In this document: piece after piece, positions 1 through 64,000 of the stretch | Position numbering within the stretch: the stretch's first letter is position 1 | Layout of the letters: the number at the start of each line of letters is the position of its first letter | NCBI RefSeq assembly: GCF_021129305.1 | Contig: NZ_JAJOMB010000008.1 | Coordinates: 62,001-126,000, forward strand | Origin: Kineosporia babensis | GTDB lineage: Bacteria > Actinomycetota > Actinomycetes > Actinomycetales > Kineosporiaceae | Reading direction: 5' to 3' | Length of the DNA: 64,000 nucleotides | Notes under the pieces: generated by a model | The model's database searches: none | What the model saw: the letters and a program-made list of their open reading frames with translations, nothing else | What the model was told of the DNA's origin: nothing | Position numbers and translations under genes: made by a program

Positions 1-670
1 TCCGCAGCACAGCGGCCCGGGCGGTGTCGGCGGCCGTGTCGGCCTCGGCGGTGAGCTGCTGCTGCAGGCTGCCGGTCAGGGTGGCGATGTGGTCGCGGAC
101 GCTGTCGGCCAGCGGGTCGAACTGGGTGGCGACCCGGTTGGTGTAGGAGGCCAGCTGACGCGGGCCGAGGTCGGTGCGGGCGGCGATCGGCTGCAGGTCG
201 GCCTGCCACACCTGCCAGGCCTGCTCGGCGGCCGGGATCAGCTGCTGGGCCAGCAGGGCCTGGTCGCTCGCGCTCAGGTCCATGGCCTGCAACTGCTTCA
301 GTGCCGCCAGCGCCTCGTCGTAGTTCTCCTGGGCGCCGGCCAGGGCATCCTGGCGGGCCTGGGCGTCCTGGGCCAGCGCGGCGCTGTAGAGGTAGCGGCG
401 GAATCCGCTGAAGTTCGCCCGGGCGTCCAGGACGGTGGTGCTCGCGCGCGCGGTGACGTCGGCCAGTTGCTGCGTGGTGCCCTGGACGTTGTTCACCGCC
501 TGCTGCCCGGTCAGGCCGATCCCCACGGCCAGCAGCACGGCGAGCCCGGACAGGATCAGGATCTTGGCACCGATCCGCAGGTCGGCCAGAAAACGCAGGG
601 GAAGGACCGACCCGATCGCCGCAGCGCCGGTCCGGGGTCGTGCACGCAGGGTCTCGCCAACAGCGGTCAT
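1..670 (-). CDS. Methyl-accepting chemotaxis protein, N-terminal part (runs off the left edge)
   Basis: Reading the minus strand from the ATG at 668-670 gives an open frame of 223 codons to the window edge. A short basic N-terminus is followed by a transmembrane helix (about residues 33-52, KILILSGLAVLLAVGIGL). A long, Gln/Ala-rich, all-helical segment without cysteines follows and looks like the four-helix-bundle ligand-binding domain (4HB_MCP) of chemoreceptors. The second membrane helix, HAMP and signalling domains would lie outside the window. The protein would sense a small ligand in the periplasm-facing space and signal to CheA. A receptor implies flagellar motility, which few actinobacterial lineages have. 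A sensor kinase with the same input domain remains possible because the output half is missing. Confidence 0.75.
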   Translation of the reverse strand, partial: MTAVGETLRARPRTGAAAIGSVLPLRFLADLRIGAKILILSGLAVLLAVGIGLTGQQAVNNVQGTTQQLADVTARASTTVLDARANFSGFRRYLYSAALAQDAQARQDALAGAQENYDEALAALKQLQAMDLSASDQALLAQQLIPAAEQAWQVWQADLQPIAARTDLGPRQLASYTNRVATQFDPLADSVRDHIATLTGSLQQQLTAEADTAADTARAAVLR

Positions 671-892
671 CGAAGCGGTCCTAGGCCTTCCGGGTCAGGC
701 TCCGGCCGTGGGGGGCGGCCGGCCGAGCGGTGGTGCACAGCGGTGGTTCTGCCTCGTCGGCCCGGCCGCAGGGATGGTCCCCGGACGGATCGTCCAGTCC
801 CCATCGGCAGCCGGTGGCGATTGCTGAAACACTCACCGTGTTCATCGGCCCGGAGTGCGTGACCTCCTCACCCGTTCGGGCGCCGACCTGCG

Positions 893-929
893 CGCAGCCC
901 CCGGACGCTGTGTGCATCCGGGGGCTGCG
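893..929 (-). terminator. Hairpin terminator after the MMPL gene
   Basis: A perfect 13-bp inverted repeat, CGCAGCCCCCGGA (893-905) and its complement (917-929), with an 11-nt loop. It lies between the end of the minus-strand MMPL gene (961) and the chemoreceptor start (670). There is no T-run on the minus side, so it would stop transcription by stem strength alone. The rest of the 671-960 gap shows nothing else I can name. Confidence 0.6.
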
Positions 930-960
930 GTCTTCCTGATCGGCTACGCCGCGCGAGTGA

Positions 961-3141
961 TCAGACCGGGCTGGCCTGCTTCGGCTCGGTCTGCTCGAGC
1001 CGCTTCTGCAGCCCCTCGCCCTCCACGTCGAGCTTGGGCAGGATCCGGTCCAGCCAGCCCGGGATCCACCAGGCCGCCCGGCCGAGCAGCGCCAGCACGG
1101 CCGGGACCAGGATCATCCGGACCACGAAGGCGTCGACGAACACCCCGACCGCCAGGGCCAGCGCGATCGGCTTGATCTGCGAGTCACCCTCGGGCACGAA
1201 AGCGGCGAACACCGAGACCATGATCAGCGCGGCCGCGGTGACCACCCGCGAGCCCCCGGCGTAGCCCAGGTGCAGGGCCTTTCGGGCGTCGCCGGTGCGC
1301 ACGAACTCCTCGCGGATCCGGGCCACCAGGAACACCTCGTAGTCCATGGCCAGGCCGAAGAGCACGCCCATCAGCAGGATCGGCATGAAGCTGATCACCG
1401 GGCCGACCCGCTGCACCCCGAACGCCTCGGCCAGCCAGCCCCACTCGAACACCGCGGCGACCACCCCGAACGAGGCGCCGACCGAGAGCAGGTAGCCCAG
1501 GGCAGCCTTGATCGGGACGGCGACCGAGCGGAACACCGCGCCCAGCAGCACCAGCGACAGCCCGACCACCAGGATGCCGAACGGCACCAGGGCATCGGCC
1601 AGCCGGTCGGAGACGTCGATCGCCATCGCGGTCTGGCCGGTCACCCCGATCTGGACGCCGTACTTCTGCTCCAGTTCGGCGTCCCGGTCGCGGATCGCCT
1701 TGACCAGGTCGGAGGTCTCCTGCGAGGCGGCGCTGCTGGCCGGCACCAAGGCCACCACAGCGAGGTCACCGTCGGCGTTGACGGCCGCGGAGCTGACCCC
1801 GAGCACCCCCGGCGTGCCGCCCAGGTCCTGGGCCAGCCGGCCGAGCAACTGCTGCGGGTCGGTCCCGGCCGGCAGGTCGGCGGTGACCAGCAGCGGGGCG
1901 TTGGCGCCGGGGCCGAAGTGCTCGGCGACCAGGTCGAAGGCCTGGCGCTGGGTGGTCTCGGTGGCCGCGGTGCCGTTGTCCGGCAGGGCCAGGCGCAGGT
2001 CCTTGGCCGGCACCGCGAGCAGACCCAGGCCCACCACCACGAGCAGGACGGTGACGACCGGCCGGCGGATCACCGTGCGCAGCCAGGCGTTGGCGAAGCG
2101 GTGCCGGTCCTGCGCCCCGCCTTTGTCCGCGGGCACCAGCCGGGCGCCGAGGAAGCCCAGCAGGGCCGGCAGCAGGGTGATCGCGACCAGCACGGCCACC
2201 AGCACCGCCCCGGCCGCGGCCACACCCATGACGGTCAGGAACGGGATGTCGGCCACGGCCAGACCCACCAGCGCGATGATCACGGTGAGCCCGGCGAACA
2301 CCACCGCCGAGCCGGCCCGGGCCACCGCACGGGCGGCCGACTCCTCCGGCTCCAGCCCCTCGCGCAGCTGGTCACGGTGGCGGGAGACGATCAGCAGCGC
2401 GTAGTCGATGCCGACCGCCAGGCCGATCATCAGGGCCAGCAGCGGAACCGTGCTGGAGACGTCCACCACGGGGGTGGCCAGGAAGATCGCCGCCATCGCG
2501 ACGCCGACCCCGAGCAGCGCGGTGAGCAGCGGCAGCCCGGCGGCCAGGATCGAGCCGAAGGTGACGATCAGGACCACCAGCGCGACCACCACCCCGAGCG
2601 CCTCGGTGGGCGTGACCTCGGGCAGGGCGACGGCGAACACCTCACCGCCGAACTCGACGGTGCCGCCGGCCGCCTCGATCGGCTGGGCCGCGGCCTCGAT
2701 GTCCTCGCGCAGCGCCTCGGCGTTCTCCCGCCAGTCGGCGCTCACCTGGACGGTACCCAGGGCCACCTGGCCATCCGCCGAGATCGCCCCGGTGACCTGC
2801 TCGTTGTACGGGTCGATGACCGCGGTGACGCCGTCGACCTGAGCGATGGCGGCCAGCGAGGTCTGCACGGCCTGCTGCATCTGCGGGGTGGCCACCGACG
2901 AGCCTTCCGGAGCCACCGCGACCAGCTGGGCCTGGCCGCCGCTCAGCTCGGGAAAGCGATCGCTGAGGTCGTCGAGGGCTTCCTGGGAGGCGGTGCCCGG
3001 GATCCGGAACTCCTCCTTGGTGCCGGTGCCGAGGGTGGCGGCCCCGACGGCGAGTGCGATCAGGGCCAGCACCCACAGACCGAGCACCAGGCGCCGGCCT
3101 CGGTAGGCGCGCCGGCCGAGCGCGTAGAGCAGCGTGGACAT
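961..3141 (-). CDS. MMPL/RND-family membrane exporter
   Basis: 726 residues with the architecture of actinobacterial MMPL transporters: one N-terminal membrane helix, a large external domain, five or six helices, then the same pattern again. The two helical blocks carry the family signatures GIDYALLIVSRHRD (first half) and GLAMDYEVFLVARIREEF (second half), with the buried Asp-Tyr pair of the proton relay. The family exports lipids, siderophores or drugs using proton motive force. The ATG at 3139-3141 fits the usual short MMPL N-terminus. A divergent TetR gene and a double operator sit just upstream, so expression is probably derepressed by a ligand, perhaps the exported compound. The substrate cannot be read from sequence. 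Confidence 0.93.
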   Translation of the reverse strand: MSTLLYALGRRAYRGRRLVLGLWVLALIALAVGAATLGTGTKEEFRIPGTASQEALDDLSDRFPELSGGQAQLVAVAPEGSSVATPQMQQAVQTSLAAIAQVDGVTAVIDPYNEQVTGAISADGQVALGTVQVSADWRENAEALREDIEAAAQPIEAAGGTVEFGGEVFAVALPEVTPTEALGVVVALVVLIVTFGSILAAGLPLLTALLGVGVAMAAIFLATPVVDVSSTVPLLALMIGLAVGIDYALLIVSRHRDQLREGLEPEESAARAVARAGSAVVFAGLTVIIALVGLAVADIPFLTVMGVAAAGAVLVAVLVAITLLPALLGFLGARLVPADKGGAQDRHRFANAWLRTVIRRPVVTVLLVVVGLGLLAVPAKDLRLALPDNGTAATETTQRQAFDLVAEHFGPGANAPLLVTADLPAGTDPQQLLGRLAQDLGGTPGVLGVSSAAVNADGDLAVVALVPASSAASQETSDLVKAIRDRDAELEQKYGVQIGVTGQTAMAIDVSDRLADALVPFGILVVGLSLVLLGAVFRSVAVPIKAALGYLLSVGASFGVVAAVFEWGWLAEAFGVQRVGPVISFMPILLMGVLFGLAMDYEVFLVARIREEFVRTGDARKALHLGYAGGSRVVTAAALIMVSVFAAFVPEGDSQIKPIALALAVGVFVDAFVVRMILVPAVLALLGRAAWWIPGWLDRILPKLDVEGEGLQKRLEQTEPKQASPV

Positions 3142-3187
3142 AGGTCTTCTCCCTCACCGCCGCGTGGGCAGCAGGCGGCTGAACAGG

Positions 3188-3226
3188 TTCGATACAGGAA
3201 TGTATTCGATACAGTAATGTATCGAA
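3188..3226. promoter_or_regulatory. Tandem TetR-type operator in the MMPL/TetR divergent promoter
   Basis: Two palindromes lie head to tail with centres 17 bp apart. The right one, GATACA-N4-TGTATC (3208-3223), extends to perfect 9-bp arms if flanking TTC/GAA is counted (3205-3226). The left one (3191-3206) is GATACA-N4-TGTATT, one mismatch. They sit about 47 bp upstream of the MMPL start and 150 bp upstream of the TetR start. Such spacing would allow two dimers to bind side by side, as known for QacR-type repressors. Confidence 0.8.
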
Positions 3227-3375
3227 CGGGAGATGGACACCCTGGCAGCAGCATCCGGACCGCAGGAGAGTTCGCTCGCCGCACACCGCCCGATGGCGCG
3301 AACTGCGAGACACTGTGCGCTCACCCGTCTGGCAGGGGCGGGTGTCAGGGTTGACCAGGAAGCCGAGGAACGACC

Positions 3376-4044
3376 GTGAGCGTGCAGCAGACCGGCAGTG
3401 GCCCGAAAGCATCTGCGGCGGCCCCGATCACCGCCCGGCGGGCCGCCACCCGGCAGCGTCTGCTCACCGCAGCCGCCGCAGTCATCGCCGAGCGGGGGGC
3501 CAACGGCGCCAGCGTGGAGGCGATCTGCGAGGAGGCGGGCTTCACCCGCGGCGCCTTCTACTCGAACTTCTCCACCAAGGAAGACCTGCTCTACGCCCTG
3601 ATGCAGGACAAGCACCAGTTCCTGCTGGACGGCATCCGCCGGATCCTGGACGAGACCGCGCACGCCCCCGTCCCGGCCGGTGCCGACGTGATCGACGACC
3701 TGGTCGACAAGGTGCTCGCGGCCAACCCGGTGGACCGACAGGCGCGGCTGATGGAGACCGAGATCGGGCTGTACATGGTGCGCAATCCGGAGCAGGCGCC
3801 GGTGCTGCAGCAGGTGATGCAGCCCTTCCACGACGAGCTGGCCCGACTGGTGATGGAAGGCCTGGCCCGGGCCGGCCGGCGGCTGACGGTCAGCACCGAG
3901 GACGCCCTGACCCTGCTGATCGCCGGCTACGAGACCGGCACCACGCACCTGTGGTTCGGCCCGCACCCGGGCGAGCAGTCCGAACTGGACGCCTGCCGGC
4001 GCGCGCTGACCCTGATCATCAAGTCCATGTCCGAGCCGGTCTGA
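3376..4044 (+). CDS. TetR/AcrR-family transcriptional regulator
   Basis: 222 residues. The N-terminal TetR DNA-binding domain spans about residues 22-76 (RQRLLTAAAAVIAERG, then FTRGAFYSNFSTKEDLLYAL with the recognition helix). The rest is the helical ligand-binding domain, which does not identify the effector. The GTG start follows a GGAAGCCGAGGAACGACC leader. It is transcribed away from the MMPL exporter, and the shared spacer holds two palindromes. By analogy with other TetR/MMPL pairs I infer that it represses the exporter and itself. Confidence 0.92.
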   Translation: MSVQQTGSGPKASAAAPITARRAATRQRLLTAAAAVIAERGANGASVEAICEEAGFTRGAFYSNFSTKEDLLYALMQDKHQFLLDGIRRILDETAHAPVPAGADVIDDLVDKVLAANPVDRQARLMETEIGLYMVRNPEQAPVLQQVMQPFHDELARLVMEGLARAGRRLTVSTEDALTLLIAGYETGTTHLWFGPHPGEQSELDACRRALTLIIKSMSEPV

Positions 4045-4203
4045 CCTCGATCATCGAGTTCGAGGCCGGAACCGGGCCCAATCCCACCCGAATAACGTTC
4101 GGATCTCACTCACGGTCGATACCCCACAACCCTTGGCGGGCAAAGTGTGACCTGATAGACAGACCTTCGCCCTGGCCTGTCCGCGAGTGAGGGGAGCCGG
4201 ACG

Positions 4204-4458
4204 ATGTCGTCCTCGCCACCTTCGGAGGAGCACCAGCCCTCCGGACCGCAACGCCCGACCGTGCAGCGCACCGACAGCAGCCCGTGGAACTGGGTGCTGC
4301 TCGTCCCGATCGTGATCCCCCTGCTCACCCCGCTGTTCAACCACGCCACGCCCACGCTCTTCGGCTTCCCGCTCTTCTACTGGCTGCAGCTGGCCTTCGT
4401 GCTGCTCGGCGTGGGCTGCACCGCGCTGGTCTACAACCGCACCAAGCGGAGGGGCTGA
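4204..4458 (+). CDS. DUF3311 small membrane protein
   Basis: 84 residues: a polar 30-residue N-terminus, then two membrane helices (about residues 31-45 and 57-78) ending with a basic tail, NRTKRRG. This matches the size and layout of DUF3311 proteins, which are almost always encoded directly before a sodium:solute symporter. The symporter starts 3 nt after the stop codon, so the two are co-transcribed and probably form one uptake system. The ATG follows a GAGGGGAG ribosome site. The molecular role of DUF3311 is unknown; an accessory subunit is the usual guess. Confidence 0.85.
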   Translation: MSSSPPSEEHQPSGPQRPTVQRTDSSPWNWVLLVPIVIPLLTPLFNHATPTLFGFPLFYWLQLAFVLLGVGCTALVYNRTKRRG

Positions 4459-4461
4459 GCG

Positions 4462-6105
4462 ATGCCGCAGGCTTCCGACCACGTGGTCGAGATCGTCGTC
4501 TTCGTGCTGCTGTTCACCCTGGTCTCGGTGATGGGGTTCGTCGCCGCCCGCTGGCGGCGCGCCGATTCGCTGGACCACCTGGACGAATGGGGGCTGGGCG
4601 GGCGCAACTTCGGCGCCTGGATCACCTGGTTCCTGCTCGGCGGCGACCTCTACACCGCCTACACCTTCGTCGCGGTGCCGGCCCTGGTGTTCTCCGCCGG
4701 GGCCATCGGCTTCTACGCCGTGCCCTACACGATCCTGATCTACCCGCTGGCCTTCCTGGTGCTCACCCGGCTGTGGTCGGTGAGCTACCGGCACGGTTAC
4801 GTCACCCCGGCCGACTTCGTCCGCGGCCGGTTCGGCTCCCCCACCCTGGCCCTGCTGGTGGCGATCACCGGCATCGTCGCCACCATGCCGTACATCGCCC
4901 TGCAGCTGGTCGGGATCGAGGCGGTGCTGAAGGTGATGGGGGTGCACGGGCACCTGCCGATCGTGATCGCCTTCCTGATCCTGGCCCTGTACACCTACAA
5001 CTCGGGCCTGCGCGCCCCGGCGCTGATCGCCTTCGTCAAGGACACCCTGATCTACCTGGTGATCATCGTCGCGGTGATCGTGATCCCCTACAAGCTCGGC
5101 GGCTGGGACGCGATCTTCGGCGGTGCGGAGGCGGCGCTGTCGCAGGAGAACCCCAACACCGGCCAGCCCAAGGGCAGCCTGCTGCTGAACGCGAACAACC
5201 AGCTGCAGTACATCACCCTGGCGCTCGGCTCGGCCCTGGCACTGTTCCTCTACCCGCACTCGCTGACCAGCGTGCTGGCGGCCAAGAACCGCGACACGAT
5301 CAAGAAGAACATGTCCGCGCTGCCGGCCTACAGCTTCCTGCTCGGGCTGATCGCGCTGCTCGGCTACATGGCCCTGGCGGCCGGGATCAAGCCGGTCACC
5401 AGCGACGGCAAGACCGACACGAACACGATCGTCCCGTTGTTGTTCGACCAGATGTTCCCGAGCTGGTTCACCGGCGTCGCGTTCGCCGCGATCGGCATCG
5501 GGGCCCTGGTACCGGCCGCGATCATGTCGATCGCCGCGGCCAACCTGTTCACCCGCAACGTCTACAAGGAGTACCTGCGCAAGGACGCCACCCCCGCCCA
5601 GGAGGCCCGGACCAGCAAGATCACCTCGCTGGTGGTCAAGGTCGGCGCGGTCGCGGTGATCCTCTTCCTCGATCCGCAGTTCGCCATCGACCTGCAGCTG
5701 ATCGGCGGGGTGCTGATCCTGCAGACGCTGCCGGCGGTGGCGATCGGGGTGTACACCCGCTGGTTCCATCCCTGGGCGCTGGCCAGCGGGTTGATCGCGG
5801 GCCTGGCGGTGGGGATCGGGATGCTCTACCAGATCCCCAACCCGAACAACGGCAAGGAGCACTTCGGCGGCTCGGCCTACAAGCTGTCGCTGGCCGGGTT
5901 CGACAGCGACAAGCAGATCTACGTGGGGTTCGTGGCGGTGCTGGCCAACCTGATCGTTGCGGCGCTGCTCACCCTGATTCTGCGGCGAACGGGAGCCCCG
6001 CAGCTGCCCGACGCCACCCGGGCGGACGACTACACCGTCGACCGCACCGAGCAGTCCCCGCCACCGGCCGCATCGGGTGAACCGGCTGCTCTGGCCGGGG
6101 ACTGA
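4462..6105 (+). CDS. Sodium:solute symporter family permease, probably monocarboxylate (MctP-like)
   Basis: 547 residues with about 13 hydrophobic helices of the SSS (LeuT-fold) family. The N-terminal region has the family pattern of a first helix, an arm with GLGGRNFG and a helix with TWFLLGGDLYTAYTF. The tail (from about residue 515) is hydrophilic and cytoplasmic. The pairing with DUF3311 is typical of permeases related to MctP, which takes up lactate, pyruvate, acetate or alanine with sodium. Substrate assignment is by context and family resemblance only; acetate (ActP-like) or urea relatives are alternatives. Confidence 0.88.
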   Translation: MPQASDHVVEIVVFVLLFTLVSVMGFVAARWRRADSLDHLDEWGLGGRNFGAWITWFLLGGDLYTAYTFVAVPALVFSAGAIGFYAVPYTILIYPLAFLVLTRLWSVSYRHGYVTPADFVRGRFGSPTLALLVAITGIVATMPYIALQLVGIEAVLKVMGVHGHLPIVIAFLILALYTYNSGLRAPALIAFVKDTLIYLVIIVAVIVIPYKLGGWDAIFGGAEAALSQENPNTGQPKGSLLLNANNQLQYITLALGSALALFLYPHSLTSVLAAKNRDTIKKNMSALPAYSFLLGLIALLGYMALAAGIKPVTSDGKTDTNTIVPLLFDQMFPSWFTGVAFAAIGIGALVPAAIMSIAAANLFTRNVYKEYLRKDATPAQEARTSKITSLVVKVGAVAVILFLDPQFAIDLQLIGGVLILQTLPAVAIGVYTRWFHPWALASGLIAGLAVGIGMLYQIPNPNNGKEHFGGSAYKLSLAGFDSDKQIYVGFVAVLANLIVAALLTLILRRTGAPQLPDATRADDYTVDRTEQSPPPAASGEPAALAGD

Positions 6106-6130
6106 CAAACCTCGCAACAGCCCGCAAACC

Positions 6131-6167
6131 GCGCGGTGAGCGCGCCGGAATCGCACGCTCACCGCGC
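6131..6167 (+). terminator. Terminator after the symporter
   Basis: A perfect 12-bp stem, GCGCGGTGAGCG (6131-6142) with its complement at 6156-6167, 26 nt after the symporter stop. There is no U-tract. It separates the transport operon from the helicase. Confidence 0.6.
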
Positions 6168-6290
6168 CGGGCCGGGGGCACACGCTCCGCGATGATGCAA
6201 ACCACCAGCACGATCGCGACCCGGTGAGCAACTGGGTTCGCATCCCCCGCGTTGTGCACTTAGCGCCCGGGCTCCGTAGATTGGTGGGCG

Positions 6291-8102
6291 ATGAACACCG
6301 ATCCCGCCGTCCGCGACACCCCGGAAGAGCCCGCGGACTCCCCCGAACCCACCGCCGAGGCACCGGAGGCAGACGCGAGCCTGCCCACGTTCGCCGACCT
6401 CGGGATCGACGAGCGGGTGCTGCGCGCACTCAGCGACGTCGGCTACGAAATGCCCTCGCCGATCCAGGCCGCCGCCATCCCGCCGCTGATGGAGGGCCGC
6501 CACCTGGTCGGCCTGGCCCAGACCGGCACCGGCAAGACGGCGGCGTTCGCGCTGCCCGTGCTGAGCCGGATCGACCTGAGCCAGCGCGCCCCGCAGGCCC
6601 TGGTGCTGGCTCCCACCCGGGAACTGGCGCTGCAGGTGGCTGAGGCGTTCGGCCGCTACTCCCACCACATCCCCGGTCTGCACGTGCTGCCGATCTACGG
6701 CGGGCAGAGCTACGGCGTGCAGCTGGCCGGCCTCAAGCGCGGCGCCCACATCGTGGTCGGTACCCCCGGACGGGTGATCGACCACCTGGAGAAGCGCACC
6801 CTCGACCTGTCCCAGCTGAAGTACCTGGTGCTGGACGAGGCCGACGAGATGCTGCAGATGGGCTTCCAGGAGGACGTGGAGACCATCCTGGCCACCACGC
6901 CCGAGGAGAAGCAGGTGGCGCTGTTCTCGGCCACCATGCCCCCGCAGATCCGCCGCATCTCCAAGCGCTACCTGACCGACGCGGCCGAGATCACCGTGGC
7001 CAACCGCACCGCCACCGCGGCCAACGTGCGCCAGCGCTACATCTTCGTGGGCCACCAGCAGAAGCTGGACGCGCTCACCCGGGTCCTCGAGGTGGAGAGC
7101 TTCGAGGCCATGATCATCTTCGTGCGCACCAAGCAGGCCACCGAGGAGCTGGCCGAGCGGCTGCGCTCGCGCGGGCACTCGGCCGCCGCGATCAACGGCG
7201 ACCTGGCCCAGCAGCAGCGCGAGCGCACGATCGGGCAGCTGAAGTCCGGGGTCCTGGACATCCTGGTGGCCACCGACGTGGCCGCCCGCGGTCTGGACGT
7301 CGAGCGGATCAGCCACGTGGTCAACTTCGACATCCCGCACGACAGCGAGTCCTACGTGCACCGGATCGGCCGCACCGGCCGGGCCGGGCGCTCGGGCGAG
7401 GCGCTGCTGTTCGTCACCCCGCGGGAGAAGCGACTGCTCGGCTCGATCGAGCGGGCCACCCGTTCGACGATCGAGGAGATGCCGCTGCCCTCGGTGGACG
7501 ACGTGAACTCCACCCGGGTCACCAAGTTCACCGACTCGATCAAGGCCAACCTGGACAACCCGGAGACCGCGATCTTCCGGGGCCTGATCGAGGAGTACAT
7601 CGCCGAGCACGACGTGCCCGCCGCCGACGTGGCCGCCGCCCTGGCCGTGATCGCCCAGGACGGCAAGTCGTTCCTGCTGCCGCCCGACCCGCCGCCCTCG
7701 GCCCGGCGCCCGGCCCGCGACCCCAACCCGCGCGACCGCAACGGCCGTCCGGCTCCACGGGTGGCCGGCCCGCGTCGTCCCCGGGGCGACGTGCCCCTGG
7801 CGACGTACCGGATCTCGGTCGGTCGCCGGCACCGGGTGCAGCCGGGCTCCATCGTCGGGGCGATCGCCAACGAGGGTGGTCTGGGTCGCGGTGACTTCGG
7901 GCACATCGACATCCAGGCCGACCACACCCTGGTCGAACTGCCGGCCAACCTCTCCCGGGAGACGGTCGAGGCGCTCACCCAGACCCGGATCTCGGGCAAG
8001 CTGATCCAGCTGACCAAGACCGACGGCCCGCCGCCGCAGCGTCAGCGCAGTGGGTTCGACAACAACCGCAAGCAGTTCCGCAAGTCCTACCCCGGTAAGT
8101 AA
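6291..8102 (+). CDS. DEAD-box ATP-dependent RNA helicase (DeaD/CsdA type)
   Basis: 603 residues. All core helicase motifs are visible: Q-motif at GYEMPSPIQ (51-59), Walker A AQTGTGKT (76-83), DEAD (182-185), SAT (213-215) and HRIGRTGR (357-364). The C-terminus carries a DbpA-type RNA-binding domain (about 500-585, YRISVGRRHRVQPGSIVGAI). It is preceded by a Pro/Arg-rich linker and followed by a basic tail. This order is that of DeaD/CsdA, which unwinds structured RNA during ribosome assembly, mRNA decay and cold adaptation. The ATG has no long leader and is followed by an acidic extension of about 30 residues, common in actinobacterial homologues. Confidence 0.95.
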   Translation: MNTDPAVRDTPEEPADSPEPTAEAPEADASLPTFADLGIDERVLRALSDVGYEMPSPIQAAAIPPLMEGRHLVGLAQTGTGKTAAFALPVLSRIDLSQRAPQALVLAPTRELALQVAEAFGRYSHHIPGLHVLPIYGGQSYGVQLAGLKRGAHIVVGTPGRVIDHLEKRTLDLSQLKYLVLDEADEMLQMGFQEDVETILATTPEEKQVALFSATMPPQIRRISKRYLTDAAEITVANRTATAANVRQRYIFVGHQQKLDALTRVLEVESFEAMIIFVRTKQATEELAERLRSRGHSAAAINGDLAQQQRERTIGQLKSGVLDILVATDVAARGLDVERISHVVNFDIPHDSESYVHRIGRTGRAGRSGEALLFVTPREKRLLGSIERATRSTIEEMPLPSVDDVNSTRVTKFTDSIKANLDNPETAIFRGLIEEYIAEHDVPAADVAAALAVIAQDGKSFLLPPDPPPSARRPARDPNPRDRNGRPAPRVAGPRRPRGDVPLATYRISVGRRHRVQPGSIVGAIANEGGLGRGDFGHIDIQADHTLVELPANLSRETVEALTQTRISGKLIQLTKTDGPPPQRQRSGFDNNRKQFRKSYPGK

Positions 8103-8141
8103 GGGGTCAAGCCGGCCGGGCCGGTCGCCGACCTTCATCGG

Positions 8142-9314
8142 GTGGCGACCGGCACCCTGGCCGGGCTCGGGCAGCATCTGCCCGGGCTCCGGGCCCCGCT
8201 GCAGACCCTGACCCGGCTGCGCTGGCTGCTGTGCCTGATCGGCGCGGTGCAGGGGGCCGCCCCGGTGTTCAACGGCATCCAGCCGCCCGACCTGGTCCGC
8301 TTCGCCGGAGCCGGTCGGGCGATCCTGCAGGGCCGGCTCGCCGAGGTCTACGCCGATCCCTGGATGCAGGCCGGGCCGTTCGAGCTGCTGGCCAGCTGGA
8401 TCCTGTTCCCGTTCGGCTACCAGCACCAGTCGGACTACCTGAAAGCCGGTATGCACGGCCAACTCTGGCTGCGCGCGGCGATCGGGGCGGCCCTGACCGC
8501 CGGAGCCGTCCTCCTGGTCCGCCACCTGCGCCGAGTACACGGCGAAAACCCCTCCCCCGAAATGGAACTGGCCGCCGCAGTCACGGCCGTCCTGACTGCG
8601 GTGCCGTATGCCTTTCTGGTCGGCGGACATCCGGCCCAGTACGGCATCGCCCTGATGTGGGTACTCGGAGCCTCACTGGCGGTACGCGGGCGCAGCGTTG
8701 CGGCCGGGCTGGTGATCGGTCTCTCGGCGGGCTGGGAACCCTGGGGTGTGCTGGCCGCCGGACTGCTGCTGGTCGAGCGCCGCCCGTCCCGACTGCTGGC
8801 CGGCTGCGCCGCCTTCACCACCGGCGCCCTGGCCTGCTACCTGCCGTTCGTGGCCACCGGCCACTTCGAGATGTTCAGCCTGGAGTGGCTGATCCTGCCG
8901 CACACCCCGATCGGCACCCTCTTCTCCGACCTCACCGCGTTCGGCTGGCCGCTGCGGCTGCTGCAGGGCCTGGCCGCCGGCTCGGCCGGGATGCTCGCGG
9001 CTCTGGTCCTGGGGAAGCGGCGGGACCTGATCTGGATCGGCCCGCTGGCGGTGCTGCTGACCCGGCTGCTCCTGGATCCGTTGATGCTGCCGTACTACTG
9101 GTACCCGATGCTGATCGCGGTGGTGATCGGCGTGGGCCTGCTGCATTCCTGGTGCTCGATGCCCCGAACCGCACTGGTGCTGGCCCTCACCGGCTTGGCG
9201 ATCGTCCGTTTCCGGGCCCCTGACATTTCGGCCGTGGCCGTGCTCGTGGCCGCCTGCGTGCTGCTGAGCGCGCTCGTCCTGAGGCTGCGGCGCGAAGAAC
9301 CGCTCAGTCCCTGA
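8142..9314 (+). CDS. Polytopic membrane protein, possibly a GT87-like glycosyltransferase
   Basis: 390 residues with about nine membrane helices. The first external loop holds QPPDLVRFAGAGRAILQG, which resembles the acidic first loop of the actinobacterial DUF2029/GT87 polyprenyl-phosphate-mannose transferases; later loops are short. The GTG start is 39 nt after the helicase stop, and the 3' end overlaps the convergent Nudix gene by 11 bp. I do not recognise a specific family member. An integral membrane sugar transferase is a plausible reading, and a transporter is the alternative. Confidence 0.6.
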   Translation: MATGTLAGLGQHLPGLRAPLQTLTRLRWLLCLIGAVQGAAPVFNGIQPPDLVRFAGAGRAILQGRLAEVYADPWMQAGPFELLASWILFPFGYQHQSDYLKAGMHGQLWLRAAIGAALTAGAVLLVRHLRRVHGENPSPEMELAAAVTAVLTAVPYAFLVGGHPAQYGIALMWVLGASLAVRGRSVAAGLVIGLSAGWEPWGVLAAGLLLVERRPSRLLAGCAAFTTGALACYLPFVATGHFEMFSLEWLILPHTPIGTLFSDLTAFGWPLRLLQGLAAGSAGMLAALVLGKRRDLIWIGPLAVLLTRLLLDPLMLPYYWYPMLIAVVIGVGLLHSWCSMPRTALVLALTGLAIVRFRAPDISAVAVLVAACVLLSALVLRLRREEPLSP

Positions 9315-10158
9315 CGATCCGCACCCGGTCACCGACGACCTCGAAGCCCGGCTGCACCACCCGGATCTCGCGCTCGGCGGCCAGCGCCTCGGCCACCGTG
9401 GCATACCGGGCCAGCTCGCTGAGCGCGGCCCGGGTGGGCGGCATCAGGGTCAGATCGGCCCGCAGAGCTTCGGCCGGACGCAGCCAGACCCGCAGATCCG
9501 CCTCGGTACCGGCCTCGCGGGGTTCCTGTCCGGGTGGCAGGGCAGCCACGAAGAATCTAGTGTCGAAGCGGCGTTGTTCGAGCTCAGGGGTGATCCAGTG
9601 CTGCAGTGGAGCCATCCGGTCGGCTCGCAGAACCAGCGCGTGCCGGATCAGCAGGTCGCGCAGACTGATTCGGCCGGCCTCCAGGTCGGCCCGCTCGGTC
9701 TCGCTCACCTCCGTGGTGGGCCGGTTTCCAATGATGGACGAGGTGGCTGGGTCCCCGGGCAAAGGCGCGGCCGACGCGGTGGCCGGGTTCTCACTCACGG
9801 ACGAGGCCAGCAGGACTCCCGCTTCCTCGAAGGTCTCGCGCACCGCCGCGCGAACCAGCCCGGCCGCGGTGCGTTCATCAGTTCCGAACCAACCGGCCCA
9901 GATCTTCGGCCCGGGACCCGCCCAAGGCGCGTCGGGCGTCCGTTGCTCCAGGTCCGAGGCATCCACCGAACCACCTGGGAACACGTACATGCCCGCGGCG
10001 AAGGCCAGCTTCGGCCGGCGGCGCAGCAGGTAGACCTCCGGACCCCCTGCACCGTCGCGGATCAGGGCCACGGTGGCCGCGGCCCGGGGCGGCACCGGCT
10101 CGAGCTCGCCGGACAACAACGACCGGGCCCGGTGCAGCAACTCAGCATCGACGTCCAC
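9304..10158 (-). CDS. Nudix hydrolase, NUDT7/NUDT19-like (probable CoA or nucleoside diphosphate derivative)
   Basis: 284 residues from a GTG at 10156-10158. The frame stays open upstream, but the Nudix fold begins at about residue 27 (AAATVALIRDG), so this start fits. PGGSVD at 61-66 and REXXXEEAG at 107-114 are separated by an insert. That is the pattern of the long Nudix subfamily acting on coenzyme A and acyl-CoA or similar diphosphates, rather than MutT. Two-metal binding would use the RE/EE glutamates. It is convergent with the membrane protein and divergent from queE (81-bp spacer). Substrate not determined. Confidence 0.85.
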   Translation of the reverse strand: MDVDAELLHRARSLLSGELEPVPPRAAATVALIRDGAGGPEVYLLRRRPKLAFAAGMYVFPGGSVDASDLEQRTPDAPWAGPGPKIWAGWFGTDERTAAGLVRAAVRETFEEAGVLLASSVSENPATASAAPLPGDPATSSIIGNRPTTEVSETERADLEAGRISLRDLLIRHALVLRADRMAPLQHWITPELEQRRFDTRFFVAALPPGQEPREAGTEADLRVWLRPAEALRADLTLMPPTRAALSELARYATVAEALAAEREIRVVQPGFEVVGDRVRIVRD

Positions 10159-10239
10159 CCAGGCATGGTGACACGATGATCCGTCGCGCAGACGAGCCGA
10201 ACACGAGCGGGGCGTAATGGGTCGATCCGAGTCGCCGTC

Positions 10240-10935
10240 ATGACCGGCGACCTCACCCTTTCCGTGGCCGGTGTGATCGGGCCGGTGGTCCACGGCCAGG
10301 GTTCGGCCTCCGGCCGGCGTACTTCGGTGATCCAGCTGGGCGGGTGCAACCTGGCCTGCTCCTGGTGTGATTCCGCGTACACCTGGGACGCGGCGCGCTA
10401 CGACCTGCGCCGTGAGCTGGAGATGTGGACGGTCTCGGAGATCGCCCAGGAGGCGCTGGCCTGCCGGCCGAGCACCGTGGTGATCTCCGGCGGGGAGCCG
10501 CTGATGCAGCAGGGCACCCCGGCCTGGCCCTATCTGCTGGCCGCGCTGTCCACCCACGAGATCGGGCTGGAGACCAACGGCACGATCGCTCCCAGCGAGC
10601 AGACGCTGCGCGGGGTCAGCTGGATCACCGTCTCGCCCAAGCTGGCCCATTCCGGTGATCCGGCCCGGGCCCGGATCAACAGCGACGTGCTGGTGCTGTG
10701 GGGGCGGCTGGCCCGGCGGCTGGACGTGGACTTCTCCGTCGTGGTGCAGACCGCCGAGGACATCGCCACGGTCTCCAGCCTGGTCAGGGCACACGGCCTG
10801 CCCCGGGAGCGGGTCTGGGTGAGCCCCGAGGGCACCCGGGCGGCCACGGTTCTGCCCACCCTGCAGGAGATCAGCGGCCCGGCGCTGGAGGCCGGCTTCA
10901 ACATCTCCCCGCGGCTGAACGCGCTGATGCCGTGA
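10240..10935 (+). CDS. queE: 7-carboxy-7-deazaguanine synthase (radical SAM)
   Basis: 231 residues. The radical-SAM cluster motif C-x3-C-x2-C is at Cys36, Cys40 and Cys43 (GGCNLACSWCD). ISGGEP (82-87), ETNGT (111-115) and a VSPK segment (about 129-132) are typical of QueE. The enzyme contracts 6-carboxy-tetrahydropterin to 7-carboxy-7-deazaguanine, on the way to preQ0, queuosine, deazapurine DNA modifications or deazapurine antibiotics. No queC, queD, folE or tgt gene is visible nearby; the next gene, 4 nt downstream, is a SUFU-domain protein. The partners are presumably elsewhere in the genome. The fold call is firm; the end product is open. Confidence 0.88.
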   Translation: MTGDLTLSVAGVIGPVVHGQGSASGRRTSVIQLGGCNLACSWCDSAYTWDAARYDLRRELEMWTVSEIAQEALACRPSTVVISGGEPLMQQGTPAWPYLLAALSTHEIGLETNGTIAPSEQTLRGVSWITVSPKLAHSGDPARARINSDVLVLWGRLARRLDVDFSVVVQTAEDIATVSSLVRAHGLPRERVWVSPEGTRAATVLPTLQEISGPALEAGFNISPRLNALMP

Positions 10936-10939
10936 TGGA

Positions 10940-11536
10940 ATGTCGCTCGTGCCCGCGGTCAGTCAGCTCGTCCGGTCCCATCTGAGCACCGCCTTCCCCG
11001 GCCCGGTCGCCAGTGCCTCCGTCACCTTCCTCGGCACCCAGCCGCTCGAGGTCGACCGCTTCGGCCCCGACGAGTCCGGCCTGGTCCGCTACGCCACGGT
11101 CGGGGTCAGCGCCGCCCCGATGCATCCGCCCACGGCCACCGTGCTCGATCCGCTGCGGGGCCCGCGGGCCGAACTGGTGCTGAGTCTGAGCTCGCCTCGC
11201 GACCAGGTGCTGCGATCGCTGGCCGTGCTCGCGGCCACTCCGCAGGTCGAGGGTCTGGTGCTGACCGCCGGGGCGACAGTCGATCTGCAGCAGCCTTTGT
11301 GGCCCGGGGCGCGGGTCACTGCGGTGTTGATGGGAGACGCGGGCGGCCTGGTTCCCGACCTCGACCTGCCTTCGGTGGGTGAAGGGGCAGAACCGGTGCG
11401 GTTCTACCCGGTGCTGCCGATGACGCCGGACGAGGCCGCGCTGGCCCGGGCCCGCGGCGCGGCCCATCTGCGCCAGCTCTGGCTGGATGCCGGTACCGAT
11501 CTTCGCGATCCGGAGCGAGTTTCGGTGCTGCGATGA
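10940..11536 (+). CDS. Suppressor-of-fused (SUFU) domain protein
   Basis: 198 residues, soluble. The pattern YATVGVSAAPM, RAELVLSL, then a mid-region beta hairpin and PVRFYPVLPMTPDEAALARARG matches the bacterial SUFU domain, which is thought to be a protein-binding module and is frequent among immunity proteins of polymorphic toxins. The ATG is 4 nt after the queE stop, and its own end overlaps the TauE gene by 4 nt, so the three form one operon. No toxin gene is adjacent, so an immunity role is unsupported here. Confidence 0.7.
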   Translation: MSLVPAVSQLVRSHLSTAFPGPVASASVTFLGTQPLEVDRFGPDESGLVRYATVGVSAAPMHPPTATVLDPLRGPRAELVLSLSSPRDQVLRSLAVLAATPQVEGLVLTAGATVDLQQPLWPGARVTAVLMGDAGGLVPDLDLPSVGEGAEPVRFYPVLPMTPDEAALARARGAAHLRQLWLDAGTDLRDPERVSVLR

Positions 11537-12345
11537 GCCTGACCCTGTGGTTCCTGCTGGTGCTGGCCGGGATCGGCGGTGGCCTGTCGGGCAGCATCGC
11601 CGGGCTGGCCTCGCTGGTCAGCTACCCCGCGCTGCTGGCCGCCGGGCTACCAGCGACCACGGCCAACGTCACCAACACGGTTGCTCTGGTGGCTTCTGGA
11701 GCGGGCACCGTGCTGGGATCCCGGCCCGAGCTACGCGGCCAGGCTCCCCTGGTGCGGCAGTTGCTGGTCTGGGCCATTCCCGGCGGCATCCTGGGCAGCG
11801 TCCTGCTGCTGCTCACGCCGTCCGAAACCCTGGAAAAGCTGGTGCCTTTCCTGATCGGCGGGGCCGCCTTGGCCGTGCTGGTCCGAACCACGCCGGCCGC
11901 CTCGGCGCAGCCGCTGGGCGACATTCCGGCCGATGAGATTCCGCACACCGCGGCGGACGTCAGCCCGTACCCGCCGAAGGTTCAGATCTCCAGGCCTTTC
12001 CGGATCGGCACCTTCGTGGTCGGCATCTACGCCGGGTATTTCGGTGCCGCTGCCGGCGTGATGCTGCTGGCCCTGATCCTCGGCTTCACCGGGCTCAGCC
12101 TGGCCCGCTCCAGCGCTGTCCGCACCGTGGTCCTGACCAGCGCGAACGTGGTGGCCGCGATCTACTTCGCACTGTTCGGCCCGGTCGACTGGATGCACTG
12201 CCTGCCGCTGGCGATCGGCTTCCTGGCCGGCGGGCGGATCGGCCCGCTGATCCTGCGCCACGCCCCGGCCGGCCCGCTGCGCATCCTGATTGCGCTGACC
12301 GGGCTGGGCCTTTCGGTCAAGCTGGGCCTCGACGCCTTCGCCTGA
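11533..12345 (+). CDS. TauE/SafE-family anion permease
   Basis: 270 residues with about eight membrane helices in two repeated halves, joined by a polar central loop (about 120-155). The first helix, GGLSGSIAGLASLVSYPALLA, carries the Gly-rich signature of the family (sulfite, sulfoacetate or other organosulfur/carboxylate anion export or uptake). The ATG overlaps the SUFU stop (ATGA). The genome region also has a sulfate importer 44 kb away, but nothing ties the two together. Substrate unknown. Confidence 0.85.
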   Translation: MSLTLWFLLVLAGIGGGLSGSIAGLASLVSYPALLAAGLPATTANVTNTVALVASGAGTVLGSRPELRGQAPLVRQLLVWAIPGGILGSVLLLLTPSETLEKLVPFLIGGAALAVLVRTTPAASAQPLGDIPADEIPHTAADVSPYPPKVQISRPFRIGTFVVGIYAGYFGAAAGVMLLALILGFTGLSLARSSAVRTVVLTSANVVAAIYFALFGPVDWMHCLPLAIGFLAGGRIGPLILRHAPAGPLRILIALTGLGLSVKLGLDAFA

Positions 12346-12350
12346 TCCCA

Positions 12351-12390
12351 AGAGGACGGGCCGGGCCAAAGGCGACCCGACCCGTCCTCT
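12351..12390. terminator. Bidirectional terminator between convergent operons
   Basis: AGAGGACGGG (12351-12360) pairs with CCCGTCCTCT (12381-12390), extended by four more pairs around one mismatch. The hairpin fills most of the 53-bp gap between the TauE/SafE stop and the minus-strand ABC ATPase stop, so it can serve both. Confidence 0.75.
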
Positions 12391-12398
12391 GCTGGAAA

Positions 12399-13469
12399 TC
12401 AGGCCTTGACCACCAGGATCGGGGCGGGCCGGAAGGTCAGCCGAGCCCGGTCACCGGTGCTGAACCCGGCCGCCTGCGAAGTCGGCATCTGAGCCAGCAC
12501 CTTGCCGTGCGTGCCCAGATCGACCGTGATCCGGGTGACCGCGCCGAGGAACGAAACCGCCACGATCGAACCGGTCAGCGGGTCGTCGGAGCCGGCCGAG
12601 TCGACCGCCACCAGATCCACCGCCTCCGGGCGCACCAGCGCCACTCCGGGACCACTGACCGAAGCCGCAACGGTCGGCAGGGAGGCGCCCAGAACGTCTG
12701 CCTTCGAGCCCGAAACGGTGGCCGGAAGCCGGTTGGACAGCCCGACGAACTCGGCCACGAACGGCGTGGCCGGCTGCCCGTAGACCTCGGTCGGGGCGCC
12801 CAGTTGCTCCAGCCGTCCCGCGTTCATCACACCCACCCGGTCGGCGACCGCGAGGGCCTCCTCCTGGTCGTGCGTGACGAACAGCGTGGTGATGCCGACT
12901 TCCAGCTGCACCCGACGGATCTCGTCGCGCAGGCTGGCCCGGACCTTGGCGTCCAGGGCCGACAGCGGCTCGTCGAGCAACAGCACGGTGGGCTGGATGG
13001 CCAGGGCCCGAGCCAGCGCCACCCGCTGCTGCTGACCGCCGGACATCTGGTGGGCGTAACGATCCGCCTGCGCGGAAAGCCCGACCAGCTCCAGCATCTC
13101 GCCCGCCCGCCGGTTGCGCTCGGCCTCGCCGACCTTGCGCAGCCGCAGCCCGAAGGCCACGTTCTGCCGGGCGGTCATGTGCGGGAACAGCGAGTAGGCC
13201 TGGAACACCATGCCCATGTCCCGCTTGTTGGTGGGCAGGCCGGTGACGTCCTTGCCGCCCACCACCACCCGTCCGCCGTCCGCGTCCTCCAGGCCGGCCA
13301 GCAGCCGCAGCGCGGTGGTCTTGCCGCAGCCGGAAGGGCCCAGCAGCGCGATGAACTCGCCCGGCTCGATGGTCAGGTCGAGGCCGTCCAGCGCGGTCAC
13401 CGCACCGTACTCGCGGCGCAGCCCTTCCAGCCGGACCTCTACTCCGGCCCGGGTGAGGGATTCCGTCAC
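12399..13469 (-). CDS. ABC importer ATPase with TOBE domain (polyamine/iron/phosphonate type)
   Basis: 356 residues. Walker A GPSGCGKT (44-51), Q-loop around 90, signature MSGGQ (142-146), Walker B LLLDEP (163-168) and the switch His follow in order. The C-terminal TOBE-like region (about 250-350) is typical of PotA/FbpC-type importers. It is the last gene of a four-gene operon (binding protein, two permeases, ATPase) and starts 2 nt after the permease stop. It energises uptake of a small substrate; the subunit alone does not tell which. Confidence 0.93.
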   Translation of the reverse strand: MTESLTRAGVEVRLEGLRREYGAVTALDGLDLTIEPGEFIALLGPSGCGKTTALRLLAGLEDADGGRVVVGGKDVTGLPTNKRDMGMVFQAYSLFPHMTARQNVAFGLRLRKVGEAERNRRAGEMLELVGLSAQADRYAHQMSGGQQQRVALARALAIQPTVLLLDEPLSALDAKVRASLRDEIRRVQLEVGITTLFVTHDQEEALAVADRVGVMNAGRLEQLGAPTEVYGQPATPFVAEFVGLSNRLPATVSGSKADVLGASLPTVAASVSGPGVALVRPEAVDLVAVDSAGSDDPLTGSIVAVSFLGAVTRITVDLGTHGKVLAQMPTSQAAGFSTGDRARLTFRPAPILVVKA

Positions 13470-13471
13470 GT

Positions 13472-14338
13472 CTACTTCCCCTTAGCAGTTGACCGGCGCC
13501 GGCCGACGAACGACAGCGCGAAGAGCAGGATGAACACGAAGATCAGCGCCGCCGCGGCGAGCGCGACCGAGACACCCACGCTGGCCTGCGCCTGCAGGTT
13601 GATCGCGACCTGCAGGTTGTCGTAGTTCAGCAGCGAGGCCACGGTGAACTCGCCGAGCACCAGCGCCACCGCCAGCAGCGAGGCGTTCAGCACGGCGGAG
13701 AACACGTTCGGCAGGATCACCCGCACCATCACGGTGAACCAGCCGGCACCCAGGCTGCGGGCCGCCTCGCTCAGTGTGCGCACGTCGATCGCCTGCAGCC
13801 CGGCGTCCAGCGCCCGGTACATGTACGGCATCACCAGCACCACGTAGGCGAAGGCCAGGACCAGGGGCGAGGAGTCGTACTCGGCCGGGGTGAAGTAGGC
13901 GATCCACAGGTAGATCGGGCCCAGGCCGACCACCAGCACCAGGGCCGGGATGGTCAGCGGCAGCAGGCAGAGGAACTCCACCACCCGCTGCAGTTTCGGC
14001 AGCCGAAGCCGCACCCAGACCATGGTCGGCACCAGCAGGGCCAGCGCCACCACCGAGGTGATCAGCGCCAGCAGCAGCGAGTCGCGCAGGGCGATCAGCA
14101 GGTCGGGGTTGTCGCCGATGGCCCGCCAGTACTCCAGCGTGCGCTCGCCGTAAAGGTCGCTCGAGCGCGTGCTGAACTCGATCAGGGCGATCAGCGGGAC
14201 CGCGAAGAACAGCCCGAACGGCAGCATCGCCAGCACCCGGATCACCCGGGTCCGGCGGGCCGAGCGGGCCCGCAGCCCGATCCCGTTGCGGCGCGGGGAA
14301 TCCCCGGTCTTGGTCAGTTCGGTCGTCACTGCAGCCAT
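13472..14338 (-). CDS. ABC importer permease, PotC-like subunit
   Basis: 288 residues from the ATG at 14336-14338, which overlaps the end of the preceding permease by 13 bp. Six membrane helices are visible, and the cytoplasmic EAA coupling loop is at EAARSLGAGWFTVMVRVILP. The first 30 residues are cytoplasmic and basic. This is the second of the two transmembrane subunits of the importer encoded at 12399-16342. Confidence 0.9.
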   Translation of the reverse strand: MAAVTTELTKTGDSPRRNGIGLRARSARRTRVIRVLAMLPFGLFFAVPLIALIEFSTRSSDLYGERTLEYWRAIGDNPDLLIALRDSLLLALITSVVALALLVPTMVWVRLRLPKLQRVVEFLCLLPLTIPALVLVVGLGPIYLWIAYFTPAEYDSSPLVLAFAYVVLVMPYMYRALDAGLQAIDVRTLSEAARSLGAGWFTVMVRVILPNVFSAVLNASLLAVALVLGEFTVASLLNYDNLQVAINLQAQASVGVSVALAAAALIFVFILLFALSFVGRRRSTAKGK

Positions 14339-15213
14339 CGGGCGGACCTCCGCTGCATCCAGGAGTACAGGGCCATGGCCACGGCGACCACGATCACCAT
14401 GCCCAGCGCCAGGGCCTTGGCCACGTTCTCCTGGCCGAGCACCGTCTCGCTGGTCATCGCCGCGCGGATCTGCAGCGGGATGATGATGCCGCCCTGGCTG
14501 ATCAGCGCGGCGGCGGTGGCGTAGGCGGCGAAGGCGTTGGCGAACAGCAGCAGGAACGCGCCCATGAACGGCGGGGCCAGCAGCGGCGCGGCGACGTGCC
14601 GCCAGTAGGCCCAGGTACTGCCGCCGAGGCTCTCGGTGGCCTCCCGCCACTGCGGCTTGACGCCGTCCAGGGCGGGCAGGAAAACCAGCACCATCAGCGG
14701 GATCTGGAAGTACAGGTAGACCACGATCAGGCCGGACAGCTCGTACAGCCACCCGCCGCTGACCGAGATACCGGTGTCCTGCAGCAGCAGGGTGACCAGA
14801 CCCTGGTTACCTACGCTGACCATGAACGCGAAAGCCAGCGTCACCCCACCGAACTGGGCCAGCACACCGGCGACCGCGGTGACGGTCCGGCGCAGCAGGC
14901 CGTCGGCCGGGCCGCTGACCACCAGGTAGGCCAGCAACGCGCCGAAGATCGCGCCGATCGCTGCGGTGGCGAAGGAGAGCTGGATGCTGCGCCAGAAGGC
15001 GGTCAGCACGTAGCTCTCGCCCAGCGCCCGGATGTTCGACAGGGTCGGCTGCCCTTCGGGGGTGCCGAACGCCTGGATCACCACCAGGCCGGTGGGCAGC
15101 AGCAGAAAGAGCCCGACGTAGGCGAAGAACGGCACCACGCCGAGCCAGCTGAGCGAGAACCGCCGGCCAGTCCGGGTGGACTGGCCGGCGGGTACACCAA
15201 CGGTGGACGTCAC
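14326..15213 (-). CDS. ABC importer permease, PotB-like subunit
   Basis: 295 residues, six membrane helices, with the EAA loop at EATESLGGSTWAYWRHVAAP. It begins 2 nt after the stop of the binding-protein gene and overlaps the next permease by 13 bp, which points to translational coupling. It forms the membrane channel with the PotC-like subunit. Confidence 0.9.
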   Translation of the reverse strand: MTSTVGVPAGQSTRTGRRFSLSWLGVVPFFAYVGLFLLLPTGLVVIQAFGTPEGQPTLSNIRALGESYVLTAFWRSIQLSFATAAIGAIFGALLAYLVVSGPADGLLRRTVTAVAGVLAQFGGVTLAFAFMVSVGNQGLVTLLLQDTGISVSGGWLYELSGLIVVYLYFQIPLMVLVFLPALDGVKPQWREATESLGGSTWAYWRHVAAPLLAPPFMGAFLLLFANAFAAYATAAALISQGGIIIPLQIRAAMTSETVLGQENVAKALALGMVIVVAVAMALYSWMQRRSARWLQ

Positions 15214-15214
15214 G

Positions 15215-16342
15215 TCAGCCGATTGCCTTGGCCCAGGACTCGGTCAGGGTCTTGGTCGCGGCCTCGGTCTGCTCGGTGGTCAGGAACACCGGCTCACCCT
15301 CGACCGCGGGCAGTGCCTCGGCCAGCGCGGCGTCGATGGTGCCGGCCTCGGTCATCGCGTCCATCCGGACCGGACGGGCGCCACCCTTCAGCCACAGGTT
15401 CTGGCCCTCGTCCGAGAACAGGAACTCCTGCCACAGGCGCGCGGCGGCCGGGTGCGGGGCCTCCTTGTTGATCGCCTGGTTGTAGTAGCTGCCCAGGACG
15501 ACGCCCTCGGGGACGACGACCTTCCAGTTCGGGTTCTCCGAGACCTGGGCGGCGTTCAGGTAGTCCCAGTCGAAGACGACCGGGGTCTCGCCGCTCTTGA
15601 TCGTGGCCGGGCTGGCCTGGACCGGGACGAAGTTGCCGGCCTTCTTCAGGTCGGCGAAGAAGTCGACGCCCTTGCTGATGTCGTCGGCCGAGCCGCCGTT
15701 GCCCAGCGAGGCCATCGCGACACCGGCGAACGCGGCACCGGCCTGCGTCGGGTCACCGTTCAGGGCGACGCTGTTCTTGAACTTCGGGTCGAGCAGGTCC
15801 TTCAGCGAGGTCACCTCGGGGAACTTGCTGGAGTCGTAGCCGATCGACATGAAGCCGCCGTAGTCGTTGACCCACAGGCCGTTCGGGTCCTTCTGCGCGG
15901 CCGGGATGTCGTCGAACGTGGCCACCTTGTACGGCGCGTACAGCGCGGTGTTGGCCAGGGTGACGGCGCCGCCCATGTCCAGCACGTCCGGGGCCGAGCT
16001 GCGGCCCTTCTCGGTCTTGACCGCGTTGATCTCTTCCTGGCTGGCCGCGTCGGGCTTGTCCGAGACGACCTCGATGCCGTACTTCTCGGTGAACTTGGCC
16101 TTCAGCTCGCCGTAGTTGGCCCAGTCGTCGGGCAGCGCGATGGTGTTCAGCTTGCCCTCCTCCTTGGCCGCGGCGATCAGGGCGTCCATCCCGCCGAACT
16201 CCTCGGCGGAAGTGGCAGAGGCAGCGGACACGCCCCCCTCGCCGTTCGCGCTGCTGTCGTCGTCGCTCGGCGGCGCGCAGGCAGCCAGGGCCACGATCGC
16301 GCCCACTGCCACGGTCGCGCCGATACCGCGCATGATCTTCAC
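15215..16342 (-). CDS. ABC importer substrate-binding lipoprotein
   Basis: 375 residues. The signal peptide ends in a lipobox with Cys22 (VALAAC), so the mature protein is membrane-anchored on the outside. A Ser/Asp-rich linker of about 25 residues precedes the bilobed domain, which begins GMDALIAAAKEEGKLNTIAL, a segment seen in the PotD/AfuA-like (COG1840/COG0687) class. It is the first gene of the operon and carries the substrate specificity. Candidates are polyamine, ferric iron or an aminophosphonate; I cannot choose among them. The upstream 254-bp spacer contains a tandem GTTGAAC pair at 16381-16394, a possible half-site repeat. Confidence 0.9.
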   Translation of the reverse strand: MKIMRGIGATVAVGAIVALAACAPPSDDDSSANGEGGVSAASATSAEEFGGMDALIAAAKEEGKLNTIALPDDWANYGELKAKFTEKYGIEVVSDKPDAASQEEINAVKTEKGRSSAPDVLDMGGAVTLANTALYAPYKVATFDDIPAAQKDPNGLWVNDYGGFMSIGYDSSKFPEVTSLKDLLDPKFKNSVALNGDPTQAGAAFAGVAMASLGNGGSADDISKGVDFFADLKKAGNFVPVQASPATIKSGETPVVFDWDYLNAAQVSENPNWKVVVPEGVVLGSYYNQAINKEAPHPAAARLWQEFLFSDEGQNLWLKGGARPVRMDAMTEAGTIDAALAEALPAVEGEPVFLTTEQTEAATKTLTESWAKAIG

Positions 16343-16596
16343 GTGTTTCGAGCCTCCTCAGGCTTCAGTACCCCCGCGTAGTTGAACGTTGAACACGGTG
16401 CCACGGACGCGGGCCGCTTCACCGGGGGGCCGGGACGGCGAAGGGCTGACCGAATGGTGAACGCAGGGGTAACCCCCTGTCATCATGCGGACAACCAGAA
16501 CAACGCGTCGAGACCATTTCGTTACGGAAAGCCACATCGGCGTGAGCTGTCGAACAACTCGCGACCAACCGCGCGAGCCACCCTTGCCTTGCCCGG

Positions 16597-17568
16597 CTAC
16601 TCGTGCCCGGCGATCGGCCGGGCGGTGTACGGCGCCTCCAGCTCGGCCACCTCCTCGTCGCTCAGCTCGAGAGTCAGCGCCTGGACGGCGTCGGTCAGGT
16701 GCTGCGGTTTGGTCGCCCCGATGATCGGCGCGGTCACCGCCGGATTACGCGCCACCCAGGCCAGGGCCACCTGCGCCCGCGGCACTGCGCGGGCCGCGGC
16801 CACCCGGGCCACCGCCTCGACGATCGCGCGGTCGCCCTCCTGGTACAGGTCCTTGCCCACCGCGTCGCTCTCCTGCCGGACGCTGCCGGTGTCCCAGTCC
16901 CGGGTCAGCCGGCCGCGGGCCATCGGGCTCCACGGGATCACGCCCACGCCCTGGTCCAGGCAGAACGGCAGCATCTCGCGCTCCTCCTCGCGGTAGAGCA
17001 GGTTGTAGTGCGGCTGCATGCTGACGAACCGGGTCCAGCCGTTGCGCTCGGCGGCGAACTGGGCCTTGGCGAACTGCCAGGTGTACATCGAGGAAGCGCC
17101 GATGTAGCGGGCCTTTCCGGCCCGGACCACGTCGTGCAGGGCCTCCATCGTCTCCTCGATCGGGGTGCCGTAGTCCCAGCGGTGGATCTGGTAGAGGTCC
17201 ACGTAGTCGGTGCCCAGCCGGCGCAGGCTGTTGTCGATCTCGGCCAGGATCGCCTTGCGGGACAGGCCACTTCCGTTCGGGCCCGGGCGCATCCGGTAGA
17301 ACAGCTTGGTGGCCACCACCACCTCCTCGCGGCGGGCGTAGTCGTTCAGGGCCCGGCCGACGATCTCCTCGCTGGTCCCGTCGGAGTACATGTTGGCGAT
17401 GTCGAAGAAGTTGATCCCGGCCTCGAGTGCCGCCTTGATGAACGGGCGACTGGCCTCCTCGTCCAGGGTCCAGGGATGGGTCCCCCGCTCCGGAACGCCG
17501 TAGCTCATGCAGCCCAGGCTCACTCGGGAGACGTCCAGTCCGGTACGACCGAGCTTCACGTAGTCCAT
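16597..17568 (-). CDS. Aldo/keto reductase
   Basis: 323 residues of the AKR TIM barrel. Family landmarks are the start MDYVKLGRTGLDVSRVSLGC, the catalytic Asp/Tyr pair in FFDIANMYSDGTSEE, Lys in VVVATKLF and His in DLYQIHRWDYG. The length and motifs fit the YajO/tas-like bacterial reductases of sugars and aldehydes with NADPH. The ATG at 17566-17568 is divergent from the drug exporter at 17635 (66-bp spacer), which may share its promoter region. Substrate unknown. Confidence 0.93.
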   Translation of the reverse strand: MDYVKLGRTGLDVSRVSLGCMSYGVPERGTHPWTLDEEASRPFIKAALEAGINFFDIANMYSDGTSEEIVGRALNDYARREEVVVATKLFYRMRPGPNGSGLSRKAILAEIDNSLRRLGTDYVDLYQIHRWDYGTPIEETMEALHDVVRAGKARYIGASSMYTWQFAKAQFAAERNGWTRFVSMQPHYNLLYREEEREMLPFCLDQGVGVIPWSPMARGRLTRDWDTGSVRQESDAVGKDLYQEGDRAIVEAVARVAAARAVPRAQVALAWVARNPAVTAPIIGATKPQHLTDAVQALTLELSDEEVAELEAPYTARPIAGHE

Positions 17569-17634
17569 GGTGGCCAGCCTAGGCTCGACTGCGGGTTAAA
17601 GGTCGGGCAATCTCGGTTACATGAGTGGTGACCG

Positions 17635-19161
17635 ATGAAGGACGAAGTGGGCACCTCAGTCTCGAACGACGGCTCCGGGGCCGGCCAGGCGCAGTTGCGG
17701 CTGGCCACGCCGGCCGGGCGCTGGGTGCTGACCGCGGCGGTGCTGGGCAGCGCGGTGGTGAGTCTGGACGCCACGGTGGTGAACGTGGCCCTGCCCACGA
17801 TCGGCCAGGACCTGGACGCCGGGGTGGCCGGGCTGCAGTGGACGGTGAACGGTTACGCCCTCACCCTGGCCGCGCTGATCCTGCTCGGCGGCTCGCTGGG
17901 CGACCGGTTCGGCCGCCGGAGGATCTTCGTTCTCGGGGTGGCCTGGTTCGGGCTCGCCTCGCTGTTGTGCGGGCTGGCTCCCAACTTGGAGACGCTGGTG
18001 CTCGCCCGAGCGCTGCAGGGTGTGGGTGGCGCGCTGCTCACCCCGGGCAGCCTGGCGATGATCTCGGCGTCGTTCTGCCGGGAGGATCGGGCCCGGGCGA
18101 TCGGAGCGTGGTCCGGCCTGGGCGGGGTGGCCGCGGCGGTGGGCCCGCTGATCGGCGGGGCGTTGCTGGAGCAGTCCTGGCGCTGGATCTTCCTGATCAA
18201 CCTTCCACTAACAGTTTTCGTGATCTACCTGGCGGTGCGGCACGTCCCGGAGACGCTGGACGCCGACGCCCCGCGCCGGCCGGATCTGCTGGGCTCGGCC
18301 ACCGGTGCGATCGGGCTCGGCGGTCTGACTTACGCCCTGATCGCCGCCCCTTCCGGCAACCAGCCGGTGGTCTGGATCGCCGGCCTGGTCGGCGTCCTCG
18401 GTTTTGCGTTCTTCATCCTGACCGAACGCCGCAGCCCGCACCCCCTGGTCCCGCTCGACGTGTTCGCCAACCGGCAGTTCACCGCCGCCAATCTGGTCAC
18501 GTTCGCCCTGTACTCGGCCATCTCCGGGGTGTTCTTCCTGCTCGCGATCGTGTTGCAGGTGGTGGTCGGGCTGAGCCCGCTGCAGGCCGGCACCGCCATG
18601 CTGCCGGTGACCCTGCTGATGCTCACGCTTTCGTCCCGCACCGGCGCACTGGCCGCCCGGATCGGCCCCCGCCGTCCGATGACCTTCGGCCCGCTGATCA
18701 TGGCCGGCGGCCTGCTGCTGATGCTCCGGATCCAGCCTGAGGCCGGGTATTTCAGCAACGCCCTGCCCGGCATTCTGGTCTTCGGCACCGGCCTGACCCT
18801 GACCGTGGCTCCGCTCACCGCGGCAGTGCTGGCGGCCGCCGAGGACCGCCATGCCGGAGTGGCTTCCGGAGTGAACAACGCCGTGGCCCGCACCGCCGGC
18901 CTGCTCTCGGTGGCGGTACTGCCGCTGCTGATGGGGCTTTCCGGTGACGACTTCGCCCGGCCCGGTGCTCTGGCCGACGGCTTCCACATCGCCGTGCTCT
19001 GCTGTGCCGTCCTGATGGCGCTGAGCGCCCTGATCGCCTGGTTCGGCGTGAAAGATTCGTCTGCCGAACCGGTTCCGGTGCACACGGAACCGGTTTACCA
19101 CTGCGCCGTGGACCAGCCCCCTACTGCTCCAGAGGGGATCCGGTCTCCAGCAGGCTCTTGA
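17635..19161 (+). CDS. MFS drug exporter, DHA2 (14-helix) family
   Basis: 508 residues, about 14 membrane helices. Motif A is at GGSLGDRFGRRRIFV and motif C-like GVGGALLTPGSLAMIS is in helix 5, both characteristic of the EmrB/QacA group of proton-driven multidrug exporters. VSLDATVVNVALPTIG in helix 1 is the DHA2 signature. The C-terminal 14 codons overlap the convergent ArsR-type gene by 41 bp. It lies next to a regulator that could control it, though the convergent layout makes this uncertain. Confidence 0.93.
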   Translation: MKDEVGTSVSNDGSGAGQAQLRLATPAGRWVLTAAVLGSAVVSLDATVVNVALPTIGQDLDAGVAGLQWTVNGYALTLAALILLGGSLGDRFGRRRIFVLGVAWFGLASLLCGLAPNLETLVLARALQGVGGALLTPGSLAMISASFCREDRARAIGAWSGLGGVAAAVGPLIGGALLEQSWRWIFLINLPLTVFVIYLAVRHVPETLDADAPRRPDLLGSATGAIGLGGLTYALIAAPSGNQPVVWIAGLVGVLGFAFFILTERRSPHPLVPLDVFANRQFTAANLVTFALYSAISGVFFLLAIVLQVVVGLSPLQAGTAMLPVTLLMLTLSSRTGALAARIGPRRPMTFGPLIMAGGLLLMLRIQPEAGYFSNALPGILVFGTGLTLTVAPLTAAVLAAAEDRHAGVASGVNNAVARTAGLLSVAVLPLLMGLSGDDFARPGALADGFHIAVLCCAVLMALSALIAWFGVKDSSAEPVPVHTEPVYHCAVDQPPTAPEGIRSPAGS

Positions 19162-19912
19162 GACTGGCCAGGGTCTGCGGCCAGCCCTGCTCGACCATCT
19201 CGACGATGCTGCTGCCCGGCTTGCCGGTGTGCAGCAGACTCAGCTTGGTGAAGCCGCCCTCCTGGGGTTCCAGGGTGAAAGTGGCAGTGGTGCGAGGCTC
19301 CTCGCCGAGCTTGGCCCGGGTCTCGTCGTCGATCCCGACCTTGGCCGCGAACTCCGGGGTGATCGCGTGCCAGGTGAACGAGAGCCGCTCGAACGGCGTG
19401 GACTCGATCACCACCTGCTCCGGATCGGCCATCTCGATGCCCTGGAACTCCCAGACGATCGGACTGCCCGGCTGCCAGTCGGTGCGGAACTCCACTCCCC
19501 AGTACTGCTTGGTGAACTCCGGCTCGGTGATCGCCCGCCAGACCTTCTCGGGCGTCGAGCGGATGTACGTGACATAGACGAAATCGCTACTCTCGGGCAT
19601 GTTCTCGTCCTCCAAGGCTCGCTTCAGACCGGCCAGCGCACGGGCCCGGCCGCGGTCGTACTTGGACATCCAGCGATCGGCGATGGCATTGATCGGCTCG
19701 GCGTTCAGGTAGTGCAGCAGCTCCCGCCCCCGGCGCATCGTGGTGACCACCCCGGCCGCCACCAGCACCGCCAGATGCTTGCTGACCGACTGCCGGGTCA
19801 TCCCCAGCCCGGCGCTCAACTGCTTCAGGTTCTGCCCGTTCTGCCCCGCCAGCCGGTCCAGCAGTGCTCGCCGCACCGGATCGGCCAGAGCCCTGAACAC
19901 CTCGTCGTCCAT
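19121..19912 (-). CDS. ArsR-type HTH fused to an SRPBCC (AHSA1) domain
   Basis: 263 residues from the ATG at 19910-19912, chosen because the winged helix begins immediately (MDDEVFRALADPVRRALLDRLAGQ). HTH at about residues 1-90 (LGMTRQSVSKHLAVLVAAGVV), then from about 110 an SRPBCC/START-like lipid-pocket domain (VYVTYIRSTPEKVWRAITEPEFT, then TATFTLEPQEGGFTKLSLLH). The fusion would be a one-component sensor in which a hydrophobic ligand in the SRPBCC cavity alters DNA binding. No metal-site cysteine pair is seen. Separate ArsR and AHSA1 genes are often adjacent in actinobacteria; here they are one polypeptide. Confidence 0.88.
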   Translation of the reverse strand: MDDEVFRALADPVRRALLDRLAGQNGQNLKQLSAGLGMTRQSVSKHLAVLVAAGVVTTMRRGRELLHYLNAEPINAIADRWMSKYDRGRARALAGLKRALEDENMPESSDFVYVTYIRSTPEKVWRAITEPEFTKQYWGVEFRTDWQPGSPIVWEFQGIEMADPEQVVIESTPFERLSFTWHAITPEFAAKVGIDDETRAKLGEEPRTTATFTLEPQEGGFTKLSLLHTGKPGSSIVEMVEQGWPQTLASLKSLLETGSPLEQ

Positions 19913-20023
19913 CGCCTCCAGCCTAGGGGCCGCCGGCGCAAATAGGCAACTCATCGGCTGCCTATGCTGGGTGAAGTGCATCGTTTACGGTGGTCAGGTT
20001 CGCCTGACCGGATTGAGGTACCC

Positions 20024-20431
20024 GTGAACTACCTGAGCTCGTTCATCAGCGTCGCCGAGGACAGCAAGGCCACCGAGGCCAGCGTGCCGCCGGCCCGAGG
20101 CACCGGTCGCACCGTCGCCCAGATCCAGTACGAGCTGTTGCGCGACGAGCCCTACGCCCACACCCAGGAGGACGTGCTGTTCGCCTCCTGGTTCGAGCGC
20201 CAGGGTATGGAGAACGTCTCCGGCGCCGAGATGGCCCAGCTGCGCGCCGAGTTCTTCGCCAAAGACCAGCCCTGCCTGCGCACTTCGCCGCTGGCCCGGA
20301 CTTACGGCTGGGGCCTGGTGTTCGACGAGAAGGGCGGCGTGGCGTTGTGCGCCATGGAATCGCCGGAGTACCAGGAACTCCTGCACTCGGACCTCAAGCA
20401 GATCAAGGCCATGCGCAGCAAGCGAGCCTGA
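20024..20431 (+). CDS. DUF6157 family protein
   Basis: 135 residues from a GTG at 20024. The frame is open upstream, but the conserved part begins exactly there (NYLSSFISVAEDS). The segment VAQIQYELLRDEPYAHTQEDVLFASWFERQG and the C-terminal WGLVFDEKGGVALCAMESPEY are conserved in this small soluble family, whose function is unknown. It diverges from the ArsR-SRPBCC gene with a 111-bp spacer. Confidence 0.8.
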   Translation: MNYLSSFISVAEDSKATEASVPPARGTGRTVAQIQYELLRDEPYAHTQEDVLFASWFERQGMENVSGAEMAQLRAEFFAKDQPCLRTSPLARTYGWGLVFDEKGGVALCAMESPEYQELLHSDLKQIKAMRSKRA

Positions 20432-20521
20432 CCCCGAGCAGTTCATGCTTCCGGCCGGGGCGCCATTCCGCCTTCACCTTCCCGCCGCACCGCCAAGTCC
20501 CACAGCCCCTGCCAGCCCCAC

Positions 20522-20658
20522 CTCGCGGCCGGAAGTCGCAGCTCGCCGCCGCCAGCCCCAGCTCGCGGCCGGAAGTCGCAAAAACCAGCTGAATGAAAGC
20601 TTTCAAGTGCGACTAGCGGCCGCCAGGTGCGATTAAGCGCCGCCAACTGCGACCAAGC
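20522..20658. repeat. Short mixed direct/inverted repeat array in a 352-bp convergent gap
   Basis: The gap 20432-20783 between two convergent genes has no gene. It holds an exact 19-nt repeat at 20522-20540 and 20562-20580 (40-bp period, ending GGAAGTCGCA). Three further units in inverted sense with a 20-bp period start TGCGACT at 20608, TGCGATT at 20628 and TGCGACC at 20648. TGCGACT-N2-CGGCCG is shared, in opposite orientations, by both sets. A GAAAGCTTTC palindrome sits between them at 20595-20604. Confidence 0.65.
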
Positions 20659-20783
20659 ACGCAGCCCGGCAACCCGGCAGCAAGTTCCGTACCCAAACCT
20701 TGCGCAGCCTGTTATCACCCGCAAGGGAGATTGGGAGGACAAAGACCGCTATGACGTCGTTTTGTCTTCCCGATCAGGCCGGG

Positions 20784-22157
20784 CTAGTCGTCGACAGGGT
20801 CCGTGCTGTCCGGGGTGCTGATCCCCTTGCCCTTGACCGGTGCCTCTTCGCCGCAGGTCTCGGTGGGCTCCGGATCGGTCGGCGTCGCGGTGGGCGTCGG
20901 CGTGACTTCCGTGGGAGTGGGGGTCGGCTCGTCCGTTGGTGTTGGTGTGACGTCCGGGTCCGGAGTGCAGGAGTCCGTGGGGGTGGGGCTAGTGGGCTTA
21001 GGCGTGGTGGTGGGCGGCGCCGTGGTGGTCGGTGGCGCCGTGGGCCCGCTGGTGGGTGGCCGGGTGGCGGTCGGGCGCGGCGTGGTCGGGTGTGGCGTGG
21101 TGGGGCGCGGGCTGGTCGGGGTAGGCGTTTTGCTCGCCGTGGGCTTGGGCTTGCTCGAGGTGGGCTTCGGCTTGCCGGTCTTGCTCGGCTCCGGCGCCTT
21201 CTTCGGGGGCTTGGGCAGAGCCGGAGGCGGACCGGGAGCCGTGCCGGGCGGTTCGGTGTTCGTGGCCGAGGGGGTAGGCGTGTCCGGCTTGGGGTTGGGC
21301 ACGTTCTGCGGCTGACCGGTGGCATAGGCCGTGGCCAGGGAGAGCACCAGCGAGACGTAGCTGTTGCTGCGGTTGTAGCGGTACACCGCTGCGGCCTGCC
21401 CGGACTTGGTGCTCAGATCCGCATTTCCGGCGCACAGGTAGCGGCCGGCCGCCAGCGCCGCGTTGTTGATGTTCTGCGGGTCGCCCTTGCCGTACGAGGC
21501 CCAGGTGCCCGGCAGGAACTGCATCGGGCCGACCGCGCGGTCGTAGGCGCGGTCACCGTCGTAGCGGCCGCCGTCGGAGTCGCGAATGGTGGCCGTGCCG
21601 GCCATCGACCCGTCCAGCCGGACTCCCAGGATCGGCGGGCTGACCTGGCCGGTAGCGGTGATCCCGGCACCGCCGTGCCGGCCGTGATTACTCTCCACCC
21701 GGCCGATCGCGGCGATCAGGCTCCAGTGCACACCGCACGAGGGGTCGGTACGGGCCAATTCGGCGGCCGCAGCCTCGTACGCCCGCTGCGCCCCCACCGG
21801 GATGCCGGACGACGTCAACCCGTCGGTGCGAGAGATCCCGTACGCACCGCCCGACGACGAATCGCCTGAACCGCTTGACTTTTCCGCGCTGGGATAGGCG
21901 GATGAAAAGGTGGACGAGCTGGGCTGGGTACTGCCGTACAGGTCACCGGAGTACCCCTCGAGCGGGGTGGAACCGACGGGTGGGGTGCCGGTGGGCGCCA
22001 CCGTTTCCCCGCCGGCCGCCGTCTTCGGTTGTGCCGCAGTGGATCCGGACACCATGAAGACGACCGTGACGGTGAGCAGGAAGGCCAGGACGGCGGCGGC
22101 ACGGCGAAGCGCCGTGGCACCACCCCGGACCAATCTGGACGAACCGGGCCATCGCAC
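20784..22157 (-). CDS. Secreted lytic transglycosylase (SLT/MltB-like) with long Pro/Thr-rich tail
   Basis: 457 residues from a GTG at 22155-22157. An N-terminal export helix lies at 20-40. A Ser/Gly-rich linker is followed by the catalytic domain at about 120-280, with WSLIAAIGRVESNHGRHGG (catalytic Glu155) and AVGPMQFLPGTWASYG, the hallmark of peptidoglycan lytic transglycosylases. From about 290 to the end it is a low-complexity Pro/Thr/Lys tail, probably crossing or sticking to the wall. It would cleave glycan strands during growth or division. The tail is unusually long for the family and its coding strand is highly repetitive, which makes alternative frames look open. Confidence 0.9.
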   Translation of the reverse strand: MRWPGSSRLVRGGATALRRAAAVLAFLLTVTVVFMVSGSTAAQPKTAAGGETVAPTGTPPVGSTPLEGYSGDLYGSTQPSSSTFSSAYPSAEKSSGSGDSSSGGAYGISRTDGLTSSGIPVGAQRAYEAAAAELARTDPSCGVHWSLIAAIGRVESNHGRHGGAGITATGQVSPPILGVRLDGSMAGTATIRDSDGGRYDGDRAYDRAVGPMQFLPGTWASYGKGDPQNINNAALAAGRYLCAGNADLSTKSGQAAAVYRYNRSNSYVSLVLSLATAYATGQPQNVPNPKPDTPTPSATNTEPPGTAPGPPPALPKPPKKAPEPSKTGKPKPTSSKPKPTASKTPTPTSPRPTTPHPTTPRPTATRPPTSGPTAPPTTTAPPTTTPKPTSPTPTDSCTPDPDVTPTPTDEPTPTPTEVTPTPTATPTDPEPTETCGEEAPVKGKGISTPDSTDPVDD

Positions 22158-22248
22158 CCCATGACCTTAAGCAGAAATAGCCGAAAAGGCAGCCCGGTTC
22201 CATCAAGGGATCGAGATTCACAGCTACCGCGAACCAGGAGAACCAGCC

Positions 22249-22530
22249 ATGCGCGCCATCTGGAACGGCACCGTGATCGCCGAGTCCGACGACATCGTGG
22301 AGGTGGAGGGCAACGCCTACTTCCCGGCCGAGTCGGTGCGCCGGGAACTGCTCACTCCCAGCGACACCCAGACGTTCTGCCCGTGGAAGGGCACCGCCTC
22401 GTACTACTCGCTCACCGTGGACGGCACCGAGAACCCGGACGCGACCTGGTATTACCCAGCGCCGAAAGAGGCGGCAGCACAGATCAAAGACCGGTTCGCG
22501 TTCTGGCGCGGGGTGACGGTCGAGGAGTAG
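22249..22530 (+). CDS. DUF427 domain protein
   Basis: 93 residues. MRAIWNGTVIAESDD, YFPAESV and TFCPWKGTASYYSL, followed by AWYYP-like WYYPAPKEAAAQIKDRFAFW, are the conserved blocks of DUF427, a small single-domain beta-rich family of unknown function widespread in actinobacteria. An AGGAGAACCAGCC ribosome site precedes the ATG. It ends 1 nt from the convergent response-regulator gene. Confidence 0.88.
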   Translation: MRAIWNGTVIAESDDIVEVEGNAYFPAESVRRELLTPSDTQTFCPWKGTASYYSLTVDGTENPDATWYYPAPKEAAAQIKDRFAFWRGVTVEE

Positions 22531-22531
22531 G

Positions 22532-23221
22532 TCAGGCCCGGGCCTCGGGGGTGGCGCTGACCAGACCGCTCTGGTAGGCAGCCACCACCAGCTGGGCCCG
22601 GTCCCGCGCCCCGACCTTCGTCATCGCCCGGTTGACATGGGTTTTCGCGGTCAGCGGGCTGACGAACAACCGTTCGGCGATCTCGTCGTTGGACAGGCCG
22701 AGCGCGACCAGGGCGGCCACCTCCCGCTCGCGCTCGGTCAGCGCCGCGAACACCTCCGGCACCTGTACCCCGGGGCTGCTCGGCTGAGCCAGGAACTCGG
22801 TGATCAGGCCGCGGGTGGCGCGGGGCGACAGCAGCGCGTCGCCGCTGGCCACGGTGCGGATGGCGGTCAGCAGCTCGTCCGCCTCCACGCCCTTGCCGAC
22901 AAACCCGCTGGCGCCCGCCCGCAGCGCCGCCAGCACGTACTCGTCGATCTCGAAGGTGGTCACCACCAGCACCTTGACCCCCGCCAGGTCGTCGTCGGCG
23001 CAGATCAGCCGGGTGGCTTCGAGGCCGTCCAGTTCGGGCATCCGGATGTCCATCACCACCACGTCGGCCCGAGCCGTGCGGACCAGGTCCACGGCCTGCC
23101 GGCCGTTGCTCGCCTCGCCCACCACCTCCAGGTCGGAGGCGGAGTCGATCAGCACCCGGAACCCGGCCCGGATCAGGGCCTGGTCGTCGGCCAGCAGGAC
23201 ACGCGTTCTCTGGTTCGTCAT
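22532..23221 (-). CDS. NarL/LuxR-family response regulator
   Basis: 229 residues from the ATG at 23219-23221. Receiver domain 6-120 with phospho-acceptor Asp58 (VVVMDIRMPELDG), then a LuxR-type HTH at about 155-215 (LTEREREVAALVALGLSNDEI). Its start codon overlaps the kinase stop codon (TGATG), so the two are translationally coupled and are partners. Targets probably include the MMPL gene upstream in the same operon. Confidence 0.95.
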   Translation of the reverse strand: MTNQRTRVLLADDQALIRAGFRVLIDSASDLEVVGEASNGRQAVDLVRTARADVVVMDIRMPELDGLEATRLICADDDLAGVKVLVVTTFEIDEYVLAALRAGASGFVGKGVEADELLTAIRTVASGDALLSPRATRGLITEFLAQPSSPGVQVPEVFAALTEREREVAALVALGLSNDEIAERLFVSPLTAKTHVNRAMTKVGARDRAQLVVAAYQSGLVSATPEARA

Positions 23222-24588
23222 CACACACTTTCCTGAGTGATGCCCGGGGTGGGCATCTCCTTGCCGGGCCGGGCGGCGAGCCGCCGGCTGATCGCCCCGA
23301 CCGCGCCGGCCTCCAGGGCCAGCGGGATCGCCAGAGCCTTGCCGATGTCCGCCACCCCGCACGAGGGTTCGGCCGGAGCGGGCGGTGGGGCCGTGGGCGG
23401 CTCGGCCCGGACCGGCAACTGGGCCTGGACCCGCCAGGTACCGTCCGCCGCCGGCGCCGCGCGCAGGCTGCCGCCGACCGCCAGCGCCCGCTCGCGCATC
23501 CCGATCAGGCCGTAGCCCCCGAGCAGAGCATCGTCCTGAGTACCCGGCCGGGCCGTCGCCCCCTGCTCGTTGACGATGTCGATGTGCAACGCATCCGCAG
23601 CGAACCGGACGTCGAGGGTGGCCGTACCGGAGCCGTGCTTGTGCGCGTTCGTGAGCCCTTCCTGGACCAGGCGGTAGGCCACCAGGTCCAGTGCCGGCGG
23701 CAGTTCCCGGCGCTCGCCCCGCACCGCCCAGACCACCCGCAGCCCGGAGGCCTCGAACGAGCGGATCAGCTCGGGCAGGTCGGCCACCCCGGCCGCGGGC
23801 TCCACCGGCGTCTTGCTCTCGCCCGGCTGCCGCAGCACGCTGAGCAGGCCGGTCAGCTCGTCCAGCACGGTGCGGCTGGACCGGCGCACGTGCCCCAGCG
23901 CCTCCTTGGCCTCGGCCGGTTTCTCGGTGACCAGATGCTCAGCCACCGACGTCTGCACATGGATCACCGCGATGTGATGGGCGACCACGTCGTGCAGTTC
24001 CTGGGCGATCCGCAGCCGCTCCTCCGCCACCCGGCGCCGGGCCTCTTCGTCGCGGGTGTGCTCGGCCCGCCGGGCCCGCTCCTCGACCGCGGCCACGTAA
24101 GCCTTCTTGCTCTCGACCGCCTCACCGACCGCCGCGAAGAAGCCGACCCACAGCAGCGTGCCGATGTGGGCGCCGATCTGCAGCCCACCGTGCGCCGCAG
24201 CCTGCGCGGCGATCACCACCGCGCTGGCCGCACTGGCGCACAGCAGGGTCTTACGCCGATCGCCCTGACCGGCCACCGTCACCATCGCGGCCCCGGCGGC
24301 GATCACCATCGGCGTGGCGATGTCCCCACCCAGGTGCCAGATCATGAAGGCGGTACCCAGCGCGGTCACCGCCAGCACGGTGCAGGGCCACAGCGTGCGC
24401 AACGTGAGCACGGCGAACAACCCGGCCTGGGCGGCCAGCACGATCGGGGTGCTGGCGGCCGGATGATCCTGCCCCACCTTGACGGTGATCAGCGTGGCCA
24501 CGACCAGCAGGAACAGGGCCAGAAGGCCGTCCCTCACCCGGGGGTGGTGGACGGCCTTCAGCCGGATTCGCTGGGACATCCGCATCAC
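23221..24588 (-). CDS. Sensor histidine kinase, DesK/NarX (HisKA_3) family
   Basis: 455 residues. Four to six N-terminal membrane helices (about 20-155) without a large external domain, a coiled linker, then the HisKA_3 dimerisation helix with phospho-acceptor His199 (RIAQELHDVVAHHIAVIH). The HATPase domain follows (LTNAHKHGSGTATLDV, GGYGLIGMRERA). The small external surface suggests sensing within the membrane. A GTG at 24588 and ATGs at 24585 and 24579 are all possible starts. It lies 18 nt after the MMPL gene. Confidence 0.93.
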   Translation of the reverse strand: MMRMSQRIRLKAVHHPRVRDGLLALFLLVVATLITVKVGQDHPAASTPIVLAAQAGLFAVLTLRTLWPCTVLAVTALGTAFMIWHLGGDIATPMVIAAGAAMVTVAGQGDRRKTLLCASAASAVVIAAQAAAHGGLQIGAHIGTLLWVGFFAAVGEAVESKKAYVAAVEERARRAEHTRDEEARRRVAEERLRIAQELHDVVAHHIAVIHVQTSVAEHLVTEKPAEAKEALGHVRRSSRTVLDELTGLLSVLRQPGESKTPVEPAAGVADLPELIRSFEASGLRVVWAVRGERRELPPALDLVAYRLVQEGLTNAHKHGSGTATLDVRFAADALHIDIVNEQGATARPGTQDDALLGGYGLIGMRERALAVGGSLRAAPAADGTWRVQAQLPVRAEPPTAPPPAPAEPSCGVADIGKALAIPLALEAGAVGAISRRLAARPGKEMPTPGITQESV

Positions 24589-24606
24589 AGCACTCTAAGC
24601 CGGTGT

Positions 24607-26805
24607 CTAGGGCCGGGAAACCAGCTCGGGCGAGGACTCCTCGGCGACAGGCAGCGGCTCGTCGGCCGGATCGACCGACAGGTGCGGCAGGATCCGGTCC
24701 AGCCAGCCCGGCAGCCACCAGTTGGCGTTGCCGAAGGCGTGCATCAGGGCCGGGACCAGGATGGTCCGGATCAGGAAGGCGTCGATCGCCACGGCCGCGG
24801 CCAGGCCCACCCCGAACTCGGCGATCACCCGCTGGCCCTCAAGGATGAAGGCGGAGAACACCACGATCATGATCAGCGCGGCCGCGGTGATCACCCGGCC
24901 GGTCTCGGCCTGGCCGACGAAAACCGCCCGGGCGTTGTCACGGGTGTGGTGCCACTCCTCGTGCATCCGGCTGACCAGGAACACCTGGTAGTCCATCGAG
25001 AGCCCGAACAGCACCGCCAGCATGATCACCGGCAGGAAGGCCTCGACCGGGCCACCCGGCCCGGCGCCGATCAGCTCCGAGCCCCAGCCCCACTGGAACA
25101 CCGCCACCAGCACGCCGAACGAGGCGGCGGCCGCGATCAGGTTCATCACCGCGGCGGTCAGCGGCACCACCACGCTGCGGAAGGCGATCAGCAGCAGCAG
25201 GAAGCCCAGGCCGATGATCACCCCGATGAACAACGGCAGCTGGCTGGTGAGCTCGTCGGCGAAGTCGTCGAAGATCGCGGTCGCGCCACCAACGTAGACG
25301 TCCATCGTGGTGCCGCTCTCGGCCGGCGGGATCACGTCCTGGCGCAGCCGCTGGATCAGCTGGCTGGTCTCCTCGTCCTGCGGCGAGCTGGTCGGGATCA
25401 CCTGGACGATGCCCAGCGGCGCGCCCGGTTCGACCGGGGCCGCCTGCACTGCGGCCACGCCCGGGGTGCTCTCCAGCGAACTGGCCAGCGCGGTCAGGGC
25501 CTGGGCGTCGGAGTCCGCGCCGAGCTCGGCCACCAGCAGCAGCGGGCCGTTCGAGCCGGGGCCGAAGCCCTCGGCGAGCAGGTCGTACGCCTGCCGGGTG
25601 GTGCTGGACTCCGGGTCGTTGCCGGAGTCGGACAGGCCGAGCCGGACCGAGAGGGCAGGCAGCGACAGCACCAGGATCAGCGCGGTGGCGACCACCCCGA
25701 AAACCGCCTTGCGACTGGCGATCCGGTTCGCCCAGCGGCCCCAGAAGCCCTCCTGCGCATGGCTGGCCGAAGGCCCGTCCTCGGCCATCCGCTGCCGCTC
25801 GCGACGGCTGAGCAGACGCATCCCGAAGAAGCCCAGCGCGGCCGGCAGCAACGTCATCGCGGCCAGCACCGTGGCCAGAACCGTTACCGCAGCGCCGATT
25901 CCCATCCCGGCCAGGAAGTCCACGCCCAGCACGAGCAGACCCAGCAGCGCGATCACCACCGTGCCGCCGGCGAACAGCACCGCCCGGCCCGAGGTGTTCA
26001 GCGCCCGGATCGCCGCTTCCTCCGGGTCAATTCCGGACTTCAGGTTGTTCCGGTAGCGGGTCACGATGAAGAGCGCGTAGTCGATCCCCACACCCAGGCC
26101 GATCAGCGCGGCCAGGGTCGGGGCGATCGTCGAGAGCGTCATCCCGAAGGAGAGCTGGCCGATCGTCAGAATGCCCACGCCGACGCCGAAAAGCGCCACC
26201 AGGATCGGCATCAGGCTGGCGAAGAACGAGCCGAAGGCGATGAACAGGATCACCGCGGCCGCGGCCACCCCGATCAGCTCGGCCGTGCCGCCGATCTCCT
26301 GCGAGGCAGCCTGGATCACCTGGCCGCCCAGTTCGACCTGCAGCCCGTCGCCGTCGATCGCCTGAGCGGTGTCGATCACCTCCTCGACGTCCTCGACCGG
26401 GATGTTCGCGGCCTGGGTGTCGAACTGGATGTTGGCGAAGGCGATCGTGCCGTCCGGGCCGACCTGCCCGGCCCCGGCCTCGTCGTACGGGCTGGTCACC
26501 GCGGCCACGTGCGGCAGTTCGGCGATCTCGGCCAGCATCGGGCTCACCCGCTGCTGCACGGCGGCGTCGGACACCAGGCCGTTCTCGGTGTGGAACACGA
26601 TCTGCCCGGTGTCCCCGGCCTGGGCCGGGCTGGCCTCCTCGAGCAGTTCGAGCGCCGTGAAGGACTCGCTGCCCGGCAGGCTGAAGTCGTCCTGGTACGA
26701 GGTACCGCGCACGGCGGTGGTGGTGCCGAGGGCGACGAGCAACGCCACCCAGAGCCCGAGAACTACGTACCGGTGCTGATAGCACCAGCGAGCGAGTGCG
26801 GACAT
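24607..26805 (-). CDS. MMPL/RND-family membrane exporter (second copy type)
   Basis: 732 residues from the ATG at 26803-26805 (MSALARWCYQHRYVVLGLWV), preferred over the longer frame because MMPL proteins begin just before the first helix. The signatures LIGLGVGIDYALFIVTRYRNN and GLSMDYQVFLVSRMHEEW mark the two halves. It resembles the exporter at 961-3141 in layout but is clearly divergent. Here it heads an operon with a two-component system rather than facing a TetR gene, which suggests induction by membrane or envelope stress. Confidence 0.92.
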   Translation of the reverse strand: MSALARWCYQHRYVVLGLWVALLVALGTTTAVRGTSYQDDFSLPGSESFTALELLEEASPAQAGDTGQIVFHTENGLVSDAAVQQRVSPMLAEIAELPHVAAVTSPYDEAGAGQVGPDGTIAFANIQFDTQAANIPVEDVEEVIDTAQAIDGDGLQVELGGQVIQAASQEIGGTAELIGVAAAAVILFIAFGSFFASLMPILVALFGVGVGILTIGQLSFGMTLSTIAPTLAALIGLGVGIDYALFIVTRYRNNLKSGIDPEEAAIRALNTSGRAVLFAGGTVVIALLGLLVLGVDFLAGMGIGAAVTVLATVLAAMTLLPAALGFFGMRLLSRRERQRMAEDGPSASHAQEGFWGRWANRIASRKAVFGVVATALILVLSLPALSVRLGLSDSGNDPESSTTRQAYDLLAEGFGPGSNGPLLLVAELGADSDAQALTALASSLESTPGVAAVQAAPVEPGAPLGIVQVIPTSSPQDEETSQLIQRLRQDVIPPAESGTTMDVYVGGATAIFDDFADELTSQLPLFIGVIIGLGFLLLLIAFRSVVVPLTAAVMNLIAAAASFGVLVAVFQWGWGSELIGAGPGGPVEAFLPVIMLAVLFGLSMDYQVFLVSRMHEEWHHTRDNARAVFVGQAETGRVITAAALIMIVVFSAFILEGQRVIAEFGVGLAAAVAIDAFLIRTILVPALMHAFGNANWWLPGWLDRILPHLSVDPADEPLPVAEESSPELVSRP

Positions 26806-26974
26806 GACGAAATCGCCCCTCCAGATGGATTGCCTGAGACCCGGCTCCCGATCGGCAGTGATCAGCGGCACCGGTCTTTAGCAAGGATCGTGATCACGAC
26901 CGCCCGGCACATCGTCCAGGCATCGACATCTGGGACTACTGCATGCGCGGTACGACCCCGAGCCGCGCAGTAGG

Positions 26975-27032
26975 GTCACAAGGCAGACTTGTGACGAGCC
27001 AGGTGCGGAACCCGTTCCCGGCGAACGGGAAC
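26975..27032. promoter_or_regulatory. Two palindromes in front of the TDT transporter
   Basis: GTCACAAG-N5-CTTGTGAC at 26975-26995 is a perfect 8-bp-arm palindrome. About 20 bp downstream, GTTCCCG-N5-CGGGAAC lies at 27014-27032 and overlaps CCCGTTC-N5-GAACGGG at 27011-27029. They lie 76 and 19 bp upstream of the proposed GTG start. The first resembles a CRP/FNR-type or GntR-type site in form; no regulator gene is adjacent. The second could form an RNA hairpin covering the ribosome site. Confidence 0.6.
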
Positions 27033-27050
27033 CGAACCAGACTCGACCGT

Positions 27051-28205
27051 GTGACCGTGACCGCTCCCTTACGCCCCGTTCCTGCTCCTGCTCCTGCTCC
27101 CGCCCGGGCCGGGCTCGCCGCCTCGGTGGCGCCCAACTGGTTCGCCGCCGTGATGGGAACCGGGATCGTCGCGACCGCCGCCGTCGCGCTGCCCAACGGT
27201 GGCGAGATGCGCGCCTTCGCCACCTGCGCCTGGCTTCTGGCCACCGCCCTGCTGCTGCTCTTCGCCGGTGCGAGCGCAGCGCAGTGGATCGGTCACCGGG
27301 CGAAGGCTCAGGCCCATCACCGTCATCCGGTCATTGCGCACTTCTACGGCGCCCCACCGATGGCCTTACTCACCGTCGGTGCGGGCACCCTGCTGTTCGG
27401 TGACGACCTGATCGGGGCCCGTGCCGCCGTGACGATCGCCTGGACCCTGTGGGTTCTGGGCACGGCGCTGGGACTGGCCAGCGCTTTCGCCGTCCCCTAT
27501 TGGCACTTCACCGGTGCGCTCGGGCAGGCCTCCCGGAACCCGGACGCGGCCTTCGGCGGCTGGCTGATGTCGGTCGTGCCACCGATGGTCTCGGCCGCGA
27601 CCGGTGCTGCACTGTTGCCGCACACTCCGGCCGGCCAGGGGCGGCTCACCTTGCTGCTGGCGCTGTACGGCCTGTTCGGGATCAGCCTGATCGCCTCGAT
27701 CGTGCTGATCACCCAGCTCTGGACCCGGCTGGTGCAGCACGGTCTGCCGCCGGCCCGGCTGGTGCCGACGCTGTGGATCGTGCTCGGCCCGCTGGGTCAG
27801 TCGGCCACCGCGGCGAACCTGATCGGCCGTCAGGCAGGCACCGCGATCGAGGATCCGTACGCCACCGCCCTGCGTGCCTTCGGCCTGGTCTACGGCCTTC
27901 CAGTACTGGGTTTCGCGCTGCTGTGGGCAGCCCTGGCGCTGGCCCTGACCGTCCGCACCGCCCGCTCCCCGCAGGGCCTGCCGTTCGCCCCGACCTGGTG
28001 GGCCTTCACCTTCCCGCTCGGCACCTGTGTCACCGCCGCTGCGGCCCTGGGCACCGCCACCGGAGCCGTCGCGCTCGGCTGGCTGGCCGCCTTCCTGTTC
28101 ACCGGGCTGCTCAGCGGCTGGCTGATCGCCGCGGTCGGAAGCCTGAATTCGCTACGCGCGAACAGCCGCAAATCCGCACCTCCGGTCTGGGGTTACACGA
28201 TCTGA
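27051..28205 (+). CDS. TDT-family transporter (tellurite-resistance/dicarboxylate/SLAC1 fold)
   Basis: 384 residues from the GTG at 27051; an earlier ATG at 26943 would add 36 residues that cover the palindromes and look non-coding. Ten membrane helices begin at APNWFAAVMGTGIVATAAVAL, the first-helix signature of the TehA/Mae1/SLAC1 family, and each helical pair follows the family spacing. A Pro/Ala repeat precedes helix 1. Members carry C4-dicarboxylates, sulfite, nitrate or chloride. Substrate unknown. Confidence 0.85.
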   Translation: MTVTAPLRPVPAPAPAPARAGLAASVAPNWFAAVMGTGIVATAAVALPNGGEMRAFATCAWLLATALLLLFAGASAAQWIGHRAKAQAHHRHPVIAHFYGAPPMALLTVGAGTLLFGDDLIGARAAVTIAWTLWVLGTALGLASAFAVPYWHFTGALGQASRNPDAAFGGWLMSVVPPMVSAATGAALLPHTPAGQGRLTLLLALYGLFGISLIASIVLITQLWTRLVQHGLPPARLVPTLWIVLGPLGQSATAANLIGRQAGTAIEDPYATALRAFGLVYGLPVLGFALLWAALALALTVRTARSPQGLPFAPTWWAFTFPLGTCVTAAAALGTATGAVALGWLAAFLFTGLLSGWLIAAVGSLNSLRANSRKSAPPVWGYTI

Positions 28206-28350
28206 GCGGTCCGCCTGAACAGCAGGCAACCACAGTGAAATCCTCGGCCCAACGGCGTAACGCGGTGTTCATCGCCGACCCCTACCTTCGGAGCTTCGGC
28301 ACCAGAACTTCGGCGAGAGATCTGGCGTGACGGAGGGGAAGATCAGGCGC

Positions 28351-29379
28351 ATGAACACAGCCCGCACACCAGACGGTCCGCTGGACGTCCCCACGATCGA
28401 TCTGTCCCGGTTCCGCGAGGGCTCTGCGGCCGAGCGCGCCGCGGTGGCCGCCGAACTGGACCGGGCTGCGTCCACCATCGGCCTGATGCGGGTCTCCGGG
28501 CACCGGATCGACGCTTCTGTGGTGGCCGGACTGGGCGCCGCGATGGACGGTTTCTTCGGCCTGCCGATGTGGCAGAAGAAGGCCCTGCGCCCGGCATCGG
28601 CGGAGTACAACCGCGGGTACACCCCGCCCCGGGCCGAACGGCTCAGCCTGCAGCCGGGGGCGAGTTCACCCGCCGAGGAGTTCGAGGCCTTCAACGTCGG
28701 CCGCAGCGCCGAGGACTTCCCCGGCCTCGGTCTGGACGAACTGCAGTACGCGCCCAACCTCTGGCCGCTTCGCCCAGAAAGCTTCGAGACGGGGGTGATG
28801 GCCTGGTTCGGCGAGGCCGCCCGGGTGGCCCGCGAGGTCACGTCGGTGATGGCAGTCGCCCTCGGCCTGGACGAGAAGTTCTTCGCCGGCTACCAGGATC
28901 ACGCCCTCGAGGTGCTGCGGCTGAACAACTATCGGGTTCCGGCCGGTGAAACCACGACGAGCGGCGAGCCGGTCGGGCTGGGCGCCCACACCGACAGCGG
29001 CATTCTCACCGTGCTCTGGGCCGATCCGGACATCCGAGGCCTGCAGGTCCTGGATGATTCGGGCGTCTGGCACGATGTGATCGCCTCACCCGGAACCCTT
29101 CTGGTTAATCTCGGCGACCTGCTGGCCCGCTGGACGAACGACCGCTGGATCTCCGCCCAGCACCGGGTTCTGGCTCCCACCGATCGCGAAGGCCTTCTGG
29201 TGCGCCGCCGTTCGGCCGCCTTCTTCCACGACGGCAACGCCGACGCCGTCATCTCGGTCCTGCCCGGCTGCGCCACCGGTGAGGAACCGGTCCACTACGA
29301 GTCAGTCACCGTCGCCGATCATCTCGCGGCCAAACTGCACGCCCCGAGAACGCCCCTGGACGAACGCGTTCCGGGCTGA
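28351..29379 (+). CDS. 2-oxoglutarate/Fe(II)-dependent oxygenase, isopenicillin-N-synthase-like family
   Basis: 342 residues from the ATG at 28351 (a GTG at 28327 would add eight). An N-terminal DIOX_N region with VPTIDLSRF and the catalytic double-stranded beta-helix follow. The Fe(II) ligands are His213, Asp215 (AHTDSG) and His271 (AQHRV). The 2-oxoglutarate clamp RxS is at Arg286/Ser288. The family hydroxylates, desaturates or closes rings in small molecules, including nucleobases and flavonoids. No pathway partner is adjacent, so the substrate is open. Confidence 0.9.
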   Translation: MNTARTPDGPLDVPTIDLSRFREGSAAERAAVAAELDRAASTIGLMRVSGHRIDASVVAGLGAAMDGFFGLPMWQKKALRPASAEYNRGYTPPRAERLSLQPGASSPAEEFEAFNVGRSAEDFPGLGLDELQYAPNLWPLRPESFETGVMAWFGEAARVAREVTSVMAVALGLDEKFFAGYQDHALEVLRLNNYRVPAGETTTSGEPVGLGAHTDSGILTVLWADPDIRGLQVLDDSGVWHDVIASPGTLLVNLGDLLARWTNDRWISAQHRVLAPTDREGLLVRRRSAAFFHDGNADAVISVLPGCATGEEPVHYESVTVADHLAAKLHAPRTPLDERVPG

Positions 29380-29387
29380 TCAGCCGG

Positions 29388-29618
29388 TCAACGCGAGAAC
29401 GCGGCGGGCTGGGTGTCCATCAGCAGCACGAACATCTCGTCCCGCCAGTCCCGCGCTCCGGCGGGGTAGTTGCGCATCTGGTCCCAGTACTCGTCCACTG
29501 CTTCCCGGGCCGCCGCAGACAGCCGCGAACCGGACGGATCGTCGATCTGGTCGCCGAAAGCGGCAACCCCCTCGGCAATTCCGAGCAGGCGTTCGAGCAG
29601 GACCGCGGAGGGGTTCAT
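29388..29618 (-). CDS. Small conserved-looking protein of unknown function
   Basis: 76 residues, acidic and helical, with a balanced composition (LGIAEGVAAFGDQIDDPSG, EAVDEYWDQMRNYPAGARDW) that looks like a real protein rather than an antisense shadow. It is convergent with the oxygenase 8 nt away. I recognise no domain. The ribosome site in front of the ATG is weak. Confidence 0.5.
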   Translation of the reverse strand: MNPSAVLLERLLGIAEGVAAFGDQIDDPSGSRLSAAAREAVDEYWDQMRNYPAGARDWRDEMFVLLMDTQPAAFSR

Positions 29619-29744
29619 GCCCGGAGCATCGGCAAACGGGTGAACGTCCTTGACGCTTCGCCGCTGCAGTTCAAGGGCAAATGGGGGACGTTGTGACTGG
29701 CTACCGCCGACGCCGTCCGGTTTTCGACGGGTTCGGTCGGCACC

Positions 29745-30221
29745 TCACTTCAGGGTGATCTTGTCCTGCACCCGGCGGCCGATCTCGGTGAGCTGACCCA
29801 GCTGCTCGGCGGTGAGTTGCTCGATCAGCATCTCCCGCACGGCCCGCACGTGACCGGGTGCGCTGGCGGCGAGCTTGGCCCGCCCGGCCTCGGTCAGCTC
29901 CGCGTTCATCCCCCGGCGGTCCTCTTCGCATTCCACCCGGCGCACCCAGCCGGCCTGCTCGGCGCGGGTGACCGCGCGGGTGACCCCGCTGCGGGTGGAA
30001 AGGGTCAGGTCGGCCAGTTCACGCATCCGCAGCCGATTGTTCGGTGCCTCGGACAGCCGGACCAGGATGTCGTAGTCGGTGAGCGTGAGGTCCGAATCCG
30101 CCGCGAGCTGACGGTCCAGCGCCGCGAACAGCATCCGCGTACTGTCCAGGAGGGCCCGCCAGGCCGCCTGCTCGGTACCGCTCAGCCAGTCGGTCTCGCC
30201 AGAGCCTGATTCGTCACGCAC
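29745..30221 (-). CDS. MarR-family transcriptional regulator
   Basis: 158 residues from a GTG. A winged-helix core runs about 45-110 (LTLTDYDILVRLSEAPNNRLRMRELADLT, then TRSGVTRAVTRAEQAGWVRRV, then the wing with EDRRGMNAELTEAG). N- and C-terminal helices form the dimer. Upstream on the minus strand TAATAT at about 30235 could be a -10 box. No obvious target gene is next to it except itself; the oxygenase is nearby but convergent. Confidence 0.92.
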   Translation of the reverse strand: MRDESGSGETDWLSGTEQAAWRALLDSTRMLFAALDRQLAADSDLTLTDYDILVRLSEAPNNRLRMRELADLTLSTRSGVTRAVTRAEQAGWVRRVECEEDRRGMNAELTEAGRAKLAASAPGHVRAVREMLIEQLTAEQLGQLTEIGRRVQDKITLK

Positions 30222-30255
30222 CCGGTCGAGTTTAGCGATATTAGTTGACGGCGCA

Positions 30256-30408
30256 ATGACCTCGGTGGCAGCATGGTGGTTGCCGGTGCAACGACTACGC
30301 GCGCATCACGTCTTCCCCCAAGGCGTCGCGCCGCGACTGCACCGGCTGCTGCAAGTACCGCTTGCCGTCCTGCCTACCCCCCTCCGAGGCAGGACGGCAA
30401 GCGATCTT
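30256..30408 (+). ncRNA. Candidate small RNA ending at an intrinsic terminator
   Basis: The 289-bp gap between the MarR start and the csbD stop has no gene. On the plus strand GCCGGTGCA (30282-30290) pairs perfectly with 30338-30346. This is followed at 30360-30402 by a perfect 16-bp stem with an 11-nt loop and then GATCTTTT, a textbook intrinsic terminator on a strand that has no upstream gene here. A TTGACG at 30245-30250 could be a -35 box. The RNA itself is inferred. Confidence 0.35.
30360..30402 (+). terminator. Strong intrinsic terminator
   Basis: GCTTGCCGTCCTGCCT (30360-30375) and its exact complement (30387-30402) followed by GATCTTTT. Also usable as a hairpin by minus-strand transcripts coming from csbD. 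Confidence 0.8.
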
Positions 30409-30430
30409 TTGCGCCCGCTCCGGCGGGTAC

Positions 30431-30470
30431 GACGAAGGCCCGGACCGAGTTCTCGGTCCGGGCCTTCGTC
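30431..30470. terminator. Perfect 19-bp inverted repeat downstream of csbD
   Basis: Arms 30431-30449 and 30452-30470 are exact complements (core AAGGCCCGGACCGAG), closed by a 2-nt centre. It lies 41 bp past the csbD stop on the minus strand and is the most stable hairpin in this part of the window. It most likely terminates csbD. Confidence 0.75.
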
Positions 30471-30510
30471 GCACTCCGAGTGGTTTACTCCTGCTCAATG
30501 CCTCGGCGGC

Positions 30511-30684
30511 TCAGCGCTTGAAGGCGTCCTTCACGTTCTCGCCGGCCTGCTTCACGTCGGCCGAGGCCTGGTCCGCGCGACCCTCGTTCTCGAGGCGCTC
30601 GTTGTCCGTGACCTTGCCGACGGCTTCCTTGGCCTTGCCGGCCACGTTCTGGGCAGTGTTCTTGATCTTGTCGGTGGCGCTCAT
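30511..30684 (-). CDS. CsbD-family stress protein
   Basis: 57 residues, from the ATG at 30682-30684 to the TGA at 30511-30513. The start MSATDKIKNTAQNVAGKAKE and the continuation VGKVTDNERLENEGRADQ are the classic CsbD sequence. It is a small, hydrophilic, Lys/Glu/Ala-rich helical protein abundant under general stress. A GAGGAGG ribosome site lies upstream. The upstream spacer contains a GGGACGCCCGGCGTCCC-type hairpin (30727-30743). In other bacteria csbD is under a SigB-type sigma factor; I cannot find a clear SigB promoter here. The biochemical role of the family is unknown. Confidence 0.9.
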   Translation of the reverse strand: MSATDKIKNTAQNVAGKAKEAVGKVTDNERLENEGRADQASADVKQAGENVKDAFKR

Positions 30685-30857
30685 CGACAGGCCTCCTCAA
30701 CATCTTGGCGACTCAGGTGCATCCGGGACGCCGGGCGTCCCTCTGAACCTCACTCTGCCCCGCCTGGCCGTTCCCGCAACTCAGGGAGGTCACCCATACG
30801 CGCAGAAGTAGAAAGTCAGGGTTTCCAATCTCGGAAGTCTGAGTTTCACTATTGCCC

Positions 30858-31757
30858 ATGAGTGACGAACTGGAAGCGATTCTCAGGAGCGTCGCCTCGG
30901 GGGAGATGAGTCCCGAAGCGGCCATGAAGGCGATGGACGAGCAGAAGGCCCGCGAGGCGCAGGCCGCCGCCGCGCCCAGCCGGCCCGCCCCGGCTTCGCC
31001 GATCTTCGGCTCGGCCAAGTCCGCCCCCTCGTTCCGGGCCGGAGGCACCCCGCCGGTCAACGGCCCGATCACCGGGATCCGGGTGCTCGGCTCGTACCGC
31101 TCGGTGCAGATCGTGGCCGATCCGGCAGTGGCCCAGCTGTACGTGACCGGCTCGCACCGGATCACCCAGGAAGGCACCACGCTGATCGTCTCCGGCACCG
31201 GCCCGCTCGACGAGCCGAGCGCCGACCGGCCGCCGAACAGCGGCAACCTGTTCGGCAACTTCAGCTTCAGCGACCTGCCCAAGACCATCACCTGGGCCCG
31301 GTCCTGGAAGGAGCACCAGCTGGAGATCCGGGTCAACCCCGAGCTGCTGGTCGAGCTGGAGACCACCGGCGCCGAGGTGAAGCTGAACGGCCTGGTCGGT
31401 GGCCTGAAGGCACGGGTGGTGGCGAGCTCGCTGAAGGCCGACAAGCTGCGTGGCCCGCTCGACCTCGAGGCGGTCTCGTCCTCGGTGAAGGTCAGCGCCG
31501 TGCCGCTGGGCGAGTCCCGGCTGACGGCCGAGTCCTCCTCGGCCCGGCTGACCCTGCTCGAGGGCAGTGACCTGCGGATCTCGGGCAGCAACCGGATGGG
31601 CCGGCTGCAGCTGCCGGACCGCCCGGTCAGCACCCTGCCGCTGGACGACCAGGTCACCGAGAGCGTCGTCGGCAACGGCCGCGACCTGCTGCGGGTCGAG
31701 GCGGTCATGAGCTCGGTGACGGTCGGCGCCCAGGTCTGGGACGAGGTCCCGCTTTGA
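30858..31757 (+). CDS. DUF4097-like beta-repeat protein with an N-terminal SHOCT-like motif
   Basis: 299 residues. Residues 4-25 (LEAILRSVASGEMSPEAAMKAM) form a short helical motif, then a 40-residue Ala/Pro linker. From about 75 to the end runs a regular series of short beta strands (VASSLKADKLRGPLDLEAVSSSVKVSAV, LTAESSSARLTLLEGSDL) typical of DUF4097/putative adhesin beta-solenoids. No signal peptide or membrane segment is present, so it is probably cytoplasmic. It overlaps the next gene by 4 nt (TTGA). It may sense or scaffold together with the DUF2089 protein. Confidence 0.75.
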   Translation: MSDELEAILRSVASGEMSPEAAMKAMDEQKAREAQAAAAPSRPAPASPIFGSAKSAPSFRAGGTPPVNGPITGIRVLGSYRSVQIVADPAVAQLYVTGSHRITQEGTTLIVSGTGPLDEPSADRPPNSGNLFGNFSFSDLPKTITWARSWKEHQLEIRVNPELLVELETTGAEVKLNGLVGGLKARVVASSLKADKLRGPLDLEAVSSSVKVSAVPLGESRLTAESSSARLTLLEGSDLRISGSNRMGRLQLPDRPVSTLPLDDQVTESVVGNGRDLLRVEAVMSSVTVGAQVWDEVPL

Positions 31758-32212
31758 GCCCGACCACGTCCGGCCGCTCCGGATCGCCCGACCATCCCAG
31801 CTACCGGGCACCTCACCAGTGCCCGGTCTGCGCCGAGGACCTGCATGTGACCCAGCTGGGCTGCGACTCCTGCGGCACCGGGCTCAGCGGTCACTTCGAG
31901 CACTGCGACTTCTGCGCCCTGGAACAGTCCGAGCTCGACGTGCTCCGGGTCTTCCTGGCCTCCCGCGGGAACATGAAGGAGCTGGAGCGCCACCTCGGTG
32001 TCAGCTACCCCACCGCCCGCGCCCGCTTCGACGACCTACTGGCCAAGCTCGGCCTCAAACCCACCTCCCCCGCCGGTCCCGCTGGCCCGGCAGGTGCGGC
32101 CGGGCCCGCCGAGCCGGAACCGCAGGACGAGCAGACCCGGCTGAACACCCTGCAGGCCCTGGCCACCGGCGAGCTCGACGTGGCCGCAGCCCGCAAGCTC
32201 CTCGGCACCTGA
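31754..32212 (+). CDS. DUF2089 family zinc-ribbon/HTH protein
   Basis: 152 residues from a TTG overlapping the previous stop. Zinc-ribbon cysteines lie in CPVC (23-26), CDSC (37-40) and CDFC (51-54). An HTH-like segment follows, with LDVLRVFLASRGNMKELERHLGVSYPTARARFDDLLAKLGL. The C-terminus has a Pro/Gly/Ala-rich linker and then LNTLQALATGELDVAAARKLL, the same helical motif as at the start of the neighbouring protein. It is probably a DNA-binding regulator of its own operon. Confidence 0.85.
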   Translation: MSPTTSGRSGSPDHPSYRAPHQCPVCAEDLHVTQLGCDSCGTGLSGHFEHCDFCALEQSELDVLRVFLASRGNMKELERHLGVSYPTARARFDDLLAKLGLKPTSPAGPAGPAGAAGPAEPEPQDEQTRLNTLQALATGELDVAAARKLLGT

Positions 32213-32217
32213 ACAGT

Positions 32218-32290
32218 TTCCGGTCGACCGATGGGACAGGTGACCACCAAGTGCGGGGGTGTACCAGCCGCCTGCCCCATCGGACCGGAA
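32218..32290 (+). terminator. Long imperfect hairpin after the DUF2089 gene
   Basis: TTCCGGTC (32218-32225) plus CGATGGGACAGG (32229-32240) pair with 32271-32290, with a 3-nt bulge and one mismatch, around a 30-nt loop. It begins 5 nt after the stop codon. The loop is too long for a simple terminator, so a processed 3' end or regulatory structure is possible. Confidence 0.5.
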
Positions 32291-32621
32291 GAATTGCCCC
32301 TTGGTGTCGCCTGCCTCGTCCAGTCCCAGCTCGACGAGGTCGGCAGATCTGCCGGCATTCCGCGGGCCCGCCACGCCCGCAGCCGGCGGACGGCATTCGT
32401 TCGCATCAGCAGATCCGGTGCGACCACAGCCCTCGAGCGGGTGCACGGCCGGAGCCCTCGGGCCACCGGAGGGGATGTCCCGCCGGCCCCTGACCGTGCA
32501 CTCGCCCGTGCGGCCCGATCCACACCGGGTTTGCGATGCAGCCTCACGCCGGACCGCTCAGGGCCATGACGCATGGTCAGCGATGCAACGCCGCGTGCTC
32601 GAAAGCCGGTAGGAGGGTTTC

Positions 32622-32667
32622 CCGCATTGCGTACATCGAGTACGCCCGGAACCAGGTGTACACATTT
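32622..32667 (+). repeat. Dispersed repeat B, copy 1
   Basis: 46 nt that align without gaps to 59619-59664, identical at 36 positions. The last 17, ACCAGGTGTACACATTT, are exact and contain the palindrome GTGTACAC. Both copies are intergenic. Confidence 0.7.
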
Positions 32668-33159
32668 CGTGGGAGGCGTTCCTGGTCTCGCCGAACCTCG
32701 CACCGCAGATGGTGAAGGCCTCACGTGCTCCGGCCAGAAGAGGAACCCGGTTCGCCCAGATGTCGGCCGATGTGGCCGGTGGGACTCCTCGCAATGGTTT
32801 TCCAGGCCGGACGCAGTCAGACGGCGTCACTCGTAGCCTTGAACTTCCCGGGCCTCCGATCCACTTCACCGGTGCTGGCCGACCTTGGTCGAGGCCGCTG
32901 CGGCCGCCTGTCGGCCGATCCGGGAGGAGCGTCTCAACCTGCTGAAACATAGTGGACGGAGGGCGAATACAACGGTTCCGACTGAATGGCCATGGCCCAC
33001 CTCGAGGTAGGGTGATGGACACTGGCTCTGCCGGAATCCTTTGGTAGTTGTACGGTTGCGCCGCCGTGGCCCGAGAGGAACGACCGGCCAACGACATCCG
33101 GCGTCCTTGGCTACTGGCGGAACCCGACCAGCCGAAACAATGCGCGCACCGGCTGTTTA

Positions 33160-33318
33160 GGAAATGCCTTGGCATCCGCTGCAGTAGCGAGGAGATGCCC
33201 GGGGCGTCGGCTGACGTGGCCGGTGGAGCCCCTCCCAGCAGCGTTCTACGTGGGGCAACAGCGAACACGGTCAGATGGTTTCACGAGTGCCTGTAGTAGA
33301 CATGGAATTTCGAACGGC
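33160..33318. mobile_element. Degenerate MITE, copy of the element at 47049-47211
   Basis: 159 bp flanked by TA dinucleotides (33158-33159 and 33319-33320). The left 43 nt match the reverse complement of the other copy at 34 positions, including an exact GTAGCGAGGAG. The centre shares GTTCTACGTGGG. The right end shares GTAGTAG-CATGGA-TTTC. The internal self-complementarity is largely lost, so this copy is old. Confidence 0.65.
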
Positions 33319-33580
33319 TATAGGTGCGGACCCATGGATACCACGGTAGGTGTGGCAGTGAGCACGCCCCTGGGTCCGGCTGTGAGCCCCCTTGGAGGCG
33401 TGGCCCGAGAGGTACGGCAGGAGGTGCGCGGCCCGCGGGAACCGCGGTAGGTGCGGCCCGGGAGCGTCATGTCCAGGGCGTCGGCGGTGCCGCCCACCGC
33501 CTCGTCGGTCGCGTCGTGACTGTGTGGCGAGTTTGGACACGACTGTGGTTACGGCCGTAGGCGCGGCCCGCGAGCACTGC
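33314..33580. repeat. Interspersed GGTAGGTGCGGCCCG-like units
   Basis: At least five related units of about 17-29 nt, at 33314, 33340, 33413, 33441 and 33551, with the shared core AC-N-GCGGTAGGTGCGGCCCG and often GAGCRC after it. Spacings are irregular (26 to 110 bp). The function is unknown; they adjoin the old MITE. Confidence 0.5.
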
Positions 33581-33668
33581 CTGCGAGTGCAGCCTACGGA
33601 GGTGACCTAAAGGTTGTGGCCCACGGTGTGGTTCTGGGGCGCGGTGTTTGGGGTTGTGGTCGAGGCGG

Positions 33669-34697
33669 TTACTGGGTCTGCGAGAGGTCGATGCCGTCTT
33701 CGGTGGTGGTGCCGTCCTGGCTCTGGTCGCTCTGGTCGCTCTGGTCCTGGCCGAACTGCTGGCCGAAGCCCTGGTCCTGACCGAACTGCTGACCGAAGCC
33801 GCCGTCCTGGCCGAAGGGCGTGGTACCGGAACCGCTCTGGCCCTGGGTGGTCTGGTCCTGACCCGTCTGGCCTTGATCCGTCTGACCCTGCCCCGTCTGA
33901 CCCTGACCTGTCTGCCCCTGGTCGGTCTGACCTTGCCCGGTCTGGCCCTGGCCCTGCTGTCCTTGCTGACCCTGGCCGGTCTGACCCTGACCACCGGGCA
34001 TCTGGCCGCCGAAGCCGCCCATGCCACCTCCGCCGAAACCGTTCTGCCCGTCGGTGGTGCTGGAGACCGATGAACTGCCCTGGTCGTGGCCGACCACGTA
34101 TCCCGTGGCGAAACCGACCCCGAGCAGAAGGATTCCGCCGATGACGGCGGTGGCCAGAGGCGTCTTCAATTTCTGGACGAAACTGCCTTGCCGCCCGGGC
34201 TTCTGCCCCACGGGGGCCTGGCCGAGGTGCTCCTGCGGCACCTCGAAGGTCATCGAGGGTGCGGCGTTCGGCTGGCCGAGCGGGGCGGCGGTGGGCTGGT
34301 GCGGCGGGAAGGCCGGCTGAACCGCAGGTGCGACCGGCGAGGTCAGCGGCTGGCCCGATGACTGCGCCGCAAGCTGAGCCGGCTGCTGGGTCGGCTGGTG
34401 GCTGGATGGCTGGCTCAGCTGCTCGTTCGGGCCGGCGAGAGAATTCTGGCCGGCGAGCGAGTTCTGGCCTGCTAGCGAGGTCTGACCAGCGGGCAAGTTC
34501 GAGCCGGCGGGCAAGTTCTGGCCGGCGGCCGGGGCGTCGGAGCCCGGGTGCGGCGGCGCCCACATCATGTTCGGGCCGCTCGGCTGCGTCTGGCTCAGCG
34601 CCTGGTCCTGCACTTGAGTCTGTGCCTGCGCCTGGTTCTGGGTGGCCGGCTGGTTGCTCACCGGCGCGGCGATGGTCTGCCCCTGGTTGTCTGCCAT
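33669..34697 (-). CDS. Gln/Gly-repeat single-pass membrane protein of unknown function
   Basis: 342 residues from the ATG at 34695-34697. Residues 1-180 are disordered and Gln/Pro/Ala-rich, with a six-residue repeat of AGQNSL type (58-90). A single membrane helix lies at 181-203 (LATAVIGGILLLGVGFATGY). The outer part has Gly/Met-rich FGGGGMGGFGG (221-231), then 236-286 built of five-residue GQ-GQT/DQGQT units, two copies of FGQQFGQDQ (301-319) and an acidic end. The inside-disordered, outside-repeat layout resembles actinobacterial low-complexity surface proteins. No enzyme domain is present. The repeats are 15-nt DNA units (about 33840-34000) likely to vary in number between strains. Confidence 0.7.
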   Translation of the reverse strand: MADNQGQTIAAPVSNQPATQNQAQAQTQVQDQALSQTQPSGPNMMWAPPHPGSDAPAAGQNLPAGSNLPAGQTSLAGQNSLAGQNSLAGPNEQLSQPSSHQPTQQPAQLAAQSSGQPLTSPVAPAVQPAFPPHQPTAAPLGQPNAAPSMTFEVPQEHLGQAPVGQKPGRQGSFVQKLKTPLATAVIGGILLLGVGFATGYVVGHDQGSSSVSSTTDGQNGFGGGGMGGFGGQMPGGQGQTGQGQQGQQGQGQTGQGQTDQGQTGQGQTGQGQTDQGQTGQDQTTQGQSGSGTTPFGQDGGFGQQFGQDQGFGQQFGQDQSDQSDQSQDGTTTEDGIDLSQTQ

Positions 34698-34868
34698 GCG
34701 TCCCAGAGTTCGGTCTGCGGATGGGCAGAGGCCGGATCCGGGCTGTGAACGAGCTATGAAGCTCCCACTCACCCACCGGCCCGAACCACACAAAGGTGCG
34801 CACCCCGTCCAAAAGCAAGAAGCCGGTGGCCACCCTCCAATGGCCACCGGCTCCCCTTCGGGAAAGCT

Positions 34869-35654
34869 CTACTTCACTTCGCGGCGCATCGTGCGGACCG
34901 TGCCGATCACCAGCGGCAGCACCACCCACAGCAGCGAGGAGGTGAAGATCTTCAGCCACTGGTCACCCGTGGCCCCACCATCACCGAGCTCAGCCGTGGT
35001 GAGGCTGAAGTTCAGCCAGTCCTGCGCGTTCTCCAGCGCGGAGACCAGGCCGAGCAGGATGAAGGCGTTGGGCAGGATGAAGAAGCTGACGATGGAGATC
35101 GGGGTGTTCCCGAACAGCAGGCCGAAGCCGACCCCGCAGGCGAAGTAGAGCAGCATGTAGGCGAGCAGTTCGCCCAGCACCCGGGCGGACAGGTCCCAGG
35201 CCCCCCGCTCGGCCCCGGCGAACACCGTGGCCAGCGCGGCGATCGGGATGATCACCGCCAGGGTCAGGGTGGCCAGGGCCATGGCGGCCAGGAACTTCGC
35301 CGCGATCACGCGGCCGCGCTGCGGCACCAGGGTGAACGTGGTCAGGGCGGTGCGCTGCGACCATTCGCTGGTCACGGTCAGGATCCCGAGCACCGGGCCG
35401 AGGATGGCGATCGGCTGGAACGCCATCTGGATGTAGGTCTGGACGGTCCGGTCGCCTTCGCCGAAGTACGCCAGGCCCCCGATCATCACGGCCGAGAGCA
35501 GAGCCACGACGGTGAGCAGCCAGCGCCCGGCCCGGGTGTTGCCCATCTTGCGCAGTTCGATCCAGGTCAGCCGGGCGATGCCGGGGCGGCTGACCTTGGT
35601 GTCCTGGGTGGCGCCGGGGACGGCCCAGGCCGGCAGCGTGGTCGGGGCGCTCAT
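34869..35654 (-). CDS. ABC-2 type exporter permease
   Basis: 261 residues from the ATG at 35652-35654, which overlaps the ATPase stop (ATGA). Six membrane helices. The first cytoplasmic region reads RLTWIELRKMGNTRAGRWLL, and LTVTSEWSQRTALTTFTLVPQR is the characteristic segment of this permease class. It forms the membrane part of an exporter with the adjacent ATPase. A drug, lantibiotic-like peptide or lipid are all possible substrates. Confidence 0.9.
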   Translation of the reverse strand: MSAPTTLPAWAVPGATQDTKVSRPGIARLTWIELRKMGNTRAGRWLLTVVALLSAVMIGGLAYFGEGDRTVQTYIQMAFQPIAILGPVLGILTVTSEWSQRTALTTFTLVPQRGRVIAAKFLAAMALATLTLAVIIPIAALATVFAGAERGAWDLSARVLGELLAYMLLYFACGVGFGLLFGNTPISIVSFFILPNAFILLGLVSALENAQDWLNFSLTTAELGDGGATGDQWLKIFTSSLLWVVLPLVIGTVRTMRREVK

Positions 35655-36598
35655 CGCACGGCCTCCATCGGGGTGTTGGTCGGGTTGATCGCACCGGCCG
35701 GTGCGGCAGCGTTCGCAGAGGCGGTGAGCTGGAGGAACAGCGCTTCCAGCCCGGCGCCGTCGGCGGTGCGCAGTTCGGTCAGGACCGTTCCGGTGGCAGC
35801 AGCGGCGCGCCCCACCTGGAGCGGTTCGGCATCTACCAGCAGGGCGCCGTCGGCGGTGGGGGTGACGTTGTGGCCGGAGCCCTGCAGAGCCTGGGCCAGC
35901 TGGTTCGGCTCCACTGCCCGGACCAGCGTGCCCGCCCCGGCCAGCAGCTCCTCCTTGCTGCCGTTGGCCGCGATCCGGCCGTTGCCGATCACCACCAGCC
36001 GGTCGGCCACCGCTTCGACCTCGTGCAGCAGGTGCGAGGACAGCAGGACCGTGCCGCCCCGGTCGGCGTACTCGCGCAGCAGACCGCGCATCCAGAAGAT
36101 GCCTTCCGGGTCCAGGCCGTTGGCCGGCTCGTCCAGCACCAGGGTGGACGGATTGCCGAGCAGGGCGTGGGCCAGGCCGAGGCGCTGGCGCATGCCCAGG
36201 GAGTAGTTGCCGACCCGCTTGTCCGCGGCCTTCTTGTCCAGGCCGACCAGCTCGAGCATCTGGGTGACCCGCTCGCGGGGCAGGCCGAGGACCATGGTGC
36301 CGAGGGTCAGCACCTCGCGGCCGGTGCGGCCGGCGTGCTGGGCCGAGGCGTCGAGCAGGACCCCGACCGAACGGCCCGGGTTGGGCAGCGCGCGGTACGG
36401 GGACCCGTCGATCAGCGCGGTACCGCTGCTGGCCGAGGTCAGACCGCACAGGATTCGCATCGTGGTGGACTTGCCGGCGCCGTTCGGGCCGAGGAAACCC
36501 GTGACGGTGCCGGTCTCGCACCGGAAGGAGACGGCATCGACGGCCGTCTGGGTGCCGTATCTCTTCGTCAGGTTCTCGATCTCGATCACGGGAACCAT
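35651..36598 (-). CDS. ABC exporter ATPase (drug/antibiotic type)
   Basis: 315 residues from the ATG at 36596-36598. Walker A GPNGAGKST (37-45), signature YSLGMRQRLGLAHAL, Walker B LVLDEPANGLDP, and a C-terminal extension of the DrrA/CcmA-like exporter class. It is divergent from a histidine kinase gene (154-bp spacer). Exporter plus two-component system is the usual layout of antibiotic- or envelope-stress-responsive export modules. Confidence 0.93.
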   Translation of the reverse strand: MVPVIEIENLTKRYGTQTAVDAVSFRCETGTVTGFLGPNGAGKSTTMRILCGLTSASSGTALIDGSPYRALPNPGRSVGVLLDASAQHAGRTGREVLTLGTMVLGLPRERVTQMLELVGLDKKAADKRVGNYSLGMRQRLGLAHALLGNPSTLVLDEPANGLDPEGIFWMRGLLREYADRGGTVLLSSHLLHEVEAVADRLVVIGNGRIAANGSKEELLAGAGTLVRAVEPNQLAQALQGSGHNVTPTADGALLVDAEPLQVGRAAAATGTVLTELRTADGAGLEALFLQLTASANAAAPAGAINPTNTPMEAVR

Positions 36599-36752
36599 CC
36601 TTCCGAACCGTCCCCTACTCGCGCGTCCGTCTTGCGAACGATCCAGTGACGCCGGGGGATGGCTCCGAGTCAGACGAAAGTAGGTCCGGATGAGTACCTC
36701 GGTATTCCTTAGGTCGTGGTGACGCATCCGGTCGGGTGCCTACCGTGGTGCC

Positions 36753-38054
36753 GTGAGCCCGTCCCCCTCAGCCGGCCGAACGCCGCTGCGCCGGAAGCTG
36801 GCCGGCTGGCTGCCGGCCGAGTTCGGCGAATCGGTGCCCGAACGACCGGCACCCCGCTCGGTGCGCGACTGGATCGTCGACGTCAATCTGTTCGTGCTGT
36901 TCGGGTCGCTCGGCTTCCTGTTCTGGTGGCTGCAGCGAGACGCCTCACCACCGCAGGTACCCGAACCCGTCTTCTGGCTCGACCTGGTGCTCGGGGTGCC
37001 CTGCCTGGTGCTGATCTGGTGGCGGCGGCGCTGGCCCACCCGGATCGCGCTGCTGATGCTGCCCGCGGCGCTGATCTCGACGATCGCGGCGCTGCCGGCC
37101 CTGCTGCTGGTCTACACGGTGGCGGTGCGGCGGCCGCTGCGGATCCTGACGGTGGTCGCCGTGCTTCATATCGCCGCGGTGATCGGCTACACGATGCTCC
37201 GGCCGGATGAAGGCACCTCGGCCTTCACCGCGATCACGGTCAGCGCGATGGCGGTGTTCGGGGTGGTGGCCTGGGGTTTGTTCGGCCGGGCCCGGTACGA
37301 GCTGATCCTTTCGCTGCGGGACCGGGCCGAGCGGGCCGAGTCCGAGCGCAACCTGCTGCTGGAGCAGGCCCGGCACTCGGAGCGCACCCGGATCGCCCGC
37401 GAGATGCACGACGTGCTGGGCCACCGGATCTCGCTGATCAGCCTGCACGCCGGGGCTCTGGAGTTCCGCGCGGACAAGGCCGGGCCGGAGGTGGCGGAGT
37501 CGGCGGCGGTGATCCGGGCCAGCGCTCGCCAGGCTCTGCAGGATCTGCGTGAGGTGATCGGGGTGCTGCGGGCCGGGGGCGAGGAGGATTCACCGGATCG
37601 GCCGCAGCCCACGCTGGCCGATCTGCCCGGCCTGGTGCAGGAGTCCCGGCAGGCCGGGATGAACGTCCAGCTGAACTGTGATTATCCGCCGGACGAGCCA
37701 CCGTTCGCCTTGATCGGCCGGACCACCTACCGGATTGTCCAGGAGGGGCTGACGAACGCCCGCAAGCATGCTCCGAACACGGCTGTGCGGGTTACGGTCT
37801 CGGGCCGGCCGGGGGTGGGGCTGGATGTGACGGTGGTGAATCGGCCTCCGCTGGATCCGCCTTCGGGGTTGCCGGGAGCCGGGCAGGGCCTGGTCGGGCT
37901 GGCCGAACGGGTGAGTCTGGCTCAGGGCCGGCTGGAGCACGGGTGGACGCCGGTGGGGGACTTTCGGCTGGCGGTCTGGCTTCCGTGGCCGGCCGGGGAC
38001 GAAGAGCAACAGCAACGGACGTCGGTGCGCGAGGAGGCGGAAACGTCCGGGTGA
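36753..38054 (+). CDS. Sensor histidine kinase, HisKA_3 family
   Basis: 433 residues from a GTG. Four to five membrane helices between about 40 and 175, a coiled linker, phospho-acceptor His219 (RIAREMHDVLGHRISLISLH) and an HATPase domain with the N-box GLTNARKHAPNTAVRV and G-box GAGQGLVGLAERV. It is the partner of the response regulator 31 nt downstream and probably controls the divergent ABC exporter. Confidence 0.94.
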   Translation: MSPSPSAGRTPLRRKLAGWLPAEFGESVPERPAPRSVRDWIVDVNLFVLFGSLGFLFWWLQRDASPPQVPEPVFWLDLVLGVPCLVLIWWRRRWPTRIALLMLPAALISTIAALPALLLVYTVAVRRPLRILTVVAVLHIAAVIGYTMLRPDEGTSAFTAITVSAMAVFGVVAWGLFGRARYELILSLRDRAERAESERNLLLEQARHSERTRIAREMHDVLGHRISLISLHAGALEFRADKAGPEVAESAAVIRASARQALQDLREVIGVLRAGGEEDSPDRPQPTLADLPGLVQESRQAGMNVQLNCDYPPDEPPFALIGRTTYRIVQEGLTNARKHAPNTAVRVTVSGRPGVGLDVTVVNRPPLDPPSGLPGAGQGLVGLAERVSLAQGRLEHGWTPVGDFRLAVWLPWPAGDEEQQQRTSVREEAETSG

Positions 38055-38085
38055 GTAGTGGCAGGGTTGAGGGGTGGAGGACGCC

Positions 38086-38760
38086 GTGAGTACTGAACCG
38101 CCGGTCCGGGTGCTGATCGTGGACGACGACGCTCTGGTGCGGGCGGCGCTGAGGATGATGCTGTCCGGCAGTGAGCACGTCGATGTCGCCGGTGAGGCCG
38201 AGGACGGGTCGCAGGTGCCCGAGGCCGTGCAGCGGCTGCGTCCGGACGTGGTGCTGATGGACATCCGGATGCCCCGCGTGGACGGCCTGGCCGCCACCGA
38301 GCACCTGGCCCGGACCCCGTCACCACCGCAGATCATCGTGCTGACCACGTTCGACGCCGACGAGTACGTGCTCCGGGCGCTACGGGCCGGAGCCAGCGGC
38401 TTCCTGCTGAAGGACACTCCCCCGGCCGAACTGGTCCGGGCCATCCGCACGGTGGCGCAGGGCGAGGCCATGCTCTCGCCCACGGTCACCCGGCGGCTGA
38501 TCGATCACATGGGCGCGCCCGCCACGACCGGGGTCACCGATCGCCGCAAGGCCGCCCGCGAGCGCCTGCAACTGCTCAGCGAGCGGGAACGGGAAGTGGC
38601 GGTCGCGGTCGGCCTGGGCAAGGCCAACGCCGAGATCGCCGAGGACCTGTACATGAGCGTGGCCACGGTGAAGGCGCACGTGTCGCGGGTGATGACCAAG
38701 CTGGACGCCACCAACCGGGTCCAGATCGCCATCCTCGCCCACGACGCCGAACTGGCCTGA
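38086..38760 (+). CDS. NarL/LuxR-family response regulator
   Basis: 224 residues. The GTG at 38086 is preferred over that at 38074 because GGAGG (38076-38080) lies five bases before it. Receiver with Asp59 (VVLMDIRMPRVDG), then a LuxR HTH (LSEREREVAVAVGLGKANAEIAEDLYMS). Likely target: the ABC exporter at 34869-36598. Confidence 0.94.
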   Translation: MSTEPPVRVLIVDDDALVRAALRMMLSGSEHVDVAGEAEDGSQVPEAVQRLRPDVVLMDIRMPRVDGLAATEHLARTPSPPQIIVLTTFDADEYVLRALRAGASGFLLKDTPPAELVRAIRTVAQGEAMLSPTVTRRLIDHMGAPATTGVTDRRKAARERLQLLSEREREVAVAVGLGKANAEIAEDLYMSVATVKAHVSRVMTKLDATNRVQIAILAHDAELA

Positions 38761-38772
38761 GCCGGACCGGGC

Positions 38773-41700
38773 TCAGTCTTCGCAGTACCGGTTCCAGGCG
38801 GCCTCGGCCTCGTCGTCACGCCCGGCTCCGCCGAGCACGGCGGCCAGGCGGGCGCCCAGGCCGTGGGTCTGCTCCTGCTCACCGGCCTGGGCAGCGCCTT
38901 CGGCGGCCTCGCGCAGGTCGGCCACTGCACCCTCCAGGTCACCCAGCTCGGCCCGCAACTGCCCGCGCAGACCCTGCAGGTCGCGCGCCGACCAGGCATC
39001 GTCGAGCCGGCGATAGTCGTCCACCAGCCCGTCGGCCACCTCCATCGCCTCCGCGAAGTACCCGGAAAGGGCCAGCAGCCGGGCCTTCTGCTCGGCCACC
39101 GCGACCCGGTGCCAGCGCATCTGGTGCTCGGCCATGGCCAGCTCGGCCGGCTGCAGCCGCCGCCCGGCCAGTTGCTGGCCCCAGGCGTCCAGCGTGGCCT
39201 CGGCCTCGTCGAGGGCTTCCAGCGCGGCCTCATCCCCCGCCGCCGCCCGGACCGGGGTGACTCGTTCCCGGCGGCAGGTGGTGGCGCGGGCGTAATCGCC
39301 GCCGGACTCGGCCAGTTCGGCGGCCCGCAGCAGGTCGGCCGCCACCCGTACCGGAGGGCCGGGCAGTCGCGCGGCCAGCTGCCAGGCCTCGGCCTGACCG
39401 ATCGGGTTGCCGTTGCGGGCGTGCCACTGCGCGCTGCGGATCACCAGCCGCCGGACCGGGCCGACCGGTGTTCCGGCCGTCGAATTGGCCTCTGCCGCAG
39501 CGAAGGCCGCCGCTCCGGCCAGGTGCATGCGCGAGGCCACCTCGATCGAGATGTCGCCGGGGACCGGCTCCACCTCGTCGGGAGCGGTGCCCGGCAACTT
39601 CAGCGGTGCGGTCTCCAGACCTTCAGCCCGCAGCACGTCCACCACATCGGCCAAGGCCGCCTCGGCCGCCGCAGCCGCCGCGAACGGACGATCGAGAGCA
39701 AGCAGCACGCGGGAGAGGTCGACCCGGCACTGCCCGGCGAGCGCCGGGGGCGCGTACTTGTCCAGCAGCGGCACGGCCCGGGCCAGGTCGGCAGCGGCCA
39801 GCGAGGTCTCGCCGGAGCGGTGGCGCAGCATGGCCGAAGCCGCCAGCAGGGTACCGAGAACCGGCCCTTCGCCGGACCTCTCGGCGTCTTCCACCGCGGT
39901 GTGCCAGACCGCCAGGGCCGCGCCCGGATCGGTCTCGGCCAGCAGGGTGGCCAGATCGGCTCCGGCCTGGGCCCGCTCCAGGGGCCGCAGGCCCTCCGGC
40001 AAGGTGGCCACGGCCTGCATCAATGTGCTCACGGCGTTGTGCCGCGGTTCGTCCCGGGCCCGCAACCGCAGCATCCGGGTGAGCGCCCGCAGGTGCCGGT
40101 GCTCAAGGCGTTCCGGTGGCACCGAGCGCAGCTGGGCCACCGACGTCTCCAACGGATCGAAGTTCACCAGGTCGAGGGTCTGCGCCAGCTCACGCAGTTC
40201 CTCCGGTGACATCTCGGCCCGCAGCTTCTCCATCGCGTCCAGCCGGCGCCGCGGCTGCTGGATGTCCTCGCCGTCCGAGAACGGGCGCTGGCCGGGCGAG
40301 TTCAGCGGCGTCACCGGGATCGGGGTGGTCATGAAGGGCCCGATGAGAGACGTCGGCATGGACACCGGCCCGAACGGCTCGGCAACCATCGGGTCGTGGA
40401 TCGGCTGAACCTCGGCCTCTTCGTCCGCCTCCGGCTCGGGCTCCGGTTCCGCCTGCTCGGCGGCCGGCGACGAGACCGGCAGCAGCCCGGTGACCGCCTC
40501 CGGCACCGAGCCGTGCACCGGGACCAGCTGCGAGATCTGTTCCGGCACGGGCACTCCGGCCGAGGCCGCGATCTCCCGGGCCAGCACCAGCCGGGACAGT
40601 GCCTCCCCGAGATCCGGGCCCGGGGCGAGTCCGGCCACCTCGGCGGTGATCTCCTCGATCCGGTCCATCGCCGGGCCCGGCTCCATCAGCCGGTTCTGCG
40701 CGGAGGCGAGCACACAGGCCTGGTCGTGCAGCAGCGCCTCCAGGGTCAGGCCGGCGTCCCGCAACCGCCGCGTGGCCGTCTGCGCCGCCTCCAGCAGGAC
40801 GGGCGCCTCCAGCGGCAGGCCGAGCGCGGGATCGACCGGGTGCGAAGAGATCTCGTCCAGCGCGAGCCAGCCGTCCAGCCGGGCCGCGGCCTGCTCGGCC
40901 TCGGAGTCGCCCTGGGTCTGCGCCGTGGCTCGCAGCTGGCGCCAGGCGGTCAGCACCGTCTGCATTGCCTCGACCGCGTCGGTCCGCAGCCCGTCCTCGA
41001 ATTCCTTGGCCAGCACGGTGATGTCGGAAGGAACCCCGTCGCCCTCGGCCCGGCGACCGGCCCGCACCGGCGGCGCCCATTCCTCGCGCCCGGCCCGGTC
41101 GAAGGCCTCCAGCGGCATGTCCGGCAGGGCGCCCGCGCCGAGCGTCTCGCGCAGCCGGTCGCCGATCGTCGAGGTCTCGTTGCGCTGATCGAAAAGAGCC
41201 GCCAGGCGAGCGCTCTCGGCCAGCGCCTTCTCGCCCAGGCGGGCCACCGTGAGGTCCTGGTCGTCGGCCAGTGCCGGGGGCAGCGTGCTCGCCCGGGCGG
41301 CGGGCAGCACGATCTCGCCGGAGCGCCCGGCCTCGGTCAGCCCCCAGACCAGCCGGGTGATCGCCGCCGTGGTGTTCAGCTGCTCGAGCGGTTCGGGTGC
41401 GGCGGCCAGCGCGGGCAGCCATTCGCGCAGCAGCTCCAGGCCGTAGCGCAGCCGCCCGGACCGGGCGCAGACCAGGATCTCGTCGGCGGCTGCTGTTCCC
41501 CGGATCGCGTCGGCGGCCAGCACGTCGGCCGCTGCCTCACCGGCGATCCCGGCCGCAGCCGCCGCCGTGGCCAGCTGGGCCCGGATCAGACGGACGGCCC
41601 GGACGTGTTCCGAGGCCGCCGCCCCGACCGCACCGGTGCGCAGCAGGGCCGGCAACGCGGCCCCGATGACCCCGGCCGGTTGCGCGACGCACTCGAACGC

Positions 41701-42327
41701 CGGCGCCCGCAGGGCCGGACCGGCGTGCTCGATCGCCCGCTGGTAGGCGCCCAGCTCCACCAGGTAGCGCACCTGTTCCGCCCGCTCGCACTCGGCACAG
41801 CCGATGCCGACCGGCGAAGGGCCCGCCGCCAGCCAGGCCTCGAGCAGTTCCCCGGTCGCCTGGATGCCCTGCACGTGCTGGGCGAACAGGAACCGCGCCC
41901 GCAGCACCGGCCCGGGGTGCTCCCCGGCGTCGGCGTAGCGCTGCTCAGCACCGGTGGCGAGGTGGTTCAGCAGTGAGCGCGACACGTCCGGGTAGGGCAG
42001 CAGCCCGACGGTGGCCGCGGCCAGGTCGGCCAGCACCTGGCTGCGCAGCTGGTCGGCCATCCAGCCGGGCGCCTCGTCGTAGCGGGCGGTCAGCCAGGCC
42101 AGCAGCTCCGGCACCCGGTCGGGCCGGCCTCCGCTCAGGCAGGCGGTCAGCAGGCGGCTGCGGATCTGGGTGCCCAGCCGGCCGACCTCATGCGCCCCGC
42201 CGGCCCGGGTCACCGACGGCAGCAGCCCGTCCAGGGCCCCGATCCGCTCGGGTCCCGCGGGCAGGCTCTCGGCCGCGGCCAGGGCCGCGCGGATCTCATC
42301 GGACGCCGTGCTCACCCGACCGATCAT
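38773..42327 (-). CDS. Large helical-repeat (TPR-like) cytoplasmic protein of unknown function
   Basis: 1184 residues from the ATG at 42325-42327; a GTG at 42315 is about as likely. No signal peptide or membrane helix. Two all-helical, Ala/Leu/Glu-rich halves (about 1-620 and 720-1184) are joined by an acidic Pro/Glu/Gln linker (around 640-720, AEPEPEPEADEEAEVQP). The last 250 residues fit TPR-like antiparallel helix pairs (GQAEAWQLAARLP, LSGYFAEAMEVADGLVDDYRRL, LGDLEGAVADLREAAEGAAQ). One GCAECE pair in the first half might bind a metal. Such proteins act as scaffolds, often for regulators. I recognise no named family. It is convergent with the response regulator (12 nt). Confidence 0.85.
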   Translation of the reverse strand: MIGRVSTASDEIRAALAAAESLPAGPERIGALDGLLPSVTRAGGAHEVGRLGTQIRSRLLTACLSGGRPDRVPELLAWLTARYDEAPGWMADQLRSQVLADLAAATVGLLPYPDVSRSLLNHLATGAEQRYADAGEHPGPVLRARFLFAQHVQGIQATGELLEAWLAAGPSPVGIGCAECERAEQVRYLVELGAYQRAIEHAGPALRAPAFECVAQPAGVIGAALPALLRTGAVGAAASEHVRAVRLIRAQLATAAAAAGIAGEAAADVLAADAIRGTAAADEILVCARSGRLRYGLELLREWLPALAAAPEPLEQLNTTAAITRLVWGLTEAGRSGEIVLPAARASTLPPALADDQDLTVARLGEKALAESARLAALFDQRNETSTIGDRLRETLGAGALPDMPLEAFDRAGREEWAPPVRAGRRAEGDGVPSDITVLAKEFEDGLRTDAVEAMQTVLTAWRQLRATAQTQGDSEAEQAAARLDGWLALDEISSHPVDPALGLPLEAPVLLEAAQTATRRLRDAGLTLEALLHDQACVLASAQNRLMEPGPAMDRIEEITAEVAGLAPGPDLGEALSRLVLAREIAASAGVPVPEQISQLVPVHGSVPEAVTGLLPVSSPAAEQAEPEPEPEADEEAEVQPIHDPMVAEPFGPVSMPTSLIGPFMTTPIPVTPLNSPGQRPFSDGEDIQQPRRRLDAMEKLRAEMSPEELRELAQTLDLVNFDPLETSVAQLRSVPPERLEHRHLRALTRMLRLRARDEPRHNAVSTLMQAVATLPEGLRPLERAQAGADLATLLAETDPGAALAVWHTAVEDAERSGEGPVLGTLLAASAMLRHRSGETSLAAADLARAVPLLDKYAPPALAGQCRVDLSRVLLALDRPFAAAAAAEAALADVVDVLRAEGLETAPLKLPGTAPDEVEPVPGDISIEVASRMHLAGAAAFAAAEANSTAGTPVGPVRRLVIRSAQWHARNGNPIGQAEAWQLAARLPGPPVRVAADLLRAAELAESGGDYARATTCRRERVTPVRAAAGDEAALEALDEAEATLDAWGQQLAGRRLQPAELAMAEHQMRWHRVAVAEQKARLLALSGYFAEAMEVADGLVDDYRRLDDAWSARDLQGLRGQLRAELGDLEGAVADLREAAEGAAQAGEQEQTHGLGARLAAVLGGAGRDDEAEAAWNRYCED

Positions 42328-42586
42328 GCCCTTTCCGGGCGTCTCGTGTGCGTCGAGGAGGCCAAGAGACAGGTCCGCTACGCCAAGGGAGAAAACCCGT
42401 TGCCCCCGGTGGGCGGCGGTACGTACCTTCGTGGCACACGGGAAGGGAGGTGGTCCGAAAAGTGATTTCACATCGGACGCGTGAGGTGACGGCCGCCTAG
42501 GCGCCGTCGTTCCGGACGGACTGCTCTCGAAGCCCGAGAGTATTTCCTGGTCGACGAGCGACCGGCGAAATCCAAGGCAGTCACCG

Positions 42587-42650
42587 CAGCCCGCAGGGGT
42601 CCGCTTCGTCCAGCGGACACCGCCGGAGAATCCGGCGAGCCTGCGGGCTG
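42587..42650. ncRNA. Candidate three-way-junction RNA element
   Basis: In the 493-bp divergent gap between the helical-repeat gene and ideR, CAGCCCGCAGG (42587-42597) pairs perfectly with 42640-42650. It encloses two further perfect hairpins, TCCGC (42600-42604/42613-42617) and CGCCGGA (42621-42627/42631-42637). The fold is equally possible on either strand. It matches no riboswitch I know. The remainder of the gap has a tandem repeat (next entry) and no gene. Confidence 0.45.
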
Positions 42651-42671
42651 TTGCCTGCCCGGGGTTGTGGT

Positions 42672-42718
42672 TCCTGACCAGAACCGCCGCCCGCCTCCTG
42701 ACCAGAACCGCCGCCCGC
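42672..42718. repeat. Exact tandem 23-nt repeat upstream of ideR
   Basis: Two identical copies (42672-42694 and 42696-42718, beginning TCCTGACCAGAACCGCC) with a 24-bp period. Each contains CTGACCAGAACC. They lie 100-150 bp before the ideR start and could be paired operator sites. Confidence 0.7.
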
Positions 42719-42820
42719 GGACGTCCCCGATTGCGATCCGTCTGCGTACGGTCGGTGAAGTAATCCCTCTCAGACCCCTGGTGGATGGTGCCTGCTGGCC
42801 CGGTGTCCGACAATGGCCCG

Positions 42821-43558
42821 GTGAGCGACCTCATCGACACCACCGAGATGTATCTGAGAACGATTTTCGAGCTCGAGGAAGAGGGCGTCGTCCCGCTCCG
42901 GGCCCGGATCGCAGAACGTCTGGGTCACTCGGGGCCGACCGTGTCCCAGACCGTCGCCCGGATGGAACGGGACGGCCTCCTGCACGTCACCGGGGACCGG
43001 CACCTCGAGCTGACCGAGATCGGCCGGGCCAAGGCGACCCGGGTGATGCGCAAGCACCGCCTCGCCGAGCGGCTGCTGCTCGACGTGATCGGCCTGGAGT
43101 GGGAACTCGTGCACGACGAGGCCTGCCGCTGGGAGCACGTGATGAGCGACCACGTGGAGCAGAAGCTCCTGAAGATGCTGGCCGGGCCGATGGAGAGCCC
43201 GTACGGCAATCCGATCCCCGGCCTGGAGGAGCTCGGCGGTCCGCAGGCGGCCCCGGGCGCCTTCCGCGAGGGGGTGCTGAGCCTGCCGGACGCGGTGGCG
43301 GCGAGCGCGTCCTCCGCCCCGGCCGGTCACGAGCTGATGATCCGCCGGCTCGGCGAGCGCCTGCAGATCGACACCGAGCTGATGAAGCAGCTGCAGGGGG
43401 CCGGCATGGTCCCGGGCTCGCGGGTGCAGGCGCAGCGCACCCCCACCGGCTACCTGATCAATGTGGTCAAGGTGCCACAGGTGCGCTCGGCCGAGGCCGA
43501 CGGTGGGGTGGCCCTGCTGGCCGACGTGGCCCGGCACGTCTTCGTCGAAGCCGTCTGA
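42821..43558 (+). CDS. ideR: Iron-dependent repressor of the DtxR/IdeR family
   Basis: 245 residues from the GTG at 42821, which places the conserved ligands exactly where DtxR has them: Met10, His79, Glu83, His98, Cys102, Glu105, His106 ([49 protein letters not shown]). The HTH ([24 protein letters not shown]), dimerisation domain and C-terminal SH3-like domain are all present. With Cys102 it should prefer ferrous iron (IdeR type) over manganese (MntR type). It represses siderophore and iron-uptake genes when iron is plentiful. Confidence 0.95.
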
Positions 43559-43583
43559 GCCCCACCAGACCCACAGCTCACAC

Positions 43584-43618
43584 AGGAGCCTCGTTCCGGA
43601 CGCCGGAGCGGGGCTCCT
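43584..43618 (+). terminator. Terminator after ideR
   Basis: AGGAGCC..TCCGG (43584-43599) pairs over 16 positions (two G-T) with 43603-43618, with a 3-nt loop. It lies 26 nt after the stop. From here to the riboswitch (43619-43996) I see no gene; this stretch must hold the promoter of the riboswitch transcript. Confidence 0.75.
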
Positions 43619-43996
43619 CGGCTTTGCGAAGCACGCGGACGGAGAACAGAACAGCCTTCCGGACGGCCCCCTTGCTGCACCGCCCCACACCGCTCGATCG
43701 GGCCGGAGAGCTACTATCAGAAGCTCCGCAGACTGGTCAAAGCCGGACGGCCGGATCCGAGGTTTCCGCAGCGTGTCGAGCTGAACGCGGGGTTACAGAT
43801 GCTTGTGAGGCTTCTGTGGATCGCCGGAACGGTCCAGCGCCGAGGTCCGATCGAGCTACCGATGGTGACCCGAAGGGGTGAACTCAGTCACTAAACGTAA
43901 AGTTTTGTGGGTGGGCCGTGACCCAGACGTGACATGACTTCGCCGGGTCAGGTAGCTTCACGTTCGCTTCTCTCCCTCCGAGAGGCCCCCGAGGTG

Positions 43997-44180
43997 GACG
44001 CCTAGCTCTGCCACCACCCCGGGGCAAACGAACACCGCATGGCAGAGGCGGGGGACCCATTTCCGGGCGTCCGTAGTTCAGGACGTCCTTGGGGTGAAGC
44101 CGCGACACCGCCTGTGAATCAGGTGGATCCGGCCGGGTGACTTCTCCCACCCGAACCCGACAGCTGACCTCGTAGGCGTC
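43997..44180 (+). promoter_or_regulatory. ydaO/yuaA cyclic di-AMP riboswitch
   Basis: The outer helix P1 is exact: GACGCCTA (43997-44004) with TAGGCGTC (44173-44180). Inside are the invariant blocks GCGGGGGACCCA (44048-44059) and TTGGGGTGAAGCCGCG (44089-44104), and near the 3' side CAGCTGACCTCGTAGG. The ligand is cyclic di-AMP, which in this class usually turns expression off. It directly precedes the NlpC/P60 hydrolase start at 44196, as it commonly does in actinobacteria for wall hydrolase genes. Confidence 0.93.
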
Positions 44181-44195
44181 CCGGAGAGGTAAACC

Positions 44196-44981
44196 GTGAC
44201 CACTCGCGCCACGGCGCGCCATCGCGCGCCCGTTCGTGCTGCAACACCCCTGACGTCCCTCGGGACGGCCGTCACCGGACAGATGTCGGTGATCGGTCGA
44301 GGCGGGGCCGTGATCGCCATGTCCGGCGGTCTGGTCGCCTCGATGGGCATGTCCTCGCAGGCATCCACCCGCACCGCTCCCGGTGCCGAGGCCGCGGCTC
44401 CGGCCACTGCCCCGATCGCCGTACAGCCCGCCGCCGCCTTCTCCAGCGCGCTGATCGCCGCGCCGGGCAGCGCGCAGACTTCGTCCGTACCCCTCACCGC
44501 TCCGGTCGCCGCGACGGTATCCTTCGAAAGCAGTGATTTCACCGCAATACCGAAGAAGGTCGTTGTCTCCGCCGCGAGCGGGGAGTTGTCGACGGGTTCG
44601 AACGTGTCCAGTTCTTACGGCAGTGCCGCGGGAGCCTCGGTGCTCTCCGTGGCCTCCCGCTACATCGGAGTTCCGTACCGTTACGGCGGCCTCACGCCGA
44701 GCGGCTGGGACTGCTCCGGTGCGATGCAGCACATCTACGGTCAGATCGGGGTGAAGCTGCCCCGCACGGCCAACCAGCAGATGCTGGCGTCCAAGGCGAT
44801 CCCGCGCTCCGAGGCGCAGCCGGGCGACCTGGTCTTCTTCAGCAACGGTGGCGCGGCCTACCACGTGGCCATCTACGCCGGCGGCAACCTGATGTACGAC
44901 TCGGGCCGGACCGGCAAGTCGTTCAGCAAGCGGGAGATCTGGACCAGCGCGGTCACCTTCGGGCGGCCGCCCTCGGCCTGA
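44196..44981 (+). CDS. Secreted NlpC/P60 peptidoglycan endopeptidase under c-di-AMP control
   Basis: 261 residues from a GTG with a GAGAGGT ribosome site 15 nt after the riboswitch. A hydrophobic export segment lies at about 30-55, then an Ala/Ser/Pro-rich linker. The catalytic domain at 145-255 has Cys173 (SGWDCSGAMQHIY) and His223 (AAYHVAIYAGG), the Cys-His pair of the NlpC/P60 papain-like fold. It hydrolyses D-Glu-diaminopimelate bonds in stem peptides. Control by c-di-AMP links wall turnover to turgor. Confidence 0.93.
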   Translation: MTTRATARHRAPVRAATPLTSLGTAVTGQMSVIGRGGAVIAMSGGLVASMGMSSQASTRTAPGAEAAAPATAPIAVQPAAAFSSALIAAPGSAQTSSVPLTAPVAATVSFESSDFTAIPKKVVVSAASGELSTGSNVSSSYGSAAGASVLSVASRYIGVPYRYGGLTPSGWDCSGAMQHIYGQIGVKLPRTANQQMLASKAIPRSEAQPGDLVFFSNGGAAYHVAIYAGGNLMYDSGRTGKSFSKREIWTSAVTFGRPPSA

Positions 44982-45000
44982 CGGCCTGATCCGTGAACCA

Positions 45001-45034
45001 GCACAAGCCTCGCCCCCACCGGCGGGGCTTGTGC
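45001..45034 (+). terminator. Intrinsic terminator after the NlpC/P60 gene
   Basis: GCACAAGCC-N-CGCC (45001-45014) pairs with GGCG-N-GGCTTGTGC (45021-45034), followed by TGTTTCC. It starts 20 nt after the stop codon. Confidence 0.85.
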
Positions 45035-45328
45035 TGTTTCCCCAGACTTCATCCCGCGGTGACGTGTGCGGCGCAGATCACTGGGAGAAAGGGAGTGATC
45101 TGGTCCGGGGTTGCCGCTTACCCTGTCTCCCAAGGTCCGACAAGCTGGCATACCGGTGAGGAGGTCGCAGTGGCTCATCACATACGCGACTTCTTGTCGG
45201 CCAGGGCGCGGGCCCATACCGGGTTACCGGGGCAACACCGGCAAGTCCGCACCACCAGCTCGTTCGAGATACCAGGCGGCCGTGTGCCGCCCACCCAAGG
45301 CGTCGTTCCTCACGGAACGGCGCCTTTT
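45035..45328 (+). ncRNA. Candidate transcript between two terminators, or HNH leader
   Basis: No protein frame is convincing between the NlpC/P60 terminator and the HNH gene (376-bp gap). It ends in its own intrinsic terminator: AAGGCGTCGTTCC (45297-45309) with 45314-45326, then TTTT. Several short stems are possible in between. This is either an independent small RNA or a leader that attenuates the HNH gene, whose ATG is 30 nt further on. Confidence 0.35.
45297..45328 (+). terminator. Intrinsic terminator just upstream of the HNH gene
   Basis: A 13-bp stem with one mismatch (T-G), 4-nt loop TCAC, and a TTTT run. It is positioned 30 nt before the HNH start, with the AGGAGG ribosome site between them. 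Confidence 0.75.
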
Positions 45329-45357
45329 GTCGTCCGGGACCCAGGAGGTGGCCGCTC

Positions 45358-45852
45358 ATGCGCACCCTCGTTCTGAACGCCGGCTATGAGCCGTTGGCCG
45401 TCGTCTCCTTCCGCCGGGCCGTCGTGCTCGTCCTCGCCGGCAAGGCCGCCGTGGTCGAGAGCGGCCCGCATCCGGTGATCAGCGAGATGCTGACCGTTCC
45501 CCGGCCGTCGGTGATCGTGCTGTCCAGATACGTCAAGGTTCCGCACGGGCGGGTGATCCCGGTCAGCCGGCGCGGGGTGCTGCGGCGGGACGAGCATCGC
45601 TGCGGGTACTGCGAGGCGCACGCCACCACCATCGACCACGTGCTGCCGCGCAGCCGGGGCGGGCAGGACACCTGGGAGAACCTGGTGGCCTGCTGCATGC
45701 GGTGCAACAACGTCAAGGGCAACCGCACGCCGGAGGAGATGGGCTGGCAGCTGTCCACCCGGCCGCGGCCACCGCGCGGGCCGGCCTGGGTGGTCCGCGG
45801 TGCGGACGTGCGCGAACCATCCTGGGAGGAATACCTGGGTTCAGCCGCCTAG
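45358..45852 (+). CDS. HNH endonuclease family protein
   Basis: 164 residues. A conserved N-terminal beta region (MRTLVLNAGYEPLAVVSFRRAV) is followed by an HNH/zinc-finger nuclease domain. Zinc pairs are C82-x2-C85 and C113-x2-C116, the catalytic part is TIDHVLPRSRGG (His94), and NLVACCMRCNNVKGNRTPEE follows. This standalone type is chromosomal and widely conserved in actinobacteria, not part of a restriction locus here. The physiological role is unknown. Confidence 0.92.
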   Translation: MRTLVLNAGYEPLAVVSFRRAVVLVLAGKAAVVESGPHPVISEMLTVPRPSVIVLSRYVKVPHGRVIPVSRRGVLRRDEHRCGYCEAHATTIDHVLPRSRGGQDTWENLVACCMRCNNVKGNRTPEEMGWQLSTRPRPPRGPAWVVRGADVREPSWEEYLGSAA

Positions 45853-45863
45853 GACCAAAGCAC

Positions 45864-45899
45864 AGACCGCCCCTGCTGAAGTTTCAGCAGGGGCGGTCT
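45864..45899. terminator. Perfect 17-bp hairpin after the HNH gene
   Basis: AGACCGCCCCTGCTGAA (45864-45880) with its exact complement (45883-45899). It serves the HNH gene and could also stop the convergent epimerase transcript. Confidence 0.85.
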
Positions 45900-46035
45900 G
45901 CGACTGCCACGGTCTGATCCAGTGAGTCCCTCCAACCTCTGGCTCAGACCGGGAGATCCATCTGCGAGAGCACTGCGGTGGGACGCCACCAACCGGCCAA
46001 GAATTGCCTGACCGGGCTGGTGAGAAGATTCTGGT

Positions 46036-46060
46036 GCACCGGCGCTCTCGGCGCCGGTGC
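46036..46060. terminator. Hairpin between convergent HNH and mutarotase genes
   Basis: GCACCGGCGC (46036-46045) with GCGCCGGTGC (46051-46060), a perfect 10-bp stem with loop TCTCG. It lies 110 bp past the mutarotase stop on the minus strand. The rest of the 317-bp gap 45853-46169 shows nothing else. Confidence 0.65.
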
Positions 46061-46169
46061 GTCGAAGAGCCTGCCACACTGATGCTGATTTAGCAAAGTG
46101 TCATGACTGCACGTAATCGTGCATTCGATCTCGGCAGGTCATCCGGACCGACCGATACGTAAAGCGAAA

Positions 46170-47006
46170 TCAGCTGTCCGCCGAGTGCCCGCCCGCATCG
46201 AGCCGCATCGAGCCGGTCCAGTCCGATCCGGGCGTCAGCTCGACCGGCTGCAGCACCGCCGGCTCGATGCAGACCCAGCCGCGCTCGGCCCCGTCCGGCA
46301 CGTCGCCCAGCCCGTGCCCGGCACCCGGGTTCCAGACCACCCGGTCGGGAAAACCGTTGGCCGTGACCACCAATCGCCCCAGCTGCGGGTCCTCCAGAGC
46401 GACCGGATCGCCCGCCCCCTCGATCGCGACGTCCCGAGTGGTGAGGGCCTCGATGGCGCCGCCGGGCTCGCCCAGGACGAACTCCGGACCACCGGTGCTG
46501 TCCGCCGCCACCCGGCCGCCGAGCCCGGTGATCACCGCAGCAGGGTCACCGACTGTGAAGTAGCTGTGCAGGGCCGCGGTAAAACTCCAGGTCTCGTCCG
46601 ACGGGTTGCGCGCGGTCAGCTCCAGGTCGAGGGTCTGGCCCTGCGCCCGGGCGGTCAGCTCCAGCTCGAAGGCGTGCGGCCAGACCTTGCGGGTTTCCTC
46701 GTCGTCCACCAGTCGCGCGCTCCACACGCCCGGTCCGGCCTCCACCTGGGTCCAGGCGCGGTTGCGGGCCAGGCCGTGCTTGGGCAGCGGACCCCGGCCG
46801 GCGAACTGCGGGAAGATCACCGGCACGCCACCCCGAATAGCCAGCCCCGGGCCACATTCCGCGGTGGGGCTGAGCCACAGCCGGGGCCGGCCACCGGCCG
46901 GGGTCCAGCCGGTGACGTGCCCGCCGTGGGTGCAGACCGTCAGCTCGGCGCCGTCCGGCGCGGTCAGGGTCTGCGAAGTACATGGATCGATTGCCATGTT
47001 CAGCAT
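46170..47006 (-). CDS. D-hexose-6-phosphate mutarotase (aldose-1-epimerase family, YeaD-like)
   Basis: 278 residues (or 275 from an internal ATG at 46995-46997). Galactose-mutarotase beta-sandwich with the YeaD-type signatures RGGVPVIFPQFAGRGPLPKHGLARN, TAALHSYFTVGD (catalytic His) and GWVCIEPAVLQPVELTPGSDW (catalytic Glu). It interconverts alpha and beta anomers of glucose-6-phosphate or similar sugars in the cytoplasm. Single-gene unit. Confidence 0.92.
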   Translation of the reverse strand: MLNMAIDPCTSQTLTAPDGAELTVCTHGGHVTGWTPAGGRPRLWLSPTAECGPGLAIRGGVPVIFPQFAGRGPLPKHGLARNRAWTQVEAGPGVWSARLVDDEETRKVWPHAFELELTARAQGQTLDLELTARNPSDETWSFTAALHSYFTVGDPAAVITGLGGRVAADSTGGPEFVLGEPGGAIEALTTRDVAIEGAGDPVALEDPQLGRLVVTANGFPDRVVWNPGAGHGLGDVPDGAERGWVCIEPAVLQPVELTPGSDWTGSMRLDAGGHSADS

Positions 47007-47048
47007 TCTGGCTGGCGGCGAGCCTTGGTCCGAGCCCGCCGCGCTTTA

Positions 47049-47211
47049 GGTCGTGTTTTGAAAGTCCATGCCTACTGCGGGGCACCCGGTGGCCGCCTGG
47101 ACTGCGCCGTTGGAACGCCCACGTAGAACACCGCTACGAGGGCGTCCCAACGGCTTGCCAGACGACCACCGGGCACCTCCTCGCTACGGCAGCGACTTCC
47201 AAAACACTCCC
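47049..47211. mobile_element. 163-bp palindromic MITE upstream of serS
   Basis: Flanked by TA on both sides (47047-47048 and 47212-47213). The two halves are imperfect inverted copies over nearly their whole length: left end GG-N2-GTGTTTTG-N-AAGTC, right end (reverse complement) GGGAGTGTTTTGGAAGTC. Further in both have CCCGGTGG, CCGTTGG and a central hairpin around CGCCC-N2-GTAG. It codes for nothing and would be mobilised in trans by a transposase with matching ends. TA duplication suits IS630-type or some IS5-type enzymes. It ends 77 bp before the serS start and can fold into one long hairpin in a leader RNA. Confidence 0.75.
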
Positions 47212-47288
47212 TAAACGCGAATGCTGAACGCGTATACCCACCGCTAGCATCGTCGGCGGTAAAACCCTTCCTGGTGAAAGGTCCTTCG

Positions 47289-48578
47289 ATGCACGACCCG
47301 CGCGCCCTGCTCGACCCGGGCACCGAGGCGGTCCGACGGCTCGCCCGCCGTGGCTACACCCTCGACGTGCCCGCCCTGGAAGAGCTCCTGTCCAGCCGCA
47401 ACGCCGGTATCAAGACGGCCGACGACCTGCGCGCGGAGTCCAAGAAGCTGGCCGCGGAGGTGGGGAAGACCGCCAAGGCCGGAGGCGACGTGAGCGCGCT
47501 CAAGGAACGCGCCCGGCAGATCAAGGACGAGATCAAGCAGGCCGAGGAAGGCGTCGAGCAGAAGGCCGCCGACCTGCGCGAGTGGATGCTCAGCATCCCC
47601 AACCTGCCGCTGGACTCGCTGCCCGACGGCTTCAGCGACGAGGACGCCACCGAGATCCGGACCTGGGGCACTCCCCCGGAGTTCGACTTCACCCCGCTCG
47701 ACCACGTCGATCTGGGCGAGCGCACCGGCATCCTCGACTTCGCCCGGGCCACCAAGCTGTCCGGCCCGCGGTTCCGGGTCGCCAAGGGGGCGGGCGCGGC
47801 GCTGGAGCGCGGCCTGGTCTCGTTCTTCCTCGACACCCACATCCGCGAGCACGGGTACACCGAGTTCGCGGTGCCGCATCTGGTCAGCCCCACGGCGCTG
47901 GTCGGCACCGGGCAGCTGCCCAAGTTCGAGGAGGACCTGTTCCGCACCTCGGCCGGCAGCCGGGACCTGTACCTGATCCCGACCGCCGAGGTGCCGCTGA
48001 CCAACCTGCACGCGGACGAGATCGTCGAGCCCGGTGAGCTGCCGCTGGCCTACACCGCCTGGACGCCGTGCTTCCGCTCGGAGGCCGGTTCGTACGGCCG
48101 GGACACCCGTGGGCTGATCCGGGTCCACGAGTTCGAGAAGGTCGAGATGGTGCGGATCTGCGCCCCCGACCAGTCCCAGAACGAGCTGGAAAAGCTGGTG
48201 GGGCACGCCGAGGCCCTGTTGCAGAAGCTCGGCCTGGCGCACCGGGTGATCCTGCTGGCGGCTGGCGACACCGGTTTCGGCGCGCAGATGACGTACGACG
48301 TGGAGGTCTGGCTGCCCGGGCAGAACGCCTTCCGGGAGATCTCGTCCTGCTCGGACTGCGGCCAGTTCCAGGGCCGGCGGGCCAACATCCGGACCCGCAC
48401 CGAGGACGGCAAGCGCGAGTTCGTGGCCACGCTGAACGGTTCGGGGCTGCCGATCGGGCGGACCGTGGCCGCTCTGCTGGAGAACGGTCAGCAGGCCGAC
48501 GGGTCGATCGTGATCCCCGAGGCGCTGGCCAAGTACACCGGTTTCAGCACCATCCACGCCGACGGCAAGACCGACTGA
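47289..48578 (+). CDS. serS: Seryl-tRNA synthetase
   Basis: 429 residues from the ATG at 47289. An N-terminal coiled-coil tRNA-binding arm (about 30-105), then class II catalytic motifs: motif 2 at FRSEAGSYGRDTRGLIRVHEFEKVE and motif 3 at GLPIGRTVAALLENGQ. YLIPTAEVPLTNL and EISSCSDCGQFQGRRANIR complete the serine/ATP site. It charges tRNA-Ser. The stop directly abuts the stop of the convergent PPOX gene. No T-box is seen; a MITE occupies the leader. Confidence 0.97.
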   Translation: MHDPRALLDPGTEAVRRLARRGYTLDVPALEELLSSRNAGIKTADDLRAESKKLAAEVGKTAKAGGDVSALKERARQIKDEIKQAEEGVEQKAADLREWMLSIPNLPLDSLPDGFSDEDATEIRTWGTPPEFDFTPLDHVDLGERTGILDFARATKLSGPRFRVAKGAGAALERGLVSFFLDTHIREHGYTEFAVPHLVSPTALVGTGQLPKFEEDLFRTSAGSRDLYLIPTAEVPLTNLHADEIVEPGELPLAYTAWTPCFRSEAGSYGRDTRGLIRVHEFEKVEMVRICAPDQSQNELEKLVGHAEALLQKLGLAHRVILLAAGDTGFGAQMTYDVEVWLPGQNAFREISSCSDCGQFQGRRANIRTRTEDGKREFVATLNGSGLPIGRTVAALLENGQQADGSIVIPEALAKYTGFSTIHADGKTD

Positions 48579-48992
48579 TCAGCCGGAGACGTTCGGGCCG
48601 ACCTCGGTCGGGGTGATCCGGATCAGACAGCGCTGGTCCTTCTCCATCACCTCCCGGTACTCGTCCCAGTCCGGGTGCTCGCCGCTGATGTCCCTGTAGT
48701 AGTCCACCAGCAGGGGCATCGCGGCGGGCAGGGCGACGACCTCGACCGGGCCCGCGATCTGCACCCAGTCGCCGTAGAAGGCATCGGTGAAGACCGACAG
48801 CCAGGCCCGAGGGTCACGGCGCAGGTGCTTGACCTTGATCGCGGTCTCCCGGCTGCTGATCACCACCTGGGTGCCGTCGGTGGAGACGCCGACGGTCACC
48901 GGTGACATCTGTGGACTGCCGTCCTTCTTCAGGGTGGTGAGGACGGCGTGGTGGTTCTCCCGGCAGAACGCGAGTGCTTCCTGGATATCCAT
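48579..48992 (-). CDS. PPOX-class (probably F420-dependent) oxidoreductase
   Basis: 137 residues from the ATG at 48990-48992. Split-barrel flavin/deazaflavin fold: HAVLTTLKKDGSPQMSPVTVGV, VVISSRETAIKVKHLRRDPRAWLSVF, then a hydrophobic strand and DWVQIAGPVEVV. This is the pattern of the actinobacterial Rv1155-like group that binds F420. Substrate unknown. Confidence 0.88.
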   Translation of the reverse strand: MDIQEALAFCRENHHAVLTTLKKDGSPQMSPVTVGVSTDGTQVVISSRETAIKVKHLRRDPRAWLSVFTDAFYGDWVQIAGPVEVVALPAAMPLLVDYYRDISGEHPDWDEYREVMEKDQRCLIRITPTEVGPNVSG

Positions 48993-49112
48993 CCCGCCAT
49001 CCTGAACCACAACGGCGCACGCACCACGCGACTCGAGCGGAAACGTCGCCGATCAAGCACCAACCGGGGACGTTCGCGCTGACTTGAGTGGGCCCGTCAC
49101 CCGTCCCGCATC

Positions 49113-49165
49113 AATGGGGGACGTTCGTGCGGACCGCGCCCACAAACGTCCCCCATTTGTTTTTT
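49113..49165. terminator. Hairpin with T-run between the desaturase and PPOX genes
   Basis: AATGGGGGACGTT (49113-49125) with its exact complement (49145-49157), followed on the plus strand by TGTTTTTT. The T-run is on the strand opposite to the two flanking minus-strand genes, so it is oriented for a plus-strand read-through from serS; the stem alone could stop the desaturase transcript. Confidence 0.6.
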
Positions 49166-49173
49166 CGAAAGTT

Positions 49174-50166
49174 CTAGGCGGCCTGTTCCACGCGCTTGGC
49201 CTCGATCCGGTTCTCCTTGGGCCACTTCACGTTCCAGACCCAGCCGGCCTTCTCGAACAGCCAGATCACCCGGGCCGAGATGTCGATCTGACCAGGGTCG
49301 ACGCCGTGCCGGGCGCAGGTCGGGTCGGCGTGGTGCAGGTTGTGCCAGCTCTCGCCGAAGCTCGGGATCGCCAGCAGCCAGACGTTGGAGGCGCGGTCCT
49401 TGAGCGTGGTCTTGAACGGCCGCTCGCCCATCACGTGGCAGACCGAGTTGACCGACCAGGTGACGTGGTGGATCAGCGCGATCCGGACCAGGCCGGCCCA
49501 GAAGTAGGCGGTGACGAAGCCGTGCCAGGACTGCGTGAGCAGGCCGCCCACGATCGCCGGGCCGAACAGGCTGAGCAGCAGGAACCCCACGAAGTTCTTC
49601 TGGATGAAGCGGATGTCCGGGTCGGCCACCAGGTCCGGGGCGAAGCGCCGCGAGTTCGAGTTCTCCCGGGTGAACAGCCAGCCCATGTGCGCCCAGATCA
49701 TGCCCTTGGCCAGCGCCGGAACCGTCTCGCCGAAACGCCAGGGCGAGTGCGGGTCGTTCTCCTCGTCGGAGAACTGGTGGTGCCGGCGGTGGTCGGCGAC
49801 CCAGCGGATCGGCGCACCCTCGATCGCCATCGTCCCGGCCACGGTCAGCAGGATCCGCATCGGGCGCTTGGCCTTGAACGCGCCGTGGGTCAGGTAGCGG
49901 TGGAAGCCGACGGTCACGCCCAGGCCGGTGAACAGGTACATCACCGCGAAAAGGATCACGTCGGTCCAGCCCAGCCAGCCGCCCGTCCAGGCCACCGGCA
50001 CGGCCGCGGCGACCGCGACCAGGGGCGCGACGACGAAGAACCACAGGAACGCGATCTCCACGTTGCTCTTGCGGCCGTAGGTCAGCGGTAATTGCGGACG
50101 TTGTGGTTTGCGCTTCTTGTCGGCCGCCCCGTTCGCAGGGGTCGGGTCGCTCGTTGCTGCGGACAT
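49174..50166 (-). CDS. Membrane fatty-acid desaturase (acyl-CoA/acyl-lipid delta-9 type)
   Basis: 330 residues from the ATG at 50164-50166. Four membrane helices in two pairs and the three histidine boxes HRYLTH (89-94), HRRHH (126-130) and HNLHH (275-279), as in DesC/stearoyl desaturases. The di-iron centre inserts a double bond into saturated acyl chains and adjusts membrane fluidity. A tandem palindrome lies immediately upstream, so a TetR-type regulator of lipid metabolism probably controls it. Confidence 0.95.
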   Translation of the reverse strand: MSAATSDPTPANGAADKKRKPQRPQLPLTYGRKSNVEIAFLWFFVVAPLVAVAAAVPVAWTGGWLGWTDVILFAVMYLFTGLGVTVGFHRYLTHGAFKAKRPMRILLTVAGTMAIEGAPIRWVADHRRHHQFSDEENDPHSPWRFGETVPALAKGMIWAHMGWLFTRENSNSRRFAPDLVADPDIRFIQKNFVGFLLLSLFGPAIVGGLLTQSWHGFVTAYFWAGLVRIALIHHVTWSVNSVCHVMGERPFKTTLKDRASNVWLLAIPSFGESWHNLHHADPTCARHGVDPGQIDISARVIWLFEKAGWVWNVKWPKENRIEAKRVEQAA

Positions 50167-50204
50167 GCCGGGCCCCTGCTCTGCTTCGTCGGGTGGGAAC
50201 TTTT

Positions 50205-50235
50205 GCTTACGTAACCGTAAGCTACGTACCCGTAG
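50205..50235. promoter_or_regulatory. Tandem palindromic operator upstream of the desaturase
   Basis: GCTTACG-N4-CGTAAGC (50205-50222, perfect) is followed immediately by CTACG-N4-CGTAG (50222-50235). The direct repeat TACGTAMCCGTA recurs with a 15-bp spacing (50208-50219, 50223-50234). It lies 39 bp before the desaturase ATG on the minus strand and about 95 bp before the divergent secreted protein gene. Form and place suggest a TetR-family regulator. Confidence 0.75.
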
Positions 50236-50329
50236 GTTGCGCAAGGGTTTGACTCGGGTGAAGCAAGTGACTCGCCGGAAGCCCGTCCGGATTGGCACCT
50301 GGTACCCATCGCCCGACACAATCCTTTTC

Positions 50330-51637
50330 GTGCCGTCTCCGCGCCTGCTCGCCGTGACCGCCCTCGTCGTCCTGGGCGGCCTGGCCGGGGTGATCAGTGC
50401 CGGTGGCGACGGCGAGTCCGAGACCCCACCCAGCGCCCAGCAGCCACCCGCGAAGGTCAGCGGGGGCCTGGTCAGCAATCCGGTGCTGGACATCTCGGCC
50501 GAGAACCAGCAGGCCGGCGACGACAGTTGGCGGATCGGACCGGCCCGTGACCAGGCGAAAGGTCTGGCCGCCTATGCCGGCACAGATTCGGCCGAGCCCG
50601 GCGCGCAGGTTCCGCTCTATCTGCGGGGCCAGGGCACCGTTGAGGCGCGCGCGTTCCGCCTGGGCTGGTACGGCGGCGACGGCGCCCGGCTGGTCTGGGA
50701 CGGCACCTTCCCGGCCCAGCCGCAGACCGGCCCTCCGGGCGACTGGGTGTCCGGGGCCACGCTCGACACCTCCGGCTGGCCTGAGGGCAGCTACCTGGTC
50801 CGGCTCGACCTGGGCAAGGCCAGCCGGTTCGTGCCGCTGACGGTGACGTCCAAGCAGACCTCCGGGCGGGTGGTGGTACTCACCTCCCCGATGACGGCGG
50901 CCGCCACCACCAGCAAGGGTTCCGCCGCCCAGGGCCGCGAGGTCAGGCTGGACAAGCCGTTGGCCTCCAGCGCCGGGCCCGCCGCCGCAGCCGGGGTGAT
51001 CGCGCAGATCGAGAACACCGGCACCGACGTCGTGTACCTAACCGACGCCGATCTGGCGGCTGCGCCGGAACTGCTTGATTCAGCGCGGGCCGTACTGGTG
51101 GCGGGCGAAAGCCGTTACTGGACAGCCAAGATGCGCAAGGCAGTACAGGCCTCGGGTGCCGACCTGGCATTCTTCGGCGCCAACACGGCTGGCACCACCG
51201 CCACTTTCGACTCTGCCTCCCGCAGCTTCACCGTGCGGGCCTCCGGCAACACCAAGCTCTCCGGCGCCGCGGCCACCTGCGCGGCCAACGGCAGCACCGG
51301 GCTCACGGTTTCCGACGCTGCGTGGTGGGGATTCGAGGGCAGCCAGGTCAGCGAGGGCGAGGTGCTGAAGGGCCTAGTCTCCGGCCGACTGGACCAGGCT
51401 GCCGCGGGTGCCCAGACCATCGCCTCGACCACCCTGCTCTGCGGCGATACCCAGGCCACCAGCTACCTCGATGCCGAGCCGGCCGTCTTCAACGCCGGTA
51501 CCGAGGCCTGGGGATGCACGGTGAGCGGCTTCTGCCTGGACGGTCAGGGCCGGCGGGTCAGGGCCGACGCCCGGGCCCAGGAAGTGGCGGCCGCGGTCAC
51601 CCGCAACATCACCCTGCGCTTCGCCGCCTCCCGCTAA
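50330..51637 (+). CDS. Secreted protein of the N,N-dimethylformamidase-beta-like family
   Basis: 435 residues from a GTG at 50330. An export signal lies at 5-22 (LLAVTALVVLGGLAGVISAG). A beta domain then holds VPLYLRGQGTVEARAFRLGWYGGDGARLVW, which matches the N,N-DMFase-beta family. A second domain has VVYLTDADLAAAPELLDSARAVLVAGESRYWTAKMRKAV and LAFFGANT, with the ARALVSLGHDEYW-like motif. The enzyme activity in DMFase is amide hydrolysis, but most family members are uncharacterised extracellular proteins, so no reaction is claimed. Divergent from the desaturase. Confidence 0.75.
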   Translation: MPSPRLLAVTALVVLGGLAGVISAGGDGESETPPSAQQPPAKVSGGLVSNPVLDISAENQQAGDDSWRIGPARDQAKGLAAYAGTDSAEPGAQVPLYLRGQGTVEARAFRLGWYGGDGARLVWDGTFPAQPQTGPPGDWVSGATLDTSGWPEGSYLVRLDLGKASRFVPLTVTSKQTSGRVVVLTSPMTAAATTSKGSAAQGREVRLDKPLASSAGPAAAAGVIAQIENTGTDVVYLTDADLAAAPELLDSARAVLVAGESRYWTAKMRKAVQASGADLAFFGANTAGTTATFDSASRSFTVRASGNTKLSGAAATCAANGSTGLTVSDAAWWGFEGSQVSEGEVLKGLVSGRLDQAAAGAQTIASTTLLCGDTQATSYLDAEPAVFNAGTEAWGCTVSGFCLDGQGRRVRADARAQEVAAAVTRNITLRFAASR

Positions 51638-51735
51638 ACCCGCTTTCCGCCGCGACAAGCCGGGCGGGCGGCAGGGCAGGCGGCACAGGGCGGTAGGGCT
51701 GCAGGGCGGTAGGTGCGGGGTTCGGTGAGGGCGGA

Positions 51736-52464
51736 TCAGGGCTCGCGGCGGATGGTTTGCCAGGCCTTGGGGTCGTCGAGGAGGGGCAGGAGGTCGGGGG
51801 TGATCCTGAGGTCGGTGGGGTCGGCGGCGGCGGGCAGGAACACCAGGCGGTCGTGCATGCGCGAGGGCTGGCCCTGCCAGAACTCGATCTCGACCGGACG
51901 CACCAGGAAGCCACCCCAGTTCGGCGGCAACGGCACGTCGTCCGGCTGCCCGGTGTCCGGCCAGCGCTCGCTGAATTCCCGCCACCGCTCCACCAAGGCA
52001 TCCCGGGAGGCGACCACCTGCGACTGATGACTGGCCCAGGCGCCGATCCGGGATCCCCATGGCCGCGAGCGGAAGTACTCGAGGGTCGCGCGCTCGTCCA
52101 GCCGCTCGACCACCCCGCGCACCGTGACCTGGCGGTGCAGCGGCATCCAGACCAGGTCCAGGGCGGCGACCGGGTTGGCGGCCAGTTCGGTGGCCTTGCG
52201 CGAGCCGTAGTTGGTGAAGAACACGAAGCCCAGGCGCTCGGCGTGCTTCAGCAGCACCGTACGAACCGTGGGCGCACCGAAAGCGTCGACCGTGGCCACG
52301 GCCATCGCGTTCGGCTCGCTGACCTCCGGGTGGGCCAGCGCCTCGTCGTACCACTGCCGGAACTGAGCCAGCGGGGAGGCCGCGAGCTCGGTCTCGGCCA
52401 GGCCGGGCACCTGGTACGAAAGCCGCTGCGCGCTGAAGGCCGGGTCGACGTGCTCGATGCTCAT
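51736..52464 (-). CDS. pdxH: Pyridoxamine/pyridoxine 5'-phosphate oxidase
   Basis: 242 residues from the ATG at 52462-52464. FMN-binding motifs RTVLLKHAERLGFVFFTNYGSRKATELAANP, WMPLHRQVTVRGVVERL and PWGSRIGAWASHQSQVV, and the C-terminal WGGFLVRPVEIEFWQGQPSRMHDRL are diagnostic of PdxH. It makes pyridoxal 5'-phosphate, the cofactor of SerC encoded 1.3 kb away. Divergent from the citrate synthase gene (149-bp spacer). Confidence 0.95.
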   Translation of the reverse strand: MSIEHVDPAFSAQRLSYQVPGLAETELAASPLAQFRQWYDEALAHPEVSEPNAMAVATVDAFGAPTVRTVLLKHAERLGFVFFTNYGSRKATELAANPVAALDLVWMPLHRQVTVRGVVERLDERATLEYFRSRPWGSRIGAWASHQSQVVASRDALVERWREFSERWPDTGQPDDVPLPPNWGGFLVRPVEIEFWQGQPSRMHDRLVFLPAAADPTDLRITPDLLPLLDDPKAWQTIRREP

Positions 52465-52613
52465 GGCGTCAGTCTGCTGGCTCGACCCCGCCGCGCGCCG
52501 CCGGACCACCCGCCGGAATGTGGCCTTGGTCAACCCGAACCCTCTCCCCTTCGCCCCTTGACGACGCGGACACTTGCGGCCTGACCTGCAGGCACCGACC
52601 TAGGGAGTTCCTG

Positions 52614-54874
<2,261 letters not shown>

Positions 54875-54900
54875 GGCCCGGTTTCCAGTACCGACAACCA

Positions 54901-54996
54901 CGGACGCCCTCCTCGCCAGTGCGGGAGGGCGTCCGTTGGTTTGTGGTGGATCCAGACCAACGGACGCTCTCCTCACCCGGTGCGGGAGGGCGTCTG
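54901..54996 (+). terminator. Duplicated terminator after serC
   Basis: Two nearly identical hairpins in tandem with a 60-bp period: GGACGCCCTCC (54902-54912/54924-54934), then CGGACGC-CTCC (54961-54972/54985-54996). Both are followed by GTT-rich tails. The gap 54875-55175 contains these and the promoter of the sulfate operon; no gene. Confidence 0.8.
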
Positions 54997-55175
54997 TTCG
55001 TTCTGAAGGTTGTTCGGCAGGGCGCTGACCATCCGAGACGCCGGTTTGTAACGGCACGTTGACAGAACCTGCCGAAGCCTTGACCACAAACCCGGCCTTT
55101 CCTCTATTCTCTAGTGGCGCGATAGAGTTAATGTATGGTTACCGCGGTCCAGTCACAGAGTTGGAGTTCCCCGAG

Positions 55176-56219
55176 ATGAACGTTCTGCGTGGTCGGCGCC
55201 CGAGCCGCCGCACCGTCTCCGTGCTCGCCCTACTGAGCGCCTCGGCGGTCGGGCTGAGCGCCTGCGGCTCGAACACCGGCACCAGCTCGAGCTCCGGGGG
55301 CGGGGGCGCGGCCGACGAGGTCAACATCGTCGGCTTCTCGGTGATCAAGTCCGCCTACGACGACCTCGGTGAGCAGTTCGCGAAGACTCCGGACGGCGAG
55401 GGCGTCACCTTCAAGAGCTCCTACGGGGCCAGCGGCGCCCAGGCCCGGGCCGTGGTCGCCGGGCAGAAGGCCGATCTGGTCGCCTTCTCGCTCGAGCCGG
55501 ACATGAGCAACGTGGTCGAGGCCGGCAAGGTGGCCGAGGGCTGGAAGGACGCGGGCAGCACCAAGGGGATCGCCTCCAGTTCGGTCGTGGTCATCGTGAC
55601 CCGCAAGGACAACCCCAAGAAGATCACCGGCTGGGAGGACATCGCCAAGCCGGGCGTCGGCATCGTCACCGCCGACCCGGGCACCTCCGGCGCGGCCAAG
55701 TGGAACCTGCTCGGCGCGTACGCCCAGGCGCTCGGCGAGAACAACGACGAGGCGGCCGCCGAGACCTACCTCAAGAGCTTCATCGGCAACGTGGTGAGCT
55801 GGAACGACAGCGGCCGCAACGCCACTGACACGTTCATCAAGGGCACCGGCGACGTGCTGATCTCCTACGAGAACGAGGCGATTGCGGCCCGGGCGGCCGG
55901 CGAGGAACTGGACTACATCGTCCCCGACTCCACGCTGCTGATCGAGAACCCGGCCGCGGTCACCACCGCCGCCTCCGAGCCGACCGCCAAGTTCCTGGAG
56001 TACGTGGAGAGCACCGAGGGGCAGACCGTGCTGGCCAAGCACGGCTACCGGCCGGTGATCGACGGGGTCGAGGCCACCGATGTGGAAGGCGCCAACGACC
56101 CGGCCGCACCGTTCCCGACCGTCTCCAAGCTCACCACGATCGACGAACTGGGTGGCTGGTCCGACGTCAACGAGAAGTTCTTCGGCGACGCCGGCATCGT
56201 CACCAAGCTTCGGGGCTGA
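55176..56219 (+). CDS. Sulfate ABC transporter substrate-binding lipoprotein (CysP/Sbp)
   Basis: 347 residues from the ATG at 55176, which gives a clean lipoprotein signal ending LSAC (Cys30). The mature domain begins with a Ser/Gly linker, then VNIVGFSVIKSAYDDL, SYGASGAQARAVVAGQKADLVAFSLEPDM and ADPGTSGAAKWNLLGAYA, the oxyanion-loop segments of sulfate/thiosulfate-binding proteins. First gene of the cysPTWA operon. The spacer upstream has no gene. Confidence 0.93.
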   Translation: MNVLRGRRPSRRTVSVLALLSASAVGLSACGSNTGTSSSSGGGGAADEVNIVGFSVIKSAYDDLGEQFAKTPDGEGVTFKSSYGASGAQARAVVAGQKADLVAFSLEPDMSNVVEAGKVAEGWKDAGSTKGIASSSVVVIVTRKDNPKKITGWEDIAKPGVGIVTADPGTSGAAKWNLLGAYAQALGENNDEAAAETYLKSFIGNVVSWNDSGRNATDTFIKGTGDVLISYENEAIAARAAGEELDYIVPDSTLLIENPAAVTTAASEPTAKFLEYVESTEGQTVLAKHGYRPVIDGVEATDVEGANDPAAPFPTVSKLTTIDELGGWSDVNEKFFGDAGIVTKLRG

Positions 56220-56225
56220 CCTGCG

Positions 56226-57068
56226 ATGACCACCACGCGAACCCCGGCCCCGCCCCGGCGGCGACCCCGGCCGGTGTCCTCGGGCCGGCTCACCTCGGCC
56301 TCCGGGCTGGGCCTGGGCGTCGGAGTGCTCTGGCTCTCACTGATCGTGCTGCTGCCGATCGCCTCGATCGTGGTGGTCGCCTTCCAGAGCGGTTTCGGCG
56401 AGTTCTGGGACTCCATCACGCATCCCGGCGCGCTGGCCGCGATCCGGCTCAGCGTCGGCGCGGCGCTGCTGGTCACCGTGATCAACGCGGTGATGGGCAC
56501 GCTGGTGGCCTGGGTGCTGGTGCGGGACTCGTTCTGGGGCAAGCGGATCGTCGAGGTGATCATCGACATCCCTTTCGCCCTGCCGACGATCGTGGCCGGC
56601 CTGGTGCTGATCTCGCTGTACGGGCCGCAGAGCCCGTTCGGGATCAACCTGGTCGGCACCCGGACCGGCATCTTCGTGGCGCTGCTGTTCGTCACCCTGC
56701 CGTTCGTGGTGCGCTCGGTGCAGCCGGTGCTGATCGAGATGGAACGTGACGTGGAGGAGGCGGCGGCCTCGCTCGGGGCCTCCGGCTTCACCATCTTCCG
56801 GCGGATCGTCCTGCCCACCCTCGCCCCGGCGATCCTGGCCGGTTCCGCGCTCGCCTTCGCCCGGGCGCTGGGCGAATTCGGTTCGGTGATCCTGATCTCG
56901 GCCAACCTGGCAGGCAAGACCGAGGTCTCCAGTGCGTACATCCTCAAGCTGATCGAGCAGAACGACACCACCGGGGCGGCGGCGGTGGCCACCATCCTGC
57001 TGCTGGTCGCGGTGATCGTGCTGGTGCTGCTGGACTCACTGCAGAGATTGGCGGCCCGTCGTGACTGA
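56226..57068 (+). CDS. cysT: Sulfate ABC transporter permease CysT
   Basis: 280 residues. Six membrane helices; IPFALPTIVAGLVLISLYGPQSPFG and the EAA loop EEAAASLGASGFTIFRRIVLP are characteristic of CysT. It begins 6 nt after the binding-protein stop and overlaps cysW by 8 nt. Confidence 0.93.
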   Translation: MTTTRTPAPPRRRPRPVSSGRLTSASGLGLGVGVLWLSLIVLLPIASIVVVAFQSGFGEFWDSITHPGALAAIRLSVGAALLVTVINAVMGTLVAWVLVRDSFWGKRIVEVIIDIPFALPTIVAGLVLISLYGPQSPFGINLVGTRTGIFVALLFVTLPFVVRSVQPVLIEMERDVEEAAASLGASGFTIFRRIVLPTLAPAILAGSALAFARALGEFGSVILISANLAGKTEVSSAYILKLIEQNDTTGAAAVATILLLVAVIVLVLLDSLQRLAARRD

Positions 57069-57966
57069 TACTTCGGTCAAATTGGAGACGTCCGCGGGCG
57101 GCGACGATTCCCGGCCGCCGGTTCTCGTCCGGTCGCCTCGGCGAAAGCCGCCTTCGGGCAGCCCGGTCACCCGGTGGATCCTGCGGATCCTGGCGGTGGG
57201 GTACGTGCTGGGTCTGGTCGCCCTGCCGGTGGGCACGGTGATCGAGCACACCTTCGAGAACGGCCTGGAGCCGGTCCTGGAGTCGCTGCGCAATCCCGAC
57301 CTGCAGTCGGCGGCCCGCCTCGGGGTGTTCGTCGCGGTGATCAGCGTGGTGATCAACACCGTCTTCGGGGTCGGCATCTCGATCCTGATCGTGCGCTACC
57401 GGTTCCCCGGCCGGCGCCTGCTGAACGCGATCATCGACCTGCCGGTCTCGATCTCGCCGATCGTGGTCGGTATCGCGCTGATCTTCGTCTACGGCTCCGG
57501 CGGCTGGTTCGGCCCGGCCCTGACCAGCATGGGCATCCAGATCATCTTCGCCACCCCGGCGCTGATCCTGGCCACCGTGATCGTCGCCTTGCCGCTGGTG
57601 GTGCGCGAGGTGATCCCGGTGCTCGAGGAGGCCGGCACCGAGCAGGACCAGGCCGCACAGTCGCTGGGCGCCAACGCCTTCCAGCGCTTCGTCCGGATCA
57701 CCCTGCCGACCATCAAGTGGGCCCTGGCCTACGGCGTGGTGCTCAGCCTGGCCCGCTCGCTCGGCGAGTTCGGCGCCGTCCGCGTGGTCAGCGGCAGCGT
57801 GGCCGGGGAGTCGCAGACCCTCACGCTCTTCGTCAACGACAGCTACCAGGAGTTCGGGGCGCAGGCCGAGCAGGACGCGTTCACCGCGGCCTTCCTGCTG
57901 ATGTGTGTCGCGGTCCTCTTCATCGTCATCATCGCCCTGCTGCGGCCGAAGGAGCAGACCAAGTGA
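57061..57966 (+). CDS. cysW: Sulfate ABC transporter permease CysW
   Basis: 301 residues from a GTG overlapping cysT. A basic 35-residue N-terminus, then six membrane helices with [21 protein letters not shown] and the EAA loop [21 protein letters not shown]. It pairs with CysT to form the sulfate channel. Overlaps cysA by 4 nt (GTGA). Confidence 0.93.
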
Positions 57967-58940
57967 GCATCGCGGTTACCGGCATCAACAAGCGCTTCGG
58001 CGACTTCGTCGCCCTGTCCGACGTCGACCTCGAGGTCCCGACCGGTCGCCTGACCGCGCTGCTGGGTCCCTCCGGCGGGGGCAAGTCCACCCTGCTGCGG
58101 ATCATCGCCGGCCTGGAGTTCCCGGACACCGGCACGGTCGAGATCGAGGGTGTGCACGCCACCTGGCTGCCCCCGCAGAAGCGCAGCGTGGGCTTCGTGT
58201 TCCAGCACTACGCCGCGTTCAAGCACCTGTCGGTGTACCGGAACGTGGCCTTCGGCCTGGAGATCCGGAAGAAGCCGAAGGCCGAGATCCGCAAGCGGGT
58301 GATGGAACTGCTCGAGCTGGTGCACCTGGAGCAGTTCGCCGACCGCCTGCCCTCGCAGCTGTCCGGTGGGCAGCGCCAGCGGATGGCCCTGGCCCGGGCC
58401 CTGGCCGTGCAGCCGGAGGTGCTGCTGCTGGACGAGCCGTTCGGGGCGCTGGACGCCCAGGTCCGCAAGGAGCTGCGGGACTGGCTGCGCAACCTGCACG
58501 ACGAGATGCACGTGACCACCATCTTCGTCACCCACGACCAGGAGGAGGCCCTGGAGGTCTCCGACGAGATCGTGGTGATCAACGGCGGGAAGATCGAGCA
58601 GACCGGATCGCCGGACGACCTGTACGACAAGCCGGCCAACGACTTCGTGATGAAGTTCCTCGGCCCGGTCACCACCCTCGACGGCCGGCTGGTCCGGCCG
58701 CACGACATCGAGGTGCTGCGCGCGGCCGAGTCCGACGCGGTCGGGGCCACGGTGACCAAGCTGACCCGGGTCGGCTTCGAGGTGCGGGCCGAGCTGCGCA
58801 CCGCCGGGGGCCGTTCGGGTGAGGTCAGCGAACCCTGGGTGCAGCTCACCCGCAGCCAGGCCGAGGCCCTCGCGCTGGAGCCCGGCCGCGAGGTCTGGCT
58901 GCGCACCAGCAGTGCCCCCCAGACCCTCGCCGTTTCCTAG
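57963..58940 (+). CDS. cysA: Sulfate ABC transporter ATPase CysA
   Basis: 325 residues from the GTG at 57963. Walker [10 protein letters not shown] (35-43), signature LSGGQ (133-137), Walker B LLLDEP (154-159), [21 protein letters not shown], then a shortened TOBE-type C-terminal domain (from about 240, [19 protein letters not shown]). It drives sulfate and thiosulfate uptake. A longer upstream reading in this frame crosses cysW and is not real. Confidence 0.95.
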
Positions 58941-59023
58941 ATTCGCAGGCCCGGCAGGCCCCTCGCGGGCGTGTCGGGCTGGGCCGGGCAGCGCGCGGCC
59001 CCCGGTATTGGGACAATGGGGCC

Positions 59024-59479
59024 GTGCAGATCTCCGCCAAGACCGATTACGCCGTCCGGGCGTTGCTGATGCTCGCCTCGAAATCGCCCGAGCTCGTCAA
59101 GGTGGACGTGCTGATCGCTCAGCAGGATCTGCCCCGCAAGTTCGTCGAGGCCATCCTCTCCGAGCTGCGTCGGGCCGGCCTGGTCCGCAGCCAGCGCGGC
59201 GCCGACGGCGGCTACGCCCTGGCCCGGCCCGCCGACCAGATCACCATCGGCTCGGTGATCCGGGTGGTCGACGGCCCGCTGGCCGAGGTCCGGGGCCTGC
59301 GACCGCACGAGACCGCGTACACCGGAGTGGCCGAACACCTGCCCACGGTGTGGGTGGCCATGCGGCACTCGCTCCGGATGGTGCTGGACGAGACCACCCT
59401 GCAGGACGTGCTGACGGGTGAACTTCCGGCCGGGGTCCGCGCCATGGCCGAAGCCCCCGACGCCTGGCTCGCCCGCTAA
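59024..59479 (+). CDS. Rrf2-family transcriptional regulator lacking cysteines
   Basis: 151 residues from a GTG. Winged helix: MQISAKTDYAVRALLMLAS, QQDLPRKFVEAILSELRRAGLVRSQRGADGGYALA, the normal Rrf2 pattern. There is no cysteine at all, so it cannot carry the Fe-S cluster of IscR/NsrR. It is like CymR-type Rrf2 proteins, which control sulfur metabolism through a protein partner. It lies 83 nt after cysA on the same strand and may regulate the sulfate operon. Confidence 0.88.
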   Translation: MQISAKTDYAVRALLMLASKSPELVKVDVLIAQQDLPRKFVEAILSELRRAGLVRSQRGADGGYALARPADQITIGSVIRVVDGPLAEVRGLRPHETAYTGVAEHLPTVWVAMRHSLRMVLDETTLQDVLTGELPAGVRAMAEAPDAWLAR

Positions 59480-59618
59480 GGCTTCCTCGCCGGGGCGCTA
59501 CTTGTGCCGCTACAGCTTGAGCGCCTGCCTTTTGCCTGGCTCGAGCACCTCAACAGCCTGGCCGAGCTTCGGCCTCGGGCGGAGCGCCCTCTCCTCTGCC
59601 TCGGCTCAGGGGAGCAGT

Positions 59619-59664
59619 CCGCAATGTGTGCAACTGGCCCACCCGGTACCAGGTGTACACATTT
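59619..59664 (+). repeat. Dispersed repeat B, copy 2
   Basis: Aligns without gaps to 32622-32667 at 36 of 46 positions. The shared right end ACCAGGTGTACACATTT is exact. Here it is followed by a stable hairpin. Confidence 0.7.
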
Positions 59665-59925
59665 TCGATGGCTGGGGTACTTTCGCCCCAGCCACAGGCC
59701 TCGCTCCCAAGAAATCTTTTCACCATATTCCGCCCATCGCCTGGCCCTTACACCCCCATGCCTTGGTCCAGTAGGCATGCTGCCGTTGAGCAGGTCGCCG
59801 GCCTGGTCGCCGCCGCAGTAGCTGCAAACCCGCGATAGCTGCGAACCCGCGGTATCCGCCGACATGCAAGCGCGGGTCTGATGGCCGCTGGTGTTGGAGC
59901 CGCCGACCCGCAGGCCACGGGTGAA

Positions 59926-60015
59926 GTGGTCGCCGGTGTCGTGGTCGCCGGTGTCGTGGTCGCCGGTGTCGTGGTCGCCGGTGTCGTGGTCGCCGGTGTC
60001 GCGGTCGCCGGTGTC
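59926..60015 (+). repeat. 15-bp tandem repeat, six copies
   Basis: GTGGTCGCCGGTGTC repeated six times without gaps, one substitution in the sixth (GCGG). It sits 8 bp downstream of the toxin stop codon. A 15-bp unit (five codons) of this kind changes length by slippage and should be polymorphic between strains. Confidence 0.9.
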
Positions 60016-60022
60016 GTGGCGG

Positions 60023-61720
60023 CTACTTCTGTAGCGCTCCTTCGGGGGTTGGCGGGTTGAGGGGGCGCAGGATGGTTCGGGGTGGTTCCGTCGCGCCGTC
60101 TTGGGTGGCTCGGCTTGCGCCGGGGATGGCTGCTACGCCGAGGCCGGCGTGGACGGTGTAGTCGATGGGGACTCGTTCGACGACGCTGGACGGGGGTAGG
60201 GCCTGTTTGCTCAGCTGACTGACCTCTTCGGGGATGGGGGCGGTTCGGTAAGCGGCGCCGATCTCCTCGGACAACTGGGCAGCGCGTTCGGGGGTGGTGC
60301 CTGGGCGGCGGAACTCCTCGTAGGCGCGGTGGGTTTCCCGGGTGATCTGCCAGGTGGCCGGGGTGTGGAACTGCACCTCGAAGGCGATGCCGGTGGACGG
60401 GTCGGCCCAGGTGGTGTTGATGCCGCGGTAGCGCTTGGAATGCCAGGCGTTGTGGACGCTGAGGTTGGCGTAGCCGCGGCTCTCCAGCAGGGCGGCTACC
60501 TGGGCGACGCCGGAGACGTAGGAGCGGTCGGCCAGGACCACGGTGTAGCGGACCGCATCTTGTGCGCGGTCGAGCAGGACCGGGAGCGAACTGCCGGTGT
60601 TGGCCTGCTGGGTGGCGACCTTGCGCTTCAGCGATTCCCCGTCTTTCAGGCGGTGGGCCAGGCCGGCGAGTTCGGCTCGGGCGGAGCGGGACACCTCGTG
60701 CATGGCGGCGGTGAGGGTGGGCTCGCCGGCCGCGGCAAAGGCGGAGAAGTTGTCTACGGCGGCGCTCGCCTGGGGGCTGAGGCCCAGGCCGTCTTCTCCG
60801 TGCCAGGCCGGGGTGGGGCCGTCAGCGTCGGGGGTGGTGCTGCGGCCGATCAGGTTGGAGCGGGCGCTGCGGGCGGCCTCGGCGGTGGCCGCGCGGCGGG
60901 CGGCCTCTTCGGCCCGGGCGAGCTGGGCGGCCCGGAGGGCCCGCTGGAGCTGGCCGGGCCGGGCGGCGGCGACCTGGCCGGAGGTGAGACCGCCGCCGGC
61001 CAGGCCGGGAATCAGGTGACCGGTGGCCCGGGCCGGATTGGTGCGCCAGGTGTCCAAGTCGACCATCGCCTTGGCCGCCTCGTCGGGCTGCTGCACAACG
61101 GCTTTCACGCCCTGGACGGACTCGGCGGCGGTACGGGGCGAGGGCAGCAGAACGTAGCCGGAGACCAGGTGGGCGACTGAGTACAGGGCGTCCTGGGTGG
61201 TCTCCTGCATGCCGAGCACGACCTCGGCCCGGACCTCCTCGGCGTTGGCCAGCCAGCGCCGCCAGCGGGCGGGCCGTTGCGGCGCCGTGGCGGCGAGCCC
61301 GGCCAGGGTGGAAGCGGTGAGCCGGGCGGCCTCGGCCGCCCGCTGCGCAGCATCACGGGCGAGCACCTCAGCGAGGTCGGGTGGGGCCGAAACAGCGCGC
61401 TGCAGGCTGACGATCGCCGGCCGCAGCAGATCGGCGTGCCGGGTGTAGGCGTGCGCGGCCTGGCGGCAGGCGGAACCTACCCGGCGCAGCTCGTCCGGCT
61501 CGACCGCGAGCAGCTCGCCGAGGGCAGCCGCGGCCGGAGCCCGCAGCACCTGGGGTGTGGGGAAGCCCCGAGCCGCAACGTCCAGCCCGTCGGCGATGAC
61601 CAGCAGATGCCGGCTCAGCGACTCGGCGGCCCCCGCGGCCGCCGTGAGCCGGGCCAGCTCTCCCGGAGTGATCGGACCGCCCGAAGCGCTCTCGTGGGCG
61701 GCGTAGTACGCCCCGCTCAC
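60023..61720 (-). CDS. Polymorphic toxin-like protein with C-terminal RelA/SpoT-type nucleotide pyrophosphokinase domain
   Basis: 565 residues. Residues 1-180 are all-helical, Ala-rich and resemble WXG100/LXG-type export domains. Residues 185-260 (SGYVLLPSPRTAAESVQGVK, DLDTWRTNPARATGHLIPGLAGGG) match the 'pre-toxin' region of actinobacterial type VII-secreted toxins. Residues 345-475 carry the RelA/SpoT synthetase motifs in order: RLKD-GESLKRK (357-367, ATP site), DAVRYTVVL (388-396, Mg Asp388), YRGINTTW (431-438, the YQSLH-like base-stacking site) and FEVQFHT with ETH (447-464, Glu448). The tail is Pro-rich. It would make (p)ppGpp, or like Tas1 (p)ppApp, in a target cell. It overlaps its WXG100 partner by 4 nt. 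No immunity gene is adjacent. Activity is inferred. Confidence 0.75.
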   Translation of the reverse strand: MSGAYYAAHESASGGPITPGELARLTAAAGAAESLSRHLLVIADGLDVAARGFPTPQVLRAPAAAALGELLAVEPDELRRVGSACRQAAHAYTRHADLLRPAIVSLQRAVSAPPDLAEVLARDAAQRAAEAARLTASTLAGLAATAPQRPARWRRWLANAEEVRAEVVLGMQETTQDALYSVAHLVSGYVLLPSPRTAAESVQGVKAVVQQPDEAAKAMVDLDTWRTNPARATGHLIPGLAGGGLTSGQVAAARPGQLQRALRAAQLARAEEAARRAATAEAARSARSNLIGRSTTPDADGPTPAWHGEDGLGLSPQASAAVDNFSAFAAAGEPTLTAAMHEVSRSARAELAGLAHRLKDGESLKRKVATQQANTGSSLPVLLDRAQDAVRYTVVLADRSYVSGVAQVAALLESRGYANLSVHNAWHSKRYRGINTTWADPSTGIAFEVQFHTPATWQITRETHRAYEEFRRPGTTPERAAQLSEEIGAAYRTAPIPEEVSQLSKQALPPSSVVERVPIDYTVHAGLGVAAIPGASRATQDGATEPPRTILRPLNPPTPEGALQK

Positions 61721-62010
61721 GACAGAAAGCTCCGGGAGGCCAGGGATTCGGCGTTCTCGCAGGTCTTGGCCACCAGGCTGATCTGGTGGGCCAGCCGCTC
61801 GGCATCGGTGACCACCTCACCGAGGGCGTACGACCAGCGCTCCAGGAAGGTGTGGGAGGCAGCGACCAGGCCCGGCTCGCCCAGGGCAGCCATGGTGGCG
61901 CGGATGGCCGCCGGATTGGCATGCGTGTTGGACGCCTCGGTGGCCGCGGCCTGGATCCGCGCGGCCAGACCGTGCAGCTCGTCGGTGTCGACGTTCAGCA
62001 GTGGGCTCAT
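61717..62010 (-). CDS. WXG100-like small helical protein, partner of the toxin
   Basis: 97 residues, two predicted helices with ERWSYALGEV at the turn (58-67), a divergent W-x-G type hairpin, and no signal peptide. Size, position and the 4-nt overlap with the toxin gene fit the EsxA-like chaperone/co-secretion partners of type VII substrates. No ESX secretion genes are in the window. The hydrophobic pattern supports a helical hairpin. Confidence 0.65.
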   Translation of the reverse strand: MSPLLNVDTDELHGLAARIQAAATEASNTHANPAAIRATMAALGEPGLVAASHTFLERWSYALGEVVTDAERLAHQISLVAKTCENAESLASRSFLS

Positions 62011-62086
62011 ACCGAGGAACCGTAGACCGGACCACCGACAGTCTTGGAAAGTTATCCACAGCCCGGTTTTCCACAGGCGAGGGCAC

Positions 62087-62605
62087 TCAGTACTTGACGT
62101 CGTTCAGATGATGGACGGGGTCGTGGAGGAAGTAGCGGGCGAAGCTGTCAACCGTGAACTTGGCCCCGTCGCTACGCCGGCCCGGCCGTTCCCACTCGGC
62201 GTCGGTGACGGCGGCGAAGCGGTGGGCGATCGCGTCCCCGGCGGCCAGTAGCTCGCGGGAGACCAGCACCGGGTCCTGCTCCCAGTAGCGGTCCTGCACG
62301 GCCGTGTCGTCCTGGTCCCAGTTCGGGAAGAGCGGGTCGTTCTCGGTCAGCATCATCTGCAGCCGCTGGTCGAAGATCTGGAAGACGTCGCGCACGTGGC
62401 AGGCGTACTCCAGCGGGGACCAGGTCCCCTCCTGCGGCCGGCGCCGCACATCGGGCGTGACCAGCACCTCCAGCCAGGAGGCAACGTTGGCCCGGATCAA
62501 CGACGGCAGGCGCCACATCGACACCGACCCGGCCTCGTAACCACACTCCGGGCAGGTGCGATCGAGTACCCACGTCCAGTCCTTGGTGTCCTTCTCGATC
62601 GCCAT
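62087..62605 (-). CDS. DinB-like (YfiT/DUF664 superfamily) protein
   Basis: 172 residues from the ATG at 62603-62605. An N-terminal CPEC pair (Cys18, Cys21) precedes a four-helix DinB bundle. Candidate metal ligands are the His in YACHVRDVF and the HDPVHHLNDV cluster at the end. Family members include mycothiol- or bacillithiol-dependent transferases and enzymes of unknown role. It is not the DNA polymerase called DinB. Confidence 0.85.
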   Translation of the reverse strand: MAIEKDTKDWTWVLDRTCPECGYEAGSVSMWRLPSLIRANVASWLEVLVTPDVRRRPQEGTWSPLEYACHVRDVFQIFDQRLQMMLTENDPLFPNWDQDDTAVQDRYWEQDPVLVSRELLAAGDAIAHRFAAVTDAEWERPGRRSDGAKFTVDSFARYFLHDPVHHLNDVKY

Positions 62606-62704
62606 GCGGACCAAGATAGTGCGCCCCTATCGGATGATTCTTCCCCTACGTGCGCTCCGGGTGCAGATATTTGCTCACGCCCCGGCAGAACCTAGGATCA
62701 CCGG

Positions 62705-63175
62705 ATGATCGTGGAACCGGCCCGCACCGAGGACACCGCGGACATCTCCCGCCTGCTGGCCGCCTACCTGAGCACCACCGAGCAGGAGAAGGCCGAACAC
62801 GGTCTGGCCACCGGCGGTCCGCTGCCGCAGCGCTACCAGGACGAGATCGATCATCCGCAAGAGCTTCTCGCCCAAACCCTCGTCGCCCGCAAGGCGAGCG
62901 GCGAGCGTCCGTCGGGTGTGGTGGTTCTGAAGACCGACGCCGACCAGGTCGAGATCAAGCGACTCTGGGTGGACCCGGCCGAGCGCGGCACCGGCGCCGG
63001 CCGGGCCCTGCTCCAGGCGGCTCAGCAGCAGGCCGGCCCGCGCCGGATCGTCCTGACGGTGTGGGACTGGCGGGCCGCCCCGATCGCCCTCTACCGCTCG
63101 CTGGGCTTCGTCGAAACTCCGTCCTGGGACGATCGGGAGCGCCTGCTCTGCCTGACCTTTCAGTCGAGCAGATAG
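62705..63175 (+). CDS. GNAT-family N-acetyltransferase
   Basis: 156 residues. The acetyl-CoA pyrophosphate loop is at LWVDPAERGTGAGRALLQAA, followed by the beta-bulge WDWRAAPIALYRSLGF. Substrate not predictable. It overlaps the convergent allantoicase by 16 bp. Confidence 0.92.
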   Translation: MIVEPARTEDTADISRLLAAYLSTTEQEKAEHGLATGGPLPQRYQDEIDHPQELLAQTLVARKASGERPSGVVVLKTDADQVEIKRLWVDPAERGTGAGRALLQAAQQQAGPRRIVLTVWDWRAAPIALYRSLGFVETPSWDDRERLLCLTFQSSR

Positions 63176-64000
63176 TTCCGCAGGGCAGCCGGAACCGCCG
63201 TCAGGCTACTGCGGGACGAGCGCAGGGAATCCGCCTCGGCGGAGGACAGCTCGGGCACGGCCAGCAGCAACTCCTCCAGGTGCCCGCCCGGCAGCCGGGA
63301 CAGGTACTCCAGCGTGCGCAACTCCAGCGCAGCGGGCGTCAGTTCACCGAGCAACCGCACGCGAGACATCCCGCCGTCTGGATACACATCCATCCGGACC
63401 TGATCGACCACGTCCCGGGCCACCCGCAGCCGGTGCACCGAATCGGGCCGGACGGGCTGTCGTGGCAGGAGCTCCAGCCAGTCCTGCGAGCCCGGCACCG
63501 ACCCGAGGAGCCGCAGCTCACCCGGGGCGTTACCGAGGAAATGGCTGGTGTCGATCACGGCCCGGCGCAGGGAGGCCGCCCCGGCCAGGGCGAAGACCAC
63601 GTAGTCGTTGCCGTCGTCGCGCCGCCGGGCGTTCTCCCAGCCGCCCTCGGTGGTCAGCGGGTTGCCGGGCAGGATCAGCTTGGCGGCCGAGGAGTAGAAC
63701 ATGTCCGAGACGCCGACCACCGCCCCACCGTTCTCCAGCGCGGCCAGATCGATGGTGCCGGTGAGCTGACGCGGATCGGCCACCGGCAGACCCTGCACGC
63801 GCAGCCGGGCCACTCCCCCGTCCGGATAGATCGACAACCGCACATGGGTCCAGCGGTGCTCGCTGGTGACCTCGAAGACGTTGGCCGTGTGCCCCTTCAG
63901 CTCGACCTTGGGCAGGATCGTGGTCCAGGCGCTCTCGGGCAGGTCCTGCGCCACCGGATGCCCCTCGGAGGCGGTGGCCTCGATCGAGGCGAAAGGCGGG
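63160..64000 (-). CDS. alc: Allantoicase, C-terminal part (runs off the right edge)
   Basis: The minus-strand frame is open to the window edge, about 280 codons visible; an internal GTG at 63954 is not the start, because the protein sequence continues through it into PPFASIEATASEGHP. It contains WTTILPKVELKGHTANVFEV and RLSIYPDGGVARLRVQG, then a second copy of the fold with VRMDVYPDGGMSRVRLLGE. The twofold jelly-roll repeat and the YPDGGxxRxR motif are diagnostic of allantoicase. It splits allantoate into ureidoglycolate and urea in purine catabolism. The rest of the pathway would lie beyond the right edge. Confidence 0.9.
   Translation of the reverse strand, partial: PPFASIEATASEGHPVAQDLPESAWTTILPKVELKGHTANVFEVTSEHRWTHVRLSIYPDGGVARLRVQGLPVADPRQLTGTIDLAALENGGAVVGVSDMFYSSAAKLILPGNPLTTEGGWENARRRDDGNDYVVFALAGAASLRRAVIDTSHFLGNAPGELRLLGSVPGSQDWLELLPRQPVRPDSVHRLRVARDVVDQVRMDVYPDGGMSRVRLLGELTPAALELRTLEYLSRLPGGHLEELLLAVPELSSAEADSLRSSRSSLTAVPAALRNYLLD

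Follow-up and report, generated by a model that had tools for sequence, protein, structure and literature searches.

A MITE-like palindromic element of Kineosporia and Kribbella with a conserved core, matched variable ends and strand-polarised pairing

The window analysed here, a stretch of 64,000 nucleotides from Kineosporia babensis, carries a near-complete palindrome upstream of serS (positions 47047-47213, TA-GG...CC-TA, with 163 bp between two TAs). Judged by comparison with its relatives, this sequence is a MITE-like mobile insertion. We propose that it is a non-autonomous, non-coding mobile element whose folded strand of one sense may serve its own movement, a reading to which we give a probability of about one half. 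Of the two core arms, GCCGTAGCGAGGAGGTGC is the first to be read on this better-folding strand, which we call O1; at the window copy it is the minus strand. Each end of an element copy was classed with whichever of three types it most resembled: A (GTGTTTTG), B (CTGTCCTGTGGATC), or K (Kribbella). The features of the locus are as follows.

47047 to 47213, no strand assigned: whole element including the terminal TAs, 167 bp; O1 is the minus strand here
47049 to 47068, plus strand: left terminal inverted repeat, type A, GGTCGTGTTTTGAAAGTC.., from sequence and end typing
47070 to 47085, plus strand: conserved core arm GCCTACTGCGGGGCAC, from an alignment of 22 elements
47122 to 47138, no strand assigned: apical stem-loop CGTAG...CTACG, replaced pairwise in other subfamilies by CGCAA/TTGCG and CGATG/CATCG
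47173 to 47190, minus strand: conserved core arm GCCGTAGCGAGGAGGTGC as read on the minus strand, unlike the other arm, from the alignment of 22 elements
47192 to 47211, minus strand: right terminal inverted repeat, type A, GGGAGTGTTTTGGAAGTC.., from sequence and end typing
46170 to 47006, minus strand: divergent neighbour gene with its start at 47006, which we take to be aldose-1-epimerase-like
47245 to 47250, plus strand: TAGCAT, a possible serS -10 element, with a similar form at five empty sites
47289 to 48578, plus strand: serS, the downstream neighbour, with the name taken over from the first-pass annotation
33158 to 33322, no strand assigned: second family member within the window, decayed, from sequence match with the ends set by eye

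The first-pass annotation had described inverted halves flanked by TA, a very long hairpin and a distance of 77 bp to serS, and closer inspection agreed with each of these. GTGTTTTG lies near both ends in inverted orientation, and 77 bases separate the element from the ATG at 47289. Folded as RNA, the plus strand of 47047-47214 gave -96.9 kcal/mol (z -9.9); its 200 dinucleotide shuffles averaged -57.1 kcal/mol (sd 4.0), and none of them folded as well as the window copy. On the minus strand (O1), the core arm at 47173-47190 contains AGGAGGTG, a Shine-Dalgarno-like octamer that is enclosed in the stem and is present in 73 of the 110 Kribbella copies.

The element is short and non-coding, has terminal inverted repeats, and occurs in many dispersed copies, as is general for MITEs. 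A BLAST search of its own genome with the window element gave 49 matches, including fragments and double counts of the palindrome. At least 30 of the copies are full-length, and the 30 with cores of 110-125 bp were used in our counts. Among 58 genomes, seven matched the window element: its own, five congeners, and one with a 30-base match that we take for chance. An exact core 20-mer was sought in one genome per species over 84,980 species, a collection from which records like the own genome may be missing. Seven stretches were returned, four from Kineosporia rhizophila and one each from K. mesophila, Kribbella sandramycini, and a Leptolyngbya MAG; the last showed no element features by eye and looks like chance. 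In Kribbella, 38 of 38 genomes had a match, a few of them weak (the weakest was a single match with E 6e-4), and the matches over the 38 genomes number at least several hundred, fragments included, with up to 22 candidates scored per genome. The asymmetric core recurs in Kineosporia and Kribbella under several kinds of terminus. A pattern scan allowing up to two mismatches over 396 genomes of the phylum, a sample that may or may not include Kribbella, returned the own genome and two single hits at which no second arm or end was seen by eye. Plasmids gave no match to the window element or the Kribbella element, phages gave none to the Kribbella element, and viral contigs gave none to the core 20-mer or a Kribbella 22-mer. 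Among the Kribbella matches listed, one stretch (L294, G447:C25:431621-431946) has two copies in the same orientation a few bases apart. A literature search of titles and abstract openings, with coverage of few subscription journals, did not find these elements named.

We compared the same intergenic region in congeners, where the element was absent in 5/5. The own site joined across the element reads CGCTTTAAACGC; the corresponding sequence in congener G001 is GCCGTTAACCC. The stretch between about 47245 and the ATG, including the TAGCAT-like hexamer, is largely common to the empty sites, with some changes, which would place the element upstream of the apparent native serS control region, although a scan for a sigma-70 consensus found none. 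The comparison thus does not support the proposal that the element lies within the serS leader RNA or carries the serS promoter. The window copy probably has little effect on serS, and its relation to that gene looks incidental. A conserved serS leader structure, which the first-pass annotation had named as what the sequence would be if it had no other copies and were conserved in place in relatives, is ruled out by the five empty sites, and copies are many. We also followed one Kribbella site through 30 orthologous loci sharing the same 5' neighbour. The site is filled in three (G470, which is the source of the query, G473, and G482), and no element was found within 330 bp in the other 27. 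Flank identity to the query in the filled genomes was 100, 92, and 88%, with empty genomes falling in between, which suggests repeated insertion at this site.

TA was present at both ends in 32 of 47 full-length copies, with a CTAG site in 18 of these 32. In 18 of the 47, the stop codon of a predicted gene shares the junction TA (21 junctions, 19 with a native stop, on crude gene calls). The element ends read TAG, so that a stop codon can be restored on insertion. Of the 110 Kribbella copies, 28 overlap a predicted ORF and were excluded from distance counts. Around the others, the gene end was no more than 6 bp from the element for 33 of 45 O1-sense genes on the upstream side and for 31 of 51 genes of opposite sense on the downstream side. 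Compared over these copies, the element is seen to insert mostly at T-A steps and often at gene stop codons. TA/TA was found in 46 of the 110 Kribbella copies, and equal outer dinucleotides in only 3 of the other 64. The A beside GG was 95% conserved and the outermost T 66%, and in these alignments the inner A/T of the Kribbella ends behaves as part of the element. The designation of the window sequence as a MITE is thus upheld by dispersed copies, TA junctions, and empty sites, but not by a TA duplication beyond the TA/TA copies. A plain MITE also leaves out the conserved core, the matched hypervariable ends, the polarised wobble pairs, and the skew-linked orientation that are described below.

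To compare cores with ends, we used a two-arm search of 60 fetched stretches plus the window. This gave 53 elements, with eight stretches having none; six of the 53 were dropped for odd core lengths and 47 were kept (30 from the own genome, 12 from congeners, and five from Kribbella). Core and end similarities did not run together. Own-genome subfamilies A2 and B had 89% core identity and 54% end identity, whereas A1 and A2 had 71% core identity and 84% end identity. In a core tree of 46 of the 47 rows (L224 was left out), neither the A nor the B copies formed one group in any of 200 bootstrap trees, and the starred branches force at least two changes of end type. By contrast, a single clade for the type A cores was not rejected by an AU test (p 0.185), so that end type may have changed in one clean switch. 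In one copy, L232 (around 2000-2230), the left end is of type A but the right end is of type B, and the left arm contains additional sequence; this copy may be an A/B recombinant. Internally deleted copies retain both ends. Two stretches of the own genome, L038 (about 1300-1521) and L046 (about 1292-1521), share a 230-bp repeat, 88% alike, in which a right end of type A and a single core arm are joined to a different body; no transposase was recognised in it.

The discordance of cores and ends, together with the possible chimera and the TA junctions, would fit an ordinary IS5-type MITE, that is, a captured or internally deleted palindrome moved via its ends, with an incidental hairpin and with end types that follow the transposase used. 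We regard this explanation as possible but somewhat unlikely; the AU result, which leaves one clade of type A cores standing, counts against it. Candidate mobilisers bear on it in both directions. Transposase loci were gathered by matches to PF13340, PF01609, and PF13359, which gave 32 loci, some of them the same place twice. One of the 32 had fitting ends: an element in congener G003 with type-A-like ends (TAGGGCGTGTTTTGTAAGTCGCG) and an IS5-family transposase of the NF033580 group. Another IS5-type element (L112 in G001) has ends AGAGCGTGTCTCATT.., and among ten related plasmid ISs a TAGGnnnTGT-type motif was present at both ends in four, at one end in four, and at neither in two. These IS5-like ends are suggestive, on sequence likeness, as a pointer to a mobiliser. 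Against an IS5-type MITE, no type B end was found among the 32 loci, which were searched by name for types A and B. The own genome has eight PF01609 matches, and no fitting ends were found at these loci; Kribbella sandramycini, which carries the element, has no PF01609 and no PF13359 match. In two Kineosporia genomes (L108 and L113), an ORF resembling TnpB by eye comes after the frame of a PF13340 IS5-type transposase.

A further difficulty for an IS5-type MITE is that the ends are the most variable part of the element within one genome. For this we used 110 Kribbella copies, made up of 30 loci and 80 stretches from the better near-full-length matches listed. These have 91 distinct left ends (22 nt), with a mean identity between copies of 67%. 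Matching of the two ends was measured on the 96 copies of exactly 167 bp, with the 14 of other length dropped. Between these copies the arms are 96-97% identical and the inner part 92%. Within a copy, the left end agrees with the reverse-complemented right end at 94.0% of the positions from 3 to 22, compared with 65.6% (maximum 69.9%) when right ends were re-dealt 2000 times. Within single genomes (94 copies in 24 genomes), ends were 71.7% alike and inner parts 96.2%; between Kribbella genomes the values were 66.9% and 91.4%. Thus, copies with near-identical interiors have ends that differ from one another but match internally. Over the copies compared, these figures show terminal stems in Kribbella that vary fast but in step.

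We next consider which strand carries the pairing. An alignment of 22 chosen elements showed two-sided changes in 38 of 62 pairs, with 97.5% of cells still paired. Although this alignment was also the source of the structure, 0 of 500 shuffles scored as high on each of five covariation measures, and slid structures scored far lower. O1 folded better than the opposite strand, O2, in 47/47 copies and in 110/110 Kribbella copies. Because energy folding favours G-U, we also used a second method that scores Watson-Crick pairs only and treats both strands alike. With this method G-U exceeded A-C in O1 in 46 of the 47 copies and in all 110 Kribbella copies; the only exception was L233, in which the balance was reversed. 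At Kribbella positions 3-21 there were 62 G-U and 3 A-C (34 and 3 distinct events) and 11 other mismatches. The inner part had 695 G-U and 2 A-C, mostly inherited, and the arm region (22-46) had 334 and 107. At positions 1-2 the polarity was reversed (10 G-U and 18 A-C). The G-U to A-C ratios were weaker in Kineosporia, at 27:9 for positions 3-21, 74:43 for the arms, 168:17 for the inner part, and 3:3 for the outermost bases.

Many G-U pairs are inherited, so that cell counts overstate the number of independent events. When one-sided changes from Watson-Crick pairs were counted within subfamilies, there were 38 to G-U, 16 to A-C (p 0.002), and 32 to other mismatches. Private (singleton) changes numbered 27 G-U, 14 A-C, and 29 mismatches, or 24, 6, and 18 without four copies that were judged decayed post hoc. 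Both routes to G-U exceeded their mirrors (C>T 23 and A>G 15, compared with G>A 7 and T>C 9), and a small control, made up of the 26 changes at unpaired positions, included no C>T. These data argue that deamination alone is insufficient.

Polarised wobble pairs and covariation are classic signs of RNA, and many copies abut stop codons and so lie in 3' regions. Both would fit a structured RNA element, with an O1-sense transcript that affects processing, termination, or stability either from within mRNAs or as a small RNA; NEMIS and ERIC, as far as the accounts drawn on describe them, are parallels (PMC10969869; PMC2229807). If so, O1 might be expected to be sense to its neighbours, but it is not preferentially so. 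By the sense in which neighbours read them, 15 of the 110 Kribbella copies are O1-only, 21 O2-only, 30 both, and 16 neither, with 28 overlapping an ORF. Nor does the polarity change where only O2 is read: the 21 O2-only copies have G-U to A-C ratios of 14:1 at positions 3-21 and 129:0 in the inner part. Neighbouring transcription as the cause of the polarity is thus not supported. In the 47-copy set, private G-U to A-C counts were 12:4 for O2-only copies, 4:0 for O1-only, 4:1 for divergent neighbours, and 7:9 where both sides read in. Around the window copy, a sigma-70 consensus scan found no promoter, and an Rfam search of 46800-47400 found no family at the gathering cut-off and only three sub-threshold miRNA hits. 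We hold an RNA function to be a tentative alternative with the odds against it. Together, the counts from these alignments show that O1 retains G-U in preference to A-C, both at its termini and along the inner stem, regardless of the direction of neighbouring genes. The same preference bears on an IS5-type MITE, where recognition of duplex ends gives no evident reason for G-U over A-C (62:3).

The orientation of copies provides a second kind of strand asymmetry. In single-contig Kribbella genomes, the sign of O1 splits by position among the matches listed. A half-circle split accounted for 15/15 listed copies in G476 (2 of 2000 shuffles were as good), 9/9 in G480 (113 of 2000), and 8/8 in G481 (256 of 2000). 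GC skew was then taken in 20 windows per genome, after the split had been noticed in the same three genomes. Of the 32 copies listed for these genomes, 30 had O1 opposite the G-rich strand. By fitted arcs the counts of listed copies were 15/15 in G476, 9/9 in G480, and 6/8 in G481, and by local skew 14/15, 9/9, and 7/8. We assume that the G-rich strand is the leading strand; coding bias in G476 fits this weakly. IS903, an IS5-family element, also has an orientation preference, and IS608 inserts into the lagging-strand template. If the G-rich strand is leading, O1 lies off the lagging-strand template, which argues against the simplest single-stranded DNA (IS608-like) model.

This placement bears on whether the element is like REPtrons or IS200/IS605 elements, with a Y1 transposase acting on folded O1 and recognising GTAG and bulges. 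O1 has GTAG in the right arm of 106 and the left arm of 85 of the 110 Kribbella copies, it has fixed unpaired positions (compare TnpA-REP, PMC8266576), its orientation is linked to skew, and duplication is not demonstrable outside the TA/TA copies (equal in 3 of 64). Yet O1 opposite the G-rich strand would be the wrong side for lagging-template insertion, if that strand is leading, and the ends resemble those of IS5 elements. We consider a Y1-type element very unlikely.

The orientation bias would also fit survivorship combined with mutation, in which copies disappear when their O1 hairpin falls in the lagging template and the G-T pairs arise by strand-biased deamination, with no selection. 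Palindromes are unstable, and internally deleted copies exist. On the other hand, random decay should give mismatches, yet positions 3-21 show 11 of these compared with 62 G-U, and both the excess of the two G-U routes over their mirrors and the 0/26 C>T at unpaired sites (from a small control) speak against it. We find this explanation very unlikely.

In an ordinary MITE the ends are expected to be conserved, since the transposase must bind them; the Kribbella copies instead combine a constant core with ends that are their most variable part. Variable matched ends, a constant core, polarised wobble, and skew-linked orientation point to recognition of a folded strand. We return to the idea that the folded O1 strand serves the movement of the element. 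Because pairing is kept whichever way neighbouring genes read the element, a folded O1 single strand (ssDNA, or RNA of that sense) may be needed for the element's own multiplication. The movement would be carried out by a protein acting in trans on the TAGG...CCTA ends; for Kineosporia, the likeliest candidate is an IS5-type transposase. That the two ends change in step suggests that one arm may template or constrain the other during movement. A more specific version, which we regard as unlikely, is that a folded strand of fixed sense would act at the replication fork, where the ends would be renewed as a matched pair at each jump by copying one arm from, or proof-reading it against, the other, and the asymmetric bulged core would be the true recognition site and so stay constant.

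As a comparison, several known systems share part of these features. In IS1272, as far as the source describes it, transposition replaces an inverted repeat, the target hairpin being replaced (PMC5678879), so that here too a hairpin is linked to transposition; by contrast, no hairpin was noticed by eye in the serS or Kribbella empty sites. IS5-family elements of the NF033580 group have TAGGnnnTGT-type ends like those of this element, which differs in being non-coding and in having type B ends without an IS counterpart among the 32 loci. The Correia/NEMIS and RUP MITEs are described as small TA-ended palindromes whose movement is ascribed to IS-type transposases acting in trans (PMC2229807, in the part drawn on), whereas in the present element the ends differ between copies and the core is conserved. 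ERIC is a 127-bp intergenic palindrome with TA ends, a stable RNA fold, and an orientation-dependent effect (PMC10969869; PMC2229807), and it resembles this element in the palindrome, the terminal TAs, the stable RNA fold, and the importance of orientation. Compared by description, the portions of those accounts at hand do not mention matched hypervariable termini or replichore-linked orientation for ERIC. REP/REPIN sequences with TnpA-REP, again from a partial account (PMC8266576), are like this element in strand-specific folding, GTAG, and conserved bulges, but the element described here has a much longer stem, TA-type junctions, and a variable outer stem.
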